Of a stretch of 64,000 bases of DNA, positions 1-64,000 are shown one piece after another. The translations under genes and the position numbers were made by a program. Under the pieces are notes generated by a model that saw only the letters and a program-made list of their open reading frames with translations, did no database searches and had not been told where the DNA came from. Numbering within the stretch: position 1 is the first letter of the stretch; each line of letters starts with the position of its first letter. Location of the stretch: NCBI RefSeq assembly GCF_019021925.1, contig NZ_CP058990.1:3064001-3128000 (forward strand), given 5' to 3'. The DNA is from Cellulophaga sp. HaHaR_3_176. GTDB lineage: Bacteria > Bacteroidota > Bacteroidia > Flavobacteriales > Flavobacteriaceae.

Positions 1-249
1 CAAAAAGCTTGTTAAAGGTTGTTCTGTTTTAGCAAAAGATACATGATGTAAATATGTAGTTGTTACAATTTGATTTGGCAAAAGTAAAATATCAGCATTA
101 TCGATAGTTATTTCTAAAGGCGTTGTATTTCTATTCCATAAAAAACTTATGGTAGAAGAATTTATCCTGAATGATTTTTCTTCTTTTTTAATATCATCAG
201 CCAAGCCGAATATAGAACCTAAATTAGTATCGTAAAACTCGTATTTCAT
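1..249 (-). CDS. N-terminal part of an unidentified protein, cut by the window edge
   Basis: An open frame runs leftward from an ATG at 249 to the window edge with no stop, giving 83 residues that begin MKYEFYDTNLGSIFGLADD. I do not recognise it with certainty. A short acidic/aromatic start followed by beta-strand-like segments (for example LEITIDNADILLLPNQIV) fits the cupin-like N-terminal sensing half of an AraC-type regulator, which is a guess from style only. The DNA-binding half, if there is one, lies outside the window. It is divergent from the TetR gene at 559, with about 310 bases between them. Confidence 0.5.
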   Translation of the reverse strand, partial: MKYEFYDTNLGSIFGLADDIKKEEKSFRINSSTISFLWNRNTTPLEITIDNADILLLPNQIVTTTYLHHVSFAKTEQPLTSFL

Positions 250-558
250 AGTATTAATTTTGCTACACGCTATAGTATTAGTCACAAATAAAACATAACC
301 TTACGCTTCTTTATACCCTCAAAAAACACTTTAATATATTTCTAAATAAAATATTATTTTAACGTTCTACATTAAAAATACAAATCATTATTTAATGATT
401 TAAGCTACAATTTAAAACACAATTAAAAAGTAAAAATTGTACAAAAAACAAACAATTTATAAGCAACTATAGATTGATATTTAGTGTTTTAACCAAATAA
501 AAAATCTCCTTATCGGTAATATAGAGGCTCATTATGCTTTTAAATTATATTTGCTTTT
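250..558. other. Divergent intergenic region, 309 bases
   Basis: Very AT-rich spacer between the leftward partial gene and the rightward TetR gene. I see no open frame with a credible start, no tRNA and no strong hairpin. The only recognisable element is the TAnnTTTG box at 546-553 next to the TetR start. Operators for the TetR protein would be expected here, but I could not identify a convincing palindrome. Confidence 0.5.
546..553 (+). promoter_or_regulatory. Bacteroidota-type -7 box for the TetR gene
   Basis: TATATTTG matches the TAnnTTTG -7 consensus of the Bacteroidota housekeeping sigma factor. The ATG at 559 starts only five bases after the box, so transcription would begin at or within a base or two of the start codon. 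No good TTG -33 element sits at the usual spacing. Confidence 0.5.
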
Positions 559-1128
559 ATGAAAAAATTAGAACTTCGTGAACACATTATCAAAGTAGCA
601 TCAGAACTTTTTTATGCTAACGGATATAATGCTACAGGAATTAATGAAATTATATTAAAGGCAGAAATTGCAAAAGCTACCTTATATAGTCATTTTAAAT
701 CTAAAGACGAACTTTGTATTTCGTATTTAAAAAATATGAATGATAATTTTATGAATGGTTTACATGTTCATATAGAATCTAAAAAAGAATCAAAATTACA
801 GCTACTTGGTATTTTTGATTACCTAAGAGATCTTTATTTTAATCCTGATTTTAATGGCTGCTGGTCTATTAAATGTATGGCCGAAATTGGCAAAGAGGAT
901 AACGAAATAAGAAAAGAAATTAAGAGTCAAAAAAACAATTTGATGTCTTATTTGAAGATTATAATAAATAACAATTTACCACAAAATTCTAACGCAGAAA
1001 CTGAAAAATTATCGAATGCAATTTACTTGCTTTATGAAAGTGCCATTTCTGAAAGCCACCTTCACGAAAGTGATTGGCCAATTTATTCTGCACGAACAAT
1101 TGCGCTACAATTACTACCAAAAGCCTAA
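559..1128 (+). CDS. TetR/AcrR-family transcriptional regulator
   Basis: A 189-residue protein of normal TetR length. Residues about 6-52 form the N-terminal helix-turn-helix: a first helix like IIKVASELFYANGYNATGI, then the turn and recognition helix AEIAKATLYSHFKSKDEL, the classic TetR pattern ending in Y-x-H-F-x-S-K-x-E-L. The rest is the helical ligand-binding and dimerisation half, including a W-S-x-K-C segment near residue 103. TetR proteins repress genes in response to a small ligand. Its target is not evident, since the nearest gene upstream is divergent and cut off. Transcription ends at the hairpin at 1150-1189, shared with pyk on the other strand. Confidence 0.93.
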   Translation: MKKLELREHIIKVASELFYANGYNATGINEIILKAEIAKATLYSHFKSKDELCISYLKNMNDNFMNGLHVHIESKKESKLQLLGIFDYLRDLYFNPDFNGCWSIKCMAEIGKEDNEIRKEIKSQKNNLMSYLKIIINNNLPQNSNAETEKLSNAIYLLYESAISESHLHESDWPIYSARTIALQLLPKA

Positions 1129-1147
1129 TAAACAGGCGCTTACTACT

Positions 1148-1190
1148 AAAAAAGGCTTCAAAACGAAATTTCGTCTTGAAGCCTTTTTTT
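1148..1190. terminator. Bidirectional intrinsic terminator between TetR gene and pyk
   Basis: A long inverted repeat (AAAGGCTTCAA with TTGAAGCCTTT, plus an inner ACGA/TCGT extension) is flanked by an A-run on the left and a T-run on the right. It can terminate both the rightward TetR gene and the leftward pyk operon. Confidence 0.9.
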
Positions 1191-1212
1191 AATTATATAC
1201 CTTATTTACTAT

Positions 1213-2655
1213 TTACATATGAGATTTTTCAATCTCTGTAACTCTAAGTGTGTTTACCATACCCTTATCTTTCATAGGCATAGCAGCTAAACTAATTAAC
1301 ATATCACCTACTTCTAAAAAGCCTTTTTCACAAGCCATTTTATTAACGTCTTCTATCGTTTCATCAGTAGTAACATACTTATCATAAAAGAACGCTTTTA
1401 CACCCCATAAAAGGTTTAATTGCGTAAGTATTCTCCTATTTGATGTAAATACTAAAATATGTGCACTTGGTCTCCAAGCTGATATTTGAAAAGCAGTATA
1501 ACCACTATTTGTTAATGTAGAAATTGCTTTTGCTTTGATATCATTAGCCATAATTGCTGCATGATAACAAACAGATTTTGTTATAAATCTATTTGTTCTA
1601 ATATGTGGAGCTTCATGTGGCACCTTAATTAGGTTAGAGTTCTCTACTGTTTCTAATATACTAGCCATTTTTTCAATTACTTGAACTGGGTAGTTACCTA
1701 CAGATGTTTCTCCTGATAACATTACTGCATCTGCACCATCCATAACTGAGTTAGCAACATCATTAACTTCTGCTCTAGTTGGTGTAAGACTTGTAATCAT
1801 AGTCTCCATCATTTGAGTTGCAATAATAACTGGTATTCTTGCTTTTTTAGCTTTTAACACTAATTGCTTTTGAATTAATGGAACTTCTTGAGCAGGAACT
1901 TCAACACCTAAATCTCCACGAGCAACCATTAAACCATCACAATAAGCAACAATTTTATCTATATTTTCAACAGCCTCTGGTTTTTCAATTTTAGCTATAA
2001 TTGGAATTTTCTCATCAGAGTGTTCTTTTATAAGACTTTGAAGATCTATTAAATCTTGACTAAAGCGAACAAAGGATAAAGCTATCCAATCTACCTTTAA
2101 TGAAACTGCAAAAATTGCATCTTTAATATCTTTTTCAGTAAGTGCCGGTAAAGAGATGTTTGTATTTGGAAGGTTTACACCTTTTTTAGATTTTAAAGGA
2201 CCACCTTGTATAACCTTAGCCTTAACTTCGTTGTCTTTATTTGTAGAAAGCACTTCAAACATTAACTTTCCATCATCTAAAAGAATTTTCTCTCCTACAT
2301 TTACATCTTTAGGAAAAGATGCATAGTTCATGTATACACGCTCAGCATTACCTTCAAAAGGTTTTCCAGTAACAAATGTAATCTCATCACCTGGAGCAAC
2401 TACAATTTCGCCTGCCATTACACCAACTCTAAGCTTAGGACCTTGTAAATCACCTAAGATAGAAACGTTAACACCCATTTCTTCATTCAATTCACGAATC
2501 ATAGTAACACGTTCTGTAACATCACTATAATCTGCATGAGAAAAGTTAATTCTAAAAACATCTACTCCTGCTTCGATCATTTGTCTAAGCACTTCTTTCT
2601 TACTTGTAGCTGGTCCTAGAGTAGCAACAATTTTCGTTTTCTTTTTAGTTGGCAT
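1213..2655 (-). CDS. pyk: Pyruvate kinase
   Basis: Converts phosphoenolpyruvate and ADP to pyruvate and ATP in the last step of glycolysis, in the cytosol. The 480 residues match the usual length. Visible motifs are KTKIVATLGPA near the N-terminus (7-16), RINFSHA (35-41), the active-site strand IIAKIEKPEA around 219-228, the phosphate/metal loop MVARGDLG at 243-250, and the ATQMMETM helix near 279-286. The C-terminal regulatory domain is present (TLTNSGYTAFQ). It is the last gene of the leftward acpP-fabF-rnc-IPExxxVDY-pyk run, three bases after the preceding gene, and its transcript ends at the bidirectional hairpin just downstream. Confidence 0.98.
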   Translation of the reverse strand: MPTKKKTKIVATLGPATSKKEVLRQMIEAGVDVFRINFSHADYSDVTERVTMIRELNEEMGVNVSILGDLQGPKLRVGVMAGEIVVAPGDEITFVTGKPFEGNAERVYMNYASFPKDVNVGEKILLDDGKLMFEVLSTNKDNEVKAKVIQGGPLKSKKGVNLPNTNISLPALTEKDIKDAIFAVSLKVDWIALSFVRFSQDLIDLQSLIKEHSDEKIPIIAKIEKPEAVENIDKIVAYCDGLMVARGDLGVEVPAQEVPLIQKQLVLKAKKARIPVIIATQMMETMITSLTPTRAEVNDVANSVMDGADAVMLSGETSVGNYPVQVIEKMASILETVENSNLIKVPHEAPHIRTNRFITKSVCYHAAIMANDIKAKAISTLTNSGYTAFQISAWRPSAHILVFTSNRRILTQLNLLWGVKAFFYDKYVTTDETIEDVNKMACEKGFLEVGDMLISLAAMPMKDKGMVNTLRVTEIEKSHM

Positions 2656-2658
2656 TGT

Positions 2659-3129
2659 TTAAAATATTAAATTATTTTTAGATTTTAAAGCGTCGGTATT
2701 TACCGTGTAAGCTGTAATTATTTTCGGAATCGCTAATATTGATTTTAAGATATCTTCTTCAGACTCTAAATCTTCTTGCTCCAATTTTATAAAGTAATCC
2801 ACATTTTTATACTCTGGGATTAAGTGTTTTTTTGTTTGTGATGGAACATCTGCAAAAAAACCATTGTTATCATTAATATCTTCAATTTGTACGCTATTGG
2901 ATATTAATGTCCAATACCTATCATTTATAGTATCCTTCCATTCAAAAATAGGAAGTGATAAATTGTCTGAAAATACTAAATTCTGTTTTCTTCTTTTAAA
3001 ACCACACTTAAGATGCTTATTTATAGTATAAGCTAGTGTAAAGTCTTCTAAACTACAATGCATAGCAATCAAAGCAAAAGAATCTTCGTAAAAATCCAGT
3101 GACATTTTATGCGTTGCGACCATAGGCAT
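2659..3129 (-). CDS. IPExxxVDY family protein
   Basis: A 156-residue cytosolic protein of unknown function, found widely in Bacteroidota and usually placed between rnc and pyk, exactly as here. The family's naming motif is visible at residues 104-112 as IPEYKNVDY. The protein is short, rich in aromatic and acidic residues, and has no signal peptide or membrane segment. The stop codon lies three bases from the pyk start, so the two are surely cotranscribed. An alternative ATG lies two codons downstream of the chosen start. No biochemical role is known to me. Confidence 0.93.
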   Translation of the reverse strand: MPMVATHKMSLDFYEDSFALIAMHCSLEDFTLAYTINKHLKCGFKRRKQNLVFSDNLSLPIFEWKDTINDRYWTLISNSVQIEDINDNNGFFADVPSQTKKHLIPEYKNVDYFIKLEQEDLESEEDILKSILAIPKIITAYTVNTDALKSKNNLIF

Positions 3130-3240
3130 CTGTAAAAACCAAGTGGTAAATATATAATTTATGTGTGTGTAAAACTAGTAGATAACTTTTTTTTAACCTC
3201 TCAAATTCAGCGAAAACGTTATAGATTTAAAAAAAATAAC

Positions 3241-3978
3241 TTATTCTTTGTCAATTTTATTTTGAAGAGCATAATAAGCTCTTTTAGATGCCATTTCTTC
3301 AGCTTTCTTTTTTGAAGTTGCTCTTGCTTTTGCAACAACTTTATCATCAATTTTAAGCTTTACCCCAAAATGCTTTACAGTATCGTTACCAGAATCTTCA
3401 TAAATGTCGTAAAAAAATGATTTCTTTTGTTTTTGACACCACTCAATAACTAAACTTTTATAACTAATAACTTTACCCTCAAGCTGCTCTATATCAACAT
3501 AGGGCTCAATAACTCTTGTGCTAATAAATTTTTCGCAATATTTATAACCTCTATCTAAATAAATAGCACCTACTAAGGCCTCAAAAACATTACCATGAAT
3601 GTTATCTCCAAAATGAGATTTTGGAATTCTACTTTCTACAAACTCAATAAGGTTTAAATCTTTACCTAACTCATTTAAATGCTCTCTACTTACTATTTTA
3701 GATCGCATTTTAGTCAAATAACCCTCATCACCCGTTGGAGACTCGTTATATAAATATTTAGATATTATTGTACCCAACATAGAATCTCCCAAGAATTCTA
3801 GTCTTTCGTAATTCATAGGTGCTCCACTAGCATCTTTTACATTCGCAGATCTGTGTAAAAAAGCTTTTTTATAGATATCTAATTTTTTTGGTTTAAAACC
3901 AAGTATTCGGGATACCCCTAAAAAAAAATCCCCATCCTCTTTAGAATGGGAATTAAATATATTTGAGGGAAAATTCAT
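3241..3978 (-). CDS. rnc: Ribonuclease III
   Basis: Double-strand-specific endoribonuclease that processes rRNA precursors and structured mRNAs. In the 245 residues the catalytic signature ERLEFLGDS is at 58-66. The second catalytic segment GNVFEALVGA, with its glutamate, is at about 129-138. A C-terminal double-stranded RNA-binding domain spans roughly 172-240 and ends in the KKKAEEMASKRAYYAL helix. The start lies nine bases after the fabF stop, so the two are likely translated from one transcript. About 110 bases without a gene separate it from the IPExxxVDY gene. Confidence 0.97.
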   Translation of the reverse strand: MNFPSNIFNSHSKEDGDFFLGVSRILGFKPKKLDIYKKAFLHRSANVKDASGAPMNYERLEFLGDSMLGTIISKYLYNESPTGDEGYLTKMRSKIVSREHLNELGKDLNLIEFVESRIPKSHFGDNIHGNVFEALVGAIYLDRGYKYCEKFISTRVIEPYVDIEQLEGKVISYKSLVIEWCQKQKKSFFYDIYEDSGNDTVKHFGVKLKIDDKVVAKARATSKKKAEEMASKRAYYALQNKIDKE

Positions 3979-3987
3979 TCTTTGAAA

Positions 3988-5238
3988 TTAATCAATTTTT
4001 TTGAAAATTACACATGCATTGTGCCCACCAAAACCAAATGTATTACTTAAAGCAACTTTCACATCTCTCTTTTGAGCTTTATTCAAAGTTAAATTTAACC
4101 TTGGATCTATATTTTCATCTACATGTTTGTGATTAATTGTTGGAGGAACAATACCGTGCTCGATAGACAATATTGATGCAATCGCTTCTATTGCACCTGC
4201 TGCACCTAATAAATGCCCAGTCATCGATTTTGTAGAGTTTATATTGATATTCGGAGCATGATCACCAAATACTTTTGAAATTGCTTTCAATTCAGCAACA
4301 TCACCAAGCGGTGTAGAAGTACCATGTGTATTAATCGCATCTACATCTTCAGGTTTTAAGCCTGCATCTTTTAAACAATTTTCCATTACCCTAACTACTC
4401 CAATGCCTTCTGGGTGTGGAGCCGTCATATGGTAAGCATCACTTGATAACCCACCACCAGCAACTTCTGCATATATTTTTGCTCCTCTTGCTTTTGCATG
4501 CTCATATTCTTCAAGAATTAGAGCTCCTGCTCCCTCACCTAATACAAAACCATCTCTGGTAGCATCAAATGGTCTTGAGGCTGATTCCATTTCATCATTT
4601 CTAGTAGATAATGCGTGCATAGCACCAAAACCTCCCATACCAGCAATAGTCACCGCTGCTTCACTACCACCTGTTACAATAACATCACAATGCCCTAAAC
4701 GAATAGAGTTTAACGCATCAAATATTGCATTTGCAGATGAAGCACATGCAGAAACAGTAGTATAGTTTGGCCCCATGAAGCCATGCTTTATTGAAATATT
4801 ACCTGGAGCAATATCAGCAATCATCTTTGGAATAAAGAAAGGATTAAACCTTGGAGTTCCGTCTCCAGAAGCAAAATTTAATACTTCATTTTGAAAAGTC
4901 TCTAAACCTCCAATACCTGCTCCCCAGATAACTCCAACTCTAAATTTATCAATAGTATCAAAATCGATTCCACAATCTTTTATTGCTTCATCTGAAGATA
5001 CTAGTGCGTATTGAGCAAATCTATCTAACTTTCTTGCTTCTTTTCGATCAAAAAAATCTAAAGCATTAAAGTTTTTAAGTTCGCAAGCAAATTTAGTTTT
5101 AAACTTTTCGCTATCGTAATAAGTAACAGGGGCTGAACCACTTTTACCTTTAACTAAACTATCCCAATACTCCTCAACAGTATTACCTATTGGGGTTAAT
5201 GCCCCAATTCCAGTAACAACAACTCGCTTTAACTGCAT
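3988..5238 (-). CDS. fabF: Beta-ketoacyl-ACP synthase II
   Basis: Condenses malonyl-ACP with acyl-ACP during fatty-acid elongation. The 416 residues are the usual length. The thiolase-fold active-site cysteine sits in TVSACASSANAI (Cys about 165). The two catalytic histidines are in NTHGTSTPLGD (about 303-313) and TGHLLGAAGAIEA (about 340). The glycine-rich end NTFGFGGHNACVIF is present. It directly follows acpP, as in most bacteria, but a hairpin with a T-run lies between them, which would let acpP be made in excess. Confidence 0.98.
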   Translation of the reverse strand: MQLKRVVVTGIGALTPIGNTVEEYWDSLVKGKSGSAPVTYYDSEKFKTKFACELKNFNALDFFDRKEARKLDRFAQYALVSSDEAIKDCGIDFDTIDKFRVGVIWGAGIGGLETFQNEVLNFASGDGTPRFNPFFIPKMIADIAPGNISIKHGFMGPNYTTVSACASSANAIFDALNSIRLGHCDVIVTGGSEAAVTIAGMGGFGAMHALSTRNDEMESASRPFDATRDGFVLGEGAGALILEEYEHAKARGAKIYAEVAGGGLSSDAYHMTAPHPEGIGVVRVMENCLKDAGLKPEDVDAINTHGTSTPLGDVAELKAISKVFGDHAPNININSTKSMTGHLLGAAGAIEAIASILSIEHGIVPPTINHKHVDENIDPRLNLTLNKAQKRDVKVALSNTFGFGGHNACVIFKKID

Positions 5239-5287
5239 TGATTTTATTTTATTTGTATATTCTAAACCTTATGTTGGGTGTAAATTA

Positions 5288-5330
5288 AAAAAAAATATCC
5301 ATGCAGAACAATTACCGCATGGATATTTTA
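5288..5330 (-). terminator. Intercistronic terminator/attenuator between acpP and fabF
   Basis: Read leftward, the inverted repeat AAAATATCCATGC...GCATGGATATTTT is followed directly by a run of T. It lies just after the acpP stop and before fabF. Because both genes point the same way, it probably terminates only part of the transcripts and sets the acpP:fabF ratio. Confidence 0.8.
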
Positions 5331-5358
5331 CAATCTTAGATCTTAAGATTTCATAAAA

Positions 5359-5592
5359 TTACTTTGCTTCCTCTATATAACTGATCGCTTGACCAACAGT
5401 AGCAATATTCTCTGCTTGATCATCAGGAATCTGAATATCAAACTCTTTTTCGAATTCCATTATCAATTCAACAGTATCCAATGAATCTGCTCCTAGATCA
5501 TTTGTGAAGCTTGCTTCTGTAACAACCTCGTTTTCATCTACACCTAATTTATCAACAATGATAGCTTTAACTCTTGATGCAATATCTGACAT
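5359..5592 (-). CDS. acpP: Acyl carrier protein
   Basis: A small acidic carrier that holds growing acyl chains on a 4'-phosphopantetheine arm. The 77 residues include the modification motif [10 protein letters not shown], with the attachment serine at position 37, and the acidic helix [13 protein letters not shown]. It is the first gene of the leftward fatty-acid/rnc/pyk run. A -7-like box (TATTTTTG on the minus strand, 5625-5632) lies about 30 bases upstream of the start. The divergent purN gene begins 160 bases away. Confidence 0.98.
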
Positions 5593-5624
5593 AATTATTC
5601 TTGTTTTAAAAATTTAACTGATGG

Positions 5625-5632
5625 CAAAAATA
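5625..5632 (-). promoter_or_regulatory. Candidate -7 box for acpP
   Basis: On the minus strand the bases read TATTTTTG, a full match to TAnnTTTG, with a leader of about 25-30 bases to the acpP ATG. No clear TTG -33 element was found at the standard spacing, so the call rests on one half-site. Confidence 0.45.
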
Positions 5633-5751
5633 AAAAACTTTGGATTAATAACACTATTTGTCGTTAAAATGTATTGTAATTTACTAAAATTAAATACAAG
5701 AATGTTAATTTAGCCCAAAATAAATCTTCTTCAATAACCTCAAAACACCGC

Positions 5752-6318
5752 ATGAAACGTATTGTTCTTTTTGCTTCTGGTTCTGGATCTAATGTTGAAA
5801 ACATATTTCAATATTTTCAAAACAATGCAGAGGTTAGTATAGCCACTGTTTTAACTAACAAAATCGATGCCAAAGTTTTAGAAAGATGTAATAGATTAAA
5901 AATCAGTGCATTATACTTTAACAAAACAGCATTTACCGAAACTGATTCTGTTTTGGATTTTTTAAAATCTACCAATCCAGATTTAATTATATTGGCTGGT
6001 TTTCTCTTAAAAATACCTGAAAAGCTTGTAAAAAACTTCCCAAATAAAATAATAAATATTCACCCAGCGCTCTTGCCAAAATATGGAGGTAAAGGAATGT
6101 ACGGAATGAATGTTCATAACGCGATTAAAGCTAATAATGAGCAAGAAACAGGTATAACTATCCATTTTGTCAATGAAAATTATGACGAAGGTGCCATAAT
6201 AAAGCAAGTAAAAGTAAAATTATTACCTGAAGATTCTGCTGATGATATTGCAAAAAAAGTACATCAATTAGAATATGAGCATTTTCCTAAAGCAATAGAA
6301 GAGTTATTAAATGATTAA
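5752..6318 (+). CDS. purN: Phosphoribosylglycinamide formyltransferase
   Basis: Transfers a formyl group from 10-formyltetrahydrofolate to glycinamide ribonucleotide in purine synthesis. The 188-residue protein has the nucleotide-binding start FASGSGSNVENI. The catalytic triad fits Asn102 and His104 in NIHPALLPKYGGKG and Asp145 in YDEGAII. It overlaps the next gene, rnhA, by eight bases, so the two are translationally coupled. It is divergent from acpP. A larger amidophosphoribosyltransferase lies 1.5 kb downstream, which places two purine enzymes in the same neighbourhood. Confidence 0.97.
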   Translation: MKRIVLFASGSGSNVENIFQYFQNNAEVSIATVLTNKIDAKVLERCNRLKISALYFNKTAFTETDSVLDFLKSTNPDLIILAGFLLKIPEKLVKNFPNKIINIHPALLPKYGGKGMYGMNVHNAIKANNEQETGITIHFVNENYDEGAIIKQVKVKLLPEDSADDIAKKVHQLEYEHFPKAIEELLND

Positions 6319-6778
6319 ATCAGACGTACATATATATACTGATGGTGCCGCTCGTGGCAACCCTGGCCCTGGAGGATATGGAATTGTGATGGAATGGGTA
6401 GGAAAACCTTATAAAAAAGAGTTTTCTGATGGCTTTAAACACACCACTAATAACAGAATGGAGCTTTTAGCTGTAATTGAAGCTTTAAAAAAGCTGAAAA
6501 AAGAAGGCGTTACCGTTACTGTTTTCACTGACTCTAAATACGTTGTAGATACCATTGAAAAAAAATGGTATATAAAATGGGAAAAAACAAATTTTAAGGA
6601 TAAGAAAAATCCTGATTTATGGAAGTTATTTTTAATTGAATATAGAAAACACAAGGTTGCTCTTAAATGGATAAAAGGGCACAACAACCACCCTCAAAAC
6701 GAGCGCTGCGATGAATTAGCTGTTGCAGCATCAAAAGAAAAAGTTTTAAAAATAGATACTGGTTTTGTACCGAAGTAA
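6311..6778 (+). CDS. rnhA: Ribonuclease HI
   Basis: Cleaves the RNA strand of RNA-DNA hybrids, for example in primer removal and R-loop clearance. The 155-residue protein has the full catalytic set: Asp11 in YTDGAARGNPGPGGYG, Glu51 in NNRMELLAV, Asp74 in FTDSKYV and Asp134 in RCDELA. The conserved His is at about 124 in WIKGHNNHPQNE. The basic handle region (KKWYIKWEKTNFKDKKN) is present. The start codon lies inside the end of purN (eight-base overlap). Confidence 0.97.
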   Translation: MIKSDVHIYTDGAARGNPGPGGYGIVMEWVGKPYKKEFSDGFKHTTNNRMELLAVIEALKKLKKEGVTVTVFTDSKYVVDTIEKKWYIKWEKTNFKDKKNPDLWKLFLIEYRKHKVALKWIKGHNNHPQNERCDELAVAASKEKVLKIDTGFVPK

Positions 6779-6832
6779 ATTCTTGTTCATTCTTTTTTTA
6801 ATACTTGCTTATGTACCTTAAAAACTTACCCT

Positions 6833-6840
6833 TATATTTG
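6833..6840 (+). promoter_or_regulatory. -7 box for the PfkB-type kinase gene
   Basis: TATATTTG, a perfect TAnnTTTG, lies 20 bases upstream of the ATG at 6860. A TTG at 6805-6807 could be the -33 element, but the 25-base spacing is longer than usual. Confidence 0.55.
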
Positions 6841-6859
6841 CATAAAATTACACACCATA

Positions 6860-7786
6860 ATGGGTAAATTATTAATAGTAGGTACCGTTGCTTTCGATGA
6901 AATAGAAACTCCTTTTGGAAAAACGGATAAAATTTTAGGAGGGGCAGCAACATTTATTGGTTTAGCTGCATCACAATTCAAAGTTGAATCAGCAATTGTT
7001 TCTGTTGTTGGAGATGATATGCCTAAAAAGTATTTAGACTTATTATCTGATAAAAAAATTGACCTTTCAGGATTAGAAATTGTTAAAGGTGGAAAGACTT
7101 TTTATTGGAAAGGAAAATACCATAACGATTTAAATTCTAGAGATACACTTGCTACTGAATTAAATACATTAGCAGATTTTAATCCTATCGTGCCCGAGCA
7201 TTTTAAAAATGCAGATATTGTTATGTTAGGTAATTTGCACCCAAGCGTTCAGCTTAGTGTAATTAATCAAATGACAGAGCGACCAAAGTTAATAGTGTTA
7301 GATACTATGAATTTTTGGATGGACAATAGTTTACCTGAATTATTAGAAGTAATTAAGCATATTGATGTTATTACTATTAATGACGAAGAAGCTCGACAAT
7401 TAACCGGAGAATATTCTTTAGTAAAAGCAGCTGCTAAGATTGAAGAAATGGGACCTAAATACGTAGTAATCAAAAAAGGAGAGCACGGCGCTTTATTATT
7501 TCATAAGAAGAAAATATTTTTCGCACCTGCATTACCTTTAGAGGAAGTTTTTGACCCAACTGGAGCTGGTGATACATTTGCAGGTGGTTTTTCAGGCTAT
7601 CTTGCCGAAACTGAAAACATATCATTCGACAATTTAAAGAATGCTATTATCTACGGATCTAACTTAGCATCATTTTCTGTAGAAAAGTTTGGTACAGAAC
7701 GAATGGAGAAACTGAGTAAAGAAGAAGTGGATAAAAGATTACATCAATTTAAAGAATTAAGTCAGTTCGACATAAAATTAAAATAA
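6860..7786 (+). CDS. PfkB-family carbohydrate kinase
   Basis: A 308-residue ribokinase-fold sugar or nucleoside kinase. The N-terminal glycine motif GGAATFIGLAAS is at about 27-38. The C-terminal signature DPTGAGDTFAGG is at 232-243, with the catalytic Asp at about 238 and the anion hole GAGD. The substrate cannot be read from sequence; candidates are ribose, adenosine or a related compound. It stands alone with a good promoter. It is followed, after a leaky-looking hairpin at 7792-7819, by a PurF-type amidotransferase. This arrangement suggests a link with ribose-phosphate or purine metabolism, which is inference from position. Confidence 0.9.
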   Translation: MGKLLIVGTVAFDEIETPFGKTDKILGGAATFIGLAASQFKVESAIVSVVGDDMPKKYLDLLSDKKIDLSGLEIVKGGKTFYWKGKYHNDLNSRDTLATELNTLADFNPIVPEHFKNADIVMLGNLHPSVQLSVINQMTERPKLIVLDTMNFWMDNSLPELLEVIKHIDVITINDEEARQLTGEYSLVKAAAKIEEMGPKYVVIKKGEHGALLFHKKKIFFAPALPLEEVFDPTGAGDTFAGGFSGYLAETENISFDNLKNAIIYGSNLASFSVEKFGTERMEKLSKEEVDKRLHQFKELSQFDIKLK

Positions 7787-7791
7787 CCTAC

Positions 7792-7819
7792 GCCTTGCAT
7801 TTTTTTGCAGGGCTTTTTT
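7792..7819 (+). terminator. Terminator between PfkB kinase and amidophosphoribosyltransferase genes
   Basis: GCCTTGCA and TGCAGGGC form an eight-pair stem (one G-T pair) around a T-rich loop, followed by six T. The next gene starts only 24 bases later, so it may act as an attenuator rather than a full stop, unless a promoter overlaps it. Confidence 0.75.
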
Positions 7820-7842
7820 AATATATCTCAAGAGAAGAAAAA

Positions 7843-9741
7843 ATGAGTGACGCCATTAAGCACGAATGCGGAATATCTTTAATACGTTTATTAAAACCGT
7901 TAGAGTATTACGAAAAAAAATACGGTACAGCATTTTACGGAGTAAATAAAATGTATCTAATGATGGAAAAACAGCATAACCGCGGACAAGATGGTGCTGG
8001 GTTTGCAAGTATCAAATTAGATATGGATGCTGGTGAAAGGTATATGAGCAGAGTTCGATCTATAGCTCAACAACCTATACAAGATATTTTTGCCCAAATT
8101 AATGATCGTATAAGTACATCGCTTAAAGAAAACCCTGAATACGAGAACAATGTTGCGTTACAGAAAAAACATATTCCATATATAGGTGAACTTTTATTAG
8201 GACATGTTCGTTATGGTACTTTTGGAAAAAATAGCATTGAAAGTGTTCATCCTTTTTTAAGACAAAATAATTGGATGCACCGTAACCTTATTGTTGCTGG
8301 TAACTTCAACATGACAAATGTTGATGAGTTATTTGATAATTTAATACAAATTGGACAGCATCCTAAAGAGATGGCGGATACTGTTACCGTTATGGAAAAA
8401 ATAGGGCATTTTTTAGATGATGCTGTTTCTAAATTATATAAGCAAATAAAGAAAGAAGGTTTCAACAAACAAGAGGCTTCTCCATTAATTGCAGAAAGAT
8501 TAAATGTTGCTAAAATTTTAAGAAGAGCTGCAAAAAACTGGGATGGTGGTTATGCTATGGCTGGCTTACTAGGCCATGGTGATGCATTTGTGTTACGTGA
8601 CCCAGCAGGCATTAGACCAACTTATTATTATCAAGATGATGAAATTGTAGCCATTGCTTCTGAAAGGCCCGCAATACAAACTGTTTTTAATGTAAAATTT
8701 GATGAAGTTAAAGAACTAGACCCTGGTCATGCTATTTTAATTAAAAAAGATGGAACAACTTCTATAAAACAAATATTAGAACCAACTGTACGTAAGGCTT
8801 GTTCTTTTGAACGCATCTACTTTTCAAGAGGTAGTGATAAAGAAATATACCAAGAGCGTAAAGAATTAGGAAGACTTATTTTTCCGAAAATTCTAAAATC
8901 AATTGATGAAGATATAAAAAACACTGTTTTCTCTTATATACCAAACACTGCTGAAACTTCGTTTTTTGGCATGGTTAAAGAGGCTCAGAACTATATGAAT
9001 AAAAAGAAAGAAGAGCAAATTCTTTCTATAGGTTCAAAAATTACAAAAGAAGAACTTCACGAAATTTTAGATGTTAGACCTAGAATAGAAAAAGTTGCAA
9101 TTAAAGATGCTAAGCTTAGAACATTTATCACTCAAGATAGCGGTAGAGACGATTTAGTAGCTCATGTTTACGACATATCTTACGGATCAGTTAAACCAGG
9201 AGATAACTTAGTTATTATAGATGATAGTATTGTAAGAGGTACTACGCTTAAAAAGAGTATCCTTAAGATATTAGATCGATTATCACCTAAAAAGATTGTC
9301 GTTGTATCTTCTGCACCACAAATTCGATATCCAGATTGTTATGGTATTGATATGGCTAAATTAGAAGACTTTATTGCTTTTAAAGCAGCTTTAGACCTTC
9401 ATAAAGACAAAAACACAATGCATCTTGTTGATGATATTTACAAAAAGTGTTTATCACAAGTAGATTCACATGACAAAGATGTTATAAATTATGTAAAAGA
9501 TTTTTACACACCTTTTAGCGCTGACGAAATTTCTGACAAAATTGGAGAGCTATTAAGCTCTTCTGAAATTAATGCTGAAGTTCAAATTATTTATCAAACA
9601 ATTTCTAATCTTCACATTGCATGTCCTAAAAACCTTGGTGACTGGTACTTTACAGGAGATTATCCAACACCAGGAGGTAATAGAGTTGTGAATAGAGCAT
9701 TTATAAATTTCTATGAAGGTAAAAACGAAAGAGCTTACTAA
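7843..9741 (+). CDS. Amidophosphoribosyltransferase, long form
   Basis: PurF-type enzyme that makes phosphoribosylamine from PRPP and glutamine. The glutaminase nucleophile is expected to be Cys9 (HECGISLIRLL), exposed by removal of an eight-residue propeptide. Other Ntn-domain landmarks are QHNRGQDGAGFAS, GHVRYGTFG and RDPAGIRPTYY. The phosphoribosyltransferase loop is VIIDDSIVRGTT near residue 460. At 632 residues it is more than 100 longer than a standard PurF of about 500. The extra length lies around residues 60-110 and 170-215 and in the C-terminal part. I leave the symbol blank because a canonical purF may exist elsewhere in the genome. Confidence 0.92.
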   Translation: MSDAIKHECGISLIRLLKPLEYYEKKYGTAFYGVNKMYLMMEKQHNRGQDGAGFASIKLDMDAGERYMSRVRSIAQQPIQDIFAQINDRISTSLKENPEYENNVALQKKHIPYIGELLLGHVRYGTFGKNSIESVHPFLRQNNWMHRNLIVAGNFNMTNVDELFDNLIQIGQHPKEMADTVTVMEKIGHFLDDAVSKLYKQIKKEGFNKQEASPLIAERLNVAKILRRAAKNWDGGYAMAGLLGHGDAFVLRDPAGIRPTYYYQDDEIVAIASERPAIQTVFNVKFDEVKELDPGHAILIKKDGTTSIKQILEPTVRKACSFERIYFSRGSDKEIYQERKELGRLIFPKILKSIDEDIKNTVFSYIPNTAETSFFGMVKEAQNYMNKKKEEQILSIGSKITKEELHEILDVRPRIEKVAIKDAKLRTFITQDSGRDDLVAHVYDISYGSVKPGDNLVIIDDSIVRGTTLKKSILKILDRLSPKKIVVVSSAPQIRYPDCYGIDMAKLEDFIAFKAALDLHKDKNTMHLVDDIYKKCLSQVDSHDKDVINYVKDFYTPFSADEISDKIGELLSSSEINAEVQIIYQTISNLHIACPKNLGDWYFTGDYPTPGGNRVVNRAFINFYEGKNERAY

Positions 9742-9843
9742 TTTGTAGCGAAAAAAGACTGAATAAGTGTATTTTGTCGATTATTCTTACATTTTATCGG
9801 GTATTTAGTCATTTCAACTAAAGCAAGAGTAGATTTAGGCTTG

Positions 9844-9912
9844 CCATAGCATAAGTAGGTTAAGTTCATGGTAAGATTTGGGGAAAAAGGTGGAGTTTTA
9901 CTCCGCCTTTTT
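9844..9912 (+). ncRNA. Small RNA gene, tandem copy 1 of 3
   Basis: The unit opens with a short hairpin, CCAT...ATGG, enclosing the conserved string GCATAAGTAGGTTAAGTT. It continues with TAAGATTTGGGG and ends in the terminator stem GGTGGAG/CTCCGCC plus five T. A -7-like box TAGATTTA (9830-9837) lies seven bases before the first C, at nearly the same distance as the boxes of copies 2 and 3. There is no open frame. The conserved core, individual terminators and the same placement in three copies support a transcribed RNA. I cannot assign it to a named family. Confidence 0.75.
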
Positions 9913-10147
9913 ATTTATATAATATTTTTCTTACAAAATATCCTAATCCTTTTTTAGTATTCAAATTCAACAACAAGTTTTTAACTTTCGTTCTGAAAAA
10001 TAGTTTTACATTTTAAAATTGTTGATCTACAGCAATAAACATTTCAATTATTTAAACCATAATTAAGTCTAGAAAAAGAGAAAAGAGTATTTCAACTTAT
10101 TAACTCGGTTTTGGTCTAAAAAATATACCAATATCTATCTTAAGTAT

Positions 10148-10155
10148 TACTTTTG
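10148..10155 (+). promoter_or_regulatory. -7 box of small RNA copy 2
   Basis: TACTTTTG is an exact TAnnTTTG match, six bases before the conserved CCATAG start of the RNA unit. The equivalent boxes of copies 1 and 3 are TAGATTTA and TAACTTAG, each one mismatch from consensus. No -33 TTG at standard spacing is seen. Confidence 0.55.
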
Positions 10156-10160
10156 GATGA

Positions 10161-10230
10161 CCATAGCATAAGTAGGTTAAGTTCATGGTAAGATTTGGGG
10201 GAAAAAGGCGGAGTTGTACTCCGCCTTTTT
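10161..10230 (+). ncRNA. Small RNA gene, tandem copy 2 of 3
   Basis: Identical to copy 1 across the whole core from CCATAG through GGTAAGATTTGGGG. The terminator stem is the perfectly paired GGCGGAG/CTCCGCC with a five-base loop and a T-run. It has the best -7 box of the three (TACTTTTG at 10148-10155). The spacers on both sides are not conserved with those of copy 1, so the RNA unit itself is under constraint. Confidence 0.77.
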
Positions 10231-10364
10231 CATTTCTGATAATCAATATGTTAACACTAAAAAAAAGTGTTTCTTACACAAGCCTATTAATAAATAATGC
10301 ATTTTGTCGATAAAAAGTGTAACTTTCTTTTGATATTTCTCACAATACCAGTAACTTAGCAGAG

Positions 10365-10436
10365 CCATAGCATAAGTAGGTTAAGTTTATGGTAAGATTT
10401 GGGATGAAAAGGATGGAGACTTCTCCATCCTTTTCT
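10365..10436 (+). ncRNA. Small RNA gene, tandem copy 3 of 3
   Basis: The most diverged copy. The core changes at one base (C to T after TTAAGTT), which turns the opening stem from CCAT/ATGG into the longer CCATA/TATGG. The terminator stem becomes GGATGGAG/CTCCATCC, again perfectly paired, so its bases changed on both arms compared with copy 2. These paired changes are what a functional RNA structure predicts. A -7-like box TAACTTAG lies at 10352-10359. Confidence 0.77.
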
Positions 10437-10448
10437 ATTTTATAGAAA

Positions 10449-10488
10449 CAAAAAGCCCGTTAGAAGTAATCTTCTAACGGGCTTTTTT
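10449..10488. terminator. Bidirectional terminator at the end of the superoxide dismutase gene
   Basis: A 14-pair perfect stem (AAGCCCGTTAGAAG with CTTCTAACGGGCTT) around TAAT, with an A-run on one side and T-run on the other. It ends the leftward sod transcript and would also stop any read-through from the small RNA array. Confidence 0.93.
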
Positions 10489-10518
10489 ATTGAAAAGAAT
10501 GTAACGTAATATTACCTC

Positions 10519-11127
10519 TTATTTATTATCAGCATATAATGCAGAAACCTTTTCCCAGTTAATTACATTAAAAAATGCATTAATGTAATCTGGTCTTCTG
10601 TTTTGGTAGTTTAAATAGTAAGCATGTTCCCAAACATCTAAACCTAAAATAGGAAAACCACCACAACCTGTACCAGGCATTAATGGGTTATCTTGGTTTG
10701 GAGTAGAACAAACCTCTACCTTACCACCTTTATGTACACAAAGCCAAGCCCAACCAGAACCAAATCTTGTTCCTGCTGCTTTAGAAAATGCATCTTTAAA
10801 AGCTTCGAAAGATCCGAAAGCTGCATCAATTGCTGAAGCTAACTCACCTGAAGGAGTTCCTCCTCCGTTTGGAGACATTACTTCCCAAAATAATGAGTGA
10901 TTGTAGAAACCACCACCGTTATTTCGAACAGCATTATTACTCATATCTAAATTTTCTAAAATAGCGTCGATAGATTTATTTTCTAAATCTGTACCCGCAA
11001 TAGCATTATTTAAATTTGTTGTATAACCGTTATGGTGTTTTGTATGGTGAATTTCCATAGTGCGAGCATCTACATTAGGTTCTAGTGCATCGTATGCGTA
11101 TGGTAATTTTGGTAATTCAAAGGCCAT
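10519..11127 (-). CDS. sodA: Superoxide dismutase (Mn/Fe family)
   Basis: Converts superoxide to peroxide and oxygen. The 202-residue protein has all four metal ligands: His27 (MEIHHTKHH), His77 ([10 protein letters not shown]), Asp164 and His168 ([12 protein letters not shown]). The glutamine in the TPNQDNPLM segment (about 145) is the position typical of the manganese form, so the gene is called sodA; a cambialistic enzyme is possible. There is no signal peptide, so it is cytosolic. A minus-strand -7 box TAACTTTG lies at 11163-11170. It is divergent from the AddA-like gene. Confidence 0.95.
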
Positions 11128-11162
11128 AATTATAAGTTTTTAATTAATAAATCGTTGTGTAA

Positions 11163-11170
11163 CAAAGTTA
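11163..11170 (-). promoter_or_regulatory. -7 box for the superoxide dismutase gene
   Basis: On the minus strand the bases read TAACTTTG, an exact TAnnTTTG match about 36 bases upstream of the ATG. No TTG -33 element at standard spacing is visible. Confidence 0.5.
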
Positions 11171-11246
11171 AGACATTCATAAACTAATTACACTAATAAT
11201 TTGTTAAGAACTGTAGAAGATTCCGTAATTTGCAGGTAAAAAGTAG

Positions 11247-14200
11247 GTGCAAAACTCTTCTTACAACATATACAATGCTTCTGCAGGCTCAGGAAAGACT
11301 TACACTTTAGCAAAATCTTACTTGAAAATTATTCTTGCAGGAGATTCAACTGCAAATTATCGTGAAATTCTAGCTATCACATTCACCAACAAGGCAGTGA
11401 ATGAAATGAAAGAGCGTATTTTAGGTAGCTTATTTGAGTTTGGAAATGTAAAAGACATAAAGAATGCACCACCAATGTTTCTGTCTATTTCAGAAGAATT
11501 AAAAATAGAAGGTGCCACACTACAGAAAAGAGCAAAAATTACACTTAAAAAAATCCTTCATAATTATGCTTTTTTTGATGTTTCTACAATTGATAAATTC
11601 ACACACAGGCTTATTCGAACTTTCGCAAAAGATTTAAAACTTCCGCAGAATTTTGAAGTTATTTTAGATACAGATCTTGTACTAAGTGAAGCCGTTGCAA
11701 GGTTGGTAAATAAAGCAGGTACTGATAAAGAATTAACAAAGGTATTAATCGAGTTTGCTTTAGAAAAGGCTGATGATGATAAAAGCTGGGATGTATCTTT
11801 AGATATATTTGACATGGGAAAAGAACTCTTGTTTAAAGAAAAGCATGAGCACCATTTAGAAAATTTAATTCACAAAGAATTATCTGACTTTAATGATTTA
11901 AAAAATCATTTAAAAAAGAAAATCAAAGTAGCTGAAGAAACTCTGAAAAATATGGCATCGGAAGCTTTAGAGTTGATAGCCTCAAATGGTTTAGAATTTA
12001 GTGACTTTAGATCTTCCTATTTTCCAAAATTTATGGCAGATGTAAAAGTCTTAAAAAGTACTGTAAATTTTAATGCCGCTTGGAAGCAAGATTTTGAAAA
12101 CACATCGCTTTACACAAAAACTTGTCCTGAAGATAAAAAGGCATCTATTGATGGTTTACACTCCAGTCTAAACACATCTTTTCAAAGTATAAAAGAAACT
12201 TTTTTTAATTTATCTTTTTTAAAAAACGCTTATAAAAATATTGTCCCTTTTACTGTTTTAAATGCTTTAAAGAAAGAAGTTAAAAATATAGAATTAGAAC
12301 GCGATGAAATTCCCTTATCAACATTTAACTCTATTATTTCAAAAGAAATTAAAAATCAACCTGTACCTTTTATATACGAACGTTTGGGTGAAAAATATCG
12401 TCATTACTTTATTGATGAATTTCAAGACACTTCTGAATTACAGTGGACAAACCTTATACCTTTAATAGGTAATGCTATAGAAAGTAAAGATGAAGTTGGT
12501 AATTCTGGCTCCTTACTTTTGGTAGGAGATGCTAAACAAGCTATTTATCGATGGAGAGGTGGTAAAGCTGAACAATTTTTAGACTTAGTAAATAAACAAA
12601 AGAATCCTTTTTTTATAGAACCTAACGTAGAAAACCTACCATCAAACTACCGAAGTTATGAGGAAGTAATAAAGTTTAATAATGATTTTTTTACAACCTT
12701 AAACGGGCAGTTAAATAATACTACCTACAGCAAATTATTTGAGGAAGGAAATCAACAATTATACAACCACAAAAAAGGTGGTTTTGTACAACTTACATTT
12801 ATAGAGGAAGAAGATAAAAACGGAAATGAACTTTATTGTAATGAAGTTTTACAATCTATTCGATCTATCGAAGAAAATAAACATCCGTTAAGTGATATTT
12901 GTATTCTTGTTCGGAATAAAAAAGACGGCGTATTATTAGCTGATTTTTTAACTGAAAATGATATACCTATTATATCTTCAGAAACCCTACTACTTAAAAG
13001 CAATACAAAAGTTAACTTTTTAATCAATCTTATAAAATATAGCACAACACCTGAAGATTTAGATATTGCCTATCAAATTCTATATTTTTTAAATGGCGAC
13101 AATGAGCAACATCTGCATTCTTACGTCAATAAACATTTAAGGTCTCTTGAAAAGCACCTTTTAAACGATTTTAACTTTAGTATTGCAAAATTAAAACAAC
13201 AATCTGTTTTTGATGGTTTTGAGCAAGCAATAAAATCATTCGACCTTATTAAAGATTCTGATGCTTATGTTACCTATTTACTTGATGAGGTTATAGATGT
13301 AGAGCATAAACAAGGTGTCAGCACATCTTTATTTATTGAATATTGGGAAAAGAAAAGAGATAAACTAAGTATTAGTGCTCCATTATCAATGAATGCTGTA
13401 CAAATAATGACGGTACATAAATCAAAAGGGTTAGAGTTTCCTGTTGTAATTTTCCCTTTTGCTGACTCCTATATATATAAGGATATAAAACCAAAAATGT
13501 GGTTACCTATTAATAAGGAAGAATACAATGATTATAGCGAGGTACTTATCAATAAAAATAAAGAGGTTATAAATTATAGCGAATATGCTGAAGCACTTTT
13601 TGAAGATGAACAACAAAAACTAGAACTAGATTCCTTTAATGTATTATACGTTGCACTCACTAGAGCCGTAAAAGCATTATATATTATTTCTAAAAAAGAT
13701 ATTGATGCAAAATCAAACCCTAAAACAGATTATTACTCTGGTTTATTTATAAAGTATTTAATTGACAAAGGAATGTGGCAGGCAGATAAACTAAATTATG
13801 AGTTTGGTGCCTTTTCGATAAATGATAAGATTAAAGCCCAAAGTAATACACAAGAAACTATTCCTTTTCAATACTCATATAAAGAAAGATCTAGTTTTAA
13901 TATTGTAACAACCGCTGGCACACTTTGGGAAACGACTACTGAAGCTGCTATTAATAAAGGAAACACTATACACCAAATTTTAAGCTTAATAGAAACTAAA
14001 GATGATGTAGAGGGTTGTTTTAAAAAATTAATAAACAATGGCTCTTTAAATGAAGAAGAAGCTGCTACACTAAAAATTAAAATTTTATCTATAATTGAGC
14101 ATCCGAAATTACAAGAGTTATATACTAAGGATATGATTATAAAAAACGAAACAGATATAATCACTAAAAATGGTATAATTTTGCGACCTGATAGAATTGT

Positions 14201-14369
14201 TTTTGATGGCAATAATGCAACCATTATAGATTACAAAACAGGACAAAGAAATATTGCATACAAAGATCAGATAGATTCTTATGCCAATGCACTAGAAGAA
14301 ATGAACTACCATGTTAACGGTAAAATCATCATTTATATAAACGATGTAATAACCCCAGAATTTATTTAA
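11247..14369 (+). CDS. AddA/RecB-like UvrD helicase-nuclease
   Basis: A 1040-residue DNA helicase with a C-terminal nuclease, the likely AddA-type half of a double-strand-break end-processing complex. Walker A is NASAGSGKT at residues 10-18. The DExQ-type Walker B is [14 protein letters not shown] near 388. Late UvrD motifs are [15 protein letters not shown] (about 720) and [14 protein letters not shown] (about 800). The PD-(D/E)xK nuclease signature is RPDRIVFD...TIIDYKTG close to the C-terminus. The start is a GTG, since no in-frame ATG lies before the Walker A. kbl follows four bases after the stop. Its presumed AddB-like partner is at 17100-19826, with kbl and ompA in between. Confidence 0.92.
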
Positions 14370-14373
14370 AAAT

Positions 14374-15567
14374 ATGTACGGAAAAATAAAAGATTATTTA
14401 GCTGAAGAACTTGAGACAATTAAAGAGTCTGGTTTATTTAAAAAAGAAAGAATAATTACATCACCACAAGATGCTGTAATAAAAATTAGTACTGGTGAAG
14501 AAGTAATAAACTTTTGTGCCAACAATTATTTAGGACTATCATCTCATCCAGATGTTGTGCAAGCAGCTAAAGATGCTTTAGACACACACGGCTTTGGAAT
14601 GTCATCAGTTCGTTTTATTTGTGGTACTCAAGATATTCATAAAACATTAGAACATACTATAGCTGATTTTTATCAAACAGAAGATACTATATTATATGCT
14701 GCTGCTTTTGATGCTAACGGTGGTGTATTTGAGCCCTTACTTTCTGCCGAAGATGCAATAATTTCAGATTCACTTAATCACGCATCTATTATAGACGGTG
14801 TTCGTTTATGTAAGTCAAAACGTTATCGTTATGCAAATAGTGATATGGCAGATTTAGAAAAGCAATTAAAGCAAGCCAATGAAGATGGTGCGCGTTTTAA
14901 AATTATTGTTACCGACGGTGTGTTTTCAATGGATGGTATTTTAGCTCCATTAGATAAGATTTGTGATTTAGCTGACAAATATGATGCACTTGTAATGATA
15001 GATGAATGTCACTCTGCAGGTTTTATAGGAGAAACAGGCAGGGGTACACTTGAAGAAAAAGGTGTAATGGGTAGAATTGATATTATTACAGGCACACTTG
15101 GTAAAGCTTTAGGCGGTGCAATGGGCGGCTATACAACTGGCAAAAAAGAAATTATTGAAATGCTAAGGCAACGATCTAGACCTTATTTGTTCTCAAATTC
15201 TTTAGCCCCTGCAATAGTTGGTGCTTCTATTAAGGTTTTTGACATGCTTAAAACCGATACAACTTTAAGAGATAAACTAGAGGAAAACACTAAATACTTT
15301 AAAAAAGGGATGAAAAATGCCGGTTTTGATATCGTAGAAGGAGATTCTGCTATAGTTCCAGTAATGCTTTACGATGCAAAACTATCACAACAAATGGCCG
15401 ATTTACTTCTAGAAAAAGGCATTTATGTAATAGGCTTCTTTTATCCTGTTGTGCCAAAAGGTAAAGCCAGAATAAGGGTACAACTATCTGCTGCACACAG
15501 CAAAGAGCATTTAGACCACGCCATATCTTCATTTATAGAAGTTGGAAAATTACTTAAAGTCGTTTAA
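14374..15567 (+). CDS. kbl: Glycine C-acetyltransferase (2-amino-3-ketobutyrate CoA ligase)
   Basis: PLP-dependent enzyme that interconverts 2-amino-3-ketobutyrate plus CoA with glycine plus acetyl-CoA in threonine breakdown. The 397 residues are the usual length for Kbl. Landmarks are the N-terminal [14 protein letters not shown], the cofactor aspartate in [10 protein letters not shown], and the PLP lysine in [14 protein letters not shown] near residue 244. It starts four bases after the helicase gene and is probably on the same transcript. The usual partner, threonine dehydrogenase (tdh), is not in the window. Confidence 0.95.
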
Positions 15568-15617
15568 ATGCGTTATTTTTCTTACGAAACGTGTTAAAAA
15601 AAAATATGAAATTGATT

Positions 15618-15647
15618 TTGTTAATAAATCATAACAACTTACATTTG
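15618..15647 (+). promoter_or_regulatory. Strong Bacteroidota promoter for ompA
   Basis: TTG at 15618-15620 and TACATTTG at 15640-15647 are separated by 19 bases, the ideal TTG-N19-TAnnTTTG arrangement. The leader to the ATG at 15682 is about 28 bases. This is one of the two best promoters in the window and fits a highly expressed porin. Confidence 0.85.
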
Positions 15648-15681
15648 CAGCTAATAAACCCTTAAACTTAAATATTATAAA

Positions 15682-17022
15682 ATGAAACATCTTAGCAAAT
15701 TATTGGTTGTTGTCTTACTTTTCGTAGGATTTAACAGCATTCAAGCGCAAGACGAGAATAACCCATGGCTAGTTGGTTTTGGTGTAAACGCAGTTGATGT
15801 TTACCCAACTAGTGATGTAAGTTCTTTTGGAAATGAATATTTCAACGCTACTGATCACTGGAACATTCTTCCTTCTATTTCTTATGTATCTGTTTCTAGA
15901 TTCGTAGGTGATGGTTTCTCTGTTGGAGCTAGAGGTTCTTTAAATAGAATTGACAAGTTTGGTGATACGTCTGTTGATGATTTATCTTACTACGCTGTTG
16001 ATGGTACTATTAAATACAATATTTTAAAAAATACTGTTGTTGATCCTTTCGTAGAAATCGGTGGTGGTTATACTTGGGTTGATGAGCAAGGTTTTGGTAC
16101 TGCTAACGGTGGTGTTGGTGTAAACTTCTGGTTTACTGAAAACATCGGTTTATCATTACAAACTACTTACAAGCATGCTTTTGAAGATGATGCTGTTAAA
16201 CATTTCCAACATTTAGCTGGTCTTAACATCAAATTTGGTGGTACTGATACAGATGGTGATGGTGTTTATGACAAAGATGATGCTTGTCCAGAAGTTGCTG
16301 GTTTAGAAGCTTTCAACGGATGTCCTGATGCTGATGGTGATGGTATCGAGGATAGCAAAGATGCTTGTCCTAACGAAGCTGGATCTAAAGAAATGAATGG
16401 TTGTCCTGATGCTGACGGTGACGGTGTTGCTGATAAAGATGATGCTTGTCCTTCTGAGGCTGGTACTGCTGCAATGAATGGATGTCCTGATGCTGATGGT
16501 GATGGTGTTGCTGATAAAGATGACGCTTGTCCTTCTGAAGCTGGTCCTGCTGCTAACAAAGGTTGTCCTTACACTGATAAAGATAACGATGGTGTTTTAG
16601 ATAAAGATGATGCTTGTCCAGAAGTTGCTGGTACTGTTGCTAACAAAGGTTGTCCTGAAGTAACTGAAGAAGTTCAGAAGCAATTGAATGACTATGCAAG
16701 AACTATCTTATTTGATACTGGTAAATCTTCTATCAAAGCTGAATCTACTTCAGTTATGGTTGACATTATCACAATCTTAAAAGAATATCCTAATGCTAAA
16801 TTTACAGTAGAAGGTCACACTGATAGCGTTGGTTCTGCTAAATTGAACCAAAGTTTATCTGAATCTCGTGCTCTTTCTGTAAAAGAATTTTTAGTAGAAA
16901 AAGGAATCGAAGAATTTAGATTATCTGCTGTAGGTTACGGTGAAGATAAGCCTATCGCTTCTAACAGTACAAGATCTGGTAGAACACAAAATAGAAGAGT
17001 TGAAATTAACTTGGTAAAGTAA
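15682..17022 (+). CDS. OmpA-family outer membrane protein with thrombospondin type-3 repeats
   Basis: A 446-residue OprF/OmpA-type protein. A signal peptide covers about residues 1-22 (ends SIQAQ). An eight-stranded-type barrel fills about 23-185. A calcium-binding repeat stretch at about 190-335 repeats D-x-D-G-D-G-V-x-D-x-x-D-x-C-P every 27 residues. The peptidoglycan-binding OmpA domain follows at about 340-446 ([16 protein letters not shown] and the closing NRRVEINLV). It anchors the outer membrane to the cell wall. It has its own strong promoter and terminator. Codon choice is narrow (GGT, GCT, GAT), typical of abundant proteins. Confidence 0.95.
16246..16668 (+). repeat. 81-bp tandem coding repeats inside ompA
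   Basis: The string TGTCCTGATGCTGATGGTGA or a close variant recurs at 16321, 16402 and 16483, with a diverged copy at 16564, each exactly 81 bases (27 codons) apart. The copies encode the calcium-binding thrombospondin type-3 units. The near identity of the middle copies at DNA level suggests recent duplication or gene conversion. Confidence 0.85.
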
Positions 17023-17059
17023 TTAGTACTTACTAAAGATTAAATTCAAAATTATATTT

Positions 17060-17088
17060 AAAAGCTCCGCAATTGCGGAGCTTTTTTT
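17060..17088 (+). terminator. ompA terminator
   Basis: AAAGCTCCGCAA and TTGCGGAGCTTT form a self-complementary stem followed by seven T, 38 bases after the ompA stop. The next gene starts at 17100, immediately after it. Confidence 0.9.
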
Positions 17089-17099
17089 ATTTTTATACT

Positions 17100-19826
17100 A
17101 TGCAAAGTTTTATAGAAGGTGTTGTTCAGGAATTAGTATCGAAAGAAAAAGATATTTCTAATACCATATTTGTATTGCCTAGTAAAAGAGCTGGTACGTT
17201 TTTAAAAAATAGTATCGCTAACATAACAGGCAAAACAATATTTGCACCCGAAATTTATAGCATAGAAACCTTTGTCGAAAAAATATCTGAACTAACATAC
17301 GCAACAAGTACAGAACAGATTTTTGCTTTATATAATTCATATATAAACACCACTAAAGAAAAAGAAAAAGATTCATTCTTAAGCTTTTCAAAATGGGGAC
17401 AAACCATATTGCAAGATTTTAACGAAATAGATCGTTACTTAATTGATACTGATAAAATATTTGATCATCTATCTGCCGTTCAAGAAATGAACACCTATAT
17501 GGAAGCAGAAAAAACACCTATGATTGATGATTATTTGAGGTTTTGGAGCAACCTTGATGGTTTATATAAAAATTTTAACGCCTCGCTTTTAGAACAAGAA
17601 ATAGGAACACAAGGTTATATTTATAGAGCTGCAAATAACAAACTTCACAAATACCTTGAATCTAATACCGATAAAGAAATAATTTTTATTGGCTTTAATG
17701 CACTTAACAAAGCTGAAGAAAATATTATTCAAGAAATATTAAAATTACCAAGCTCAAGTATCTATTGGGATTTAGATTCTTACTTTTTAGAAGATACAAT
17801 ACACGATGCTAGTTATTTTATTCGTCAACATAAAAAAAATTGGCCATACTTTGCAAGTAATAAACTTAAAGGGATAAGCAGCCATTATCTTACCAAAAAA
17901 AATATTAAGATTATTGGTGTACCTAAAAATGTTTCGCAAGCTAATTATGTCGGTAACATTTTAAAAAAATTACACACTACACAACCCGAATTATTAAAAC
18001 AAACAGCTGTTGTATTAGGTGATGAAAATCTTTTAAACCCAGTAATGAATGCCATACCTGAAGAAATTTCTCGTATAAACATTACGATGGGTTATCCTAT
18101 AAACAAAACAACTTTAGCTGGTATGTATAGTTTATTTTTTGAACTATGGCTATCTAAAGACGTTAACGGTTGGTTTTATCAACATGTTTTAAATATTTTA
18201 AGTAACCCTTATATTCAGCAGCTATTAGATATAGATGACGAGAATATTGCTACAAAGATTAGCAATACAATAAAAGCTAAAAATTGGGCTTACGTTAAAA
18301 GCGAACAGATTTATGCTATTGCACCAAATCATACGAAAATTTTACAAGTATTATTTTCTAAGAAACAATTTTCGAATACTATATTTTTAAACGATTGTTT
18401 AGGATTAATAAATACCTTAAAAATTAAATTTCAAGAGCAAGAAAACAATTTAGAATTAGAGTATTTATATCGATTCCACACCTTATTTAATCAGATTACG
18501 ATACTAATACAACAACATCCATTTATTGCTGACATAAAATCTTTACAAAGCCTTTACAAAGAATTATTATCATCAGAAACATTAGATTTTCAAGGAGAAC
18601 CTTTACAAGGAACTCAGATTATGGGTATGTTAGAAAGTAGAAATCTAGATTTTGAAACTATTATTATTACATCTGTAAATGAAGGTATTCTTCCTTCTGG
18701 CAAGTCAAATAACTCTTTTATTCCTTTTGATGTAAAAGTCGCCTTCGGTTTACCTACCTATAAAGAAAAAGATGCAGTCTATACATATCACTTTTATAGA
18801 TTACTACAGAGAGCAAAAAACGTATACATTCTCTATAATACAGAACCAAATGCTCTGGATGGAAATGAAAAAAGCAGGCTAATTAGCCAATTACTGACTG
18901 ATGAAAATAGAATAAGTGATATTACAGAAATTACAGCTTCTGCATTGGTAAAATCATCAACAGACACTTTAAAAATCATTCATAAAGATGCCGAGCTATT
19001 AAACCAAATAAAGCAATTAGCTGAAAAAGGTTTTTCTCCAACATCGTTAACTAATTATGTTCGTAACCCACTAGATTTTTATAAAAGAAGTATCTTAAAA
19101 ATTAACGATAGTAATGAAGTTGAAGAAAGTGTTGCTGCAAATACCTTCGGAACAATTGTACATGATAGCTTAGAAGATTTATACCAACCTTTTATTGGAA
19201 AAGTTTTAGATAAAGATTCATTACTAAATTTAAAAGATAAGATAGATGGTGTTGTAAAAAACAACTTTATAAAAACCTATGCCGATGGTAATATCGCTTT
19301 TGGAAAAAACCTTATTGCATACAATGTTATTGTAAGATATATTGAAAATTTCATTAAGCTAGAGATTAAATATATAGAAAAAAACCAAGTCAAAATTATA
19401 GCTTTAGAACAAAGTATGGACATTGAAGTAAATGTGCCTACTATAGATTCAAAAGTCCGAATTAGAGGAAAGTTAGATAGAATTGATGAAGTTAATGGCA
19501 CACTGCGCATTGTTGATTATAAAACTGGAAAAGTAGAAGCCAGAGATGTAAAAATCAGTTCTTTTGAAGAAATGATTACAGAGTATAGCAAAAGTAAAGC
19601 CTTTCAATTACTTTGTTATGCACTGCTTTATAATGATGAAAAACCTATTCAAAATATTAATGCTGGTATTATTTCGTTTAAAAATTTAAACGCTGGCATA
19701 TTAAATTTTAAACAAACTACTGAAGATATAAATCAAAACACGCTCTTAGAATATAAGAGCGTGTTGTATAAATTGATTCAAGAAATTTTTAATCCTGATA
19801 TTCCTTTTACAGAAAAAGAAGTATAA
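17100..19826 (+). CDS. AddB-like PD-(D/E)xK nuclease/inactive helicase subunit
   Basis: A 908-residue protein, the probable AddB-type partner of the helicase at 11247. The N-terminal half resembles an inactivated helicase (IFVLPSKRAGTFLK in place of a Walker A). The middle has the ESRNLDFETIIITSVNEG segment typical of RecC/AddB-like proteins. The C-terminus holds a nuclease signature, RGKLDRIDEVNG...RIVDYKTGK. The C-x2-C-x5-C iron-sulfur ligands of Bacillus AddB are absent. I start at the ATG at 17100. An in-frame start nine codons earlier would lie inside the ompA terminator. Confidence 0.88.
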   Translation: MQSFIEGVVQELVSKEKDISNTIFVLPSKRAGTFLKNSIANITGKTIFAPEIYSIETFVEKISELTYATSTEQIFALYNSYINTTKEKEKDSFLSFSKWGQTILQDFNEIDRYLIDTDKIFDHLSAVQEMNTYMEAEKTPMIDDYLRFWSNLDGLYKNFNASLLEQEIGTQGYIYRAANNKLHKYLESNTDKEIIFIGFNALNKAEENIIQEILKLPSSSIYWDLDSYFLEDTIHDASYFIRQHKKNWPYFASNKLKGISSHYLTKKNIKIIGVPKNVSQANYVGNILKKLHTTQPELLKQTAVVLGDENLLNPVMNAIPEEISRINITMGYPINKTTLAGMYSLFFELWLSKDVNGWFYQHVLNILSNPYIQQLLDIDDENIATKISNTIKAKNWAYVKSEQIYAIAPNHTKILQVLFSKKQFSNTIFLNDCLGLINTLKIKFQEQENNLELEYLYRFHTLFNQITILIQQHPFIADIKSLQSLYKELLSSETLDFQGEPLQGTQIMGMLESRNLDFETIIITSVNEGILPSGKSNNSFIPFDVKVAFGLPTYKEKDAVYTYHFYRLLQRAKNVYILYNTEPNALDGNEKSRLISQLLTDENRISDITEITASALVKSSTDTLKIIHKDAELLNQIKQLAEKGFSPTSLTNYVRNPLDFYKRSILKINDSNEVEESVAANTFGTIVHDSLEDLYQPFIGKVLDKDSLLNLKDKIDGVVKNNFIKTYADGNIAFGKNLIAYNVIVRYIENFIKLEIKYIEKNQVKIIALEQSMDIEVNVPTIDSKVRIRGKLDRIDEVNGTLRIVDYKTGKVEARDVKISSFEEMITEYSKSKAFQLLCYALLYNDEKPIQNINAGIISFKNLNAGILNFKQTTEDINQNTLLEYKSVLYKLIQEIFNPDIPFTEKEV

Positions 19827-19828
19827 TT

Positions 19829-20539
19829 TTATTTTAGATCTGGCCTTGTTGGTCGCACTTCTATTTTACTTGGTAATGTTCTAGGGTTCATTTTTAAAAC
19901 ATCTAAAACAAGTTCTCCAATATCTTCTGGTTGAATTTTCCATGCATCTTTTTCTGATGGCTCATGATCATTAAAATTTGTTGCTACAGAACCTGGCATT
20001 ATAGTAGATACTTTAATTCCATACTGTCTTAGGTCTAACATTGCTGCCTGTGTAAAACCAACTACACCAAACTTAGTCGCATTATACCCTGCTCCGTTAG
20101 CAAAAAAGTTTGTACCAGCTAAACTAGCTAGAGTTATATAGTAACCCTCTGTTTTTTTTAATTCTTCGACAGTTGCTTTTAATGTATGAAAAACACCATT
20201 TAAATTGGTATTAATCATTTGATGCCATTCATCTTCTGTCATTTTATCAATAGGTGCAAAATTACCTACTCCTGCATTTGCTAAAACAACATCTAACTGT
20301 CCCCACTTACTTATAATCTGCTCAACGGCATTTATTTCATCTGTATGCTTTGTTACATCAGATGCCAAAGCCAGTACATTAGAATCACCTCCTAAGCTCT
20401 TAGCTGCTTCTTGTACGCTTTTCAACGTTCTGCCACTGATAGCAACTTTCATACCTGCTGCAAGTAATACTTTTGCTGTACTATACCCTATTCCTTTTGA
20501 TCCTCCTGTTATATAAACTACTTTATCTTTTAATTTCAT
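19829..20539 (-). CDS. Short-chain dehydrogenase/reductase
   Basis: A 236-residue Rossmann-fold NAD(P)-dependent oxidoreductase. It has the cofactor motif TGGSKGIGYST (10-20), the NAG-type motif LANAGVGNF near 88, the catalytic serine in ITLASLAGT, and the YxxxK pair in GYNATKFGVVGF (about 153-157). The substrate cannot be told from sequence. The protein ends three bases from the convergent AddB-like gene. It follows the phospholipase C gene on the same strand by about 105 bases; whether they are cotranscribed is unclear. Confidence 0.92.
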   Translation of the reverse strand: MKLKDKVVYITGGSKGIGYSTAKVLLAAGMKVAISGRTLKSVQEAAKSLGGDSNVLALASDVTKHTDEINAVEQIISKWGQLDVVLANAGVGNFAPIDKMTEDEWHQMINTNLNGVFHTLKATVEELKKTEGYYITLASLAGTNFFANGAGYNATKFGVVGFTQAAMLDLRQYGIKVSTIMPGSVATNFNDHEPSEKDAWKIQPEDIGELVLDVLKMNPRTLPSKIEVRPTRPDLK

Positions 20540-20644
20540 AATATTAATTTTTAGTGAAGTTAAAATACTTGTTACTCCTAATCAAAATTAGACTGTTATA
20601 ATTATTCTAAAATTCAAAAAATGTTTATACTTCTTTAAAGTAAA

Positions 20645-21709
20645 CTAATTATCTATAACATTAACAGGGTTAGCTCTTTCATAACTATTATCATCAAATT
20701 TCACTTGATAGCTCGAATTAAACAATGTACTTGGCACATAATAATCTGTAGTAATAATTTGTGCTCCAGATTTTTTTGCCGCCTCAAAATTTGAATAATC
20801 GTTAGTTCTCGCTTGTTTTGTACCTGCATCTGCTCTAGTCCTAATTAAATACCCTTTTTTGACCAATTCTGGTATGCGAGTATCATTAGGGTCATTCAAA
20901 ATCATTGCTGCAGCTTCAGGGCTACCCGCTTCATCATTAACGAAAGCTACTCTGCCTTTTAAGTTAGGGTGTCCTTTTTTATATAACTCTTTTTTCTCAT
21001 GGCTATCATCTAAAATAAAAAGAAACTTGCCTTTTCCTTTTTCAATACTAGGCCAATTACCTGCATGTACAGCATTCTCTAAGGTATTATAGTCTCCTAT
21101 AATATCATCTGGCTTTATAATTTTGTTTCTCCCTAAATAAGAGAAAATCTCAGTATCTAATGCATCAAAAAGAGTTGCTGTAAAAGGCTCTGCTTGTGTT
21201 CCGAAAACACTTTTATCACTATCTTTTGGCTCTAAAGTAATAAAAACGGTACTGTGTTCTGGGTTATTATCTGACCATTCCCGTAATGCCAAAAGGCAAT
21301 CCCTTAAAGTGTAAAATGATGTTCTAAAATCAATATCAATAATATGAAAAACCTTGAATCCTGGAATCTCCATGATATGGTTTTGATCATAGGTATCATC
21401 TCCTGAAACTACGGAGAGCCCTTTAGGATTAGCATACTTCCCCCCATTAGGATCTGCATGAACATCAATTTCTAAATTTCGTAAACCTAAATCTAATTGT
21501 GCCGGAATAGTAATATGTGTGTATTCTAAGCTTTGCAAACCTCCCGTAGTGTCTTTACTTTCTAAATATGAATATAGCTTTGGCTGTATTGCTTGTTTAT
21601 AACTGTTATGAGAACCGATAACTTGAGTCTGGTTTATCTTATTACCTTGGGGATGTACAGAAGTAGTAATGAATGCAAGAAATATAAATACTAGGAAAGA
21701 AAATTTCAT
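20645..21709 (-). CDS. Secreted calcium-dependent phosphoinositide-specific phospholipase C family protein
   Basis: A 354-residue exported protein with an N-terminal signal peptide of about 20 residues (MKFSFLVFIFLAFITTSVHP). It has the TIM-barrel PLC landmarks: IGSHNSYKQ for the first catalytic histidine, LDLGLRNLEIDVHADPN for the calcium ligands, and FHIIDIDFRTSFYTLRDCL for the second histidine region. Family members cleave phosphatidylinositol-type headgroups. It lies divergent to the ECF sigma/SusCD locus, 262 bases away. It could release inositol phosphate or GPI-type material for that uptake system, which is inference. Confidence 0.85.
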   Translation of the reverse strand: MKFSFLVFIFLAFITTSVHPQGNKINQTQVIGSHNSYKQAIQPKLYSYLESKDTTGGLQSLEYTHITIPAQLDLGLRNLEIDVHADPNGGKYANPKGLSVVSGDDTYDQNHIMEIPGFKVFHIIDIDFRTSFYTLRDCLLALREWSDNNPEHSTVFITLEPKDSDKSVFGTQAEPFTATLFDALDTEIFSYLGRNKIIKPDDIIGDYNTLENAVHAGNWPSIEKGKGKFLFILDDSHEKKELYKKGHPNLKGRVAFVNDEAGSPEAAAMILNDPNDTRIPELVKKGYLIRTRADAGTKQARTNDYSNFEAAKKSGAQIITTDYYVPSTLFNSSYQVKFDDNSYERANPVNVIDN

Positions 21710-21971
21710 AAGTTTAAAATATGTGTTATAATAGAAAAAGAATTGGTGTTTTTTTTGAAGATAATTATGTGTTGTAAAATAAGAGAATTCTATAATATAA
21801 AATAGCTACTAAACCTTAATCATTAGTTTAAGATTATGTAAACTCACATATAATTAAGCATCGTTTAACACTATTAAAAATTTGATTTAATTATAAGATA
21901 ACATTTACTTAAAATAAATTAACGTTTGATTTTCTTCATTTGCAGTAACCATAAAAATTTAAACCCCGCAA

Positions 21972-22520
21972 ATGAAAACACCCCAAGAATTTGAAAAAAT
22001 ATATTCTAATTACTGGGAAAAACTCTATGTTTTCGCTTTTAAAATGACGGGAGACACCAACCTTTCAAAAAATATTATTCAAGATGTTTTCACCAATTTA
22101 TGGGAACGGAGAGCTGATGTTAAGATTATTTCAATTGAAAATTTTCTGTTTAGAGCTGTGAAAAACCAAGTTTTAAAATCATTCCGAGAACAAAAATTCA
22201 ATACTACGGCACTTGATGAAACTATTGAAAAGTTTATTGAAGATACTCCTGAGTATTCACCATCAAACTATACTGAATATTTAAATCCACTCTTGGATAA
22301 GCTACCCGAAAAGCGGAGAGAAATTCTTTTAATGAACAAGCTGCAGGAAATGAATATTGATCAGATTGCAGAAGAATTAAACCTCTCTAAACAAACTGTA
22401 AAAAATCAATTATCATCTGCATTAAGGCAAATTAAAGTAGAATTGACACAGTTGAGTTGGTTGTTTATAGGTTTTATTGGTTTTTCTTATTTACTTAATG
22501 TTTGCTTAAACTTATCGTAA
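21972..22520 (+). CDS. ECF-type sigma-70 factor of the FecI group
   Basis: A 182-residue alternative sigma factor. Region 2 spans about 5-75 (IIQDVFTNLWERRADVKIIS) and region 4 about 115-160, with the helix-turn-helix MNIDQIAEELNLSKQTVKNQL. A hydrophobic C-terminal tail (LSWLFIGFIGFSYLLNVCL) follows region 4 and could touch the membrane. It heads a four-gene locus of sigma, FecR, SusC with an STN domain and SusD, so it is expected to be released by signalling through FecR when the SusC transporter binds its ligand. Confidence 0.95.
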   Translation: MKTPQEFEKIYSNYWEKLYVFAFKMTGDTNLSKNIIQDVFTNLWERRADVKIISIENFLFRAVKNQVLKSFREQKFNTTALDETIEKFIEDTPEYSPSNYTEYLNPLLDKLPEKRREILLMNKLQEMNIDQIAEELNLSKQTVKNQLSSALRQIKVELTQLSWLFIGFIGFSYLLNVCLNLS

Positions 22521-22577
22521 CATTTCGCGATAGTACGCATTGCGGTTTTCTGGTACTTACTTATAGAAAACACATTT

Positions 22578-23492
22578 ATGCATCAAGAATCAAAATCTAT
22601 TCTGAAAAAATTATTTTCAAAAAGTGTTCGCAATAAAACGAATGCCTCTGAAAATAAACTGCTTACTGCTCTTCTTCTAAAATTATACTATACTGCTTCT
22701 TGGGACGAAAAGAGTATGGGAGACAAAAATGAGATTAGAGATGAAATAAGATCTAAAATAAGCATAAAACCAGTAAAAAAGCTAAACCTTACTTTTTTAA
22801 AATATGCCGCAGCAATAGCTATTATCATTTCCCTTGCCTTTATTATTCAATATAAAAGTACTACTTCAAATATACTGGTTATCACAACAGAAAATGTGCT
22901 AGATTCTATTGCATTAAACGATGGTTCACTGGTCTATTTAGCTCCAAACTCTAGTTTAGAATATCCTGAAAAATTTAACGGGGAGCAGCGGAATGTAAAA
23001 CTTTTGAAAGGGAATGCTTTTTTTGATATCGCTAAAGACCCTGACCATCCTTTTGTTATCCAATCAGGAGAAATAAAAACAAAGGTACTAGGCACGTCTT
23101 TTCATATTCGTTTGGAAGAAAAAAGCTGTAGGGTAGCTGTTGTTACAGGAAAAGTAGAAGTGAGCTACAAAAATAACACTGAAAATTTAATTCCTGGAGA
23201 AGAGGTGCACACTACAGGAAATACTTTAAAAAAAGAAGAGCTAAAAGGTATCATGAATCTTAATTGGTATAACCAAGATATACACTTAAAAGAGGTACAA
23301 GTTAAGGAAGTGTTAGATTTAATTCAACTTAAATACGGCATTACAAACACACTAAAAAACACTAAAATAAACACTTTAAAACTTACTCTATTTATCGGTA
23401 AAAAGGCGAGTGTAGAAGACATTTTAAATCAAATAAATTATATAACCAATTTAAATCTACACTATGAAAATGAAATAATTACTACTGATTAA
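22578..23492 (+). CDS. FecR-family anti-sigma factor
   Basis: A 304-residue single-pass inner-membrane protein. The cytosolic part is about 1-72, one transmembrane helix follows (FLKYAAAIAIIISLAFIIQY, about 73-92), then the periplasmic FecR domain. Its hallmark is the D-G-S-x-V-x-L-x-x-x-S-x-L-x-Y-P pattern (LNDGSLVYLAPNSSLEYPE). It continues with VKLLKGNAFFDIAKDPDHPF and a C-terminal STN-like secretin segment. It should hold the upstream sigma factor and receive the signal from the STN domain of the downstream SusC. Confidence 0.95.
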   Translation: MHQESKSILKKLFSKSVRNKTNASENKLLTALLLKLYYTASWDEKSMGDKNEIRDEIRSKISIKPVKKLNLTFLKYAAAIAIIISLAFIIQYKSTTSNILVITTENVLDSIALNDGSLVYLAPNSSLEYPEKFNGEQRNVKLLKGNAFFDIAKDPDHPFVIQSGEIKTKVLGTSFHIRLEEKSCRVAVVTGKVEVSYKNNTENLIPGEEVHTTGNTLKKEELKGIMNLNWYNQDIHLKEVQVKEVLDLIQLKYGITNTLKNTKINTLKLTLFIGKKASVEDILNQINYITNLNLHYENEIITTD

Positions 23493-23503
23493 AATTAAAA
23501 AAA

Positions 23504-23528
23504 CCGCAATTGCTACGAACAATTGCGG
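23504..23528 (-). terminator. Hairpin between fecR and susC, oriented as a minus-strand terminator
   Basis: A perfect nine-pair stem, CCGCAATTG/CAATTGCGG, with a seven-base loop. The run of A lies on its left, so the T-tract is on the minus strand. Read leftward it is a textbook intrinsic terminator. Read rightward it is a bare hairpin in the susC leader, 37 bases before the ATG. Confidence 0.75.
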
Positions 23529-23564
23529 CAAATGTTCAAGCATTATTCACTAACACTTAAATAA

Positions 23565-26500
23565 ATGTATTTTAAAAATATTCCTTTTAAATTAAAACCA
23601 ATACTTTTTTTAGTATTAAGTTTATTTTTCATCCAAACAGGATGGTCAAATGACACTTTAAAGAACCAAAACACAATAACAGTTAATTATATAAATGCAG
23701 ATTTAATTACATTATTAAATGAAGTAAGCTCACAATCTTCATACAATTTTAGCTATGGAGAAGACATTATAAAAGATGGTAAAAAGTATACGGTTTCTTA
23801 CCACAATACTTCGTTAGAAAATGCTTTAAAAGATTTAGGAGCTAAGGCCGGTTTCTCTTATCGTATTGCAAATAACGTAGTACTCCTAAAGAAAATAGTT
23901 CCAATAATTAGAAGTGTAGTTTCTCAGCAAACTATATCAGGTGTTATTTTAGACGAGAACAACGCTCCATTACCTGGTGCAAGCGTGCAAGTTAAAGGAA
24001 CTTCTAATGGAGTGGTTACCAACTTTGATGGAGAGTTTCAGATAGAAACTAGTATCGGAAGTATTTTAAAAATTTCATACATCGGGTATAAATCAGAAGA
24101 GGTAACTGTATCTACTACCACTATTAGAGCTCAACTTACCCCAGATGCAGCAGAGCTTAATGAAGTAGTTGTTGTTGGTTATGGTAGCCAAACCAAAGCA
24201 GATGTTACGGGTGCTGTAACTCAATTAAAGGAATCTAGCTTTAGACAAGGTATCAATACTTCTCCTGATGGTTTATTACAAGGTAAAGTAGCCGGAGTAC
24301 GTGTCGTAAATACAAGCGGAGAACCTGGTGCAGGTATAGATGTAAGTATTCGTGGCGTTGGCTCTATCCGTAGTGGTAGTAGTCCGCTGTTTGTTATTGA
24401 TGGTGTACCATTAACTAATGATGATGTGAGTCCTTCTGGTTCTAACGTAGGGTTTGGTTCCTCAAGTGCTAAAAATCCTCTAAACTTTTTAAATACAAGT
24501 GATATAGAGTCTATAAATGTATTGAAAGATGCCTCTGCTGCTGCAATTTATGGTGCAAGAGGATCTAATGGGGTGGTAATTATCACCACAAAGAAAGGAA
24601 AAACAGGAAAAGCCTCTTTGACCTTAGATACTTATTTAGGAATGTCTACAGTAGCTAATAAAATGGATCTTCTAAATGCTAATGAGTATAGAGCTGCCAT
24701 TACAGATGATGCTTTTGACCATGGCGCCTCTACAGATTGGCAAAATGAAATTTATAGAACAGCTATTACGAAAAGTAATGTCTTATCCTACTCCAAAGCA
24801 AATGAGAGTGGAAACTATTATGTTTCCTTAGGGAATATGGATCAAGAAGGTATTGTTAATAACAGCGAGTTCAGCCGAACTTCTGGGAGAATAAATGTTG
24901 CTGAGAGTTTTTTAGACGATAAGCGTTTAAAAATTAAAGTAAACCTTACTGCCAGTGAAACTGTAGATAACGGAGTACCTACTAGTGATGATGGTGGGTC
25001 TAATGGCCAATTAATTATACATACGTTAATGGCAAACCCTACAAGATCTGTATTTGATGAAAATGGAGAGTTTACCAATTTCAATATGAATGCGCATTAC
25101 AACCCAGCATACTTATTAAGCATTTATGAAGACGAAACACGTACATTACGTATTTTAGGAAACATAGAAGCTTCTTTACGCCTTTTTAAAGGTTTAGAAT
25201 ATAAATTGAATTACGGAATAGACCGCTCTATTGCAGAACGTAACACTACTATATACCCTAACCTTACCGATTTGAACCCGTTAGGAATGTATGTTCAAAA
25301 TAATTTAGAATCTAAAAGTACTTTATTAGAGCACTACTTAACCTACAACCTATTAGCAGGAGAAAAGCATAAGTTAGAAGTTTTAGGCGGATTTTCTTAT
25401 CAGAAATTTGAACGTTCAGGAACCAGTTTTAATTTAGATAACATTCCTGAGAAAGACAATGGAGTTAAACCAGTATACAGCCCAACTTCTAATAATTCAC
25501 AAATTAATGTAGATGGTTTTGCACAAGAGAATGAGCTACAGTCATATTTTGGAAGGTTTAATTATTCTTTTGACGGTAAATATTTACTAACTGCTTCTAT
25601 GCGTGCTGATGGTTCTACCCGTTTTGGCGAAAATAGTAAATATGGTTACTTTCCTTCTTTTGCTTTAGGTTGGAATATTTCTGAAGAAAAATTTTTAGCA
25701 GATAGCCCTGTAGAAAGTCTTAAGTTAAGAGCAAGTTGGGGTCAAACAGGAAACCAAGAAGTGCAAAACAAAATAACACAAGCTAGTTATGCTCTCTCTG
25801 GAGCAGATGGGTATTACCTATATGGTAATGATGCCTTAATCAATGGAATATCAGTATTAAGAACGCCTAACCCAGATCTTAAATGGGAAGTTGTTGAACA
25901 GTACAATGTTGGTTTAGATTTTAGTTTATGGAATAGAAAATTATATGGTTCCTTAGATTATTTCCAAAAAACTACTACAGATGCGATATTAAACATCCCT
26001 TCTCAGGTATTAAGTCCAACTGATAATATTTGGGTAAATATAGATGGTGAAATTGTAAATTCTGGTCTGGAATTTATGGTAGGCTCTAACCTTGTTTCTA
26101 ACTCAAATTTTAGTTGGGATGTAGATGTTAACGGCGCAACATTAGCTAATGAAATTAAAAATTTACCCGTATCAGAAATACTATCTGGCTCTATTTCTGG
26201 ACCTGGTCAATCTGGGGTTTTAGCAAATATTTATAAGAGCGGTTATGCTGCTGGCTCTTTTTACTTATTAGAACATGTAGGTTTTGATGAAGACGGGTTT
26301 GATGTATTTAATGACACCAACAATGATGGTAATATTACTGCAGATGATCGTATTATTATAGAAGGTGCTTTACCAAAATTCACTTACGGCTTTAACAGTC
26401 AAATGAAGTATAAGAATTTTGATTTCTCTTTTTCTTTAATAGGTCAAGCAGGAGGATATTTAATTAATAACACTGGCTTAAATGCTTTAAATATTAATAA

Positions 26501-26840
26501 TTTGGCATCTGATAGGAACGTTTCAACTGCCTATTATGAAACTGGTGCAAACCCTGCAAATTCACCTCAACTATCTACCTTCTACTTAGAAAAATCAGAT
26601 TTTATACGCTTAAACACCGCTCGTTTAGGGTATAATTTACAAGTGAATAATGTAAACTGGTTAGAAGGAATCAACTTATATATTACAGGCCAAAATCTCT
26701 TGACTATATCCAATTATTCTGGTTATGACCCACTAATTAATAGTCCAAAATCTAGTGGCGGAAATCAGTCTTTAGGGATTGATTATTCTAGCTACCCAGG
26801 TTCTAGAACATTTATTTTAGGTGCAATTTTTAAATTATAA
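23565..26840 (+). CDS. SusC/RagA-family TonB-dependent transporter with N-terminal STN signalling domain
   Basis: A 1091-residue outer-membrane channel importing large nutrients with TonB energy. In order: a signal peptide (about 1-28) and an STN domain (about 37-110, ITVNYINADLITLLNEVSSQ). A carboxypeptidase-regulatory-like domain follows (about 122-200, ISGVILDENNAPLPGASVQV), then the TonB box/plug start (LNEVVVVGYGSQ). The plug (VLKDASAAAIYGARGSNGVV) and the 22-strand barrel complete it, ending in an aromatic-rich strand. The STN domain links transport to FecR/sigma control. The substrate is not readable from sequence. Confidence 0.96.
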   Translation: MYFKNIPFKLKPILFLVLSLFFIQTGWSNDTLKNQNTITVNYINADLITLLNEVSSQSSYNFSYGEDIIKDGKKYTVSYHNTSLENALKDLGAKAGFSYRIANNVVLLKKIVPIIRSVVSQQTISGVILDENNAPLPGASVQVKGTSNGVVTNFDGEFQIETSIGSILKISYIGYKSEEVTVSTTTIRAQLTPDAAELNEVVVVGYGSQTKADVTGAVTQLKESSFRQGINTSPDGLLQGKVAGVRVVNTSGEPGAGIDVSIRGVGSIRSGSSPLFVIDGVPLTNDDVSPSGSNVGFGSSSAKNPLNFLNTSDIESINVLKDASAAAIYGARGSNGVVIITTKKGKTGKASLTLDTYLGMSTVANKMDLLNANEYRAAITDDAFDHGASTDWQNEIYRTAITKSNVLSYSKANESGNYYVSLGNMDQEGIVNNSEFSRTSGRINVAESFLDDKRLKIKVNLTASETVDNGVPTSDDGGSNGQLIIHTLMANPTRSVFDENGEFTNFNMNAHYNPAYLLSIYEDETRTLRILGNIEASLRLFKGLEYKLNYGIDRSIAERNTTIYPNLTDLNPLGMYVQNNLESKSTLLEHYLTYNLLAGEKHKLEVLGGFSYQKFERSGTSFNLDNIPEKDNGVKPVYSPTSNNSQINVDGFAQENELQSYFGRFNYSFDGKYLLTASMRADGSTRFGENSKYGYFPSFALGWNISEEKFLADSPVESLKLRASWGQTGNQEVQNKITQASYALSGADGYYLYGNDALINGISVLRTPNPDLKWEVVEQYNVGLDFSLWNRKLYGSLDYFQKTTTDAILNIPSQVLSPTDNIWVNIDGEIVNSGLEFMVGSNLVSNSNFSWDVDVNGATLANEIKNLPVSEILSGSISGPGQSGVLANIYKSGYAAGSFYLLEHVGFDEDGFDVFNDTNNDGNITADDRIIIEGALPKFTYGFNSQMKYKNFDFSFSLIGQAGGYLINNTGLNALNINNLASDRNVSTAYYETGANPANSPQLSTFYLEKSDFIRLNTARLGYNLQVNNVNWLEGINLYITGQNLLTISNYSGYDPLINSPKSSGGNQSLGIDYSSYPGSRTFILGAIFKL

Positions 26841-26846
26841 TAGACT

Positions 26847-28616
26847 ATGAAAACGCAGAAAAAATTAACAATATACAGCATTACTTTCCTCATGCTAAGC
26901 TTACTCTTTACCAGTTGTACAGATTTAGAAGAGGTAGTTTTAGATGAAGAATTAGGAGAGCAAACAGCAGATCCAGAGGGTGTACTAGCATCGGCCTATG
27001 ACCGTTTAGGTGATAAAACTTTTGTAGATCATGGTGGTGTTTTTGCACTTCAAGAGTATACCACAGATATTGCCATGTTACCAACACGCGGTAGTGACTG
27101 GGGAGATGGTGGCAAATGGAGGTCTATGCATGAGTTTACATGGGCGCCAGACAATGGTATCACAACTGAAAACTGGAATTATCTAACCAATGGAATTACA
27201 CGCTCATTAACAGCTGTAGAGAGTATTTATAATTCTGACGCCAGCAATAAGGAGTTATTTTTAGCCGAAGCTAGAGGTTTATTAGCTTTTTACACCTATA
27301 CCACCTTAGATCTTTATGGGCAAGCACCCTACAGAGATCCTTATGGAGGAGAACAAACCATCCAAATTTTACAAGCAGCAGATGCCATTGATGATTTAAT
27401 CGTTGAAGTAGAAGCTATTCTTCCAGATTTGGCCGGTTTAGGAGAGCAATCTACTTATAATGGCCGTTTTACAAAAGAGGCTGCTTACGGTTTGTTAGCA
27501 ACAATGTATTTAAATAGAGCGGTGTTTAAAGACCGCTACAATAGCAATTCTTCTTTTGATTTTACGCAAGCATCATTAACCTCTGGTAGTAATGATATGG
27601 AGCAAGTAATTAAGTACACTTCACTATTAATCGATTCCGGAAAATTTGCTTTAGAAAGCAACTATTTTTCTAATTTTTCAATTGATAACGGATCCAGTAC
27701 TGAAATGATTTTTGCTGTAATTCAAGAAATTGAAGCAGTACGCTCTGGAGATAATGATTTTGGATATGTATCTGTAGCTAGAAACCAAAGACCTTCTCCT
27801 GCAAATAGAGGCACCAATGCAGCATGCACTACTCCTGAGTTTTTTGCTACTTGGAGCGGTAATGAAAGTGATCCTCGTTTTTCTAGAAAATATCAATATG
27901 GTGACGGCACTTGGTTTATGAATGATGGTACTGATGTAAGTGTTCCTGCTGAAGATTTTGTTCCTGATTCAGAAAGCAATGCTTGGTTTCATTTTAATAG
28001 TGGTTTCTTAAACGGACCTCAGTACGGACCTGTTTTAGATGGTAATGGAGGCTTTATTATGACTTCCGATGGTAGAATTGAAGTTTCTCCATTAGTGATG
28101 GAAAAAAGTACGGCTACTCCTATGGATTTTACTCCTGAACTTAACTTTGATAATCCGGCTCAGGCTGTTTTTGCTCAAAATCAAATCAACAGAGGGGTAC
28201 GAATTTTTAAGTTTGAATATGATCCAGAAAATGGAAATGGCAATAGTAAGGTTGATATTCCATTATACCGTTTAGGAGGAATGTTTGCTATGCGAGCAGA
28301 AGCCTATTTTAGAAACGGACAAACAGGAGATGCATTAACGGATATAAATACACTAAGAACAAGCAGAACTCGAGAATCGCTTTTTAGTAATGCTCCTGGC
28401 GAAGCAATAACAACTTTAGATGAAACACAATTGTATAAAGAAATAGGGTTTGAATTGTATTGGGAACTACAAAGAAGACCTCAAATGATCCGTTTTGGCA
28501 CTTTTGATGTTGCATACACAGCTAAACCAGCGACAGAACCCTTTAGAAGAATTTTCCCTATCCCACAGGAAACAATGGATGTAACCAAACAATTTACACA
28601 AAATAGCGGGTATTAA
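26847..28616 (+). CDS. SusD/RagB-family nutrient-binding lipoprotein
   Basis: A 589-residue surface lipoprotein that caps the SusC channel. A lipoprotein signal ends at LLFTSC with Cys at about residue 24. The TPR-like body has typical SusD landmarks: FLAEARGLLAFYTYTTLDLYG (a helix in the first half) and LGGMFAMRAEAYFRNGQ...DINTLRTSR in the second. The C-terminal RagB-type ending (LYKEIGFELYWELQRRPQMIRFG, RIFPIPQETMDV) is also present. It starts seven bases after susC. The locus contains no glycoside hydrolase or sulfatase that would hint at a polysaccharide. Confidence 0.95.
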   Translation: MKTQKKLTIYSITFLMLSLLFTSCTDLEEVVLDEELGEQTADPEGVLASAYDRLGDKTFVDHGGVFALQEYTTDIAMLPTRGSDWGDGGKWRSMHEFTWAPDNGITTENWNYLTNGITRSLTAVESIYNSDASNKELFLAEARGLLAFYTYTTLDLYGQAPYRDPYGGEQTIQILQAADAIDDLIVEVEAILPDLAGLGEQSTYNGRFTKEAAYGLLATMYLNRAVFKDRYNSNSSFDFTQASLTSGSNDMEQVIKYTSLLIDSGKFALESNYFSNFSIDNGSSTEMIFAVIQEIEAVRSGDNDFGYVSVARNQRPSPANRGTNAACTTPEFFATWSGNESDPRFSRKYQYGDGTWFMNDGTDVSVPAEDFVPDSESNAWFHFNSGFLNGPQYGPVLDGNGGFIMTSDGRIEVSPLVMEKSTATPMDFTPELNFDNPAQAVFAQNQINRGVRIFKFEYDPENGNGNSKVDIPLYRLGGMFAMRAEAYFRNGQTGDALTDINTLRTSRTRESLFSNAPGEAITTLDETQLYKEIGFELYWELQRRPQMIRFGTFDVAYTAKPATEPFRRIFPIPQETMDVTKQFTQNSGY

Positions 28617-28635
28617 GTTTAGTTAGTTTTTCAAA

Positions 28636-28671
28636 CCAAAAGCTCCATAAGTAAATTATGGAGCTTTTTTA
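28636..28671. terminator. Bidirectional terminator between susD and the PycTM-type gene
   Basis: AAAAGCTCCATAA and TTATGGAGCTTTT form a stem with a short loop, with A-run and T-run flanks. It ends the SusCD transcript and also the long leftward gene run that finishes at 28696. Confidence 0.9.
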
Positions 28672-28695
28672 TTTATTCTAAAATTTAAAAAAACA

Positions 28696-29328
28696 TTACA
28701 CCATCGATGCAAAGAATAAATGACACATAAGAAAAGCTATAACCGAAAGAATAATCCCGATTAAAAAAACATGAAAAGATTTACGAAGAAGTCTAAACTT
28801 TCTATCTATTGTTTTACCTAGGTGATAGGTGTCTTTTGCAATAGTTTCATACAACTCATCTCCTTTATACATTAAACCAGTCATCTGCGTTACATACTCT
28901 TCTTCATTCATGGTATTGAAATTCCCATAAAACAATAAGTTGTTCGTGTGCATCTCCCCATGTTTTAATTCTGGCCTAGTAGCAAAAATTGCAAATGCAA
29001 TGGATATAATATTGGTAAGCAACATCATGATAACAGGATAAATTAAATGCGGATCTTCATCTAGCTGACCATAAACAGTTCCTAAAATTATAGAAAGGAT
29101 AAGTGCATTTATAGAAATCAATATGTTTGACTTCCTATCAATCATTGTATTTAGCGTATATTGATTTTTAGAAACTAATCTAAACAGGGTTTCTGCACCA
29201 CGTTCTGACCTTGGTTCTACCTTAGCCAATTTCTTTTTTAATGCCTTTAAGCCATCCATATCAATATTTAATTCTTCCATTAAATATTTACTTTCTGCTT
29301 TTTGTATTTTTTTATCTTTTGGCTCCAT
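28696..29328 (-). CDS. DUF5706/PycTM-type membrane protein (Pycsar effector-like)
   Basis: A 210-residue protein with three to four membrane helices: about 68-88 (NILISINALILSIILG), 93-116 (YPVIMMLLTNIISIAFAIFA) and 185-208. The family pattern is clear: ETLFRLVSKNQYTLNTMIDR before the first helix, LLFYGNFNTMNEEEYV in the loop, then ETIAKDTYHLGKTIDRKFRLLR. In Pycsar anti-phage systems such proteins are membrane-disrupting effectors triggered by cCMP or cUMP. Here there is no cyclase gene nearby and no HD domain, so defence is not established. It is the last gene of the leftward run. Confidence 0.85.
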   Translation of the reverse strand: MEPKDKKIQKAESKYLMEELNIDMDGLKALKKKLAKVEPRSERGAETLFRLVSKNQYTLNTMIDRKSNILISINALILSIILGTVYGQLDEDPHLIYPVIMMLLTNIISIAFAIFATRPELKHGEMHTNNLLFYGNFNTMNEEEYVTQMTGLMYKGDELYETIAKDTYHLGKTIDRKFRLLRKSFHVFLIGIILSVIAFLMCHLFFASMV

Positions 29329-29348
29329 ACGGATTAAAGTTAGCTATT

Positions 29349-30005
29349 TTATGATTTGAAAAAAGAAGGCATAGGAATATTAAATTTTTCATAGATACCA
29401 TAAGGTATTCCTATATCTGCAATAAAAATTTTAGTTTTAAGAGAGAGCGTATTCAGAATTTGTTTAGGTGCTGCCAAGGTAAGCACTTGATCTGCTTGAA
29501 ACATTGGTTGTGTAATATCCTCAGAAACACCCATAGGAATATCTAATGAGATTTTAAGCGCATTAGAACTATTAGCTGTTTGTATTCTACTTAAAAACAC
29601 TTCACTCAATGGAAGCCTTTGTGAGAAACCTAAATAAGCATCAACCCAAATATCTGGTGCTGCTATTATTCCTTTTTTTGCCCCAAACAGCAACGCACGT
29701 TCTAATTGCTCTGCAGGTAAATTTTTAGTAATTTCGACAGGTATATCTAAATACACCTCAAAACCCCAAGCGGCCAACCTACGAGCCGCAACTAAACCGC
29801 CACCGCCATTATTACCATTACCTATTCCTATTAAAATTTTAGATGTTTTTTTCGCAGTTAATGCAATTAAATTAGCTAGTTGCAAACCTGCATTTTCCAT
29901 CATCAGGGGTATTGGTAAATTATACTGTTCTACCGCAAGGTAATCCATCTCCTTAAAAGAAGCTAATGATAATGCATCCGTAGCTTTAAAATGATTTTCT
30001 ATCAA
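29349..30005 (-). CDS. NAD(P)H-hydrate epimerase
   Basis: A 218-residue YjeF N-terminal-type protein that converts R-NAD(P)HX to the S form so that it can be repaired. The glycine-rich segment IGIGNGNNGGGGLVAARRLA and the ISLDIPMGVS-type substrate loop (here LKISLDIPMGVSEDITQ) are visible. There is no C-terminal dehydratase (NnrD) domain, so it is a stand-alone epimerase. An unusual surrounding is that it sits two bases after an unknown 251-residue gene, inside the long Crp-headed run, not next to a dehydratase. Confidence 0.88.
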   Translation of the reverse strand: MIENHFKATDALSLASFKEMDYLAVEQYNLPIPLMMENAGLQLANLIALTAKKTSKILIGIGNGNNGGGGLVAARRLAAWGFEVYLDIPVEITKNLPAEQLERALLFGAKKGIIAAPDIWVDAYLGFSQRLPLSEVFLSRIQTANSSNALKISLDIPMGVSEDITQPMFQADQVLTLAAPKQILNTLSLKTKIFIADIGIPYGIYEKFNIPMPSFFKS

Positions 30006-30007
30006 AA

Positions 30008-30763
30008 TTATAATGCCTTATAGGTTAAGATCGTTTCTTTAAAAAATGCGATTACTTTTTCTTCATCTAAACCACTCATAGGGTTTACAGCTCCTTTAAA
30101 ACCTTCATTTTTCCAACTTCCTAAAGATAATTTTTTAAATTCTTCTGTACTAATACCTTCATGCCCGTTGTACCCACTAGTATACAAATAAAAATCATCG
30201 ACTAGCGTATCTGGTATTGCCATACCAAAACCTACACTAACATTTTCAGGTTTATCTAAAGTTATAAAACCTCCAGTATCAAAATGATGTGGCCAAATCC
30301 GAATACCTGTCTCTAAATTTAATTCTTTAACTACGACCTCTAAAGAATTTTGAGCGATTGTACGCAAGTTTACTAACCCATTAAGCTCTTCTTGTGCTGG
30401 TTTTGCAAACGTAAAATCATCTGCTATTTTTTCATAGGGTAAGTCATAATGTAACGCAAAACTATATGGAGTATTCCGTCCTAAAACTTCCGTTACATTC
30501 TGAATCCATGTCACTATTTCTTTATGCGTTTTACCGTCTAAAAGAAAAGTTTCTATTTGCTCTTCATTACGTAACCAATAAAGAGAGAATGACTTGTAGT
30601 CAAGTGCTAATTTATGCCCTATATCACTTAATGTCCATGTTTCTAAATATCCTTTTTTTGTATTAAACCCAAGGTTAGTATGGCTATCATCTGCCTTTTT
30701 ATCTAAAAAATTAATCCCGGCTGTTGCTAGGTATTGTGCTGCAATATGAATTTGATTTGTCAT
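30008..30763 (-). CDS. Uncharacterised cytosolic protein with a WPHHFDTGG motif
   Basis: A 251-residue protein I do not recognise. It has no signal peptide or membrane helix. The most distinctive segment is IRIWPHHFDTGGFITL (about residue 155-170), rich in possible metal or substrate ligands, followed by SVGFGMAIPDTLVDDFYLYTSGYNG. The first half has alternating helices and aromatic strands. It begins nine bases after the Rieske-glutamate synthase gene stop and runs two bases short of the epimerase gene, so all three are almost certainly expressed together. Confidence 0.8.
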   Translation of the reverse strand: MTNQIHIAAQYLATAGINFLDKKADDSHTNLGFNTKKGYLETWTLSDIGHKLALDYKSFSLYWLRNEEQIETFLLDGKTHKEIVTWIQNVTEVLGRNTPYSFALHYDLPYEKIADDFTFAKPAQEELNGLVNLRTIAQNSLEVVVKELNLETGIRIWPHHFDTGGFITLDKPENVSVGFGMAIPDTLVDDFYLYTSGYNGHEGISTEEFKKLSLGSWKNEGFKGAVNPMSGLDEEKVIAFFKETILTYKAL

Positions 30764-30772
30764 GAGTAAATT

Positions 30773-32386
30773 TTAAAGATTAGTTCCTGCATAAGGTATT
30801 CCTGTTAAATGGTGCATTTCTCTATTAAAGGTTGATAAGTCTTCCTGATTAAATTTAGAGATATCATCATAACCACATGCTCTTGCAATTACTTTGATTA
30901 GATTATTGGTTGCATCAAAATAATTATGCAATTGTTTCGCTGAAGCATCTATAATTAATCGGCTTCTTAAAGATTCTTTTTGAGTTGCTATTCCTACTGG
31001 GCAGTTATTGCTCCCACAGGCCCTCATACCTAAACAACCAATGGCTTGTAGTGCAGCATTAGAAACTGCAACAGCATCTGCTCCTAACATTAATGCTTTT
31101 CCATAATCTTCTGCAATTCGCAGTCCGCCTGTAATTATTAAGGTTACCCCAGTAGCATTTACTTTATCTAAATATTTACGTGCTCTTGCCAAAGCTGCAA
31201 TAGTTGGTACATTTATATTGTCTCGTAAAATGGTAGGAGCAGAGCCTGTACCTCCACCACGACCATCAAGAATAATATAATCTACTCCCACATCTAAGGC
31301 AAATTGGATGTCTTTTTCTATATGGCTTGCTGCTATCTTAAATCCTATTGGAATTCCGCCTGTATGCGCTCTTACTTTATCTGCAAAGGCCTTAAAATCT
31401 TTCACCCCATGAAAATCTGGAAAAGTTGCTGGGGAAATTGCTGTTTCACCCTCTTTTAAACCTCTTACCTCTGCTATTTCTTTACTTACTTTGCTTCCTG
31501 GTAAATGACCTCCTGTTCCTGTTTTAGCCCCTTGTCCGCCTTTAAAGTGAAACGCTTGTACATGATCTAATTTATCCCAAGAAAAGCCAAACTGTGCAGA
31601 AGCAAGCTCATAAAAATATTTACTGTTATTTTCTTGCTCTTTAGGAAGCATTCCGCCTTCTCCTGAGCAAATACCTGTACCCGCAAGTTCTGCTCCTTTT
31701 GATAATGCAATTTTTGCTTCTCGTGACAATGCACCAAAACTCATATCACTTACAAATAAAGGAATGTCTAAGCTTAAAGGTTTTTTTGCATTAGGACCGA
31801 TCACTACTTTAGTAGCTACCTCATCTTCATCTAACAAAGGGCGACTTGCTAATTGTGCCGGTAAAAACTGAATATCACTCCATTTTGGAAGTGTATTTCT
31901 ATCTACCCCCATAGACGCAGAGAAACCATGATGTCCAAGATTTTTTAATCCGTTTTTTGCCAATTCTTTTATATACCCTGTATAAGGTTCTGTTTCTTCA
32001 GGGTGCGTATCTGCGTAAGCTCCTAAATATTCTTCCCGATTAAAAGGTTGTGCGTGTTTTTCTAAATAGGTATCAATTTCTACTTCATCTACGAAAAGGT
32101 CTCCATTTTCAACTTTTGTTGTAAACTTATGCAGCACTTCATTATTATTATATTCAGAAACACCTGTATCATATCGATAATCCCAACCATGAACTCCACA
32201 GATAAGATTATGACCATCAATATGCCCATCAGACATTAATGCTCCTCGATGCAAACATCTTCCGTAAAGTACTGATATCACATCATCAAACTTAACAATG
32301 ACCAAATCAAGACCATTAACTAAAGCATGAGCCGGTTTTTTGTTTTCTAATGATTTTACTTGCGCAATAACAATTGGTTTTTTCAT
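30773..32386 (-). CDS. Rieske-type ferredoxin fused to an FMN glutamate synthase domain
   Basis: A 537-residue fusion. Residues about 1-105 form a Rieske domain with ligands Cys44-x-His46 and Cys63-x2-His66 (CLHRGAL and CGVHGWDY). The remainder is the FMN-binding TIM barrel of the glutamate synthase large subunit: DIPLFVSDMSFGALS, CSGEGGMLPKEQ, KTGTGGHLPGSKVS, LDGRGGGTGSAP, and the iron-sulfur cysteines in CLGMRACGSNNCPVGIATQ. There is no glutaminase domain, so it is an oxidoreductase of the glutamate synthase-related group, with the Rieske cluster presumably feeding electrons. The natural substrate is unknown. Confidence 0.9.
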   Translation of the reverse strand: MKKPIVIAQVKSLENKKPAHALVNGLDLVIVKFDDVISVLYGRCLHRGALMSDGHIDGHNLICGVHGWDYRYDTGVSEYNNNEVLHKFTTKVENGDLFVDEVEIDTYLEKHAQPFNREEYLGAYADTHPEETEPYTGYIKELAKNGLKNLGHHGFSASMGVDRNTLPKWSDIQFLPAQLASRPLLDEDEVATKVVIGPNAKKPLSLDIPLFVSDMSFGALSREAKIALSKGAELAGTGICSGEGGMLPKEQENNSKYFYELASAQFGFSWDKLDHVQAFHFKGGQGAKTGTGGHLPGSKVSKEIAEVRGLKEGETAISPATFPDFHGVKDFKAFADKVRAHTGGIPIGFKIAASHIEKDIQFALDVGVDYIILDGRGGGTGSAPTILRDNINVPTIAALARARKYLDKVNATGVTLIITGGLRIAEDYGKALMLGADAVAVSNAALQAIGCLGMRACGSNNCPVGIATQKESLRSRLIIDASAKQLHNYFDATNNLIKVIARACGYDDISKFNQEDLSTFNREMHHLTGIPYAGTNL

Positions 32387-32406
32387 ATGTATATTGGTTT
32401 TTAGTA

Positions 32407-35400
32407 TTAAAATGAGAATCCGAGTACAAAGACAATTCTACCACCATCTGTACTATTAAAATATCCAAGATTAGCCGTTAAAGCTTCTGCTCCAACTACC
32501 CATAAAGAACCTCCAGCGGAGTTATGCCAAACATTAGAGTTATCGTCACTTGTCCAAACACGGCCATAGTCAAAACTTCCTGTTACTCCAAAACGAATAG
32601 GAATTACACTTGTTTTTAAACCTCCTAATGGTATTCTTAAATCTGTATTCTGATAAAAAGATTGTTTACCTGTAAAACGTTCATTTCTAAATCCTCTAAG
32701 GCTATTATTACCTCCTAATCTAGCACCGTGATAAAATTCAAAATCATCACCTAAAATAACTTCACCTCCTAATTTGGTAGCCAAAACTAGGCTGCCACTT
32801 CTTGTAAGTTTATGGCTTATTGCTAATTCTGGTTTTAGATACCCAAAGCTATTATCTGCTGTGGTATCATCAATATTTGTTTTATACCCTGCAGTTAAGC
32901 CCATATTTAAACCTAAGGTAGGGAAGGCTGCGCTATCCTTATTTTCATAATTATAAGTAGCCTCTGCTCCACCATAAATTTGATGCTGAAAAATTGAGTT
33001 GTCTGCTGAAAAGTCTGAAACAAAACGATCTTCTGTATTTTCAACATCAAATGATTCTACAAGAGGTTTAAACTGAAAATACCCTCCATTTGCTCCTCTC
33101 CAATTTAAAGAGATAGCAGCATTCCACTTACGAATTCTAACTCTATTAAAATCTAAATCATTAACATCTTTATCATACTCTGTTTCATTACCAAACCCAA
33201 AGAAATTCTCAGCAAAATTTGGACTTGTATACAAACCTTCTATTCCAAAATTCCAATGCTTAAAAATGTTAGAAAATTCTCCTTTATACGAAACATCAAA
33301 ACCTGAGGTACTTGTGTAATAAGCTGCATTAATACTGTGTTTATACGTAAATGGGTTTCTTTGCAAACCATAATAAGCATGATTACTAAGTACACCAATC
33401 TTAAGACCATCATCTGGATTGACAGCAATTATGGGTAATAATTGATCAAAACTATATTTTACTTTCTTGTGATCGTAGTTATTAATACTATAATCATCTA
33501 CAAGCCATTTTTTAGATTTTTTATTGACGATTGTATTTTCCTTACTCTTATAATCGTATAACTTTACTTTTTTGGTGTTTTTAAAATCGTAGGTGTCATT
33601 CTTCTTCCCTCCAATTATTTTTATATTTACAAGATGATCTCCTTCACCTTCTACTACAAATGTATCACTACCATCAAGACCATATATCCATATTTCTTTA
33701 GTAACATCTCTAGAAAAAGTACGGTTTAGAATTCCTAAATCCTTACGATCTATTCTTATGTTTGTTTGACCATCTGGTAATCTAGTAATTTTAAAATCGT
33801 CTGATTTTTGTGTTCCTGTAACTACCTCAAATTTATTTAAATACAAATAATATGCATTAGCAATTTTTAAAAGATTTTCACGTCTTCCTTTTAGCTTCTC
33901 TTTTATATCATCTATTGTAGCCCCTTTAATTTCTGCTGGTATATTTTCAAATGCCTTTTCTATAGCTGCATCAGAAAGACTTTCTTGTATTGCTTTTGCC
34001 TGCTTTTCCCATTCTTCCCAACCAGAAGCATTGATCAATGTTAAATCTAAATGGTATGGAGATGATGCAAACCACTTTACGCTTCTTAAATCATCATCAT
34101 AAGTTTGCATTTTACGCAAACCTGGTATTGCTCTAGTTAAAAAACTTATAAGCGCACCGTCATACTTTGAAAAAGCTTGATCTCGATCTCTTGGAATAGG
34201 CTTACAATATTCTGTACCATCATCGTTTTTAAAAAGTGCCCAACGCCATTGATCTTCATGTCTGTCCCAATCTCCTAAAAGCATATCGAAAAGACGTGCT
34301 TTAATATAAGAAGGTTCATCTACAACAGATTTACCTGATTTATGGATTTCTTGTAAAACATCAGCAGTACTTAAAATTTTAACAGGTGTACCAAAAGATT
34401 CTGATGCTAATTGTGTATCTCCTACATGCTCTTCTATCATATAGAGTTCATCACCAAAATCATCATTAAACTCTGCTAAAGTTTTTTGTTTAGGAATATA
34501 ATACAGCTCAGGATTGGTATGAAAAACACCTACAGCATCTGATAAATCTCCAATAGCAAAAGGAGTATAAGGGTGCGAAGTCGTATAGAAATCAGAAAGA
34601 AATTTATCGACAACTGTATCATCTAAAGCATCTCCAATATAAGTGTCTTGAAAAGCATTGGCTTGTAAAAATTTAATAGTGCTCTTTTTTAATGCACGCA
34701 TTACAAACTGCTGTCCGTTTTTATCTTCTAATCTAAGTGATTTTGATTGTTGCCCACCACCACGTTTAACAGGTGTTAGTCCGCCTTTTAGAGTATCTAA
34801 AAGCACTACAGGTACGTTTACTTCCTTACCATAATATTCTCGGTAATGATTTCCCCAAAGTGCCTTATATACGCCACTTTTAGTAGTTTCTTCTTTGGTA
34901 TACACCGCTGCAGATTTTTTAGAAGGAAAATTATTTTTGATTGGAGAAACTTCAACCTCATCTTGCGCCCCGCCTTTTAAAATAGTTGTTGAAAAAGCTT
35001 TTTCTGGCATCCCGTTTTCAAGTGTAAAAAAATGTACTACAACTTTTCCGTTCACGCCAATATCTAAACGTGCATAACCATTTTTTGCTAATGCAAACTG
35101 CCCATCATCTTCTTTTTTTACTGCTTCTAAGTCTCCTGCTGCTCCACTAATAATCTGAGGAACCGAAGTATTAAGGTATTGCAAATTTTTACCAAGACCC
35201 GATAGAAAAATAACATCATCAGCACCTCTAGCTATAGTTTTTAGACGTTGTCTTAAACTTCTATATTCTGCATTCTGGAAATCATTAACGTTAAAACCCC
35301 CTGTATTAGCCAATAACCCTTGTCTTGTATTTGTTTCTATAGGATGGTGAATTGCTATAAGAATTATTTTTCCTTGTGCTTTTTTTATTCGGTTTTCGAA

Positions 35401-35925
35401 TTCTAAAAAGAATAAGTTCCTATTCTTAATTTCAGCATCTTCATTGATATACACATTCTGGTTCCAATCTTCTAAATACCACTGAGAATCTACGGTAATT
35501 AATACCACATTTTCAGAAATGTCATAGGAATCTATAGGCTCATCATTATCAGGATAAAACTTAGCTTTACTATTTTTTTTTATATGTTTTTCAATATCTT
35601 TTAAACGTTTATAGCCTTCTTTTGACCATTCTTGACCACCGCTTATGAATATAGCTTCTTTCTTAAAATCATTTACAATTAAGAGCTGCTCATTAAGTGA
35701 TGATTCATAATTTTCTTTAGGAGCTTCGTTACCCAATAAAAGTAGCATAGGGTTTTCTGCAGATTTTGCAGCTAAGGCTATTTGACTAAGGACATGAGTA
35801 TTTGTTATATCTGAAGTGTTACCAGTCATGTAAATAGTTTTTTCTATTTCTTGTGAAAAAACTAAGCTTGAGCTTAGTACCGCTGTTAGAGGCAACAAAA
35901 GGTTGAGTAATTTAAAAGTTTTCAT
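32407..35925 (-). CDS. Outer-membrane BamA-like barrel protein with degenerate metallophosphatase and kinase-like domains
   Basis: A 1172-residue exported protein (signal peptide about 1-24). Residues about 30-310 align in layout with calcineurin-type phosphatases, but the metal motifs are changed: TGN for GD, LLGNEA for LGDN, SGGQEW for GNHDW, while IAIHHP is kept. Residues about 350-680 hold segments resembling an atypical kinase fold: QQFVMRALKK, LLGDWDRHEDQWRW, PIPRDRDQAF. The last 380 residues form an Omp85/surface-antigen barrel (HGARLGGNNSLRGFRNERFT and a final aromatic strand GRIVFVLGFSF). The barrel call is firm; the middle domain is my inference. Confidence 0.82.
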   Translation of the reverse strand: MKTFKLLNLLLPLTAVLSSSLVFSQEIEKTIYMTGNTSDITNTHVLSQIALAAKSAENPMLLLLGNEAPKENYESSLNEQLLIVNDFKKEAIFISGGQEWSKEGYKRLKDIEKHIKKNSKAKFYPDNDEPIDSYDISENVVLITVDSQWYLEDWNQNVYINEDAEIKNRNLFFLEFENRIKKAQGKIILIAIHHPIETNTRQGLLANTGGFNVNDFQNAEYRSLRQRLKTIARGADDVIFLSGLGKNLQYLNTSVPQIISGAAGDLEAVKKEDDGQFALAKNGYARLDIGVNGKVVVHFFTLENGMPEKAFSTTILKGGAQDEVEVSPIKNNFPSKKSAAVYTKEETTKSGVYKALWGNHYREYYGKEVNVPVVLLDTLKGGLTPVKRGGGQQSKSLRLEDKNGQQFVMRALKKSTIKFLQANAFQDTYIGDALDDTVVDKFLSDFYTTSHPYTPFAIGDLSDAVGVFHTNPELYYIPKQKTLAEFNDDFGDELYMIEEHVGDTQLASESFGTPVKILSTADVLQEIHKSGKSVVDEPSYIKARLFDMLLGDWDRHEDQWRWALFKNDDGTEYCKPIPRDRDQAFSKYDGALISFLTRAIPGLRKMQTYDDDLRSVKWFASSPYHLDLTLINASGWEEWEKQAKAIQESLSDAAIEKAFENIPAEIKGATIDDIKEKLKGRRENLLKIANAYYLYLNKFEVVTGTQKSDDFKITRLPDGQTNIRIDRKDLGILNRTFSRDVTKEIWIYGLDGSDTFVVEGEGDHLVNIKIIGGKKNDTYDFKNTKKVKLYDYKSKENTIVNKKSKKWLVDDYSINNYDHKKVKYSFDQLLPIIAVNPDDGLKIGVLSNHAYYGLQRNPFTYKHSINAAYYTSTSGFDVSYKGEFSNIFKHWNFGIEGLYTSPNFAENFFGFGNETEYDKDVNDLDFNRVRIRKWNAAISLNWRGANGGYFQFKPLVESFDVENTEDRFVSDFSADNSIFQHQIYGGAEATYNYENKDSAAFPTLGLNMGLTAGYKTNIDDTTADNSFGYLKPELAISHKLTRSGSLVLATKLGGEVILGDDFEFYHGARLGGNNSLRGFRNERFTGKQSFYQNTDLRIPLGGLKTSVIPIRFGVTGSFDYGRVWTSDDNSNVWHNSAGGSLWVVGAEALTANLGYFNSTDGGRIVFVLGFSF

Positions 35926-35951
35926 TTTTGAACCGTTAGTTTATTAATTTA

Positions 35952-36314
35952 TTATTTTTTAATCTGAATAATTTTAAGCGTAATTAATAATGAAAAAATT
36001 GCAAAAGACAAATAACACATAGGTAAACCCCCATCTGTTTTAGGGCACTCACTATGCCCTAAATATTGCATCACTGAAGCGATTATTGCAATTACAAAAG
36101 CTAAGCCTGTAAAAAGGAAATAGAGTATATTCCATTTCTTTTTTAAATGTGCCACAAGAGGAACTAAAAAACAAAATAAGACTATAAAGCATGCAGGTAT
36201 TATTCCTATTTTAGGGCAACCGTTTCCTGTCTGCACTTCTTCTATTACAAGCCCTCCCACTCCTATAGTTCCAAAAATGAGTAAGACTAGAATTACTCTA
36301 TAAATACTAATCAT
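35952..36314 (-). CDS. Small four-helix membrane protein with two cysteine-pair loops
   Basis: A 120-residue protein with about four membrane helices. Each of the two outward loops carries a cysteine pair in a similar setting: GCPKIGIIPAC (Cys about 33 and 42) and ECPKTDGGLPMC (about 90 and 100). I do not recognise the family. The four-helix, two-loop, two-cysteine-pair layout recalls quinone-linked disulfide oxidases such as DsbB/VKOR, but the CxxC redox centre of those families is missing. It overlaps the upstream 89-residue gene by eight bases, so the pair is translationally coupled. Confidence 0.75.
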   Translation of the reverse strand: MISIYRVILVLLIFGTIGVGGLVIEEVQTGNGCPKIGIIPACFIVLFCFLVPLVAHLKKKWNILYFLFTGLAFVIAIIASVMQYLGHSECPKTDGGLPMCYLSFAIFSLLITLKIIQIKK

Positions 36315-36576
36315 TAGAACGTAATTGACATGTCGGACATTCTAACCCATTAACCGTACTTTTTAATCTTATACCACTTAAATTTGTAACGATAAAGTTT
36401 TGAATAAAAGCATGTTTACGTTCTTTATTATTGACTTCTATTTGAATGTCTTTATATTTTTTACGGATAATGTTGCCATATTCTTGGTCTCCCCAACAAT
36501 TAGGACATACTGATGCTGGGGTTTCATCAAATGCATCTGGTCTTTTATTAAAAACTGATTTTAAAAGATTTTTCAT
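36307..36576 (-). CDS. Small zinc-ribbon-like protein
   Basis: An 89-residue soluble protein with two CxxC knuckles, VCPNCWGD at about 23-30 and ECPTCQLR near the end, spaced so that they could bind one zinc ion. The part between is a basic helix (KKYKDIQIEVNNKERKHAF) and a beta-strand. No known family is recalled. It lies one base after the CRTAC1-type gene and overlaps the next membrane-protein gene by eight bases, which ties the three together in expression. Confidence 0.75.
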   Translation of the reverse strand: MKNLLKSVFNKRPDAFDETPASVCPNCWGDQEYGNIIRKKYKDIQIEVNNKERKHAFIQNFIVTNLSGIRLKSTVNGLECPTCQLRSND

Positions 36577-36577
36577 A

Positions 36578-38230
36578 TTATTGAGTTATAGAATCTTTTA
36601 ACATCATTTTCATTGCTAGCAATTTTTCTTTTTCAACGTCTACTATGGTATTTACCTTAGAGTTAAAAAGCTCATCTACTTTACCATTGGAATATTGGAT
36701 TGTAATTTTATTCACCGTAGTTTCTTCTCCTAACCCAAAATTTAATAACGCAGTTTGATCGCTAGCAAGCCCTTCTCCCGTAACCAACCAATCTGTTAGT
36801 TTTTTCGTTGGAGTTTCTACAGTGACTTTTGCCCCCATAGTTTCTGCATTTTCTAATAAATTAATTTGAATATAATTGTTATTACCACCTTCGTTAAGAT
36901 AAGCAAAAGCTGGCCCATCTATATTGGTCCAAATTAAATCTAAATACCCATCCTTATTAAAATCACTTACTAAAGCGGTTATCCCATAAAAAGGATTCTC
37001 AACACCACTTTCCTTTTCGGTAGGCACAAAAGTGTGATCTTCTTTCTGCACTAAAAATCTTCCTGGTAGTTTAAACAGTTTACTAAATGGAAAATCAACA
37101 TAATTTTCTGCTACAATTAAATCTTGAAGTCCGTCATTATTCATATCCGCAAATGTGCATCCCCATGAAAACTCATACCCAGCAATCTTAGCATCTTCTG
37201 CTGCATCTGTAAACTTAAAATTACCTTCATTTTTAAAAAGAATCCATTTATCTGTAAACAGTTCTTTATTTTTAATATCACCACTCGCCATAAAGTCTGG
37301 TGCTGTAGTACCTACATTAGAAAACATAAAATCTACAAGACCGTCATTATTATAATCCCCGACTGCCAAGCCCATAGGGTAAGCAAATTTCTTTGTTAAA
37401 GGGTTCTCTTTCATGGTGAATGTTAAATCACCATTATTCTTATACGTTCTAGCCTCTCCGGTATCATGAACCACCACCAAGTCTAACCAAGAATCATTAT
37501 CAATGTCTACAAGAACACCTTGAAAGGTATTATGTATATAATCTAATCCTGCTTGTTTGGTAATGCTAGCAAAAGTATTATCTCCGTTGTTCAATAAAAG
37601 CTCACTCGTAGCTCCATAGTCATAACGTTCAAAAATATTCTGCCCTTCCATTAATTCTTTTTTAAGGTAGGTAGACAGGAAAATATCTAAATCGCCATCT
37701 TTATCAATATCGCCCACGGTAATCCCTGCAGGCGTAGATTTCTGGTTGATGGGAGTAGCAATCTTCTTAATGGTAAAAATACCATCTGTATTATAATAAA
37801 TATACAGACCATCTTCACGACCTAGGACTAAGTCTGAAAATCCATTATTATCCATATCGGCAGATATAGCTCCTAATGTAGTCGTTGTATTTCCTTTTTT
37901 AGCTAAGCCAACTTCTTCAGAAATTAAAACAAATGCATGATCTCTATAGGCATAGATCGCATCTTCTTGATCCATTCCTCCACCAAAAAATACTTCATCA
38001 ATATTATCATTATCAATATCAATAAGTGCCGATGGTGCTATAGGTAATGATTTATCACCCCTATATTGATGGGTGAAATCTAAAGGAATACTCTTAAATT
38101 TTGGAATTTTCTCTGCGGCTATACTAACATCGTATTTGTCAGAAACGGAATCTTTCCAGAAACGAAAAAGGACGACCCCTATCATTAATACTAAAGCGAT
38201 GCCTAGTACTTTTAAAATCTTTTTAATCAT
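36578..38230 (-). CDS. CRTAC1-family FG-GAP/VCBS repeat protein with ASPIC/UnbV end
   Basis: A 550-residue protein with an N-terminal membrane anchor or signal (ILKVLGIALVLMIGVVLF). At least six FG-GAP-type blades follow, each with a calcium loop such as DIDNDNIDEVFFGG, DMDNNGFSDLVLG, DIDKDGDLDIFLS, DYNNDGLVDFMF and DFNKDGYLDLIW. The C-terminal ASPIC/UnbV segment is NKITIQYSNGKVDELF. Such seven-bladed propellers are extracytoplasmic and bind calcium; their ligands are mostly unknown. It overlaps the upstream membrane protein gene by eight bases. Confidence 0.9.
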   Translation of the reverse strand: MIKKILKVLGIALVLMIGVVLFRFWKDSVSDKYDVSIAAEKIPKFKSIPLDFTHQYRGDKSLPIAPSALIDIDNDNIDEVFFGGGMDQEDAIYAYRDHAFVLISEEVGLAKKGNTTTTLGAISADMDNNGFSDLVLGREDGLYIYYNTDGIFTIKKIATPINQKSTPAGITVGDIDKDGDLDIFLSTYLKKELMEGQNIFERYDYGATSELLLNNGDNTFASITKQAGLDYIHNTFQGVLVDIDNDSWLDLVVVHDTGEARTYKNNGDLTFTMKENPLTKKFAYPMGLAVGDYNNDGLVDFMFSNVGTTAPDFMASGDIKNKELFTDKWILFKNEGNFKFTDAAEDAKIAGYEFSWGCTFADMNNDGLQDLIVAENYVDFPFSKLFKLPGRFLVQKEDHTFVPTEKESGVENPFYGITALVSDFNKDGYLDLIWTNIDGPAFAYLNEGGNNNYIQINLLENAETMGAKVTVETPTKKLTDWLVTGEGLASDQTALLNFGLGEETTVNKITIQYSNGKVDELFNSKVNTIVDVEKEKLLAMKMMLKDSITQ

Positions 38231-38897
38231 GATGTAATGGTTTTATAAAATTGTTTAGTTGATAAATTGATAGGCTAAAAAGTATAAAATGCGTGATATT
38301 CATTAAAATAGGTAAGGTATGCTGCCCTATAGATGGTATTGCTAAGCCACTAAGCGCTATGACTATTAAAATAAGTATCGGATTAAAAATGGCCATCCAT
38401 TTTTTATAGTAGGTACCTCCTTTTAAAATAGCACTCACAAAAGTGATGGATAATAGGGCTATTACTACGCGTAATGCCTGTACTAATATCTCTGCATGAT
38501 TGGTATAATGCGCTATTAGGTTTTTATAAACTTCTGGAGAGATAGCTTCTTTTAAGTGCACAATATTCCCTATTGTTGCTCTGGAACCAATCCAAATACC
38601 CCCTACTGCAAAGGCAATAAAACCTAAGCCAAGCGTAAGTTTAGCGAGTGTTTCACTACCAGATCTCAACATTAAATAAATATGAATATAGCCTGCAAAA
38701 TAGAATGGAAGTCCTATGACTGCTAAAAAATGCCCAAGTGTCATATGCTCTAGGCTTACAAACGCAAAAAACTCATAGTCTTTTGCATGTCCTAAAATAT
38801 TGGGTGAATAATGCAGTAAGTATTCTCCTGCCCCCACGAATAGGGCTCCTAATAATCCTAGGTACCCTAGGGTTTTAATGGTTGTAATGGTACTCAT
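38223..38897 (-). CDS. Multi-pass membrane protein of unknown function
   Basis: A 224-residue protein with about six to seven predicted membrane helices. It begins TLGYLGLLGALFVGAGEYLL, and a charged/aromatic loop HYSPNILGHAKDYEFFAFV follows the first helix. It resembles a bacterial family of DUF-type membrane proteins whose number I cannot fix from memory (possibly DUF6796). No catalytic motif is obvious. It is the first gene after the Crp/Fnr regulator (37-base gap) and overlaps the CRTAC1-type gene by eight bases, so it belongs to the same operon. Confidence 0.75.
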   Translation of the reverse strand: MSTITTIKTLGYLGLLGALFVGAGEYLLHYSPNILGHAKDYEFFAFVSLEHMTLGHFLAVIGLPFYFAGYIHIYLMLRSGSETLAKLTLGLGFIAFAVGGIWIGSRATIGNIVHLKEAISPEVYKNLIAHYTNHAEILVQALRVVIALLSITFVSAILKGGTYYKKWMAIFNPILILIVIALSGLAIPSIGQHTLPILMNITHFILFSLSIYQLNNFIKPLHHD

Positions 38898-38934
38898 AAA
38901 TGATATGGTCTAGTTGGTTGTTTTAATCGCTTAT

Positions 38935-39609
38935 TTAATTTTCAGGTATATTTCGATGTAGGATCGAAATGTATTTTGAATCATAAAATATTTTTTTCTC
39001 TTTACGCAAAGTGCTTAACACATTGTTTACTGTTTGTCGAGAAGTATTGGTCAGGTTTGCAATATCTTTATGAGATAGTAGGTTTTTAGCTTCAATTTTA
39101 TGCTCCTTAACTACTCCAAATTCTTTTATGTATGATTCAATAAAATCTTCTATTCTTGTTTTACTGCCCTTAAATAAAAGGTTCTCTAATCTGTTTTCTA
39201 ATTTTTGAATTCGTAATCCGTAAATCTTAAGAATTCTATTTTTTAATGAACTATGCTTTTCTATAAGTCTTTCCATCGTATCAGATTCTATATAGCAAAT
39301 GATAGAATCCTCAAGCGTTTGCGCCACTTCTTTAGAAGCCGCTTCAAGATTAAATAATGAAAGTTCTCCAAAAATATTACCATTTTTAACGATGTACTTT
39401 GTTGTATTATTAGTGGTGTCCATGATTTTAACTGCGCCTTTTTTTAAAAAGAAAACACACTTCTTATTGCGGGTACCAATTTGTATAGTTTGCCCCTTAT
39501 CAATATTTTCCATCTCTAACAAATCGCACATTTCCATCATTGTGGACATTCCTAATTTTTCAAAAAGATTAAAATCTTGTAGAAACCAATAAGTAGTAAG
39601 TGTTTTCAA
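38935..39609 (-). CDS. Crp/Fnr-family transcriptional regulator
   Basis: A 224-residue regulator. The N-terminal cyclic-nucleotide-binding-type beta-roll covers about 15-130 (FFLKKGAVKIMD, NIFGELSLFN). The long dimer helix is at about 115-145. The C-terminal winged helix-turn-helix is LLSHKDIANLTNTSRQTVNNVL. After the GELS phosphate loop, the arginine that holds cAMP in Crp is not present (FNLEAASKEVAQ), so the effector is probably not cAMP. It has no Fnr-type cysteine cluster. It stands at the promoter end of ten leftward genes and may control them. Confidence 0.93.
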   Translation of the reverse strand: MKTLTTYWFLQDFNLFEKLGMSTMMEMCDLLEMENIDKGQTIQIGTRNKKCVFFLKKGAVKIMDTTNNTTKYIVKNGNIFGELSLFNLEAASKEVAQTLEDSIICYIESDTMERLIEKHSSLKNRILKIYGLRIQKLENRLENLLFKGSKTRIEDFIESYIKEFGVVKEHKIEAKNLLSHKDIANLTNTSRQTVNNVLSTLRKEKKIFYDSKYISILHRNIPEN

Positions 39610-40098
39610 TAGTTACTGATTTTAAGCTAATTACAAAATTAGAAATAATTGCCGTGACTTGCATCTAAAGTGTTTTCTTAAGTTACCTTATGCGACACTT
39701 CAAATTCATTTATCTCCATAAGAGATTTTAGTATTAGACGCCACAAAGGATCAATAATTACATTTTATAATTATTTAAACGTTAACATCTTTAGGTTATT
39801 GTAAATTTTAACACGTAAAAAGCTACAAAAATACGTACAGCATTTAAAGTGCATATTGCAGAAGAAAGAAGACGAGAACTTGCATTAGAGAGCCATATCA
39901 TCTATGACTAAAATAGAACTGATGCCGTTTAATAGGTCATATTAACACTGTAGTAAATGTAGGAAAGTTAAATTATCACGCAAGTGAAATTGCAGCTTCA
40001 AGAATGGAGCAAATTTTAGGTTATTGACTTCTATTTTGGTTCATAATGAAAACCGCAGCGATGCTCCGTTATTTTTTTATACCTTAAATCATGGTTTA
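39610..40098. other. 489-base region without an intact gene
   Basis: Spacer between the Crp-type gene and the propeller lipoprotein gene. It is AT-rich up to about 39830. A minus-strand -7-like box (TAATTTTG, 39634-39641) probably serves the Crp-type gene. From 39840 to 40027 the composition becomes codon-like but frames are broken; see the pseudogene entry. No tRNA or strong terminator is visible. Confidence 0.6.
39840..40027 (+). pseudogene. Possible remnant of a protein gene, origin unknown
   Basis: Two fragments in different frames look protein-like. The first, 39840-39911, ends in HIAEERRRELALESHIIYD and a stop. The second, 39935-40027, reads from GHINTVVNVGKLNYHASEIA to MEQILGY and a stop. 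Stops lie between them in every frame and neither has a credible start or length. The residue composition (charged helix, then a mixed helix) is unlike random AT-rich translation. I do not recognise the parent protein, and the call is tentative. Confidence 0.35.
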
Positions 40099-41346
40099 TT
40101 AGAATATATTTAAGGGAACGTATGCTGTTTTTATACTTGATATTTTAGCATCATGAACAGTCCACGCAAAATACATTTTGTCGCCTACTCTTTCCATTTG
40201 AGGAAACCCAGTGTTTCGAGAGTCGCCCATTACACTTATAGAAATTGGCGTAGATTGCATCCCATCTTTAGTTACTTTCATCGCCTTTAAGTAGGTTGTT
40301 TTCGCAATTGTTTCCATCCAACTTACAATAGCAGTATCAGGGTTTAGCATTTCAACATCTACCCTACCCAAAGTTTCCTTATTGCTTATTAAAATAGGCT
40401 CTAAAAAATCTTCGCCTCCGTTTTTAGAAAAAACTAACTGCACTTTTGGTTTCCCATTTACTGCCGTAAACCAAGCAACTACAACATTATTTTCAATAGC
40501 ATCTACCTTAGGTCCGTTAACAGGACAGCCTTTTATTTCCCATCCATCCTTATGAATAAATTTAGGAGTTGTCCATTTTCCATCTACGCGTCTTGTAATG
40601 GCTATATCTCTAATCTCTTCATCAGTACGGTCTCTATATAAAACAATAGGACCATTAGCCGTAATTGCCGCAGTAGTTTGGCAACAGCTACAGGTTTTAG
40701 GATCTAGAAGCATTTCTTCACTAACGGTACCTTCAGAAGAAACCTCAGCTGCTCTAATAGCCATAGTCTCTCCGTGACCCGCATGCGCATCAGCGGCATC
40801 AGACATTGTATTTCTCCCGTCTAGCCAAGTGATAAAAAATGAATCCTCTTGATAGGGCAAAGCCGTTACAAAACCATGTTCTGTTTTTGTATTATCGGTA
40901 TGTAATTCCTTCTGTGTTTGCCATTTTGAGACATCCTGCGGTAAAACATTTAATTTGATGTCATATGCAAAAGTTTCTTTAGAAGATTTTTTAAGGTAAT
41001 GTGCAAGGAGATTACCATTATTCCCTGTAATGGTTGGATAATCTGCCCAATTTACAAACCAATCCTTACCTGATATAATTTCCTTAGGCTGCTCCCATTT
41101 GCCATCTTTTAAATAGGAGTAATTAAGTTGCGTTACAGAATCATTGATACTTTTTACCCAAGAGAGTATGGTTTGTTCCGTGTTTGAAAATAAATGTGGT
41201 AATGATGTTTCTGTGCCGCCAGGAAATGCCAAAGGGTGTACAAACACTACATTTTTTTTTGCTGGTACTTGCTCCTTCTTTTTAGACGTACACGAGACAA
41301 ATAATGCTAGAACTATGCTTACGGTTATGAAATTTATAGACTTCAT
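40099..41346 (-). CDS. Sialidase-fold beta-propeller lipoprotein with a CxCC motif
   Basis: A 415-residue lipoprotein; the signal ends ALFVSC with Cys at about 19. The body is a repetitive all-beta protein with sialidase-like strands (HLFSNTEQTILSWV, SFFITWLDGRNTM, VQLVFSKNGGEDFLEPI). Real sialidase catalytic residues are not evident. A striking DPKTCSCCQTTAA segment at about 215-227 could bind a metal or take part in thiol chemistry, and DAHAGHGET (about 186-194) adds histidines. It begins directly after the stop of the TlpA-type gene, with no base between, so the two proteins are made together and probably act together in the periplasm. Confidence 0.8.
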   Translation of the reverse strand: MKSINFITVSIVLALFVSCTSKKKEQVPAKKNVVFVHPLAFPGGTETSLPHLFSNTEQTILSWVKSINDSVTQLNYSYLKDGKWEQPKEIISGKDWFVNWADYPTITGNNGNLLAHYLKKSSKETFAYDIKLNVLPQDVSKWQTQKELHTDNTKTEHGFVTALPYQEDSFFITWLDGRNTMSDAADAHAGHGETMAIRAAEVSSEGTVSEEMLLDPKTCSCCQTTAAITANGPIVLYRDRTDEEIRDIAITRRVDGKWTTPKFIHKDGWEIKGCPVNGPKVDAIENNVVVAWFTAVNGKPKVQLVFSKNGGEDFLEPILISNKETLGRVDVEMLNPDTAIVSWMETIAKTTYLKAMKVTKDGMQSTPISISVMGDSRNTGFPQMERVGDKMYFAWTVHDAKISSIKTAYVPLNIF

Positions 41347-41850
41347 TTAATTGCTATTCTTTAGTTTCAAAATCATTTCTGGGGAGTCCCACTCAGTTGC
41401 TCCGCTAATTACCGAGACTTCCTCTCCTTGCTCGTTATAAATAAAAGTGGCTGGTAGCGCATATATTTTTAATTGCGATAGGGCACCAGTGTAACGTATA
41501 AAATTAAGTTTAACATTGTTGTGAGCTTTGAAATTGTTTATGGTTTCGACAGACTCATCGGTAGCTAAAAGAAAGACAAAATTATCATCTTTCAATTGTG
41601 TCATGGCGCGCTCCAGAGAAGGCATTTCCTCAATACAAGGGCTACACCATGTTGCCCAAAAATTTAGTAAAATTTTCTTGCCTTTATAATCATTCAAAGA
41701 AATAGGATTGCCATCTAAATCGGTGTATAAACTAGAAGGAGTGGTAACTACATCCATCTCATTTACCGAATCAATAGGTTTTTTTTCTATTTGATTGCAT
41801 GAAATTGAACAGACTAAAAGTAAAATTGCGATTCCAAGGTGTCTTCTCAT
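41347..41850 (-). CDS. TlpA-family thioredoxin-like lipoprotein
   Basis: A 167-residue periplasmic thiol-disulfide protein. A lipoprotein signal ends CSISC with Cys at about 19. The thioredoxin fold has the active site FWATWCSPCIEEMPS and the cis-proline strand YALPATFIYNEQGE. TlpA proteins usually reduce disulfides in cytochrome or copper-protein maturation. It is immediately followed (stop abutting start) by the CxCC propeller lipoprotein, whose cysteines may be its client. Confidence 0.93.
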   Translation of the reverse strand: MRRHLGIAILLLVCSISCNQIEKKPIDSVNEMDVVTTPSSLYTDLDGNPISLNDYKGKKILLNFWATWCSPCIEEMPSLERAMTQLKDDNFVFLLATDESVETINNFKAHNNVKLNFIRYTGALSQLKIYALPATFIYNEQGEEVSVISGATEWDSPEMILKLKNSN

Positions 41851-41925
41851 ATGCTATTTATGCCTCCCCTAACAAAAATAACAAATTAAACCCATGAAGC
41901 ATCAGAGTAAATAAGAAGCGCTACA

Positions 41926-41957
41926 AAATAAAAAACCACCACTAAATGTGATGGTTT
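41926..41957 (-). terminator. Terminator downstream of tRNA-Ala
   Basis: Read leftward: AACCATCAC, a five-base loop, GTGGTGGTT (nine pairs with one mismatch) and a run of T. It begins three bases after the tRNA 3' end, so it ends the usp-tRNA transcript. Confidence 0.85.
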
Positions 41958-41958
41958 C

Positions 41959-42033
<75 letters not shown>

Positions 42034-42046
42034 TAAAAATTTATAT

Positions 42047-42847
42047 CTAATCTTTTTTAACACTCAGTACTAAAACTGGTACTGGTGCAAAAAATTCTGA
42101 TTTAGAAATTGTATTTTTTTCCCAAAGTTTTTTAAAGAAGCCTCTTTTTCTTCTAAACACACAAAGTAAATCTGGATGTTGTGCTTGAAAATTTTCTGTT
42201 ACACCTAAGTAGGTCGTAGCATTTTCTGTAATTGTTAATTGAGAACTAATATCCATTAAAGCTGTATTAATCTTTAAATCGTCATCTGTATAACCTGGTG
42301 TTTTAACTAATAACAGGTTAACTTTTGAATTAAATTTCCCTTTTATCTCAACCAACGGATCTAAAATACGATTACGCTTTAAAACGCCTGATTTAAAAGC
42401 TGTTAAAATAGAACTATAGGGTTTAAAGACCATTCCTTTTGGCACCAACAAACTCGGTATATTTGTTTGCTTAATTATTCTACCAGATGTATTACCTAAA
42501 TACAATTGCTCCTGCTGAATATCATTGCTTCTTGGTGATAAAATAATTAAATCTATTCCTAATTCTTTATCTATATCTTTTAATCCGCTTACAATATCAC
42601 CATTATATGTTGCTATTTTTATAATTGCATTTTTAGCATCAACCTTTTCAATAATTTGCTTGATTCTTTCAATGCTAGTTTCTTCTATTTTTTCAGATAT
42701 ATTACCCAAATTTCCTGTTTTAGATGTTATATTAATAACATCCATTACATATATTTCAGATGAAAATTGAATTGCAAAATCTACAGCATATTGTAGCATT
42801 TCATGAGAATCTGGCGAAGTACCAATAGGGACTAATATGTTTTTCAT
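42047..42847 (-). CDS. Universal stress protein, two-domain type
   Basis: A 266-residue protein of two tandem Usp folds. The first begins KNILVPIGTSPDSHEMLQYA and holds the family's nucleotide-binding end GNTSGRIIKQTNIPSLLVPK (about 120-140). The second, about 145-266, is diverged and lacks a clear G-x2-G-x9-G-S/T motif. Proteins of this kind are cytosolic ATP-binding stress responders. The gene stop lies 13 bases before tRNA-Ala and no terminator intervenes, so the transcript probably includes the tRNA. It is divergent from the GNAT gene by 48 bases. Confidence 0.88.
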   Translation of the reverse strand: MKNILVPIGTSPDSHEMLQYAVDFAIQFSSEIYVMDVINITSKTGNLGNISEKIEETSIERIKQIIEKVDAKNAIIKIATYNGDIVSGLKDIDKELGIDLIILSPRSNDIQQEQLYLGNTSGRIIKQTNIPSLLVPKGMVFKPYSSILTAFKSGVLKRNRILDPLVEIKGKFNSKVNLLLVKTPGYTDDDLKINTALMDISSQLTITENATTYLGVTENFQAQHPDLLCVFRRKRGFFKKLWEKNTISKSEFFAPVPVLVLSVKKD

Positions 42848-42895
42848 AATTAAGATTAAAGATTATCTTTTAAATTTACGATTAAAAAATAAATA

Positions 42896-43396
42896 ATGCG
42901 AATTGCAAAGATATCAGAAATTCCTGAAATACTGTCCATAACAAAGGCTTGCGCTTTGTACATGCAAGAAAAAGGAATATACCAATGGAACGAACATTAC
43001 CCTTCTAAAAAGGCTTTTGAAAAAGACATCAAAAGAAACGAATTATATGTGTTAGAAGTTGATGCAAAAATAATTGGAACCATCGTTATTTCCACCTTAA
43101 AAGATGAAGAGTATAACCCTATTAAGTGGTTAACAACTGAAGAAAATTCTGTTTACATTCATAGGCTTTCTGTTTCGCCTGATTATCAAGGGAAAGGCTT
43201 TGCTCAAAAAATGATGGACTTTGCTGAAAATTTTGCCAAACAAAATAATTTTGATTCTATAAGGTTAGATACCTTTGGCCAAAATACTCGAAATATGAGA
43301 TTTTATGAAGCAAGAGATTACCAAAAATTAGATGCTATCTATTTTCCAAAACAAAGTAAGCATCCTTTTTTTTGTTACGAATTACTATTGAAATAA
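42896..43396 (+). CDS. GNAT-family N-acetyltransferase
   Basis: A 166-residue acetyltransferase using acetyl-CoA. The core motif A is VYIHRLSVSPDYQGKGFAQKMM, with the Q/R-x-x-G-x-G/A pyrophosphate loop. Motif B is NTRNMRFYEARDYQKL near the C-terminus. The N-terminal segment (ITKACALYMQEKGIYQWNEHYP) is like that of small-molecule GNATs. The acceptor is unknown. The MATE exporter gene starts six bases later, suggesting modification and export of related compounds, or simply cotranscription. Confidence 0.92.
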   Translation: MRIAKISEIPEILSITKACALYMQEKGIYQWNEHYPSKKAFEKDIKRNELYVLEVDAKIIGTIVISTLKDEEYNPIKWLTTEENSVYIHRLSVSPDYQGKGFAQKMMDFAENFAKQNNFDSIRLDTFGQNTRNMRFYEARDYQKLDAIYFPKQSKHPFFCYELLLK

Positions 43397-43402
43397 ACCA
43401 TA

Positions 43403-44743
43403 TTGAACAACCCAATAACATTTAAAAACATAAATAAACTAGCCATACCAGCTACCATTGCTGGCATAGCAGAGCCTTTGCTATCTATAACTGATACAGC
43501 TATTGTTGGTAATATTGATGTTGATGGTATTGAGTCGTTAGCTGCTGCTGGTATTGTAGGTTCTTTTTTATCAATGTTAATTTGGGTTTTAGGACAAACT
43601 AGAAGTGCTATTTCCACTATAATATCTCAATACGTAGGTGCAGGAAGAATTAATGATGTAAAAACATTGCCCGCACAAGCCATTTTTTTAAATATTAGTT
43701 TAAGTATTATAATACTCCTTTCTACCATTTTTATAATTGATGATATATTTCGCTTGCTAAATGCTTCAGGTAAAATTTTAGACTACTGTATTTCTTATTA
43801 CTCTATTAGAGTATGGGGTTTTCCTTTAACCTTATTCACTTTTGCCATAATGGGAATTTTTAGAGGCCTACAAAACACATTTTACCCTATGTTAATAGCT
43901 ATAGTTGGCGCCCTAGTAAATGTATTTTTAGACCTTGCTTTTGTATATGGTATTGAAGGTTTTATAAACCCAATGTATTTAGAAGGTGCTGGTTGGGCTA
44001 GTTTAATTGCACAAGCAATTATGGCTATTTTAGCATTCATATTATTAGTTACTAAAACAGATATTAGTTTAAAGCTAGTAATGCCTTTTCATTCTGAACT
44101 GAAGAGGTTAGTAATTATGAGCCTACATTTATTTGTTAGAGCAATAGCCTTAAACACAGCTCTAATTTTAGCTGTAAGAGAAGCCACTGCACTTGGCGAA
44201 CAATATATTGGCGCCCATACTATCGCCATAAACATTTGGCTATTTTCTGCCTTTTTTATTGATGGTTATTCCGCTGCAGGCAATAGTATATCAGGCAGGC
44301 TTTTAGGTGAAAAAAATTATAATGACTTATATGTTCTCACAAAAAAAATTATGACTTATGGGCTTATTGTTAGTATAACCTTAATGATTTTAGGTTTCAT
44401 ATTTTATAAGCCTATTGGCTCTATTTTCTCTAATGACATACCAGTTTTACAAACTTTTTATGGTATATTTTTTATTGTAATTATTGGTTTACCTATTAAT
44501 TCTTTTGCTTTTATTTTTGACGGTGTGTTTAAAGGTTTAGGTGAGATGAAATACTTAAGAAACACGTTACTTATTGCTACATTTTTAGGTTTTATTCCAA
44601 CACTTTTTATAACTAAATACTTAAACCTAGGCCTCTCAGGAATATGGATTGCCTTTACAGTTTGGATGCTTATTCGTGGAGGTGCTCTTGTTGTTGAATT
44701 TAAGCGAAAGTTTATGCCTTTAAGAACTGGCCTTCAAAATTAA
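43403..44743 (+). CDS. MATE-family efflux transporter
   Basis: A 446-residue inner-membrane exporter with about 12 helices in two MatE repeats. The first begins KLAIPATIAGIAEPLLSITDTAIVG, the family's typical opening with helix-1 proline and the D-T-A/I-V-G loop. The second begins near 235 (LFVRAIALNTALILAVREAT). It exports cationic or other compounds using a sodium or proton gradient. The start is a TTG, six bases after the GNAT stop. No in-frame ATG lies before the first conserved helix. Confidence 0.93.
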   Translation: MNNPITFKNINKLAIPATIAGIAEPLLSITDTAIVGNIDVDGIESLAAAGIVGSFLSMLIWVLGQTRSAISTIISQYVGAGRINDVKTLPAQAIFLNISLSIIILLSTIFIIDDIFRLLNASGKILDYCISYYSIRVWGFPLTLFTFAIMGIFRGLQNTFYPMLIAIVGALVNVFLDLAFVYGIEGFINPMYLEGAGWASLIAQAIMAILAFILLVTKTDISLKLVMPFHSELKRLVIMSLHLFVRAIALNTALILAVREATALGEQYIGAHTIAINIWLFSAFFIDGYSAAGNSISGRLLGEKNYNDLYVLTKKIMTYGLIVSITLMILGFIFYKPIGSIFSNDIPVLQTFYGIFFIVIIGLPINSFAFIFDGVFKGLGEMKYLRNTLLIATFLGFIPTLFITKYLNLGLSGIWIAFTVWMLIRGGALVVEFKRKFMPLRTGLQN

Positions 44744-44764
44744 ACTGTGTTCTTAATTTTTCTT

Positions 44765-44772
44765 TACTTTTG
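44765..44772 (+). promoter_or_regulatory. -7 box for the enoyl-CoA hydratase gene
   Basis: TACTTTTG, a full TAnnTTTG match, lies 17 bases before the ATG at 44790. The -33 TTG is not evident. The short leader is typical of this genome. Confidence 0.5.
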
Positions 44773-44789
44773 ATTTAAAATAATACGAT

Positions 44790-45557
44790 ATGCCTACTTC
44801 ACGAGAAAATGGAAGTCTTTATACAAACATTCAAAACAACATTGCAACTATAGAGTTTGGCCATCCAGCAAGTAACTCATTTGTAAGTGAATTGTTAGAT
44901 CGGCTTGCTAAAGAATTTGATAAAATATCGGAAGATGATACCGTACATGTTATCATTTTAAAATCGGAAGGTGATCGTGCTTTTTGTGCTGGTGCTTCTT
45001 TTGATGAATTAGTTGCCGTTTCTACTTTAGAAGAAGGTAAAGTTTTTTTTAATGGTTTTGCAACTGTTATTAATGCCATGCGTACCTGCAAAAAAGTTAT
45101 TATTGGTCGTATACAAGGCAAAACTGTTGGTGGTGGTGTTGGTTTAGCTGCTGCTTGTGACTATGTATTTGCTACTGAGGCCGCATCTATCAAACTATCT
45201 GAACTTACTATAGGTATCGCTCCTTTTGTAATCGCTCCTGCTGTTGCGCGTAAAATTGGTGTTGCTGCAATGTCTGAACTTTCTTTGACCCCAACAGAAT
45301 GGAAAACAGCGTATTGGGCACAGGAAAAAGGACTTTTTTCTAAAGTTTTTGATGGAGTAAAAGACCTTGATAAAGAATTAGACTTTTTTACGACTAACCT
45401 ATCTAAATATAACCCTCAAGCCCTTAAAGATTGGAAAAAAATACTTTGGGAAAATACTGACCATTGGGATACTTTACTACCTGAAAGAGCTGCTATTACA
45501 GGTAAATTAGCAATGTCTGAATTTACAAAAAATGCATTATCAAAATTTAATAAATAA
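44790..45557 (+). CDS. Enoyl-CoA hydratase/isomerase family protein
   Basis: A 255-residue crotonase-fold enzyme. The CoA-binding and oxyanion-hole segments are SEGDRAFCAGASFDELV (about 64-80) and IQGKTVGGGVGLAAACDYV (about 109-127). The catalytic glutamate region reads IKLSELTIGIAPFVIAPA, with a glutamate at ELTIGI. Such enzymes act on acyl-CoA thioesters in fatty-acid or amino-acid catabolism; the exact reaction cannot be read. It has its own -7 box. Confidence 0.9.
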   Translation: MPTSRENGSLYTNIQNNIATIEFGHPASNSFVSELLDRLAKEFDKISEDDTVHVIILKSEGDRAFCAGASFDELVAVSTLEEGKVFFNGFATVINAMRTCKKVIIGRIQGKTVGGGVGLAAACDYVFATEAASIKLSELTIGIAPFVIAPAVARKIGVAAMSELSLTPTEWKTAYWAQEKGLFSKVFDGVKDLDKELDFFTTNLSKYNPQALKDWKKILWENTDHWDTLLPERAAITGKLAMSEFTKNALSKFNK

Positions 45558-45599
45558 TAATTTTGTAATAGCATCGTTTTATATACTTAGTTTATTTTT

Positions 45600-45713
45600 A
45601 TGGAAATTCTTAATTTTTTAAACGGAGATTTAATCTTCCCTATTTTAGCCCTATTTGTAGTGGTTGTTTATTTTGTTAATCGTGTACGCACCAAAAGAAG
45701 GTTTAAGAGATAA
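45600..45713 (+). CDS. 37-residue single-pass membrane miniprotein
   Basis: A short open frame beginning with ATG at 45600. An N-terminal amphipathic stretch (MEILNFLNGDLIFP) is followed by one hydrophobic helix (ILALFVVVVYFVNR, about 15-28) and a strongly basic tail (RTKRRFKR) at the stop. The positive-inside rule puts the tail in the cytosol. It sits 43 bases after the enoyl-CoA hydratase stop on the same strand. Its clean architecture suggests a real small membrane protein; function unknown. Confidence 0.6.
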   Translation: MEILNFLNGDLIFPILALFVVVVYFVNRVRTKRRFKR

Positions 45714-45768
45714 TCTCTATTCTAACAAAAGGCGTTATAAAACCAATGCTTATGTTACTATAAAACAA

Positions 45769-45776
45769 TACTTTTG
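45769..45776 (+). promoter_or_regulatory. -7 box upstream of the queD-type gene
   Basis: TACTTTTG matches TAnnTTTG, giving a leader of about 40 bases to the ATG at 45823. No TTG -33 element at standard spacing. Confidence 0.45.
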
Positions 45777-45822
45777 TAATAGAAATGTAATGATTACTAA
45801 GTATTTTTTTTAATAGCGATTT

Positions 45823-46272
45823 ATGAGTAATATCAGAATTACCAAACAATTCAATTTTGAAACCGGTCACGCTCTTTATGGGTATGATGGTAAATGTAGA
45901 AATGTACACGGACATAGTTACAAACTTTCTGTAACGGTTATTGGAACCCCAATTACAGATACTACTCATGTAAAATTAGGAATGGTAATCGATTTTGGTG
46001 ATCTTAAAAAAATTGTAAAAGAAGAAATTGTAGATCAATTTGATCATGCCACAGTTTTTAATAAAAACACCCCACATGTTGAGCTAGCTAAAGAACTTAC
46101 TGATCGCGGTCATATGGTAATTTTAGCTGACTATCAGCCTACAAGTGAAAATATGGTAATTGATTTTTCTGCTAGAATTAAAAGTAGATTACCCAAAAAT
46201 ATAAAACTTCATTCTTTACGACTTCAAGAAACTGATACTTCTTTTGCTGAGTGGTATGCTAGTGATAATTAA
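45823..46272 (+). CDS. queD: 6-carboxytetrahydropterin synthase (QueD type)
   Basis: Makes 6-carboxy-tetrahydropterin from dihydroneopterin triphosphate on the way to queuosine and other deazapurines. The 149-residue protein has the zinc and catalytic segment FETGHALYGYDGKCRNVHGHSY, in which CxxxHGH is the QueD-type motif, and the catalytic region FDHATVFNKNTPH. The C-terminal LHSLRLQETDTSFAEWY contains the pterin-anchoring glutamate. No other que genes are nearby. It is followed 46 bases later by lpxH. Confidence 0.92.
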   Translation: MSNIRITKQFNFETGHALYGYDGKCRNVHGHSYKLSVTVIGTPITDTTHVKLGMVIDFGDLKKIVKEEIVDQFDHATVFNKNTPHVELAKELTDRGHMVILADYQPTSENMVIDFSARIKSRLPKNIKLHSLRLQETDTSFAEWYASDN

Positions 46273-46318
46273 GAACACCTTTAATTGATTAAAAGGCTTT
46301 TCCTATATTTATAATAAT

Positions 46319-47092
46319 ATGCAAACCATCATAGTACCTGAAGGCAAAAAGGTTTATTTTTCGAGTGATAATCACTTGGGAGCTCCGACTATGAAACATA
46401 GTTACCCAAGAGAAAAAAAATTTGTTGCCTGGTTAGACGAGATTAAAACTGACGCTGCTGCTATTTTTTTACTCGGTGATATGTTTGACTTTTGGATGGA
46501 ATATAAAACTGTAGTACCTAAAGGCTTTACGAGAACACTAGGTAAACTTGCCGAAATTGCAGATGCTGGTATTCCTATATATTATTTTGTGGGTAATCAT
46601 GATCTTTGGATGAATGGTTATTTTGAAGAAGAACTTGGTATTCCTGTTTTTCATAAACCACAACAGTTTTTAATCAACAATAAATCTTTTTTTATAGGTC
46701 ATGGTGATGGTCTAGGACCTGGCGATAAAGGATATAAACGAATGAAAAAGGTGTTTACAAATCCTTTTTCGAAATGGTTATTTAGATGGCTACACCCTGA
46801 TTTAGGAGTACGATTAGCACAATACCTTTCTGTAAAAAATAAACTTATTTCTGGTGATGATGATGCTAAATTTCTCGGAGAAGAAAATGAATGGCTAGTT
46901 CAATATTGTAAACGAAAGTTAGAAAAGAATCATTATGATTATTTTGTTTTTGGACATCGCCATTTACCGCTTGATATAAAGCTTAACGAAAAATCGTCTT
47001 ATATTAATTTAGGAGATTGGATTAACTACTACACATATGGAGATTTTAATGGACAAACATTAAACTTAAAAGAATATAAACCTCAAGTTTAG
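46319..47092 (+). CDS. lpxH: UDP-2,3-diacylglucosamine diphosphatase
   Basis: Removes UMP from UDP-diacylglucosamine to form lipid X in lipid A synthesis. The 257-residue protein is a calcineurin-type metallophosphatase with all motifs: FSSDNHLGAP, LLGDMFDFWMEY, FVGNHDLWM, FFIGHGDGLGPGDKGYK and YFVFGHRHLPLD. The inserted FSKWLFRWLHPDLGVRLAQYL helix is typical of LpxH lipid-binding caps. Its intact motifs make a useful contrast with the degenerate phosphatase domain at 32407-35925. Confidence 0.95.
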   Translation: MQTIIVPEGKKVYFSSDNHLGAPTMKHSYPREKKFVAWLDEIKTDAAAIFLLGDMFDFWMEYKTVVPKGFTRTLGKLAEIADAGIPIYYFVGNHDLWMNGYFEEELGIPVFHKPQQFLINNKSFFIGHGDGLGPGDKGYKRMKKVFTNPFSKWLFRWLHPDLGVRLAQYLSVKNKLISGDDDAKFLGEENEWLVQYCKRKLEKNHYDYFVFGHRHLPLDIKLNEKSSYINLGDWINYYTYGDFNGQTLNLKEYKPQV

Positions 47093-47247
47093 GCTTTACT
47101 TAATTTCCTTTTTTAAGTCTAAAAAACGCAGCACAACAAAGTAATACTTTTCTTACAACAATATCTGCTCACTTCACAACAATTCCTTTAAAAACCTTTA
47201 ACAACACTATATCTTTACAGTGTTATTATATTAAAGTGTTTATTCCA

Positions 47248-47302
47248 AATCTTAATTACCTACAAAAAAAATCTTTTTCCCCGAATCTTAATTACCTACA
47301 AA
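47248..47302 (-). repeat. Two 19-base direct repeats 36 bases apart
   Basis: AATCTTAATTACCTACAAA occurs at 47248-47266 and 47284-47302. On the minus strand each reads TTTGTAGGTAATTAAGATT, continuing with CGGGGAAAAAG or TGGAA. This resembles the GTAGGT...TAAGATTTGGGGAAAAAG part of the three small RNAs at 9.8-10.4 kb. It lies just beyond the terminator of the MFS gene. Confidence 0.6.
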
Positions 47303-47304
47303 TG

Positions 47305-47328
47305 AAAAAGCCCTTAAAGGGCTTTTTT
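47305..47328. terminator. Bidirectional terminator between lpxH and the MFS gene
   Basis: AAAAAGCCCTT and AAGGGCTTTTT form an uninterrupted inverted repeat with A and T flanks between two convergent genes, so it can serve both. Confidence 0.85.
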
Positions 47329-47353
47329 CTATTTTAGAATACTAATTACCACT

Positions 47354-48607
47354 TTATTCTTCATGGTCTTCCACATCTTTTTGAAGATCTAATTTTCTAA
47401 ATTTCGGAAAAGCCAACCCTGTTATTCCAACAGTTACAACTGTCATTATACCTCCAAAAACTACTGCTGTTGACGTACCCATTAATTTTGCCGTTACACC
47501 ACTTTCAAAAGCACCTAATTCGTTAGAAGAGCCAACAAAAATAGAATTTACAGAAGCGACTCTTCCTCTCATGTGATCTGGTGTTTTTAATTGTAAAATA
47601 GTTTGGCGAACAACCATTGATATACCATCTAAAGCTCCGCTTAAAAACAAAGCCCCTACCGATAACCAAAAATAGGTAGACAGTCCAAAGACAATCATAC
47701 ACAGTCCAAAACCAAATACGGCAAAAAGTAATTTTTTACCTGCATTTTTATAAATAGGAAAATGTGCTGAAGAAAGCATCATTAATGCTGCCCCAACTGC
47801 TGGTGCAGCTCTTAAAATTCCAAAACCTTCTGCCCCAACGTTCAATATATCTTGAGCAAAAACTGATAAAAGTGCAACAGCACCACCAAATAATACGGCA
47901 ATCATATCTAAAGTTAATGCTCCTAAAATAGCCTTGTTACTAAAAACAAATTTTAGCCCTTCACTTAAACTATCCATTACAGGTTCTCCAATTTTAGGGT
48001 TTAAAATAGGTTTTCGTTTAATAAATAAAAGTGCTATTAATGCGATGATAGAAAACACAAATATTAAACACATAGACCAATGTACACCTATATAACTAAT
48101 AGAAAAGCCTGCCAATGCAGGACCTAAAACAGATGCCATTTGCCATGTTGTACTGCTCCATGTTGCTGCATTAGGATATATTTTTTTTGGTACTATTAAA
48201 GCTATTAATGAAAAAATTGTAGGCCCGATAAACGAGCGAACTATGCCTCCTAAAAATACTAAAGCATATATGGTATATAATAAACTCTTAGTTTCCATTG
48301 TAGCAACTACCGATGGTAAACTGGTATAGAACAAACCTAAACTGATGACAGAAAAGCCTAAAATACATTTAAAGAGCAGTCCTCTTTTTTCTTTTTGATC
48401 TACAATATGGCCAGCAAATAGTGCCATAGAAACTGCAGGGATTACCTCCATTAAACCAATAATCCCCAAGGATAACGGATCTTTAGTTAAGGTATACACC
48501 TGCCATTCTATTACAATAAATTGCATGGACCATGCAAAAACCATAGCAAAACGGACTAGTAAAAATATATTGAATTCTTTAAAACGTAATGCTGCGTACG
48601 GATCCAT
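47354..48607 (-). CDS. MFS transporter
   Basis: A 417-residue major-facilitator protein with about 12 helices. Helix 1 begins NIFLLVRFAMVFAWSMQFIVIEWQ in the layout of the EntS/DHA3-type exporters. The loop 2-3 motif is GHIVDQKEKRGLL (a variant of G-x3-D-R-x-G-R-R). A second-half signature is PDHMRGRVASVNSIFVGSSNELGAFESG, as in enterobactin-exporter-like proteins. The cargo is unknown. It stands alone on the minus strand, 60 bases downstream of recJ's end. Confidence 0.9.
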   Translation of the reverse strand: MDPYAALRFKEFNIFLLVRFAMVFAWSMQFIVIEWQVYTLTKDPLSLGIIGLMEVIPAVSMALFAGHIVDQKEKRGLLFKCILGFSVISLGLFYTSLPSVVATMETKSLLYTIYALVFLGGIVRSFIGPTIFSLIALIVPKKIYPNAATWSSTTWQMASVLGPALAGFSISYIGVHWSMCLIFVFSIIALIALLFIKRKPILNPKIGEPVMDSLSEGLKFVFSNKAILGALTLDMIAVLFGGAVALLSVFAQDILNVGAEGFGILRAAPAVGAALMMLSSAHFPIYKNAGKKLLFAVFGFGLCMIVFGLSTYFWLSVGALFLSGALDGISMVVRQTILQLKTPDHMRGRVASVNSIFVGSSNELGAFESGVTAKLMGTSTAVVFGGIMTVVTVGITGLAFPKFRKLDLQKDVEDHEE

Positions 48608-48667
48608 AATTAAGAGAAAAAATAAGCTGTAAAGGTAAATAAGTACTCTAATTCATTCTAACAAAAG

Positions 48668-50356
48668 CTATTTAATATCCTTAAGTTTCAACTGCAAACT
48701 GACGGTACCTTGCCATTCATTTTCATCAATATTAAAAACAGCGCTAAAAGGTTTTTTATTTGATACAATACTTAATTTATCACCTAAATTAAAACCAATA
48801 CCACCTATTGTAGGCGATCCATTTTGAGCAACTGTAAACTTTAAATGTTTACCATCTTCACCAACACCTTTAGCATAACCAGTATCTTTTAAATTATCTG
48901 TCATAAAAATAGGCGTCATATTTCCTGGTCCAAAAGGCGCAAATTGATTGATAATGCGCATTAATTTTGGCGTAATATCTTTCAAATCCATTTGCAAATC
49001 AATTCCTATTTCAGGAATTAACAATTCAGGATCGATAGTTTCTGAAACTACTTTTTCAAACTGAGCTTTAAAACTGCTATACTGATCTTCTGATAAAGTA
49101 AGTCCGGCAGCATATTTATGCCCTCCAAACTGCTCAATAAATTCAGCACACCCCTCTAAGGCGTTGTATACATCAAAACCTTTTACAGAACGTGCTGATG
49201 CCGCTAACTTATCGCCACTTTTTGTAAAAACTAATGTAGGTCTGTAATATGTTTCTATTAACCTTGACGCTACAATACCTATTACACCTTTATGCCAAGT
49301 ATCTTTATAAACAACAGATGTAAAACCTTCTTCTTCTTTGTTTTCAACTATCTGTAACAAAGCTTCCTCGGTAATCTCCTTATCTAACCCTTTTCTATCA
49401 GAATTAAATTTTTCGATACCGGCAGCAAACTCTTCTGCCTGTGTTAAATTGGTTTCTGTTAATAGGTTTACAGCATGCTGTCCGTGTTCCATTCTACCTG
49501 CCGCATTTATTCGCGGGGCTATAATAAATACAACATCTGTAATGGTTAAAATTGTTTTATTAATCTGGCTTATAATCGCCTTAAAACCTGCACGTGGGTT
49601 AGTGTTAATTACTTTTAAGCCATAATAGGCCAACACCCTATTTTCACCCGTAATAGGCACAATATCTGCTCCAATAGCCGTAGCTACTAAATCTAAATAA
49701 GGAATTAAATCTTCAATAGTTTCTCCTTGCCTAGAACCCAAAGCTTGTATCAATTTAAAGCCTACCCCACACCCGCAGAGTTCATCATACGGATAATTAC
49801 AATCGCTTCTCTTAGGATCCAAAATAGCTATAGCGTCTGGCAAGGTATCACCAGGTCTATGGTGGTCGCAAATAATAAAATCTACGCCCTTTTCTTTGGC
49901 ATAAGCCACTTTATCTACTGCTTTTACCCCGCAATCTAAGGCAATTATTAAAGAGAAGTTATTATCCTCTGCAAAATCAATTCCTTTGTAAGACACGCCA
50001 TAACCTTCTGCATATCTATCTGGAATATAGGTAGCCACATTGGGATAAAAAGATAATAAATACGAAGACATTAAGGCTACCGCTGTGGTACCATCTACAT
50101 CATAATCGCCAAAAACTAGAATATTCTCTCCTTCATTAATTGCCGTTTCTATACGCGCTACCGCAATATCCATATCCTTCATCAAGAAAGGATCATGTAA
50201 ATGCTCTAGCTCTGGTCGAAAAAACAACTTTGCCTCTTCGTAAGTGTTGACACCTCTTTGAACTAATAGCTGAGCTACTAAATCATCAACATTTAAAGCT
50301 TTTGCAAGTTCTTTAATTTTTTGCTCTTCGGGTTTGGCTTTTATAGTCCAGCGCAT
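48668..50356 (-). CDS. recJ: Single-stranded-DNA-specific exonuclease RecJ
   Basis: 5'-3' single-strand exonuclease in recombination and repair. The 562 residues cover the DHH domain with motif I FGDYDVDGTTAVAL, the DHH motif ICDHHRPGDTLP and the helper motif LDPKRSDCNYPYDELCGCGVGFKL. The DHHA1 part has RINAAGRMEHGQHAV and FEQFGGHKYAAGLTL-type segments (here EFIEQFGGHKYAAGLTL). An OB-fold C-terminus follows (FAPFGPGNMTPIF). It lies 20 bases after the OsmC gene stop. Confidence 0.96.
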   Translation of the reverse strand: MRWTIKAKPEEQKIKELAKALNVDDLVAQLLVQRGVNTYEEAKLFFRPELEHLHDPFLMKDMDIAVARIETAINEGENILVFGDYDVDGTTAVALMSSYLLSFYPNVATYIPDRYAEGYGVSYKGIDFAEDNNFSLIIALDCGVKAVDKVAYAKEKGVDFIICDHHRPGDTLPDAIAILDPKRSDCNYPYDELCGCGVGFKLIQALGSRQGETIEDLIPYLDLVATAIGADIVPITGENRVLAYYGLKVINTNPRAGFKAIISQINKTILTITDVVFIIAPRINAAGRMEHGQHAVNLLTETNLTQAEEFAAGIEKFNSDRKGLDKEITEEALLQIVENKEEEGFTSVVYKDTWHKGVIGIVASRLIETYYRPTLVFTKSGDKLAASARSVKGFDVYNALEGCAEFIEQFGGHKYAAGLTLSEDQYSSFKAQFEKVVSETIDPELLIPEIGIDLQMDLKDITPKLMRIINQFAPFGPGNMTPIFMTDNLKDTGYAKGVGEDGKHLKFTVAQNGSPTIGGIGFNLGDKLSIVSNKKPFSAVFNIDENEWQGTVSLQLKLKDIK

Positions 50357-50376
50357 TCAATATTAAGTTCAGTAAA

Positions 50377-50805
50377 CTATTTATTATGAAAAAAAGTTTT
50401 AATTTCTACATCTGCAAACTGACGAAACATTTCCATAACACCACAATATTTTTCCACAGATAAATCTACCGCTCTTTGCAGCTTATCTTCTTTTAAATTT
50501 GCTCCATGAAAATGGTATTCTACAGCAACTTTATCATAAAATTTTGGGTGCTCATCAGTTAAATTTGCAATCGTTTCAATATGAAACTCTTCTACATCTA
50601 ACTTCATTTTTTTTATCAAAGCAGCAATGTCTAAACCAGAACAACCAGCTAATGAAGAAAGCATAAGTGCTTTGGGTCTGTACCCATTACCATCGCCACC
50701 GTCTTCTCTAGCTATATCTATTTTTAATGAATGACCTGAAGGGTTTGTACTTTCAAAAGTCATGTTATCTAACCACTTTGTTGAAATATGATTTGTAGTG
50801 CTCAT
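50377..50805 (-). CDS. OsmC-family protein
   Basis: A 142-residue peroxidase-type or thiol-handling protein. The hallmark cysteine is in SSLAGCSGLDIAALIKKMK, the helix pattern of OsmC/Ohr. The second catalytic cysteine is in VEKYCGVMEMFRQFA. I place the start at the ATG at 50805 (MSTTNHISTKW). An in-frame start 16 codons earlier would add a non-conserved tail. It is divergent from an AhpD-like gene 56 bases away, which suggests a shared oxidative-stress promoter region. Confidence 0.92.
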   Translation of the reverse strand: MSTTNHISTKWLDNMTFESTNPSGHSLKIDIAREDGGDGNGYRPKALMLSSLAGCSGLDIAALIKKMKLDVEEFHIETIANLTDEHPKFYDKVAVEYHFHGANLKEDKLQRAVDLSVEKYCGVMEMFRQFADVEIKTFFHNK

Positions 50806-50861
50806 AATTTTTCGTTTCTTGTTAGTGAAATTGACTTCAAAAATACAAAACAAAAAGCATT

Positions 50862-51464
50862 ATGGCATTAGTACAACCTTTAGATCCGAATCATGATAAT
50901 GAAACTAAAGAATTAGCAGAATTCTTTAATGAAACACTAGGTTTTTGTCCGAACTCGGTATTAACCATGCAACACAGACCGGCAATTTCTAAAGCTTTTA
51001 TAAATTTAAATAAAGCTGTAATGGCTAATGAAGGTAGAGTAACATCTGCCTTAAAACGTATGATTGCTTGGGTTAGTAGTAATGTTACTGGCTGCCGTTA
51101 TTGCCAAGCACATGCCATCAGAGCCGCAGAACGCTACGGAGCAGAGCAAGAGCAATTAGATAATATTTGGGAATACAGAACTCATGCTGCTTTCTCTGAG
51201 GCAGAACGTGCTGCATTAGATTTTTCATTGCAAGCATCTCAAGTACCTAATGGTGTTGATGCCGAAATAAAAGAACGTTTATACCAGTATTGGAATGAAG
51301 GTGAAATTGTAGAAATGCTAGGAGTTATTTCTCTTTTTGGCTATTTAAATAGGTGGAATGATTCTATGGGAACCACTATAGAAAATGGCGCTGTTGAAAG
51401 TGCGGATCAATATTTAGGAAAAACAGGCTGGGAGAAAGGCAAACACGATGGATCGCAGTATTAA
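50862..51464 (+). CDS. AhpD-like carboxymuconolactone-decarboxylase family protein
   Basis: A 200-residue alkylhydroperoxidase-type protein. The active-site pair CxxC with a following histidine appears as GCRYCQAHAIRAAERYG (Cys about 79 and 82). The EIVEMLGVISLFGYLNRWND helix completes the AhpD fold. Members reduce peroxides or act as thiol relays. It is divergent from OsmC, another peroxide-handling family, over a 56-base gap. A weak terminator follows at 51514-51547. Confidence 0.92.
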   Translation: MALVQPLDPNHDNETKELAEFFNETLGFCPNSVLTMQHRPAISKAFINLNKAVMANEGRVTSALKRMIAWVSSNVTGCRYCQAHAIRAAERYGAEQEQLDNIWEYRTHAAFSEAERAALDFSLQASQVPNGVDAEIKERLYQYWNEGEIVEMLGVISLFGYLNRWNDSMGTTIENGAVESADQYLGKTGWEKGKHDGSQY

Positions 51465-51513
51465 CTGAGTGAAAATTTTCAGGTAAACATTTTAAAATAG
51501 CTAAATAAACAAC

Positions 51514-51547
51514 AAGCCCTGCCTATTTTTCGTGGGGTTTATTTTTT
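51514..51547 (+). terminator. Probable terminator after the AhpD-like gene
   Basis: AAGCCCTGC and GTGGGGTTT pair over nine positions with three G-T pairs, and ATTTTTT follows. The stem is moderate. The convergent lipoprotein gene ends at 51561. Confidence 0.5.
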
Positions 51548-51560
51548 ACAGATAAGTTTT

Positions 51561-52097
51561 TCAAATACTCAATTCCCCATCGTTTGGCACTTCAAATTCT
51601 GGGCATGATTTTTTAAGTTTACTATATTCTTCTGAAGTAACATCTAACCAATAATCTTCTCCTAAGAGCTTGAAAAAATATCGTTCATCAATATGTTTTT
51701 GGTACATATTATCAACTTTGGTTATGTATGAGCTTTGAATACTATCTGTCACAGTATCTTTAACTTCTATACGATGCGAATTCTCATTTAAATAATGAAT
51801 GTATAAATTGTCTTTACAGATTAGTAAGTTTTTAGGTTCTCCTGTACCAAGGTCCCAAATTACATTATTTTTTTTCAGGTGTAATCTATATTTAAACGTG
51901 TGTATGGTACCGTAATTATGTTTCGTTAGTATACCTATTGAAGTAGTTTCTGTACTTGTTTTTTCGATTGCTACATGTGTTCCGTTAGAAAGTACAATGC
52001 TCTTTTTTGAAGTGTGCTCTTCTACTTTTTTATCGCAAGCGGAAAACAATATGAATATGGCAATTACACATCCTAATTTACAAATTAAACTTTTCAA
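51561..52097 (-). CDS. Predicted lipoprotein of unknown function
   Basis: A 178-residue exported protein with a lipoprotein signal (CVIAIFILFSAC, Cys at about 21). The mature part is mostly beta-strand: TTSIGILTKHNYGTIHTF, NVIWDLGTGEPKN, LYIHYLNENSHRIEV. It ends in an acidic tail. I recognise no family. It starts two bases after the HopJ-type gene stop, so it shares a transcript with that gene and rsmI, which gives no functional clue. Confidence 0.8.
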   Translation of the reverse strand: MKSLICKLGCVIAIFILFSACDKKVEEHTSKKSIVLSNGTHVAIEKTSTETTSIGILTKHNYGTIHTFKYRLHLKKNNVIWDLGTGEPKNLLICKDNLYIHYLNENSHRIEVKDTVTDSIQSSYITKVDNMYQKHIDERYFFKLLGEDYWLDVTSEEYSKLKKSCPEFEVPNDGELSI

Positions 52098-52099
52098 TT

Positions 52100-52447
52100 T
52101 TATTTTTTTTCGACTAAAGCTTCCCCCTCAAAAGAAAGACCACCTAAACCAGTTTTCATAAAGTTACGAATGTTTTGGTGTCCTGCTCCCGTTGGATCTT
52201 TTAAAACGTCATTAAAATAATATGTACCAAAGCAAGCTAATGTTTCCTCTTTTGTAAAATTCTGCTTTTTTGCTAAAGCAAACAATTTACAAGAACCAGA
52301 ATTTTCGTCGCTTGCATTGTTCAGTTCTCCATTTTTAAAAGCTGTAGGCGTAAAATCATAATTCGCCTCAATAGTTGCCATTGTTTCAGTAAATTCAACT
52401 TGATCTGGAGTATTACGTAGCTTATTTTTAAAATCTTCTATTTTCAT
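52100..52447 (-). CDS. HopJ-family protein
   Basis: A 115-residue protein of the HopJ 'type III effector' family, despite the absence of any type III secretion genes here. Recognisable segments are FTETMATIEANYDFTPTAFKNG, NEN/DENSGSCKLFALAK and the closing GHQNIRNFMKTGLGGLSFEG. In free-living bacteria it is a soluble protein of unknown role, and the name should not be taken as evidence of pathogenicity. It lies five bases after rsmI. Confidence 0.88.
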   Translation of the reverse strand: MKIEDFKNKLRNTPDQVEFTETMATIEANYDFTPTAFKNGELNNASDENSGSCKLFALAKKQNFTKEETLACFGTYYFNDVLKDPTGAGHQNIRNFMKTGLGGLSFEGEALVEKK

Positions 52448-52452
52448 CTTTA

Positions 52453-53124
52453 TTATTTTTTTCCTGCTACTACAATTACAATTTCTCCTTTTGGTGGCTT
52501 ATCTGTATAATGTTTTAATACTTCTTCAGCAGTACCTCTAATCGTTTCTTCGTATAGTTTTGTCAATTCACGAGAAACGGAAACCTGCCTGTCTGCTCCA
52601 AAATATTCTACAAAATGACCTAGTGTTTTTGCTAATTTATGCGGCGATTCGTAAAAAATTATGGTTCTAGTTTCTTCTCCTAACAATTTCAACCTTGTTT
52701 GACGGCCTTTTTTTACGGGTAAAAAACCTTCAAAAACAAACTTATCATTAGGTAAACCACTATTTACAAGTGCCGGTACAAATGCTGTTGCACCAGGTAA
52801 ACAATCGACCTCAATATTGTGTTCTACACATGCGCGAGTTAATAAAAACCCAGGGTCAGAAATGGCAGGTGTACCTGCATCTGATATAAGAGCTATAGTT
52901 TCGCCTGCAAGAATTCGTTTTACAATAGTATCTACCGTTTTATGCTCGTTATGCATATGGTGGCTTTGCATTTGTGTACCAATCTCTAAATGGTGTAAAA
53001 GCTTACCACTAGTTCGAGTATCTTCAGCAAGAATTAAATCTGCTTCTTTTAATACACGGATAGCTCTTAGTGTAATATCTTCTAAATTGCCTATTGGTGT
53101 TGGTACGATATAGAGTTTTCCCAT
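52453..53124 (-). CDS. rsmI: 16S rRNA (cytidine(1402)-2'-O)-methyltransferase
   Basis: Methylates the ribose of C1402 in the decoding centre of 16S rRNA with S-adenosylmethionine. The 223 residues begin with the family pattern LYIVPTPIGNLEDITLRAI. They continue with LAEDTRTSGKLL and LISDAGTPAISDPGFLL, then the substrate loop LPGATAFVPALVNSGLP and FYESPHKLAKTL. The C-terminal extension of the longer RsmI forms is missing, which is usual in Bacteroidota. It heads a three-gene run with the HopJ-type and lipoprotein genes. Confidence 0.96.
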   Translation of the reverse strand: MGKLYIVPTPIGNLEDITLRAIRVLKEADLILAEDTRTSGKLLHHLEIGTQMQSHHMHNEHKTVDTIVKRILAGETIALISDAGTPAISDPGFLLTRACVEHNIEVDCLPGATAFVPALVNSGLPNDKFVFEGFLPVKKGRQTRLKLLGEETRTIIFYESPHKLAKTLGHFVEYFGADRQVSVSRELTKLYEETIRGTAEEVLKHYTDKPPKGEIVIVVAGKK

Positions 53125-53133
53125 TGGGTAAAA

Positions 53134-53490
53134 TTACGGTCTTGCCTTTTTGCCCGCAAAATAAGAAATTATTAATCCGATGAACGCTAATAATGCAAAT
53201 AAAAACTGCCCGTCATTTGCTGCAATGTGTGCGAAAAAGGCTAATACCACATCAAAGAAAAAACCTGCGTAAGCCCATTCTTTTAATTTTTTTGAGAAAT
53301 TACCTAAAATAGCAATAAGGCCTAATATTTTAGCAAAAGCTAATGGATAAACAAGATATGTGGGATAACCTAAGCCTTTAAAAGCGCCTTGAATTGCTTC
53401 GTTATTAAGAATATACATTTGAATTGAGAACAACATTATTGCGGTTAACAAAACTGTACCAATCCAATATAATACTTTTATAAATTTCAT
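53134..53490 (-). CDS. DoxX-family membrane protein
   Basis: A 118-residue protein with four membrane helices and the DoxX-like pattern GLGYPTYLVYPLAFAKILGLIAIL, then KLKEWAYAGFFFDVVLAFFAHIA. Some DoxX-like proteins are tied to redox or quinone reactions; most are uncharacterised. I use the ATG at 53490; an earlier in-frame start at 53499 is GTG and adds only three residues. It is nine bases upstream of rsmI on the same strand. Confidence 0.85.
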   Translation of the reverse strand: MKFIKVLYWIGTVLLTAIMLFSIQMYILNNEAIQGAFKGLGYPTYLVYPLAFAKILGLIAILGNFSKKLKEWAYAGFFFDVVLAFFAHIAANDGQFLFALLAFIGLIISYFAGKKARP

Positions 53491-53555
53491 ACCAAACACT
53501 GATTTATAGTTTTTAAAGACTATAAGTCATCGTTAAACAAATTTACTTACAGAAT

Positions 53556-54245
53556 TTATTTTGCAAATTTTCTTGCAATCAACTCCATAAATCGAGCTTC
53601 ATATTCTTCCTTTCCTACCCAGTTATTATAATCTGGCTTTACCATATTTGCAATAAAAGAAACGGACCTTTCTTCTGAATCAATAGTACTTAGCTGAGAC
53701 AAAACTCGGCTGTAATCTTCCATACTATTATCAAACAAGTGTTTTACAAAAGCTAATTTATCATTTAAACCAACTTTTATATCTCTTTGAAAATTATCGT
53801 TAATAGACTTTTTTATTTCTTCAGTCGTAATTTTTTCTGCTTCTACAGGCATGAAAATTTCTTTATCATTTTTCATTAATGCAGGCTCTGCCATAAAATC
53901 AGCAAACACATCTTCAGCATCAGCCGAAAATGGCATTTCAGAAACCATACCTTTAATAGTATCCATACCTGGTATCGCAATATCTTCTTCGTGAGGGTTA
54001 CTTTCAGGTACTAATTTACTTTCATTCATAACGGCAGTTGCCAACTCTTCAAACTTTGTAGCAATAGCATTGTTGGTAACATCAATTTCAATATCATTTA
54101 ACTCTTCATCTATAAATTTTAGAACAGCTAGCTTCTCATATAATTCTTTAGTTGCGGCATACATCTGATTTATATCTGTTAAATCATTAGATGTTATAAT
54201 ATTAGTCGCAATTTTAACTAATTTCTTTTTCAACTGTTTCTTCAT
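53556..54245 (-). CDS. Conserved acidic protein of unknown function
   Basis: A 229-residue soluble protein with no signal peptide. The N-terminal third is helical and basic to amphipathic (MKKQLKKKLVKIATNIITSN, then a long helix to about 65). A low-complexity acidic linker follows (about 75-130). The C-terminal domain is the most gene-like part (FQRDIKVGLNDKLAFVKHLF, YSRVLSQLSTIDSEERSVSF, then NWVGKEEYEARFMELIARKF). I do not recognise a family. I start at the ATG at 54245 rather than a TTG three codons earlier. The gene is divergent from tdk. Confidence 0.8.
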   Translation of the reverse strand: MKKQLKKKLVKIATNIITSNDLTDINQMYAATKELYEKLAVLKFIDEELNDIEIDVTNNAIATKFEELATAVMNESKLVPESNPHEEDIAIPGMDTIKGMVSEMPFSADAEDVFADFMAEPALMKNDKEIFMPVEAEKITTEEIKKSINDNFQRDIKVGLNDKLAFVKHLFDNSMEDYSRVLSQLSTIDSEERSVSFIANMVKPDYNNWVGKEEYEARFMELIARKFAK

Positions 54246-54411
54246 CTGTTGCAATTTTTAATTTCTTTTAAATTTAAGAGCAAGACATAATTGAACTATG
54301 CTTATAAAATTTTATTCTATCAATTATAAAAGACGGTGATTCTTTTAGTAGCTTTGCTTGTTCGTTTTTATTAAAAACGAAAAACATATTACTTTCGTCT
54401 AAAATTACAAA

Positions 54412-55050
54412 ATGTTTCTCGAAAATACAGTTAACCCTAAAGAACAATTTGGCTGGATCGAAGTTATCTGCGGTTCAATGTTTTCTGGTAAGACAGAGGA
54501 ACTGATAAGAAGACTTAAAAGAGCTCAGTTTGCAAAACAAAAGGTAGAAATTTTTAAACCTCAAGTCGATACGCGTTATCATGACGAGATGGTTGTTTCT
54601 CATGATGCCAACGAAATTAGATCTACACCAGTACCTGCAGCTGCAAATATTCGCCTTTTGGCAGATGGTTGCGATGTTGTTGGTATTGACGAAGCTCAAT
54701 TTTTTGATGATGAAATAGTATCTGTCTGTAATGACCTTGCTAATAAAGGTATTCGTGTGCTTGTTGCTGGTTTAGATATGGATTTTAAAGGAAACCCTTT
54801 TGGACCAATGCCTGCTTTAATGGCTACCGCTGAATACGTTACAAAAGTACATGCCATTTGCACTCGCACTGGTAACTTAGCCAATTATAGTTTTCGAAAA
54901 TCTACCAATGATAAATTGGTGCTTTTAGGCGAAACAGAAGCTTATGAACCTTTAAGTAGAGCTGCTTTTTACAAAGCCATGTTACGTGAAAAAGTTAAAG
55001 ATATTGATGTTACTGTCGATGAAATAAAAGACGCTAATAAAAAAACCTGA
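54412..55050 (+). CDS. tdk: Thymidine kinase
   Basis: Phosphorylates thymidine for nucleotide salvage. The 212-residue type II enzyme has the P-loop [12 protein letters not shown], the DEAQFF motif ([13 protein letters not shown]) and the lasso start [14 protein letters not shown]. In most relatives a CxxC and a later C-x2-H bind structural zinc. Here the region reads [17 protein letters not shown], with only one cysteine, and the second pair is absent, so the zinc site is lost. The last base of its stop is the first base of the alr start. Confidence 0.95.
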
Positions 55051-56159
55051 TGTCTAAGGCACAACAAACCGTTCTAGAAATAAATTTAAAATCTTTAGAA
55101 CACAACTATACATATTTACGAAGCAAGCTTAAACCAAGCACCAAATTTATGGGTGTTGTAAAAGCATATGCTTATGGCAGTGATTCTGTAAAACTTTCGC
55201 AAAAATTGGTTGCTTTAGGCGCTGAATATTTAGCAGTTGCTTATGCTGAAGAAGGTGTTGTTTTGCGTGATGCAGGTATAAAAGTACCCATACTTGTTTT
55301 ACATGCACAAACAGTAAGCTTTGACACTATTATTGACAAATGTTTAGAACCTACCATATACTCTGAACGTATTTTAAAAGGCTTTGTAATTGCTGCTAAA
55401 AATAAAGGCCAGAAAAATTATCCGATACATTTAAAATTTAATACTGGATTAAACAGATTAGGTTTTGATGAAAGTGACATTACGAGTATCATAGCCCACT
55501 TGAACCAAACCGATGCTGTAAAAGTGACTTCTATCTTTTCTCATTTAGCGGCTTCTGAAGATTTAAATGAAAAAGAATTTACAGTAAATCAAATACATAA
55601 ATTTCAAAAAATAATTACCAAAATTGATAATGCTTTACCTTATGCTACTTTTAAGCATTTGGCAAATACATCTGGTATTTTAAATTACCCAGAAGCACAT
55701 TTTGATTTAGTCAGAAGTGGAATTGGTATAAATGGGTTTGGAAATGATCAATCAGAAGATCAAAAATTAATTCCGATAGCCACTTTAAAAACAAACATAT
55801 CGCAAATACACCATCTAGCCGCTAACGAAAGTGTTGGTTATAACAGAGCATATACTTCAAATAAAAAAATTGTGAGCGCGACATTACCTATTGGGCATGC
55901 TGATGGTATTGGTAGAATTTATGGGAATGGGAATGGTTTTGTTTCTATAAACGGAAAAACGGCTCATATTATTGGCAATACCTGTATGGATATGATTATG
56001 GTTGATGTAACTGATATTGAATGTAATGAAGGAGATGAAGTTATCATTTTTGGGCCAAGCTCGAGTGCTACTAAATTAGCTGAGCAAGCTAGGACTATTT
56101 CCTACGAATTAATTACAGGCATTTCTCAGAGGGTAAAGCGCGTATTCGTTGAAAAATAA
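55050..56159 (+). CDS. alr: Alanine racemase
   Basis: PLP enzyme making D-alanine for peptidoglycan. The 369-residue protein has the PLP lysine in MGVVKAYAYGSDSVKLS (about residue 38) and the LKFNTGLNRLGF strand. The HLANTSGILN cofactor pocket, the catalytic tyrosine in SVGYNRAYTS near 270 and the NTCMDMIMVDVT strand are also present. Its start codon overlaps the tdk stop by one base (TGATG), a sign of coupled translation. Confidence 0.96.
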   Translation: MSKAQQTVLEINLKSLEHNYTYLRSKLKPSTKFMGVVKAYAYGSDSVKLSQKLVALGAEYLAVAYAEEGVVLRDAGIKVPILVLHAQTVSFDTIIDKCLEPTIYSERILKGFVIAAKNKGQKNYPIHLKFNTGLNRLGFDESDITSIIAHLNQTDAVKVTSIFSHLAASEDLNEKEFTVNQIHKFQKIITKIDNALPYATFKHLANTSGILNYPEAHFDLVRSGIGINGFGNDQSEDQKLIPIATLKTNISQIHHLAANESVGYNRAYTSNKKIVSATLPIGHADGIGRIYGNGNGFVSINGKTAHIIGNTCMDMIMVDVTDIECNEGDEVIIFGPSSSATKLAEQARTISYELITGISQRVKRVFVEK

Positions 56160-56245
56160 ATATTCTCTTCACATTTATTTAAGAATCTTTTTTTTTAGTA
56201 AATTGCGCCAGTAAACAATTAACTAATATTAAAAAACACTAAATC

Positions 56246-56647
56246 ATGTTAAAAGAATTTAAAGAATTTGCCATGAAAGGCAATTTGGTAGATATCGCTG
56301 TAGCTTTTGTTATGGGTGCTGCCTTTAACAAAGTTGTTGCTTCTTTCACAGGAGGTATCGTATCACCAATAATTGGATTGATTTTCAATGCAAATTTCAA
56401 AGACTTAAAGTACATTATGAAGCCAGGAACTTTAAATGATGCTGGAGAAACAGTAGGTGAAGTAGCTCTTTTATACGGAGATTTCATGACTAATATTATT
56501 GACTTTGTAATCGTTGCATTTGTAATGTTTATGGTTGTTAAAGGTGTTAACAATATGAAAAAACCAAAAGAAGAAGCTCCAGCTGCGCCAGCAGGACCAA
56601 CACAAGAAGAACTTCTTGCTCAGATTAGAGATTTGTTGAAAAAATAA
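56246..56647 (+). CDS. mscL: Large-conductance mechanosensitive channel
   Basis: A pentameric inner-membrane valve that releases solutes on osmotic downshock. The 133 residues begin MLKEFKEFAMKGNLVDIAVAF, the family's N-terminal amphipathic helix and first transmembrane segment. The second helix is TNIIDFVIVAFVMFMVVKGV, and the charged cytosolic helix ends EELLAQIRDLLKK. It is 86 bases after alr and is followed by a terminator shared with the convergent response-regulator gene. Confidence 0.97.
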   Translation: MLKEFKEFAMKGNLVDIAVAFVMGAAFNKVVASFTGGIVSPIIGLIFNANFKDLKYIMKPGTLNDAGETVGEVALLYGDFMTNIIDFVIVAFVMFMVVKGVNNMKKPKEEAPAAPAGPTQEELLAQIRDLLKK

Positions 56648-56699
56648 CAAAATCATTTACTCTTTAAAAGAGTAATACCGCTGCACTGCAGTTTAACTT

Positions 56700-56744
56700 T
56701 AAACCGTCAATACATTTCGCTAATGTTATTGACGGTTTTTTTTT
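56700..56744. terminator. Bidirectional terminator between mscL and the response regulator gene
   Basis: AACCGTCAAT and ATTGACGGTT form a perfect ten-pair stem with a 16-base loop, followed by nine T. The response regulator's stop codon lies inside the T-run. Confidence 0.88.
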
Positions 56745-57126
56745 AAATAAAGGAATTGAAAATTATATCTACATTAACTTTTGATAATGGTTTATCAAAG
56801 TAACCACAAACTAAAGCGTGATTTTTTATACGCTCTCTATCTTTTGAATTACCAAAAGCGGAAATTGCATAAATTTTAAGATTGTTCACATTTTTAAATT
56901 TTTTTTCAAATTCTTCTAGAAACTCCCAACCATCCATCTCTGGCATCACAAGATCTAAAAGTATAATATCAGGCATACTATCTGGTTGATTAGATAGTAT
57001 GCTTAAAAAATCTTTGGCATTATCATATGTGCTTATAGAGCAAGAAACATCTGATTGTCCTAATTTATATTGCGTTGCAAATTGCGAGACTAAATCATCA
57101 TCAATTATGCAAATGTTTAAAGCCAT
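56743..57126 (-). CDS. Single-domain response regulator
   Basis: A 127-residue CheY-type receiver with no output domain. The acidic pocket is IIDDDLVSQ, the phosphorylated aspartate is Asp58 in DIILLDLVMPEMDGWEFL, the switch residue is the serine in IYAISAFGNS, and the conserved lysine is in YFDKPLSKVNV. It probably receives phosphate from a histidine kinase encoded elsewhere and acts by protein contact. It stands alone between mscL (convergent) and asd (divergent). Confidence 0.93.
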   Translation of the reverse strand: MALNICIIDDDLVSQFATQYKLGQSDVSCSISTYDNAKDFLSILSNQPDSMPDIILLDLVMPEMDGWEFLEEFEKKFKNVNNLKIYAISAFGNSKDRERIKNHALVCGYFDKPLSKVNVDIIFNSFI

Positions 57127-57262
57127 TGTTATTTTTTTTCAAAGTAAAAGGGAAAAGTACAGAATGTTAAGTTAAATCTAAATTCTTTTAGCATTAAAAT
57201 AAATAATCAATTGTTACAAATAAAACAATTTGTTATATTTTAATTAATACATTAAAACAACC

Positions 57263-57293
57263 TTGTTCAGTATGCCCTATTAAACTACATTTG
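57263..57293 (+). promoter_or_regulatory. Strong Bacteroidota promoter for asd
   Basis: TTG at 57263-57265 and TACATTTG at 57286-57293 are 20 bases apart, close to the ideal TTG-N19-TAnnTTTG. The leader to the start codon is about 10 bases. Confidence 0.8.
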
Positions 57294-57309
57294 TGTTTCT
57301 AAATTTTAA

Positions 57310-58302
57310 ATGATGAAAGTAGCAGTTGTAGGTGCAACAGGAATGGTAGGCGAAGTTATGTTAAAAGTATTAGCAGAACGCAATTTTCCTATTACAGAAT
57401 TATTATTAGTAGCTTCAGAACGCTCTGTAGGTAAAAAGATGACTTACCAAGGAAAAGAAATTACAGTAATAGGCTTAGCAGATGCCGTAGCAGCAAAGCC
57501 AAATATTGCCATATTTTCAGCAGGTGGAGATACCTCTGCAGAATGGGCTCCAAAATTTGCAGAAGTAGGTACTACAGTTATCGATAATTCTTCAGCTTGG
57601 CGTATGGACCTTACTAAGAAATTAGTGGTTCCTGAAATTAATGCATCTGAATTAACAAAAGAGGATAAAATTATTGCAAACCCAAATTGCTCTACCATAC
57701 AATTAGTAATGGTACTAGCTCCTTTGCATAAAAAATATAAAATGAAAAGAGTAGTTATTTCTACCTACCAATCTGTTTCTGGTACGGGAGTAAAAGCTGT
57801 TCAACAATTAGAAAACGAAATTGCAGGTATTGAAGGCGAAATGGCTTACCCTTACCCAATTGGCAGAAATGCATTACCACATTGTGATGTTTTCTTAGAA
57901 AATGGATACACGAAAGAAGAAATGAAACTTGCTCGTGAACCACAAAAAATATTTAACGATAAAACATTTTCTGTTACTGCTACAGCCGTTCGTATACCAA
58001 CTGCAGGTGGGCATTCAGAATCTGTAAATGTAGAGTTTGAAAATGATTATGATTTATCTGAAGTACGTAAATTATTAAGCGAAACTTCTGGTGTAATTGT
58101 ACAAGACAACCCTGACACAAATACATACCCTATGCCAATTTATGCGCATGATAAAGATGATGTTTTTGTAGGTCGTATTCGAAGAGACGAAACACAAAGA
58201 AATACGTTAAATATGTGGATTGTTGCTGACAATTTAAGAAAAGGTGCCGCTACAAATGCCGTACAAATTGGGGAATATTTAATTAAAAACAACTTAGTAT
58301 AA
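57310..58302 (+). CDS. asd: Aspartate-semialdehyde dehydrogenase
   Basis: Reduces aspartyl phosphate to aspartate semialdehyde on the path to lysine, threonine, methionine and diaminopimelate. The 330-residue protein has the NADP loop VAVVGATGMVGEVM (4-17). The active-site cysteine is in ANPNCSTIQLV (Cys127), with SVSGTGVKAVQQL and the catalytic histidine in IPTAGGHSESVNVEF. Two consecutive ATG codons begin the frame; either may be used. A strong promoter and a terminator frame it as a single-gene unit. Confidence 0.97.
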   Translation: MMKVAVVGATGMVGEVMLKVLAERNFPITELLLVASERSVGKKMTYQGKEITVIGLADAVAAKPNIAIFSAGGDTSAEWAPKFAEVGTTVIDNSSAWRMDLTKKLVVPEINASELTKEDKIIANPNCSTIQLVMVLAPLHKKYKMKRVVISTYQSVSGTGVKAVQQLENEIAGIEGEMAYPYPIGRNALPHCDVFLENGYTKEEMKLAREPQKIFNDKTFSVTATAVRIPTAGGHSESVNVEFENDYDLSEVRKLLSETSGVIVQDNPDTNTYPMPIYAHDKDDVFVGRIRRDETQRNTLNMWIVADNLRKGAATNAVQIGEYLIKNNLV

Positions 58303-58323
58303 CCACTTATACTATTACATTTT

Positions 58324-58358
58324 AAAACGCCTTTATAGAAAACTATGAAGGCGTTTTT
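58324..58358 (+). terminator. asd terminator
   Basis: AAAACGCCTT and AAGGCGTTTT, with an inner ATAG/CTAT extension, form a stem and are followed by T. It lies 22 bases after the asd stop. Confidence 0.88.
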
Positions 58359-58443
58359 ATTTACGTTCTTTTTTTGAATTTTAGCATAAAATATTTTACT
58401 ACATAATCTTTACGTAATTTTAGAACGACTAATTATAAAACTT

Positions 58444-60600
58444 ATGAAAAAAATAACATTAATTGCCCTTGCAACAATTACTTTCGGAAGTTCTCAAACA
58501 AATCAAAAAAAAGAAAAAATTATAGTGAATTACCCTACGACACAAAAAGTTAACACTGTTGACACTTATTTTGGAACCGAAGTTAAAGACCCTTTTCGCT
58601 GGTTAGAAGATGATAGAAGTAAAGAAACTGAAGATTGGGTAACAGCTCAAAACAAAACCACTTTCGGGTATTTAGATCACATTCCTTATAGAGCTGATTT
58701 AAAAAAGAGACTTGAGAAACTATGGAATTATGAAAAACTAGGTTCTCCATTTAAAGAAGGTGATTACACCTATTTTTATAAAAATGATGGTCTTCAAAAT
58801 CAATATGTAGTTTACAGAAAAAAAGACGATGGTGAAGCAGAGGTATTCTTAGATCCAAACTCTTTTTCTGAAGACGGAACAACTTCATTAGCTAGTTTAA
58901 ACTTTTCTAAAGATGGTTCTATTGCCGCTTATTCAATTTCTGAAGGTGGTAGCGATTGGAGAAAAGTTATTGTTATGGACGCTGCAAAAAAAGAAATTAT
59001 CGAAGACACGCTTGTCGATGTAAAATTTAGTGGTATATCTTGGAGAAATAATGATGGATTTTATTACTCAAGCTACGACAAACCAAAAGGTAGTGAGCTT
59101 TCAGCAAAAACAGATCAACATAAGTTATATTACCACAAATTAGGTACGTCACAAAAAAATGACGAATTAGTTTATGGAGGTGGTGCTTCAGAAAAACACC
59201 GCTACATAAGTGGTTCTGTATCTGAAGATGGTAATTATTTATTTATATACCCTAGAGTTTCTACCTCTGGAAGCAAGCTTTTAATGAGAGATTTAAGAGA
59301 CCCTAATTCTCTTTTTGTTTCTATTTTAAATCATACAAATACAGACAGTTATATCGTAGAAAATGTTGGTTCAAAATTATTTATAATGACGAACATGAAT
59401 GCTCCAAACCAAAAAATAGTTACTGTTGACGCATCTAATCCAGCTCCTGAAAATTGGATAGACTTTATTCCTGAAACTGAAAATGTACTATCGATAAATA
59501 CAGGTGGTGAGTATTTTTTTGCAGAATATATGGTTGACGCTATATCAAAAGTATATCAATATAATTACGAAGGAAAATTAATAAGAGAAGTACAATTACC
59601 TGGTATTGGCTCTGCTAGTGGTTTTGGTGGAAAAAAAGAGGATAAAGAATTCTATTTTTCATTTACAAATTATAATACCCCAGGCTCATCATTCAAATAC
59701 AATGTAGAAACTGGCAAGTATGAACAATATTGGAAACCTAATATTGATTTCAATCCAGCGGATTTTGAATCTAAACAAGTATTTTACACTTCAAAAGATG
59801 ATACAAAAGTTCCTATGATTATCACTTACAAAAAAGGAATTGAACTAAATGGCAAAAACCCAACCATATTATATGGTTATGGTGGTTTTAATGTAAGCCT
59901 AACACCTTCTTTTAGTATTGCAAATGCTATTTGGATGGAGCAAGGTGGTGTTTACGCTGTACCAAACCTTCGTGGTGGTGGAGAATATGGTAAAAAATGG
60001 CATGATGCAGGTACTAAAACTCAAAAACAAAATGTTTTTGATGATTTTATAGCTGCTGCTGAATATCTAATAAAAGAAAACTACACCTCGTCTGATTATT
60101 TAGCAATAAGAGGTGGCTCTAATGGAGGTTTACTAGTTGGCGCAACAATGACCCAAAGGCCTGAGTTAATGAAAGTAGCCTTGCCTGCGGTTGGTGTTTT
60201 AGACATGCTACGTTACCATACGTTTACTGCTGGTGCTGGTTGGGCATATGATTATGGTACTTCTGAAGAAAGTAAAGAAATGTTTGATTATTTAAAAGCA
60301 TACTCACCCGTACATAATGTAAAAGAAAACACCCAATACCCTGCAACCTTAATAACAACAGGTGACCATGACGATAGAGTTGTACCTGCTCATAGTTTTA
60401 AATTTGCCGCTGCATTGCAAGAAAAACAAACAGGAGACAACCCAACACTAATACGTATTGAAACAAATGCAGGCCATGGTGCTGGTACTCCTGTTAGTAA
60501 AATTATTGAGCAATATGCTGATATTTTTGGTTTTACGCTATATAATATGGGATTTGATAAACTACCAAACCAAGCTGTATTAAAAGAGTTTGAAGAGTAA
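58444..60600 (+). CDS. Prolyl oligopeptidase (S9A peptidase), exported
   Basis: A 718-residue serine peptidase that cleaves short peptides after proline. The first third to half is the seven-bladed propeller (starts VKDPFRWLEDDRS). The hydrolase domain has PNLRGGGEYGKKWHDAG, the catalytic serine in IRGGSNGGLLVGA (about 558), the aspartate in TGDHDDRVVPAHSFK and the histidine in NAGHGAGTP. A signal peptide of about 18 residues is present (ITLIALATITFGSSQ), but the lipobox cysteine seen in many relatives is replaced by serine, so it would be periplasmic rather than lipid-anchored. Confidence 0.95.
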   Translation: MKKITLIALATITFGSSQTNQKKEKIIVNYPTTQKVNTVDTYFGTEVKDPFRWLEDDRSKETEDWVTAQNKTTFGYLDHIPYRADLKKRLEKLWNYEKLGSPFKEGDYTYFYKNDGLQNQYVVYRKKDDGEAEVFLDPNSFSEDGTTSLASLNFSKDGSIAAYSISEGGSDWRKVIVMDAAKKEIIEDTLVDVKFSGISWRNNDGFYYSSYDKPKGSELSAKTDQHKLYYHKLGTSQKNDELVYGGGASEKHRYISGSVSEDGNYLFIYPRVSTSGSKLLMRDLRDPNSLFVSILNHTNTDSYIVENVGSKLFIMTNMNAPNQKIVTVDASNPAPENWIDFIPETENVLSINTGGEYFFAEYMVDAISKVYQYNYEGKLIREVQLPGIGSASGFGGKKEDKEFYFSFTNYNTPGSSFKYNVETGKYEQYWKPNIDFNPADFESKQVFYTSKDDTKVPMIITYKKGIELNGKNPTILYGYGGFNVSLTPSFSIANAIWMEQGGVYAVPNLRGGGEYGKKWHDAGTKTQKQNVFDDFIAAAEYLIKENYTSSDYLAIRGGSNGGLLVGATMTQRPELMKVALPAVGVLDMLRYHTFTAGAGWAYDYGTSEESKEMFDYLKAYSPVHNVKENTQYPATLITTGDHDDRVVPAHSFKFAAALQEKQTGDNPTLIRIETNAGHGAGTPVSKIIEQYADIFGFTLYNMGFDKLPNQAVLKEFEE

Positions 60601-60616
60601 AATTTTATATTAAAAT

Positions 60617-60660
60617 TAATACTACATCCCGTATCTTATAAAAACGGATGTAGTATTTTT
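60617..60660 (+). terminator. Terminator after the prolyl oligopeptidase gene
   Basis: AATACTACATCC and GGATGTAGTATT form a long perfect stem, with an inner GT/AC pair, followed by T. It separates the peptidase from the ABC ATPase gene. Confidence 0.88.
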
Positions 60661-60684
60661 ATTTCAAATTAATGATAAAAATCA

Positions 60685-61662
60685 ATGCTACAAGTTTCAA
60701 ATCTTTCTTTTTCATATGGTAAGAAAGCTGTTCTTCAAAATATAAAAATAACAGCGGCTAAAGGAGCACATATTTCTATAATTGGCGAAAGTGGCTGTGG
60801 TAAAAGCACCTTATTGAAATTAATATATGGTATTCTTCAACCTAATGAAGGAACAATATTTTGGGGTGAGAATCAAATTTTAGGACCTGATTTTAATTTA
60901 GTTCCTGGCGAAAAATTCATGAAATATCTTTCGCAAGATTTTGATTTGATGCCATTTATTACCGTTGAAGAAAACGTAAGTCAATTTTTATCTGTTTTTT
61001 ATCCTGATGAGTTAAATGAAAGAACTCAGGAGCTTTTAGAAATGATTGAAATGACCGATTTCGCAAAAACTAAAGTTCAGTTTTTAAGTGGTGGTCAACA
61101 ACAAAGAGTTGCTTTAGCAAGAGTACTCGCTCAAAAACCTGAAATTTTATTATTAGATGAGCCTTTTAGTCATATCGATAATTCTAGAAAAAATAGCCTG
61201 CGTAGAAATTTATTTAACTATTTAAAAGAAGAAGATATTACATGTATTGTAGCTTCACATGACACCAATGATATTTTAGGTTTTGCTGATGAAATAATTG
61301 TAATAAAAGATCATACAATTTTTGCTAAAAACACACCTGAAACCCTTTACAATTTTCCTAAAAATAAATATATTGCCTCTTTATTTGGTGAGGTTAACTT
61401 AATACCAATGTCTATTTTAAAGCCATATGCTCACTTAGATAAATCTATTTTAATTTATCCTAATGAGATGCATATTGCAGAAAAAAAAGGACTTAAAGTA
61501 ACTGTAAAAAGCATTTACTTTAAAGGCGCTCATTATTTAAATGAAGCAGAGCATGTTGATGGCTATCCGATTTTATTTAATTCATCTAAAAAAATGAATA
61601 TTGGTGCTGTTGTTTTCTTAAATATCGCCTTAGAAACTATAAACAATAGAATAAAAGACTGA
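60685..61662 (+). CDS. ABC transporter ATP-binding protein
   Basis: A 325-residue ATPase subunit. Walker A is GESGCGKST (36-44), the Q-loop is YLSQDFDLMPF, the signature is LSGGQQQRVALARVLA, Walker B is ILLLDEPFSHID and the switch histidine is in CIVASHDTND. About 80 residues after the nucleotide-binding domain resemble the regulatory TOBE-like end of import ATPases (FKGAHYLNEAEHVDGYPILF). No permease gene is adjacent, so its membrane partner is unknown. arfB starts one base after its stop. Confidence 0.9.
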   Translation: MLQVSNLSFSYGKKAVLQNIKITAAKGAHISIIGESGCGKSTLLKLIYGILQPNEGTIFWGENQILGPDFNLVPGEKFMKYLSQDFDLMPFITVEENVSQFLSVFYPDELNERTQELLEMIEMTDFAKTKVQFLSGGQQQRVALARVLAQKPEILLLDEPFSHIDNSRKNSLRRNLFNYLKEEDITCIVASHDTNDILGFADEIIVIKDHTIFAKNTPETLYNFPKNKYIASLFGEVNLIPMSILKPYAHLDKSILIYPNEMHIAEKKGLKVTVKSIYFKGAHYLNEAEHVDGYPILFNSSKKMNIGAVVFLNIALETINNRIKD

Positions 61663-61663
61663 T

Positions 61664-62065
61664 TTGAACAAAGAAACCATCGTACAAGAATTACAATTTA
61701 AGGCTGTTAAAAGTAGTGGTGCTGGTGGGCAGCATGTAAATAAGGTTTCTACAAAAATTGAACTTGTATTTGATGTTCCTAACTCAAAAGCATTATCTGA
61801 TGTTGAAAAAGATAAGATATACCTAAAAATTAGCAATAGACTTACTAAGGACAATATTTTGCAATTGCAATGCGACGAAAGTAGAAGTCAGCATAAAAAC
61901 AAAGATTTAGCAATTAAGCGCTTTTTAGAGCTTATTATAACCGCTTTAAAAGCACCTAAAAAGAGACGAAAAACTAAACCTTCAAAATCTTCAATTGAAA
62001 AAAGGTTAAAGTCAAAAAAGAAAGCTGCAGAAAAAAAAGTAAACAGAAGTAAGCCTAGCTGGTAA
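61664..62065 (+). CDS. arfB: Alternative ribosome-rescue factor / peptidyl-tRNA hydrolase
   Basis: A 133-residue codon-independent release factor (ArfB/YaeJ) that frees ribosomes stalled without a stop codon. The catalytic GGQ is in SSGAGGQHVNKVSTKIEL (about 20-25). The basic tail that enters the mRNA channel is KKRRKTKPSKSSIEKRLKSK and beyond. The start is TTG, one base after the ABC ATPase stop; no earlier ATG fits. Cotranscription with the ATPase is nearly certain but the functional link is unknown. Confidence 0.93.
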   Translation: MNKETIVQELQFKAVKSSGAGGQHVNKVSTKIELVFDVPNSKALSDVEKDKIYLKISNRLTKDNILQLQCDESRSQHKNKDLAIKRFLELIITALKAPKKRRKTKPSKSSIEKRLKSKKKAAEKKVNRSKPSW

Positions 62066-62142
62066 GCTTTATTCTTTGTTTGTTTTTAAATGAATTATAA
62101 ATCTAAAGTTTATGTATTTTTATATTTCTAATAGGATATGAA

Positions 62143-62661
62143 ATGAAAAAAATTAGCGTATTTCTTTTACTGAGCTTAATATTTGCTTTTACATCTTGCG
62201 ATGATAAAAAAGAAATAAGCTCTGTAAGCCCTATTAATTGGGAAAGTAGAACTCTTACAAATAGCTTATCAGATTCTTTAGTTAGTGGCAACACATACTT
62301 ATCTATCTATTCTCAAATTTATAGCCTGTCTGAGCATCTAACACATGACCTTACCGCAACTGTAAGCATTAGAAATACAAACAGAAAAGATTCTATTTAT
62401 ATTACAAATGCCTCTTATTTTAATACTGAAGGGCATTTAATTAGAAACTACATTAAAAAACCAATCTACTTAAAGCCTTTAGAGACAGTTTCAATTGTTA
62501 TTGATGAAAAAGATAAAGAGGGCGGAACTGGTGCTAATTTTATTTTTGATTGGAAAATTAAACCGAAAACTCATAAACCTTTTTTTGAAGGAATAATGAT
62601 TTCTACTTCTGGTCAACAAGGTTTATCTTTTACAACTGAAGGTAAAAATTATGAGAATTAA
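62143..62661 (+). CDS. DUF3124 lipoprotein
   Basis: A 172-residue lipoprotein (signal ending FAFTSC, Cys about 19). The mature part matches the DUF3124 pattern: YLSIYSQIYSLSEHLTHDLT, ATVSIRNTNRKDSIYITNAS, YFNTEGHLIRNYIKKPIYL and the closing DEKDKEGGTGANFIFDW. It is a beta-sandwich-type extracytoplasmic protein of unknown role. A near-consensus -7 box (TATATTTC) lies just upstream. It stands alone on the plus strand before the FKBP gene. Confidence 0.88.
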   Translation: MKKISVFLLLSLIFAFTSCDDKKEISSVSPINWESRTLTNSLSDSLVSGNTYLSIYSQIYSLSEHLTHDLTATVSIRNTNRKDSIYITNASYFNTEGHLIRNYIKKPIYLKPLETVSIVIDEKDKEGGTGANFIFDWKIKPKTHKPFFEGIMISTSGQQGLSFTTEGKNYEN

Positions 62662-62701
62662 TACTGTGTTAATCCTCATATAACAAAAACTACTATTTGT
62701 T

Positions 62702-62709
62702 TATATTTG
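62702..62709 (+). promoter_or_regulatory. -7 box for the FKBP lipoprotein gene
   Basis: TATATTTG is a full TAnnTTTG match, 23 bases before the ATG at 62733. It supports that start over an in-frame ATG at 62697, which lies upstream of the box. Confidence 0.55.
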
Positions 62710-62732
62710 TATTTGATTTAAAAAAACGATTT

Positions 62733-63200
62733 ATGAAGAATGCCCTATTGATGGTATTAGCTTTTGTAGTTTTCTCTTCTTGTAGTAATGACAAAAAGAG
62801 TGAAAGCATTAGTGTTGATACTCCTGAACAGAACGAAGCAGATATAGTTGCTTATATTGCTGCTAATGATTTAGATGCAATAAGAAGTGAAAGTGGATTA
62901 TACTATGTAATCGACGAATTAGGAGAGGGTACACAACCTAATGCTAGTTCTGATGTTACTGTTGCTTACAAAGGCTACTTTTTAGATGGTAGTGTTTTCG
63001 ATCAAAGCGATGCAAGTGGACTTACATTTCCACTTAGTGGAGTTATAGCTGGCTGGACAGAAGGTATTGCTTATTTTAAAGAAGGAGGTAGTGGTATGTT
63101 ATTAATACCTGCTCAACTAGGTTATGGCACCTCTGGAAGAGGATCTATACCTGGCGGTTCAGTTCTACTTTTTGATATTAACCTTATTGAGGTAAAATAA
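62733..63200 (+). CDS. FKBP-type peptidyl-prolyl isomerase lipoprotein
   Basis: A 155-residue lipoprotein that speeds proline isomerisation during folding in the periplasm. The signal ends VVFSSC (Cys about 17 from the chosen start). The FKBP domain shows VTVAYKGYFLDGSVFDQS, FPLSGVIAGWTEGIAYFKEG, LIPAQLGYGTSGRGSIPGGS and LLFDINLIEV, with the usual hydrophobic pocket residues. An upstream ATG at 62697 would add 12 residues before the signal peptide and lies ahead of the promoter box, so I reject it. Confidence 0.95.
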   Translation: MKNALLMVLAFVVFSSCSNDKKSESISVDTPEQNEADIVAYIAANDLDAIRSESGLYYVIDELGEGTQPNASSDVTVAYKGYFLDGSVFDQSDASGLTFPLSGVIAGWTEGIAYFKEGGSGMLLIPAQLGYGTSGRGSIPGGSVLLFDINLIEVK

Positions 63201-63208
63201 TATAATTA

Positions 63209-63242
63209 GAAATTCTCTAATCAAGAAGATTAGAGAATTTCT
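63209..63242. terminator. Hairpin between the FKBP and GreA-like genes
   Basis: GAAATTCTCTAATC and GATTAGAGAATTTC form a 14-pair stem with a 6-base loop between convergent genes. It overlaps the end of the GreA-like gene. The T-tract on either side is short, so efficiency is uncertain. Confidence 0.6.
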
Positions 63243-63688
63243 TCAATTTTTATAGCATTACCATTAAAACTTACTGTAGATCCATTTTCTTTTCCTTGTA
63301 AAAGTCTTCCAATTGGGGTTTCTTTAGAAATACAATACACCTCCAAACCATCTTTTTTAAATTGGCCAGCAGAAATTGCTACAAAGTAATTTGCCATTGA
63401 AGTTTTTACTAAATTACCTGACCCAACAGTATTCGAATGGGTTTCAATATTCACAAGCTTTATAGCTTTCAACATCTTTTCCGCATCTGCTAATTGCGTC
63501 CCTGCTTTTTCGATTTCTAATTGCGTCATCGCTCTACCTGTCTCATGCTTATCACCTGCACTACTTTTTGTTTCGCTTAGTAATGCATCATTCAGTTCTT
63601 TAATTCCTTTACTAATACGCTCTACTCGATGTATTGCAAAATTTTTACAAAAATCAAACAACTCCTTTTTTATATTTTCTGTATCCAT
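63230..63688 (-). CDS. GreA/GreB C-terminal-domain-like protein
   Basis: A 152-residue protein. The N-terminal half is a helical, coiled-coil-like stretch (RVERISKGIKELNDALL to IEKAGTQLADAEKMLKAI). The C-terminal half has the FKBP-like end of the transcript-cleavage factors: CISKETPIGRLLQGKENGST. The acidic tip pair of GreA (D and E between two helices) is not clear, although AGDKHETG resembles the GDxxEN-type tip sequence. It may bind the secondary channel of RNA polymerase. Its gene begins five bases after the oxidoreductase stop. Confidence 0.8.
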   Translation of the reverse strand: MDTENIKKELFDFCKNFAIHRVERISKGIKELNDALLSETKSSAGDKHETGRAMTQLEIEKAGTQLADAEKMLKAIKLVNIETHSNTVGSGNLVKTSMANYFVAISAGQFKKDGLEVYCISKETPIGRLLQGKENGSTVSFNGNAIKIEEIL

Positions 63689-63693
63689 AAAAA

Positions 63694-64000
63694 CTAAAAT
63701 AAATCTGCTACATCTTTACCAATTGTACTACCTATTGCAATACCCATCCCTCCAAGTCTAACACCACAATATATATGGTTCGAAAGTTGTTTAACAATAG
63801 GCTTTTTTTGTTTTCCCATGCCCATTATTCCACTCCATCGGAGTTCAACCTCAAAAAAAACATCTGGCAAAATTACATCTTTTAAAAGTTGTTCTAATTT
63901 ATTTTGAACAACACTTGTTTCTCCAAAAAAAGTTGTCTCTTCTGTTTTAAAATCTAAATTTCTTCCACCTCCAAAAAGCACCCTATCCTCTATGTTTCTA
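63694..64000 (-). CDS. C-terminal part of an FAD-dependent oxidoreductase (DAO family), cut by the window edge
   Basis: About 102 residues are visible, with the frame open to the window end. The segment RVLFGGGRNLDF is typical of the late part of D-amino-acid-oxidase-type flavoproteins. The C-terminal VELRWSGIMGMGKQKKPIVK and GVRLGGMGIAIGSTIGKDVA form the FAD-proximal end, in which G-x-G-G-x-G contacts the cofactor. The GTG at 63981 is internal, not the true start. Substrate unknown. Confidence 0.85.
   Translation of the reverse strand, partial: RNIEDRVLFGGGRNLDFKTEETTFFGETSVVQNKLEQLLKDVILPDVFFEVELRWSGIMGMGKQKKPIVKQLSNHIYCGVRLGGMGIAIGSTIGKDVADLF

Follow-up and report, generated by a model that had tools for sequence, protein, structure and literature searches.

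We identified three rightward units of about 70 nt in a gene-free gap, which extends from a purF-like gene to a superoxide-dismutase-like gene, in the window studied here (the whole 64,000-nucleotide stretch of the Cellulophaga sp. HaHaR_3_176 chromosome that was analysed), and the evidence from their sequences supports the prediction that they constitute a multi-copy, conserved small RNA (sRNA) gene. We propose, with a probability of roughly 0.7, that the units are separate genes, each for a trans-acting, base-pairing sRNA of about 70 nt, which is predicted to repress the translation of surface adhesins and their PorP-like anchors. Pairing of the loop and the tail of this RNA with the leader of its target is the part of the proposal that conservation of the predicted sites supports; translational repression, the trigger and any protein partner we infer.

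Organization and distribution of the sRNA locus

Each of the units is comprised of a TAnnTTTG-like box, a 39-nt core beginning 5-6 bases further on with CCATAG, and its own intrinsic terminator (Table 1), i.e., the promoter-like box and terminator that would mark an independent unit encoding a trans-acting, base-pairing sRNA. Sequence inspection and genome searches confirm the positions, the near-invariant core and the separate terminators given in the initial annotation of the window, and amend its spacing between box and core, which had been put at 6-7 bases. Copies 1 and 2 have the same core over all 39 nt, and that of copy 3 departs from it by one base, a C-to-T change at core position 24. 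A search of the 3.8-Mb genome allowing up to three mismatches recovered these three copies only, with 0 matches to the reversed pattern. Between copy 3 and the dismutase gene there is also a strong hairpin with flanking A- and T-runs (AAAAAGCCCGTTAGAAG ... CTTCTAACGGGCTTTTTT; 10450-10489), which is probably a two-way terminator.

Table 1. Features of the three sRNA units and of their upstream regions, in window coordinates.
Feature	Positions	Strand	Basis
Copy 1 upstream direct repeat (TTTTGTCGATTA, TTTTATCGGGTA), 20-bp period	9772..9803	+	by eye; layout recurs in 121 copies elsewhere
Copy 1 -7-like box TAGATTTA	9830..9837	+	sequence, cross-genome promoter comparison
sRNA copy 1 core, 39 nt, 5' hairpin 9844-9871	9844..9882	+	sequence, genome search
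Copy 1 loop seed AGTAGGTTAAGT	9854..9865	+	complement ACTTAACCT at target start regions
Copy 1 tail seed GATTTGGGG	9875..9883	+	complement CCCCAAATC upstream in same target leaders
Copy 1 intrinsic terminator	9884..9912	+	sequence, folding, covariation
Copy 2 upstream direct repeat (TTTCAACTTA, TTTGGTCTAAAA)	10090..10121	+	sequence; matrix score 18.8
Copy 2 -7-like box TACTTTTG	10148..10155	+	sequence, cross-genome promoter comparison
sRNA copy 2 core	10161..10199	+	sequence, genome search
Copy 2 loop seed	10171..10182	+	as copy 1 loop seed
Copy 2 tail seed GATTTGGGG	10192..10200	+	as copy 1 tail seed
Copy 2 intrinsic terminator	10202..10230	+	sequence, folding
Copy 3 promoter, different conserved type (TTTTGATATTTCTCACAATACCAGTAACTTAG)	10328..10359	+	near-identical in 28 copies, 28 other genomes
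Copy 3 -7-like box TAACTTAG	10352..10359	+	sequence
sRNA copy 3 core, T at position 24	10365..10403	+	sequence, genome search
Copy 3 loop seed	10375..10386	+	as copy 1 loop seed
Copy 3 tail seed GATTTGGG	10396..10403	+	as copy 1 tail seed
Copy 3 intrinsic terminator	10406..10435	+	sequence, folding

A 30-nt core pattern, searched with up to three mismatches, yielded 75 matches in 19 of 40 genomes, namely in all 18 of the genus (this one included), 1 of 7 from other genera of the family and none of the 15 outside the family but within the order. The initial annotation had reasoned that an RNA gene would be refuted by a core decaying like its spacers, and this is not what the comparison returned: 67 of these 75 matches are exact (with 6, 1 and 1 showing one, two and three mismatches, respectively), and the flanks diverge among the copies compared, which were chosen by a regular expression for the core. 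Knowledge of sRNAs in Flavobacteriaceae is limited, and this one, which is not in Rfam 15, is widespread in the family: a covariance model derived from 51 unique copies of the genus and Zobellia, the family search that had been suggested at the outset, matches 166 of the 199 Flavobacteriaceae genomes drawn, with 1-7 matches in each. Across 296 genomes of the order, everything above 54 bits among the matches listed falls within Flavobacteriaceae, and 8 genomes outside the family have one match each at 29-34 bits. A scan of named genomes for the core found at least 118 stretches; among the 80 rows listed, those with a genus or family name are, as we take them to be, Flavobacteriaceae, and the rest are labeled Bacteroidetes, Bacteroidota or Flavobacteriia. 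The locus is conserved along with the RNA, with purF present in 153 and the dismutase gene in 143 of 171 sRNA loci.

Conserved elements of the RNA

The units fold better than shuffled sequences (z-scores of -2.95, -4.66 and -3.62) because of the terminator; the core alone (38 nt) folds no better than shuffles (z 0.45). The initial annotation had seen paired changes in both stems as the sign of a conserved structure, which is correct for the terminator and overstated for the 5' stem: the change in the 5' hairpin of copy 3 is one-sided, and the 51 unique copies of this genus and Zobellia show covariation in the terminator only, without a two-sided change at any 5' pair. In an alignment of 114 copies (100 distinct), which was fitted to the model structure and hence leans toward it, helix 1 of the 5' hairpin shows 96.7% pairing, with two-sided changes at 2 of its 7 pairs; the inner helix 2, which is 3 pairs long, shows 89% pairing and 0 two-sided changes; and 10 of 11 terminator pairs have two-sided changes. 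The family-wide covariation support for the 5' hairpin is accordingly modest.

The loop and the tail are the best-conserved parts of the RNA. Of 48 distinct core variants, 39 retain the loop sequence AGTAGGTTAAGT and 47 retain ATTTGGG, both counts being biased upward: most of the loci behind these variants were fetched by a pattern containing the loop and the tail, and the free evidence is confined to the extra copies found therein. The 5' strand varies among the same variants (CCATAGCATAAG, CCAGAACATAAG, CCATTAGCATAAG, CCATGACATTAG). Some loci have copies with an altered loop or stem beside intact ones (L247:3049-3122, L198:5592-5665, L206:3046-3119, L132:1154-1224), which are perhaps decaying or specialized paralogs.

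Two types of promoters

The spacers between the units had been considered unrelated. They are not entirely so: copies 1 and 2 have a direct repeat with a 20-bp period in common upstream, and copy 3 has a different promoter. The repeat layout, as seen in 121 copies from other genomes, has T-rich half-sites at -71 to -59 and -51 to -40 followed by the -7 box, and the period is apparent from a lag-20 identity of 0.435 (next best 0.337). The copy 3 promoter, including its spacer CACAATACCAGTAAyTTAG, belongs to a class with 28 further members in 28 other genomes that hardly differ in sequence, and it looks like a special promoter or an operator. The presence of two promoter types suggests two transcriptional inputs, whereby an activator would act on copies 1 and 2 at the 20-bp direct repeat and copy 3 would respond through its own conserved promoter. 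A LytTR protein as the factor recognizing the repeat is a guess. A pattern search for a wider regulon of the repeat gave 1 site versus 2 in the control, and the sRNA promoters did not stand out from background when 1.26 Mb was scanned with a matrix.

A giant type-B surface protein as the main predicted target

The loop (AGUAGGUUAAGU) and the tail (GAUUUGGGG) are both complementary to conserved blocks in the leader of a giant SprB-like gene, so that the seeds match conserved sites in an mRNA start region, and they do so in the correct antiparallel order, viz., sRNA tail to the upstream site and sRNA loop to the downstream site. The typical leader has CCCCAAATC, about 13-27 nt, (AC)TTAACCT, and then the AUG at once or a few nt on. 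This gene came up when 14 genomes were scanned for an ATG preceded by the loop complement: ACTTAACCTATG lies at the start of one gene in at least 9 genomes among the matches listed; upstream of that site is a CCC(C)AA.. element corresponding to the tail complement CCCAAATC or a near variant, which was absent from the scan pattern. The predicted target would be a giant SprB-like type-B cargo protein of the type IX secretion system (T9SS), of about 2,800-2,900 aa: open frames of about 2,770-2,930 aa are seen on contigs long enough to contain them, the version in this genome has a C-terminal T9SS type-B sorting domain (TIGR04131, 81 bits), and the match to the SprB repeat is sub-threshold (26.7 bits, cut-off 28).

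With the first 231 residues as query, 80 of 149 family genomes showed some match and 21 a match over the whole stretch; the query was chosen for carrying the site, and the 21 genera are related rather than 21 independent events. All 21 of these genomes have the sRNA. In their 21 leaders (16 fetched and 5 taken from matched strings), TTAACCT occurs at or near the start in 20 (G138 being the exception) and CCC(A/G)A(A/G)TC in 19 (the exceptions being G064 and G082), with the A-to-G change keeping a G-U pair in two, this genome (CCCCAAGTC) and G138 (CCCCGAATC). Duplexes with the 16 fetched leaders have a mean energy of -30.0 kcal/mol, compared with -18.15 +/- 1.79 when the core is shuffled, and 0/300 shuffled cores were as low; for the seeds taken alone on the same leaders, 0/300 shuffles were as low for the tail and 5/300 for the loop. 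Among 999 start regions of this genome (998 sampled genes and this one), the giant type-B leader, which had first been identified through other genera, ranks 1 (-34.1). The initial annotation had pointed to the loop (AGTAGGTTAAGTT) and the G-rich TTTGGGG as the contact sites and had proposed predicting targets with them; conserved complements of both within one leader, in 19-20 of 21 orthologs, make these sites a well-supported prediction at the level of sequence. Its overall interpretation is partly supported, as regards a conserved sRNA gene and its contact sites; the 5'-stem covariation was overstated, and the analysis lends no support to its suggestion of a protein decoy.

In the mechanism that we propose, a transcript made from its own promoter-like box, with a hairpin at the 5' end, then an unpaired purine tail and finally a terminator, would pair through its loop and tail with the leader, thereby covering the start region and blocking translation, and less surface adhesin and PorP-like anchor would be made. 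The opposite outcome, in which the same leaders are activated because tail pairing with CCCAAATC opens or stabilizes them and raises translation or mRNA life, we regard as unlikely, though it is the foremost of the alternatives: for many of the 16 leaders, single-sequence folding places CCCAAATC within or close to a hairpin (GAATAT...ATATTC), but RNAalifold returned no consensus structure for the target leaders, and in most of them the downstream site lies directly against the start codon, where pairing usually blocks initiation.

A decoy role, in which the invariant loop and tail titrate an RNA-binding protein, is less probable still; it would account for a conserved stretch exceeding the needs of pairing and for the several copies per genome, but would leave unexplained that the conserved blocks have complements, rather than copies, in the conserved leaders.

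Further predicted targets

The mechanism would extend beyond the giant type-B gene, to PorP/SprF genes among others. Ranks 2-5 of the 999 start regions go to a small, 120-aa lipoprotein (-31.3), a PorP/SprF protein (-28.4), a 1,084-aa type-B adhesin (-28.1) and a 147-aa protein (-27.4), all of them further predicted targets. The adhesin gene (TIGR04131, 55 bits) is directly upstream of the rank-3 PorP/SprF gene. The rank-2 and rank-5 genes are orthologs (42% and 67% identity) of genes picked in genome G107 by the loop-before-ATG scan, and scans against NCBIfam and Pfam gave no name to either protein. The PorP/SprF gene and its Zobellia ortholog (78.7% identity) have TTAACCTAC in common just before the start. 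Of the 30 best-scoring PorP orthologs, 19 have 8-mers of the core complement (shuffled mean 2.0, 0/2000 as high) and 17 have those of the loop alone (18/2000 shuffles as high); most of the distant PorP orthologs (L387-L400) are without the site. Two lipoprotein genes with weakly similar N-termini, L441 (in G136) and L470 (in G107), both have CCCAAATC and ACTTAACCT before the start codon and are possible further targets. The type-B and PorP genes as a class (8 of the 998) have lower energies than the rest (Mann-Whitney p 0.0065; 2 in the top 4, 2 in the top 20), an enrichment that is only suggestive, the class having been defined after the top matches were seen and 4 of its 8 members ranking below 200.

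An excess of complementary start regions, which would support a trans-acting sRNA without being necessary for one, was not found. Complementarity of the full core to start regions, relative to shuffled cores, showed no excess at p<0.05 in five gene sets (smallest p 0.058), and two sub-segment tests gave 0.018 and 0.047, uncorrected. The duplex-energy tail showed no clear excess (-25.7 versus -24.3 +/- 1.05 for shuffled cores). Pattern counts were similarly without excess: 201 matches (sRNA genes included) versus 381 for the reversed control with the loop-before-ATG pattern, summed over 14 genomes; 59 versus 54 for the control with the bipartite pattern in 149 genomes; and, for long antisense sites (AACTTAACCTACTTATG, up to three mismatches), 20 beyond the sRNA genes versus 35 for the reversed control. 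A first k-mer enrichment disappeared once shuffled cores were used and ATG words excluded. SusC was rejected as a target, with contiguous matches never longer than 8 nt in 16 genes. With few sites and no numerical excess, the case for targeting therefore rests on recurrence at orthologs. In 400 kb sampled from Flavobacterium, the loop and tail are kept and there is no target signal, and the targets there may differ; the target predictions given here pertain to the Cellulophaga/Zobellia side of the family.

The lack of general complementarity enrichment, together with the conservation of leader blocks other than the two sRNA sites, would also fit elements that are not expressed as free sRNAs and whose matches to leaders conserved for other reasons are incidental. 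We consider this quite improbable, given the promoter-like box and covarying terminator at each copy, the two separate and correctly ordered matches that 19-20 of the 21 orthologs have, and the 0/300 shuffled cores that did as well on the 16 fetched leaders. One such additional block, TATAAGTTTAAACAATTAC (alignment A3, columns 7-28), lies some 55-75 nt upstream of the giant type-B start and may be a promoter or a 5' end.

The PorP-like protein SprF is reported to be bound to the adhesin SprB (PMC9143113). Extending the repression favored above, we tentatively suggest, with the odds somewhat against it, that the two-seed sRNA could act throughout the Flavobacteriaceae as a post-transcriptional brake on T9SS type-B adhesins and PorP/SprF anchors, with tandem genes and two inputs setting the dose, and adhesion and gliding tuned at translation. 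If true, this would offer a possible route to turn adhesion and gliding up or down fast.

Relationship to known RNA families

Rfam 15 families detected at the gathering score across the window are limited to tRNA, with none at the sRNA units. The Flavo-1 motif of Rfam is, like this sRNA, known from flavobacteria, and had been raised as a possible identity; it gave no match at the gathering score in the window, nor does it figure among the 67 matches that a search of 9740-10520 gave at E values up to 10. The sRNA is unnamed in the titles and beginnings of abstracts listed by the literature searches, and a literature search with its letters returned frog, mouse and yeast titles only. The family hence looks new, its kind, the multi-copy regulatory sRNA, being already known. 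The Qrr sRNAs of Vibrio, for instance, come from several nearly identical genes and share their target mRNAs; the likeness is in the multi-copy layout, the promoters are different from those described here, and no sequence relation is claimed.

Rfp18 of Flavobacterium psychrophilum, as described in PMC9723704, is likewise a conserved flavobacterial sRNA predicted to pair with mRNAs of secreted proteins, one of them an adhesin; it is said to pair via a third stem-loop, whereas the present sRNA has one hairpin and a terminator. Some of the RNAs described here may be among the Rfp1-89 transcripts of that organism (PMC9723704).

Parallels are also seen in FopS and GibS of Bacteroides thetaiotaomicron (RF04319 and RF04182), which, according to PMC11697453, are short RNAs that have an intrinsic terminator and a conserved seed at the 5' end, FopS being multi-copy, and act at start regions of genes for cell-surface proteins. 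That the present sRNA is a flavobacterial member of this group repressing SusC-like transporters is highly improbable: the shared architecture and a weak string (CATAG.AT.AG / AGGTTAA) in common with the published FopS consensus (PMC11697453; with the best of three core variants p is 0.04-0.05 before correction, and with the remaining two 0.10-0.31) are set against covariance scores of 16.5 bits (copy 1; gathering 56) for FopS and 23.3 of 115 bits for GibS, and against a longest contiguous complement of 5-8 nt at the start regions of 16 SusC genes, leaving FopS homology unsupported. The window itself has a full-length SusC/RagA-like gene (23928-26828; TIGR04056, 737 bits), where the longest sRNA complement at the start is 6 nt. 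The two groups thus share a short, multi-copy, seed-plus-terminator architecture, with several paralogs per genome (3 here, 1-7 across the 166 genomes); the present sRNA is distinguished by tandem copies at one conserved locus, by loop-plus-tail seeds, and by predicted targets that are T9SS type-B and PorP-like proteins rather than SusC.
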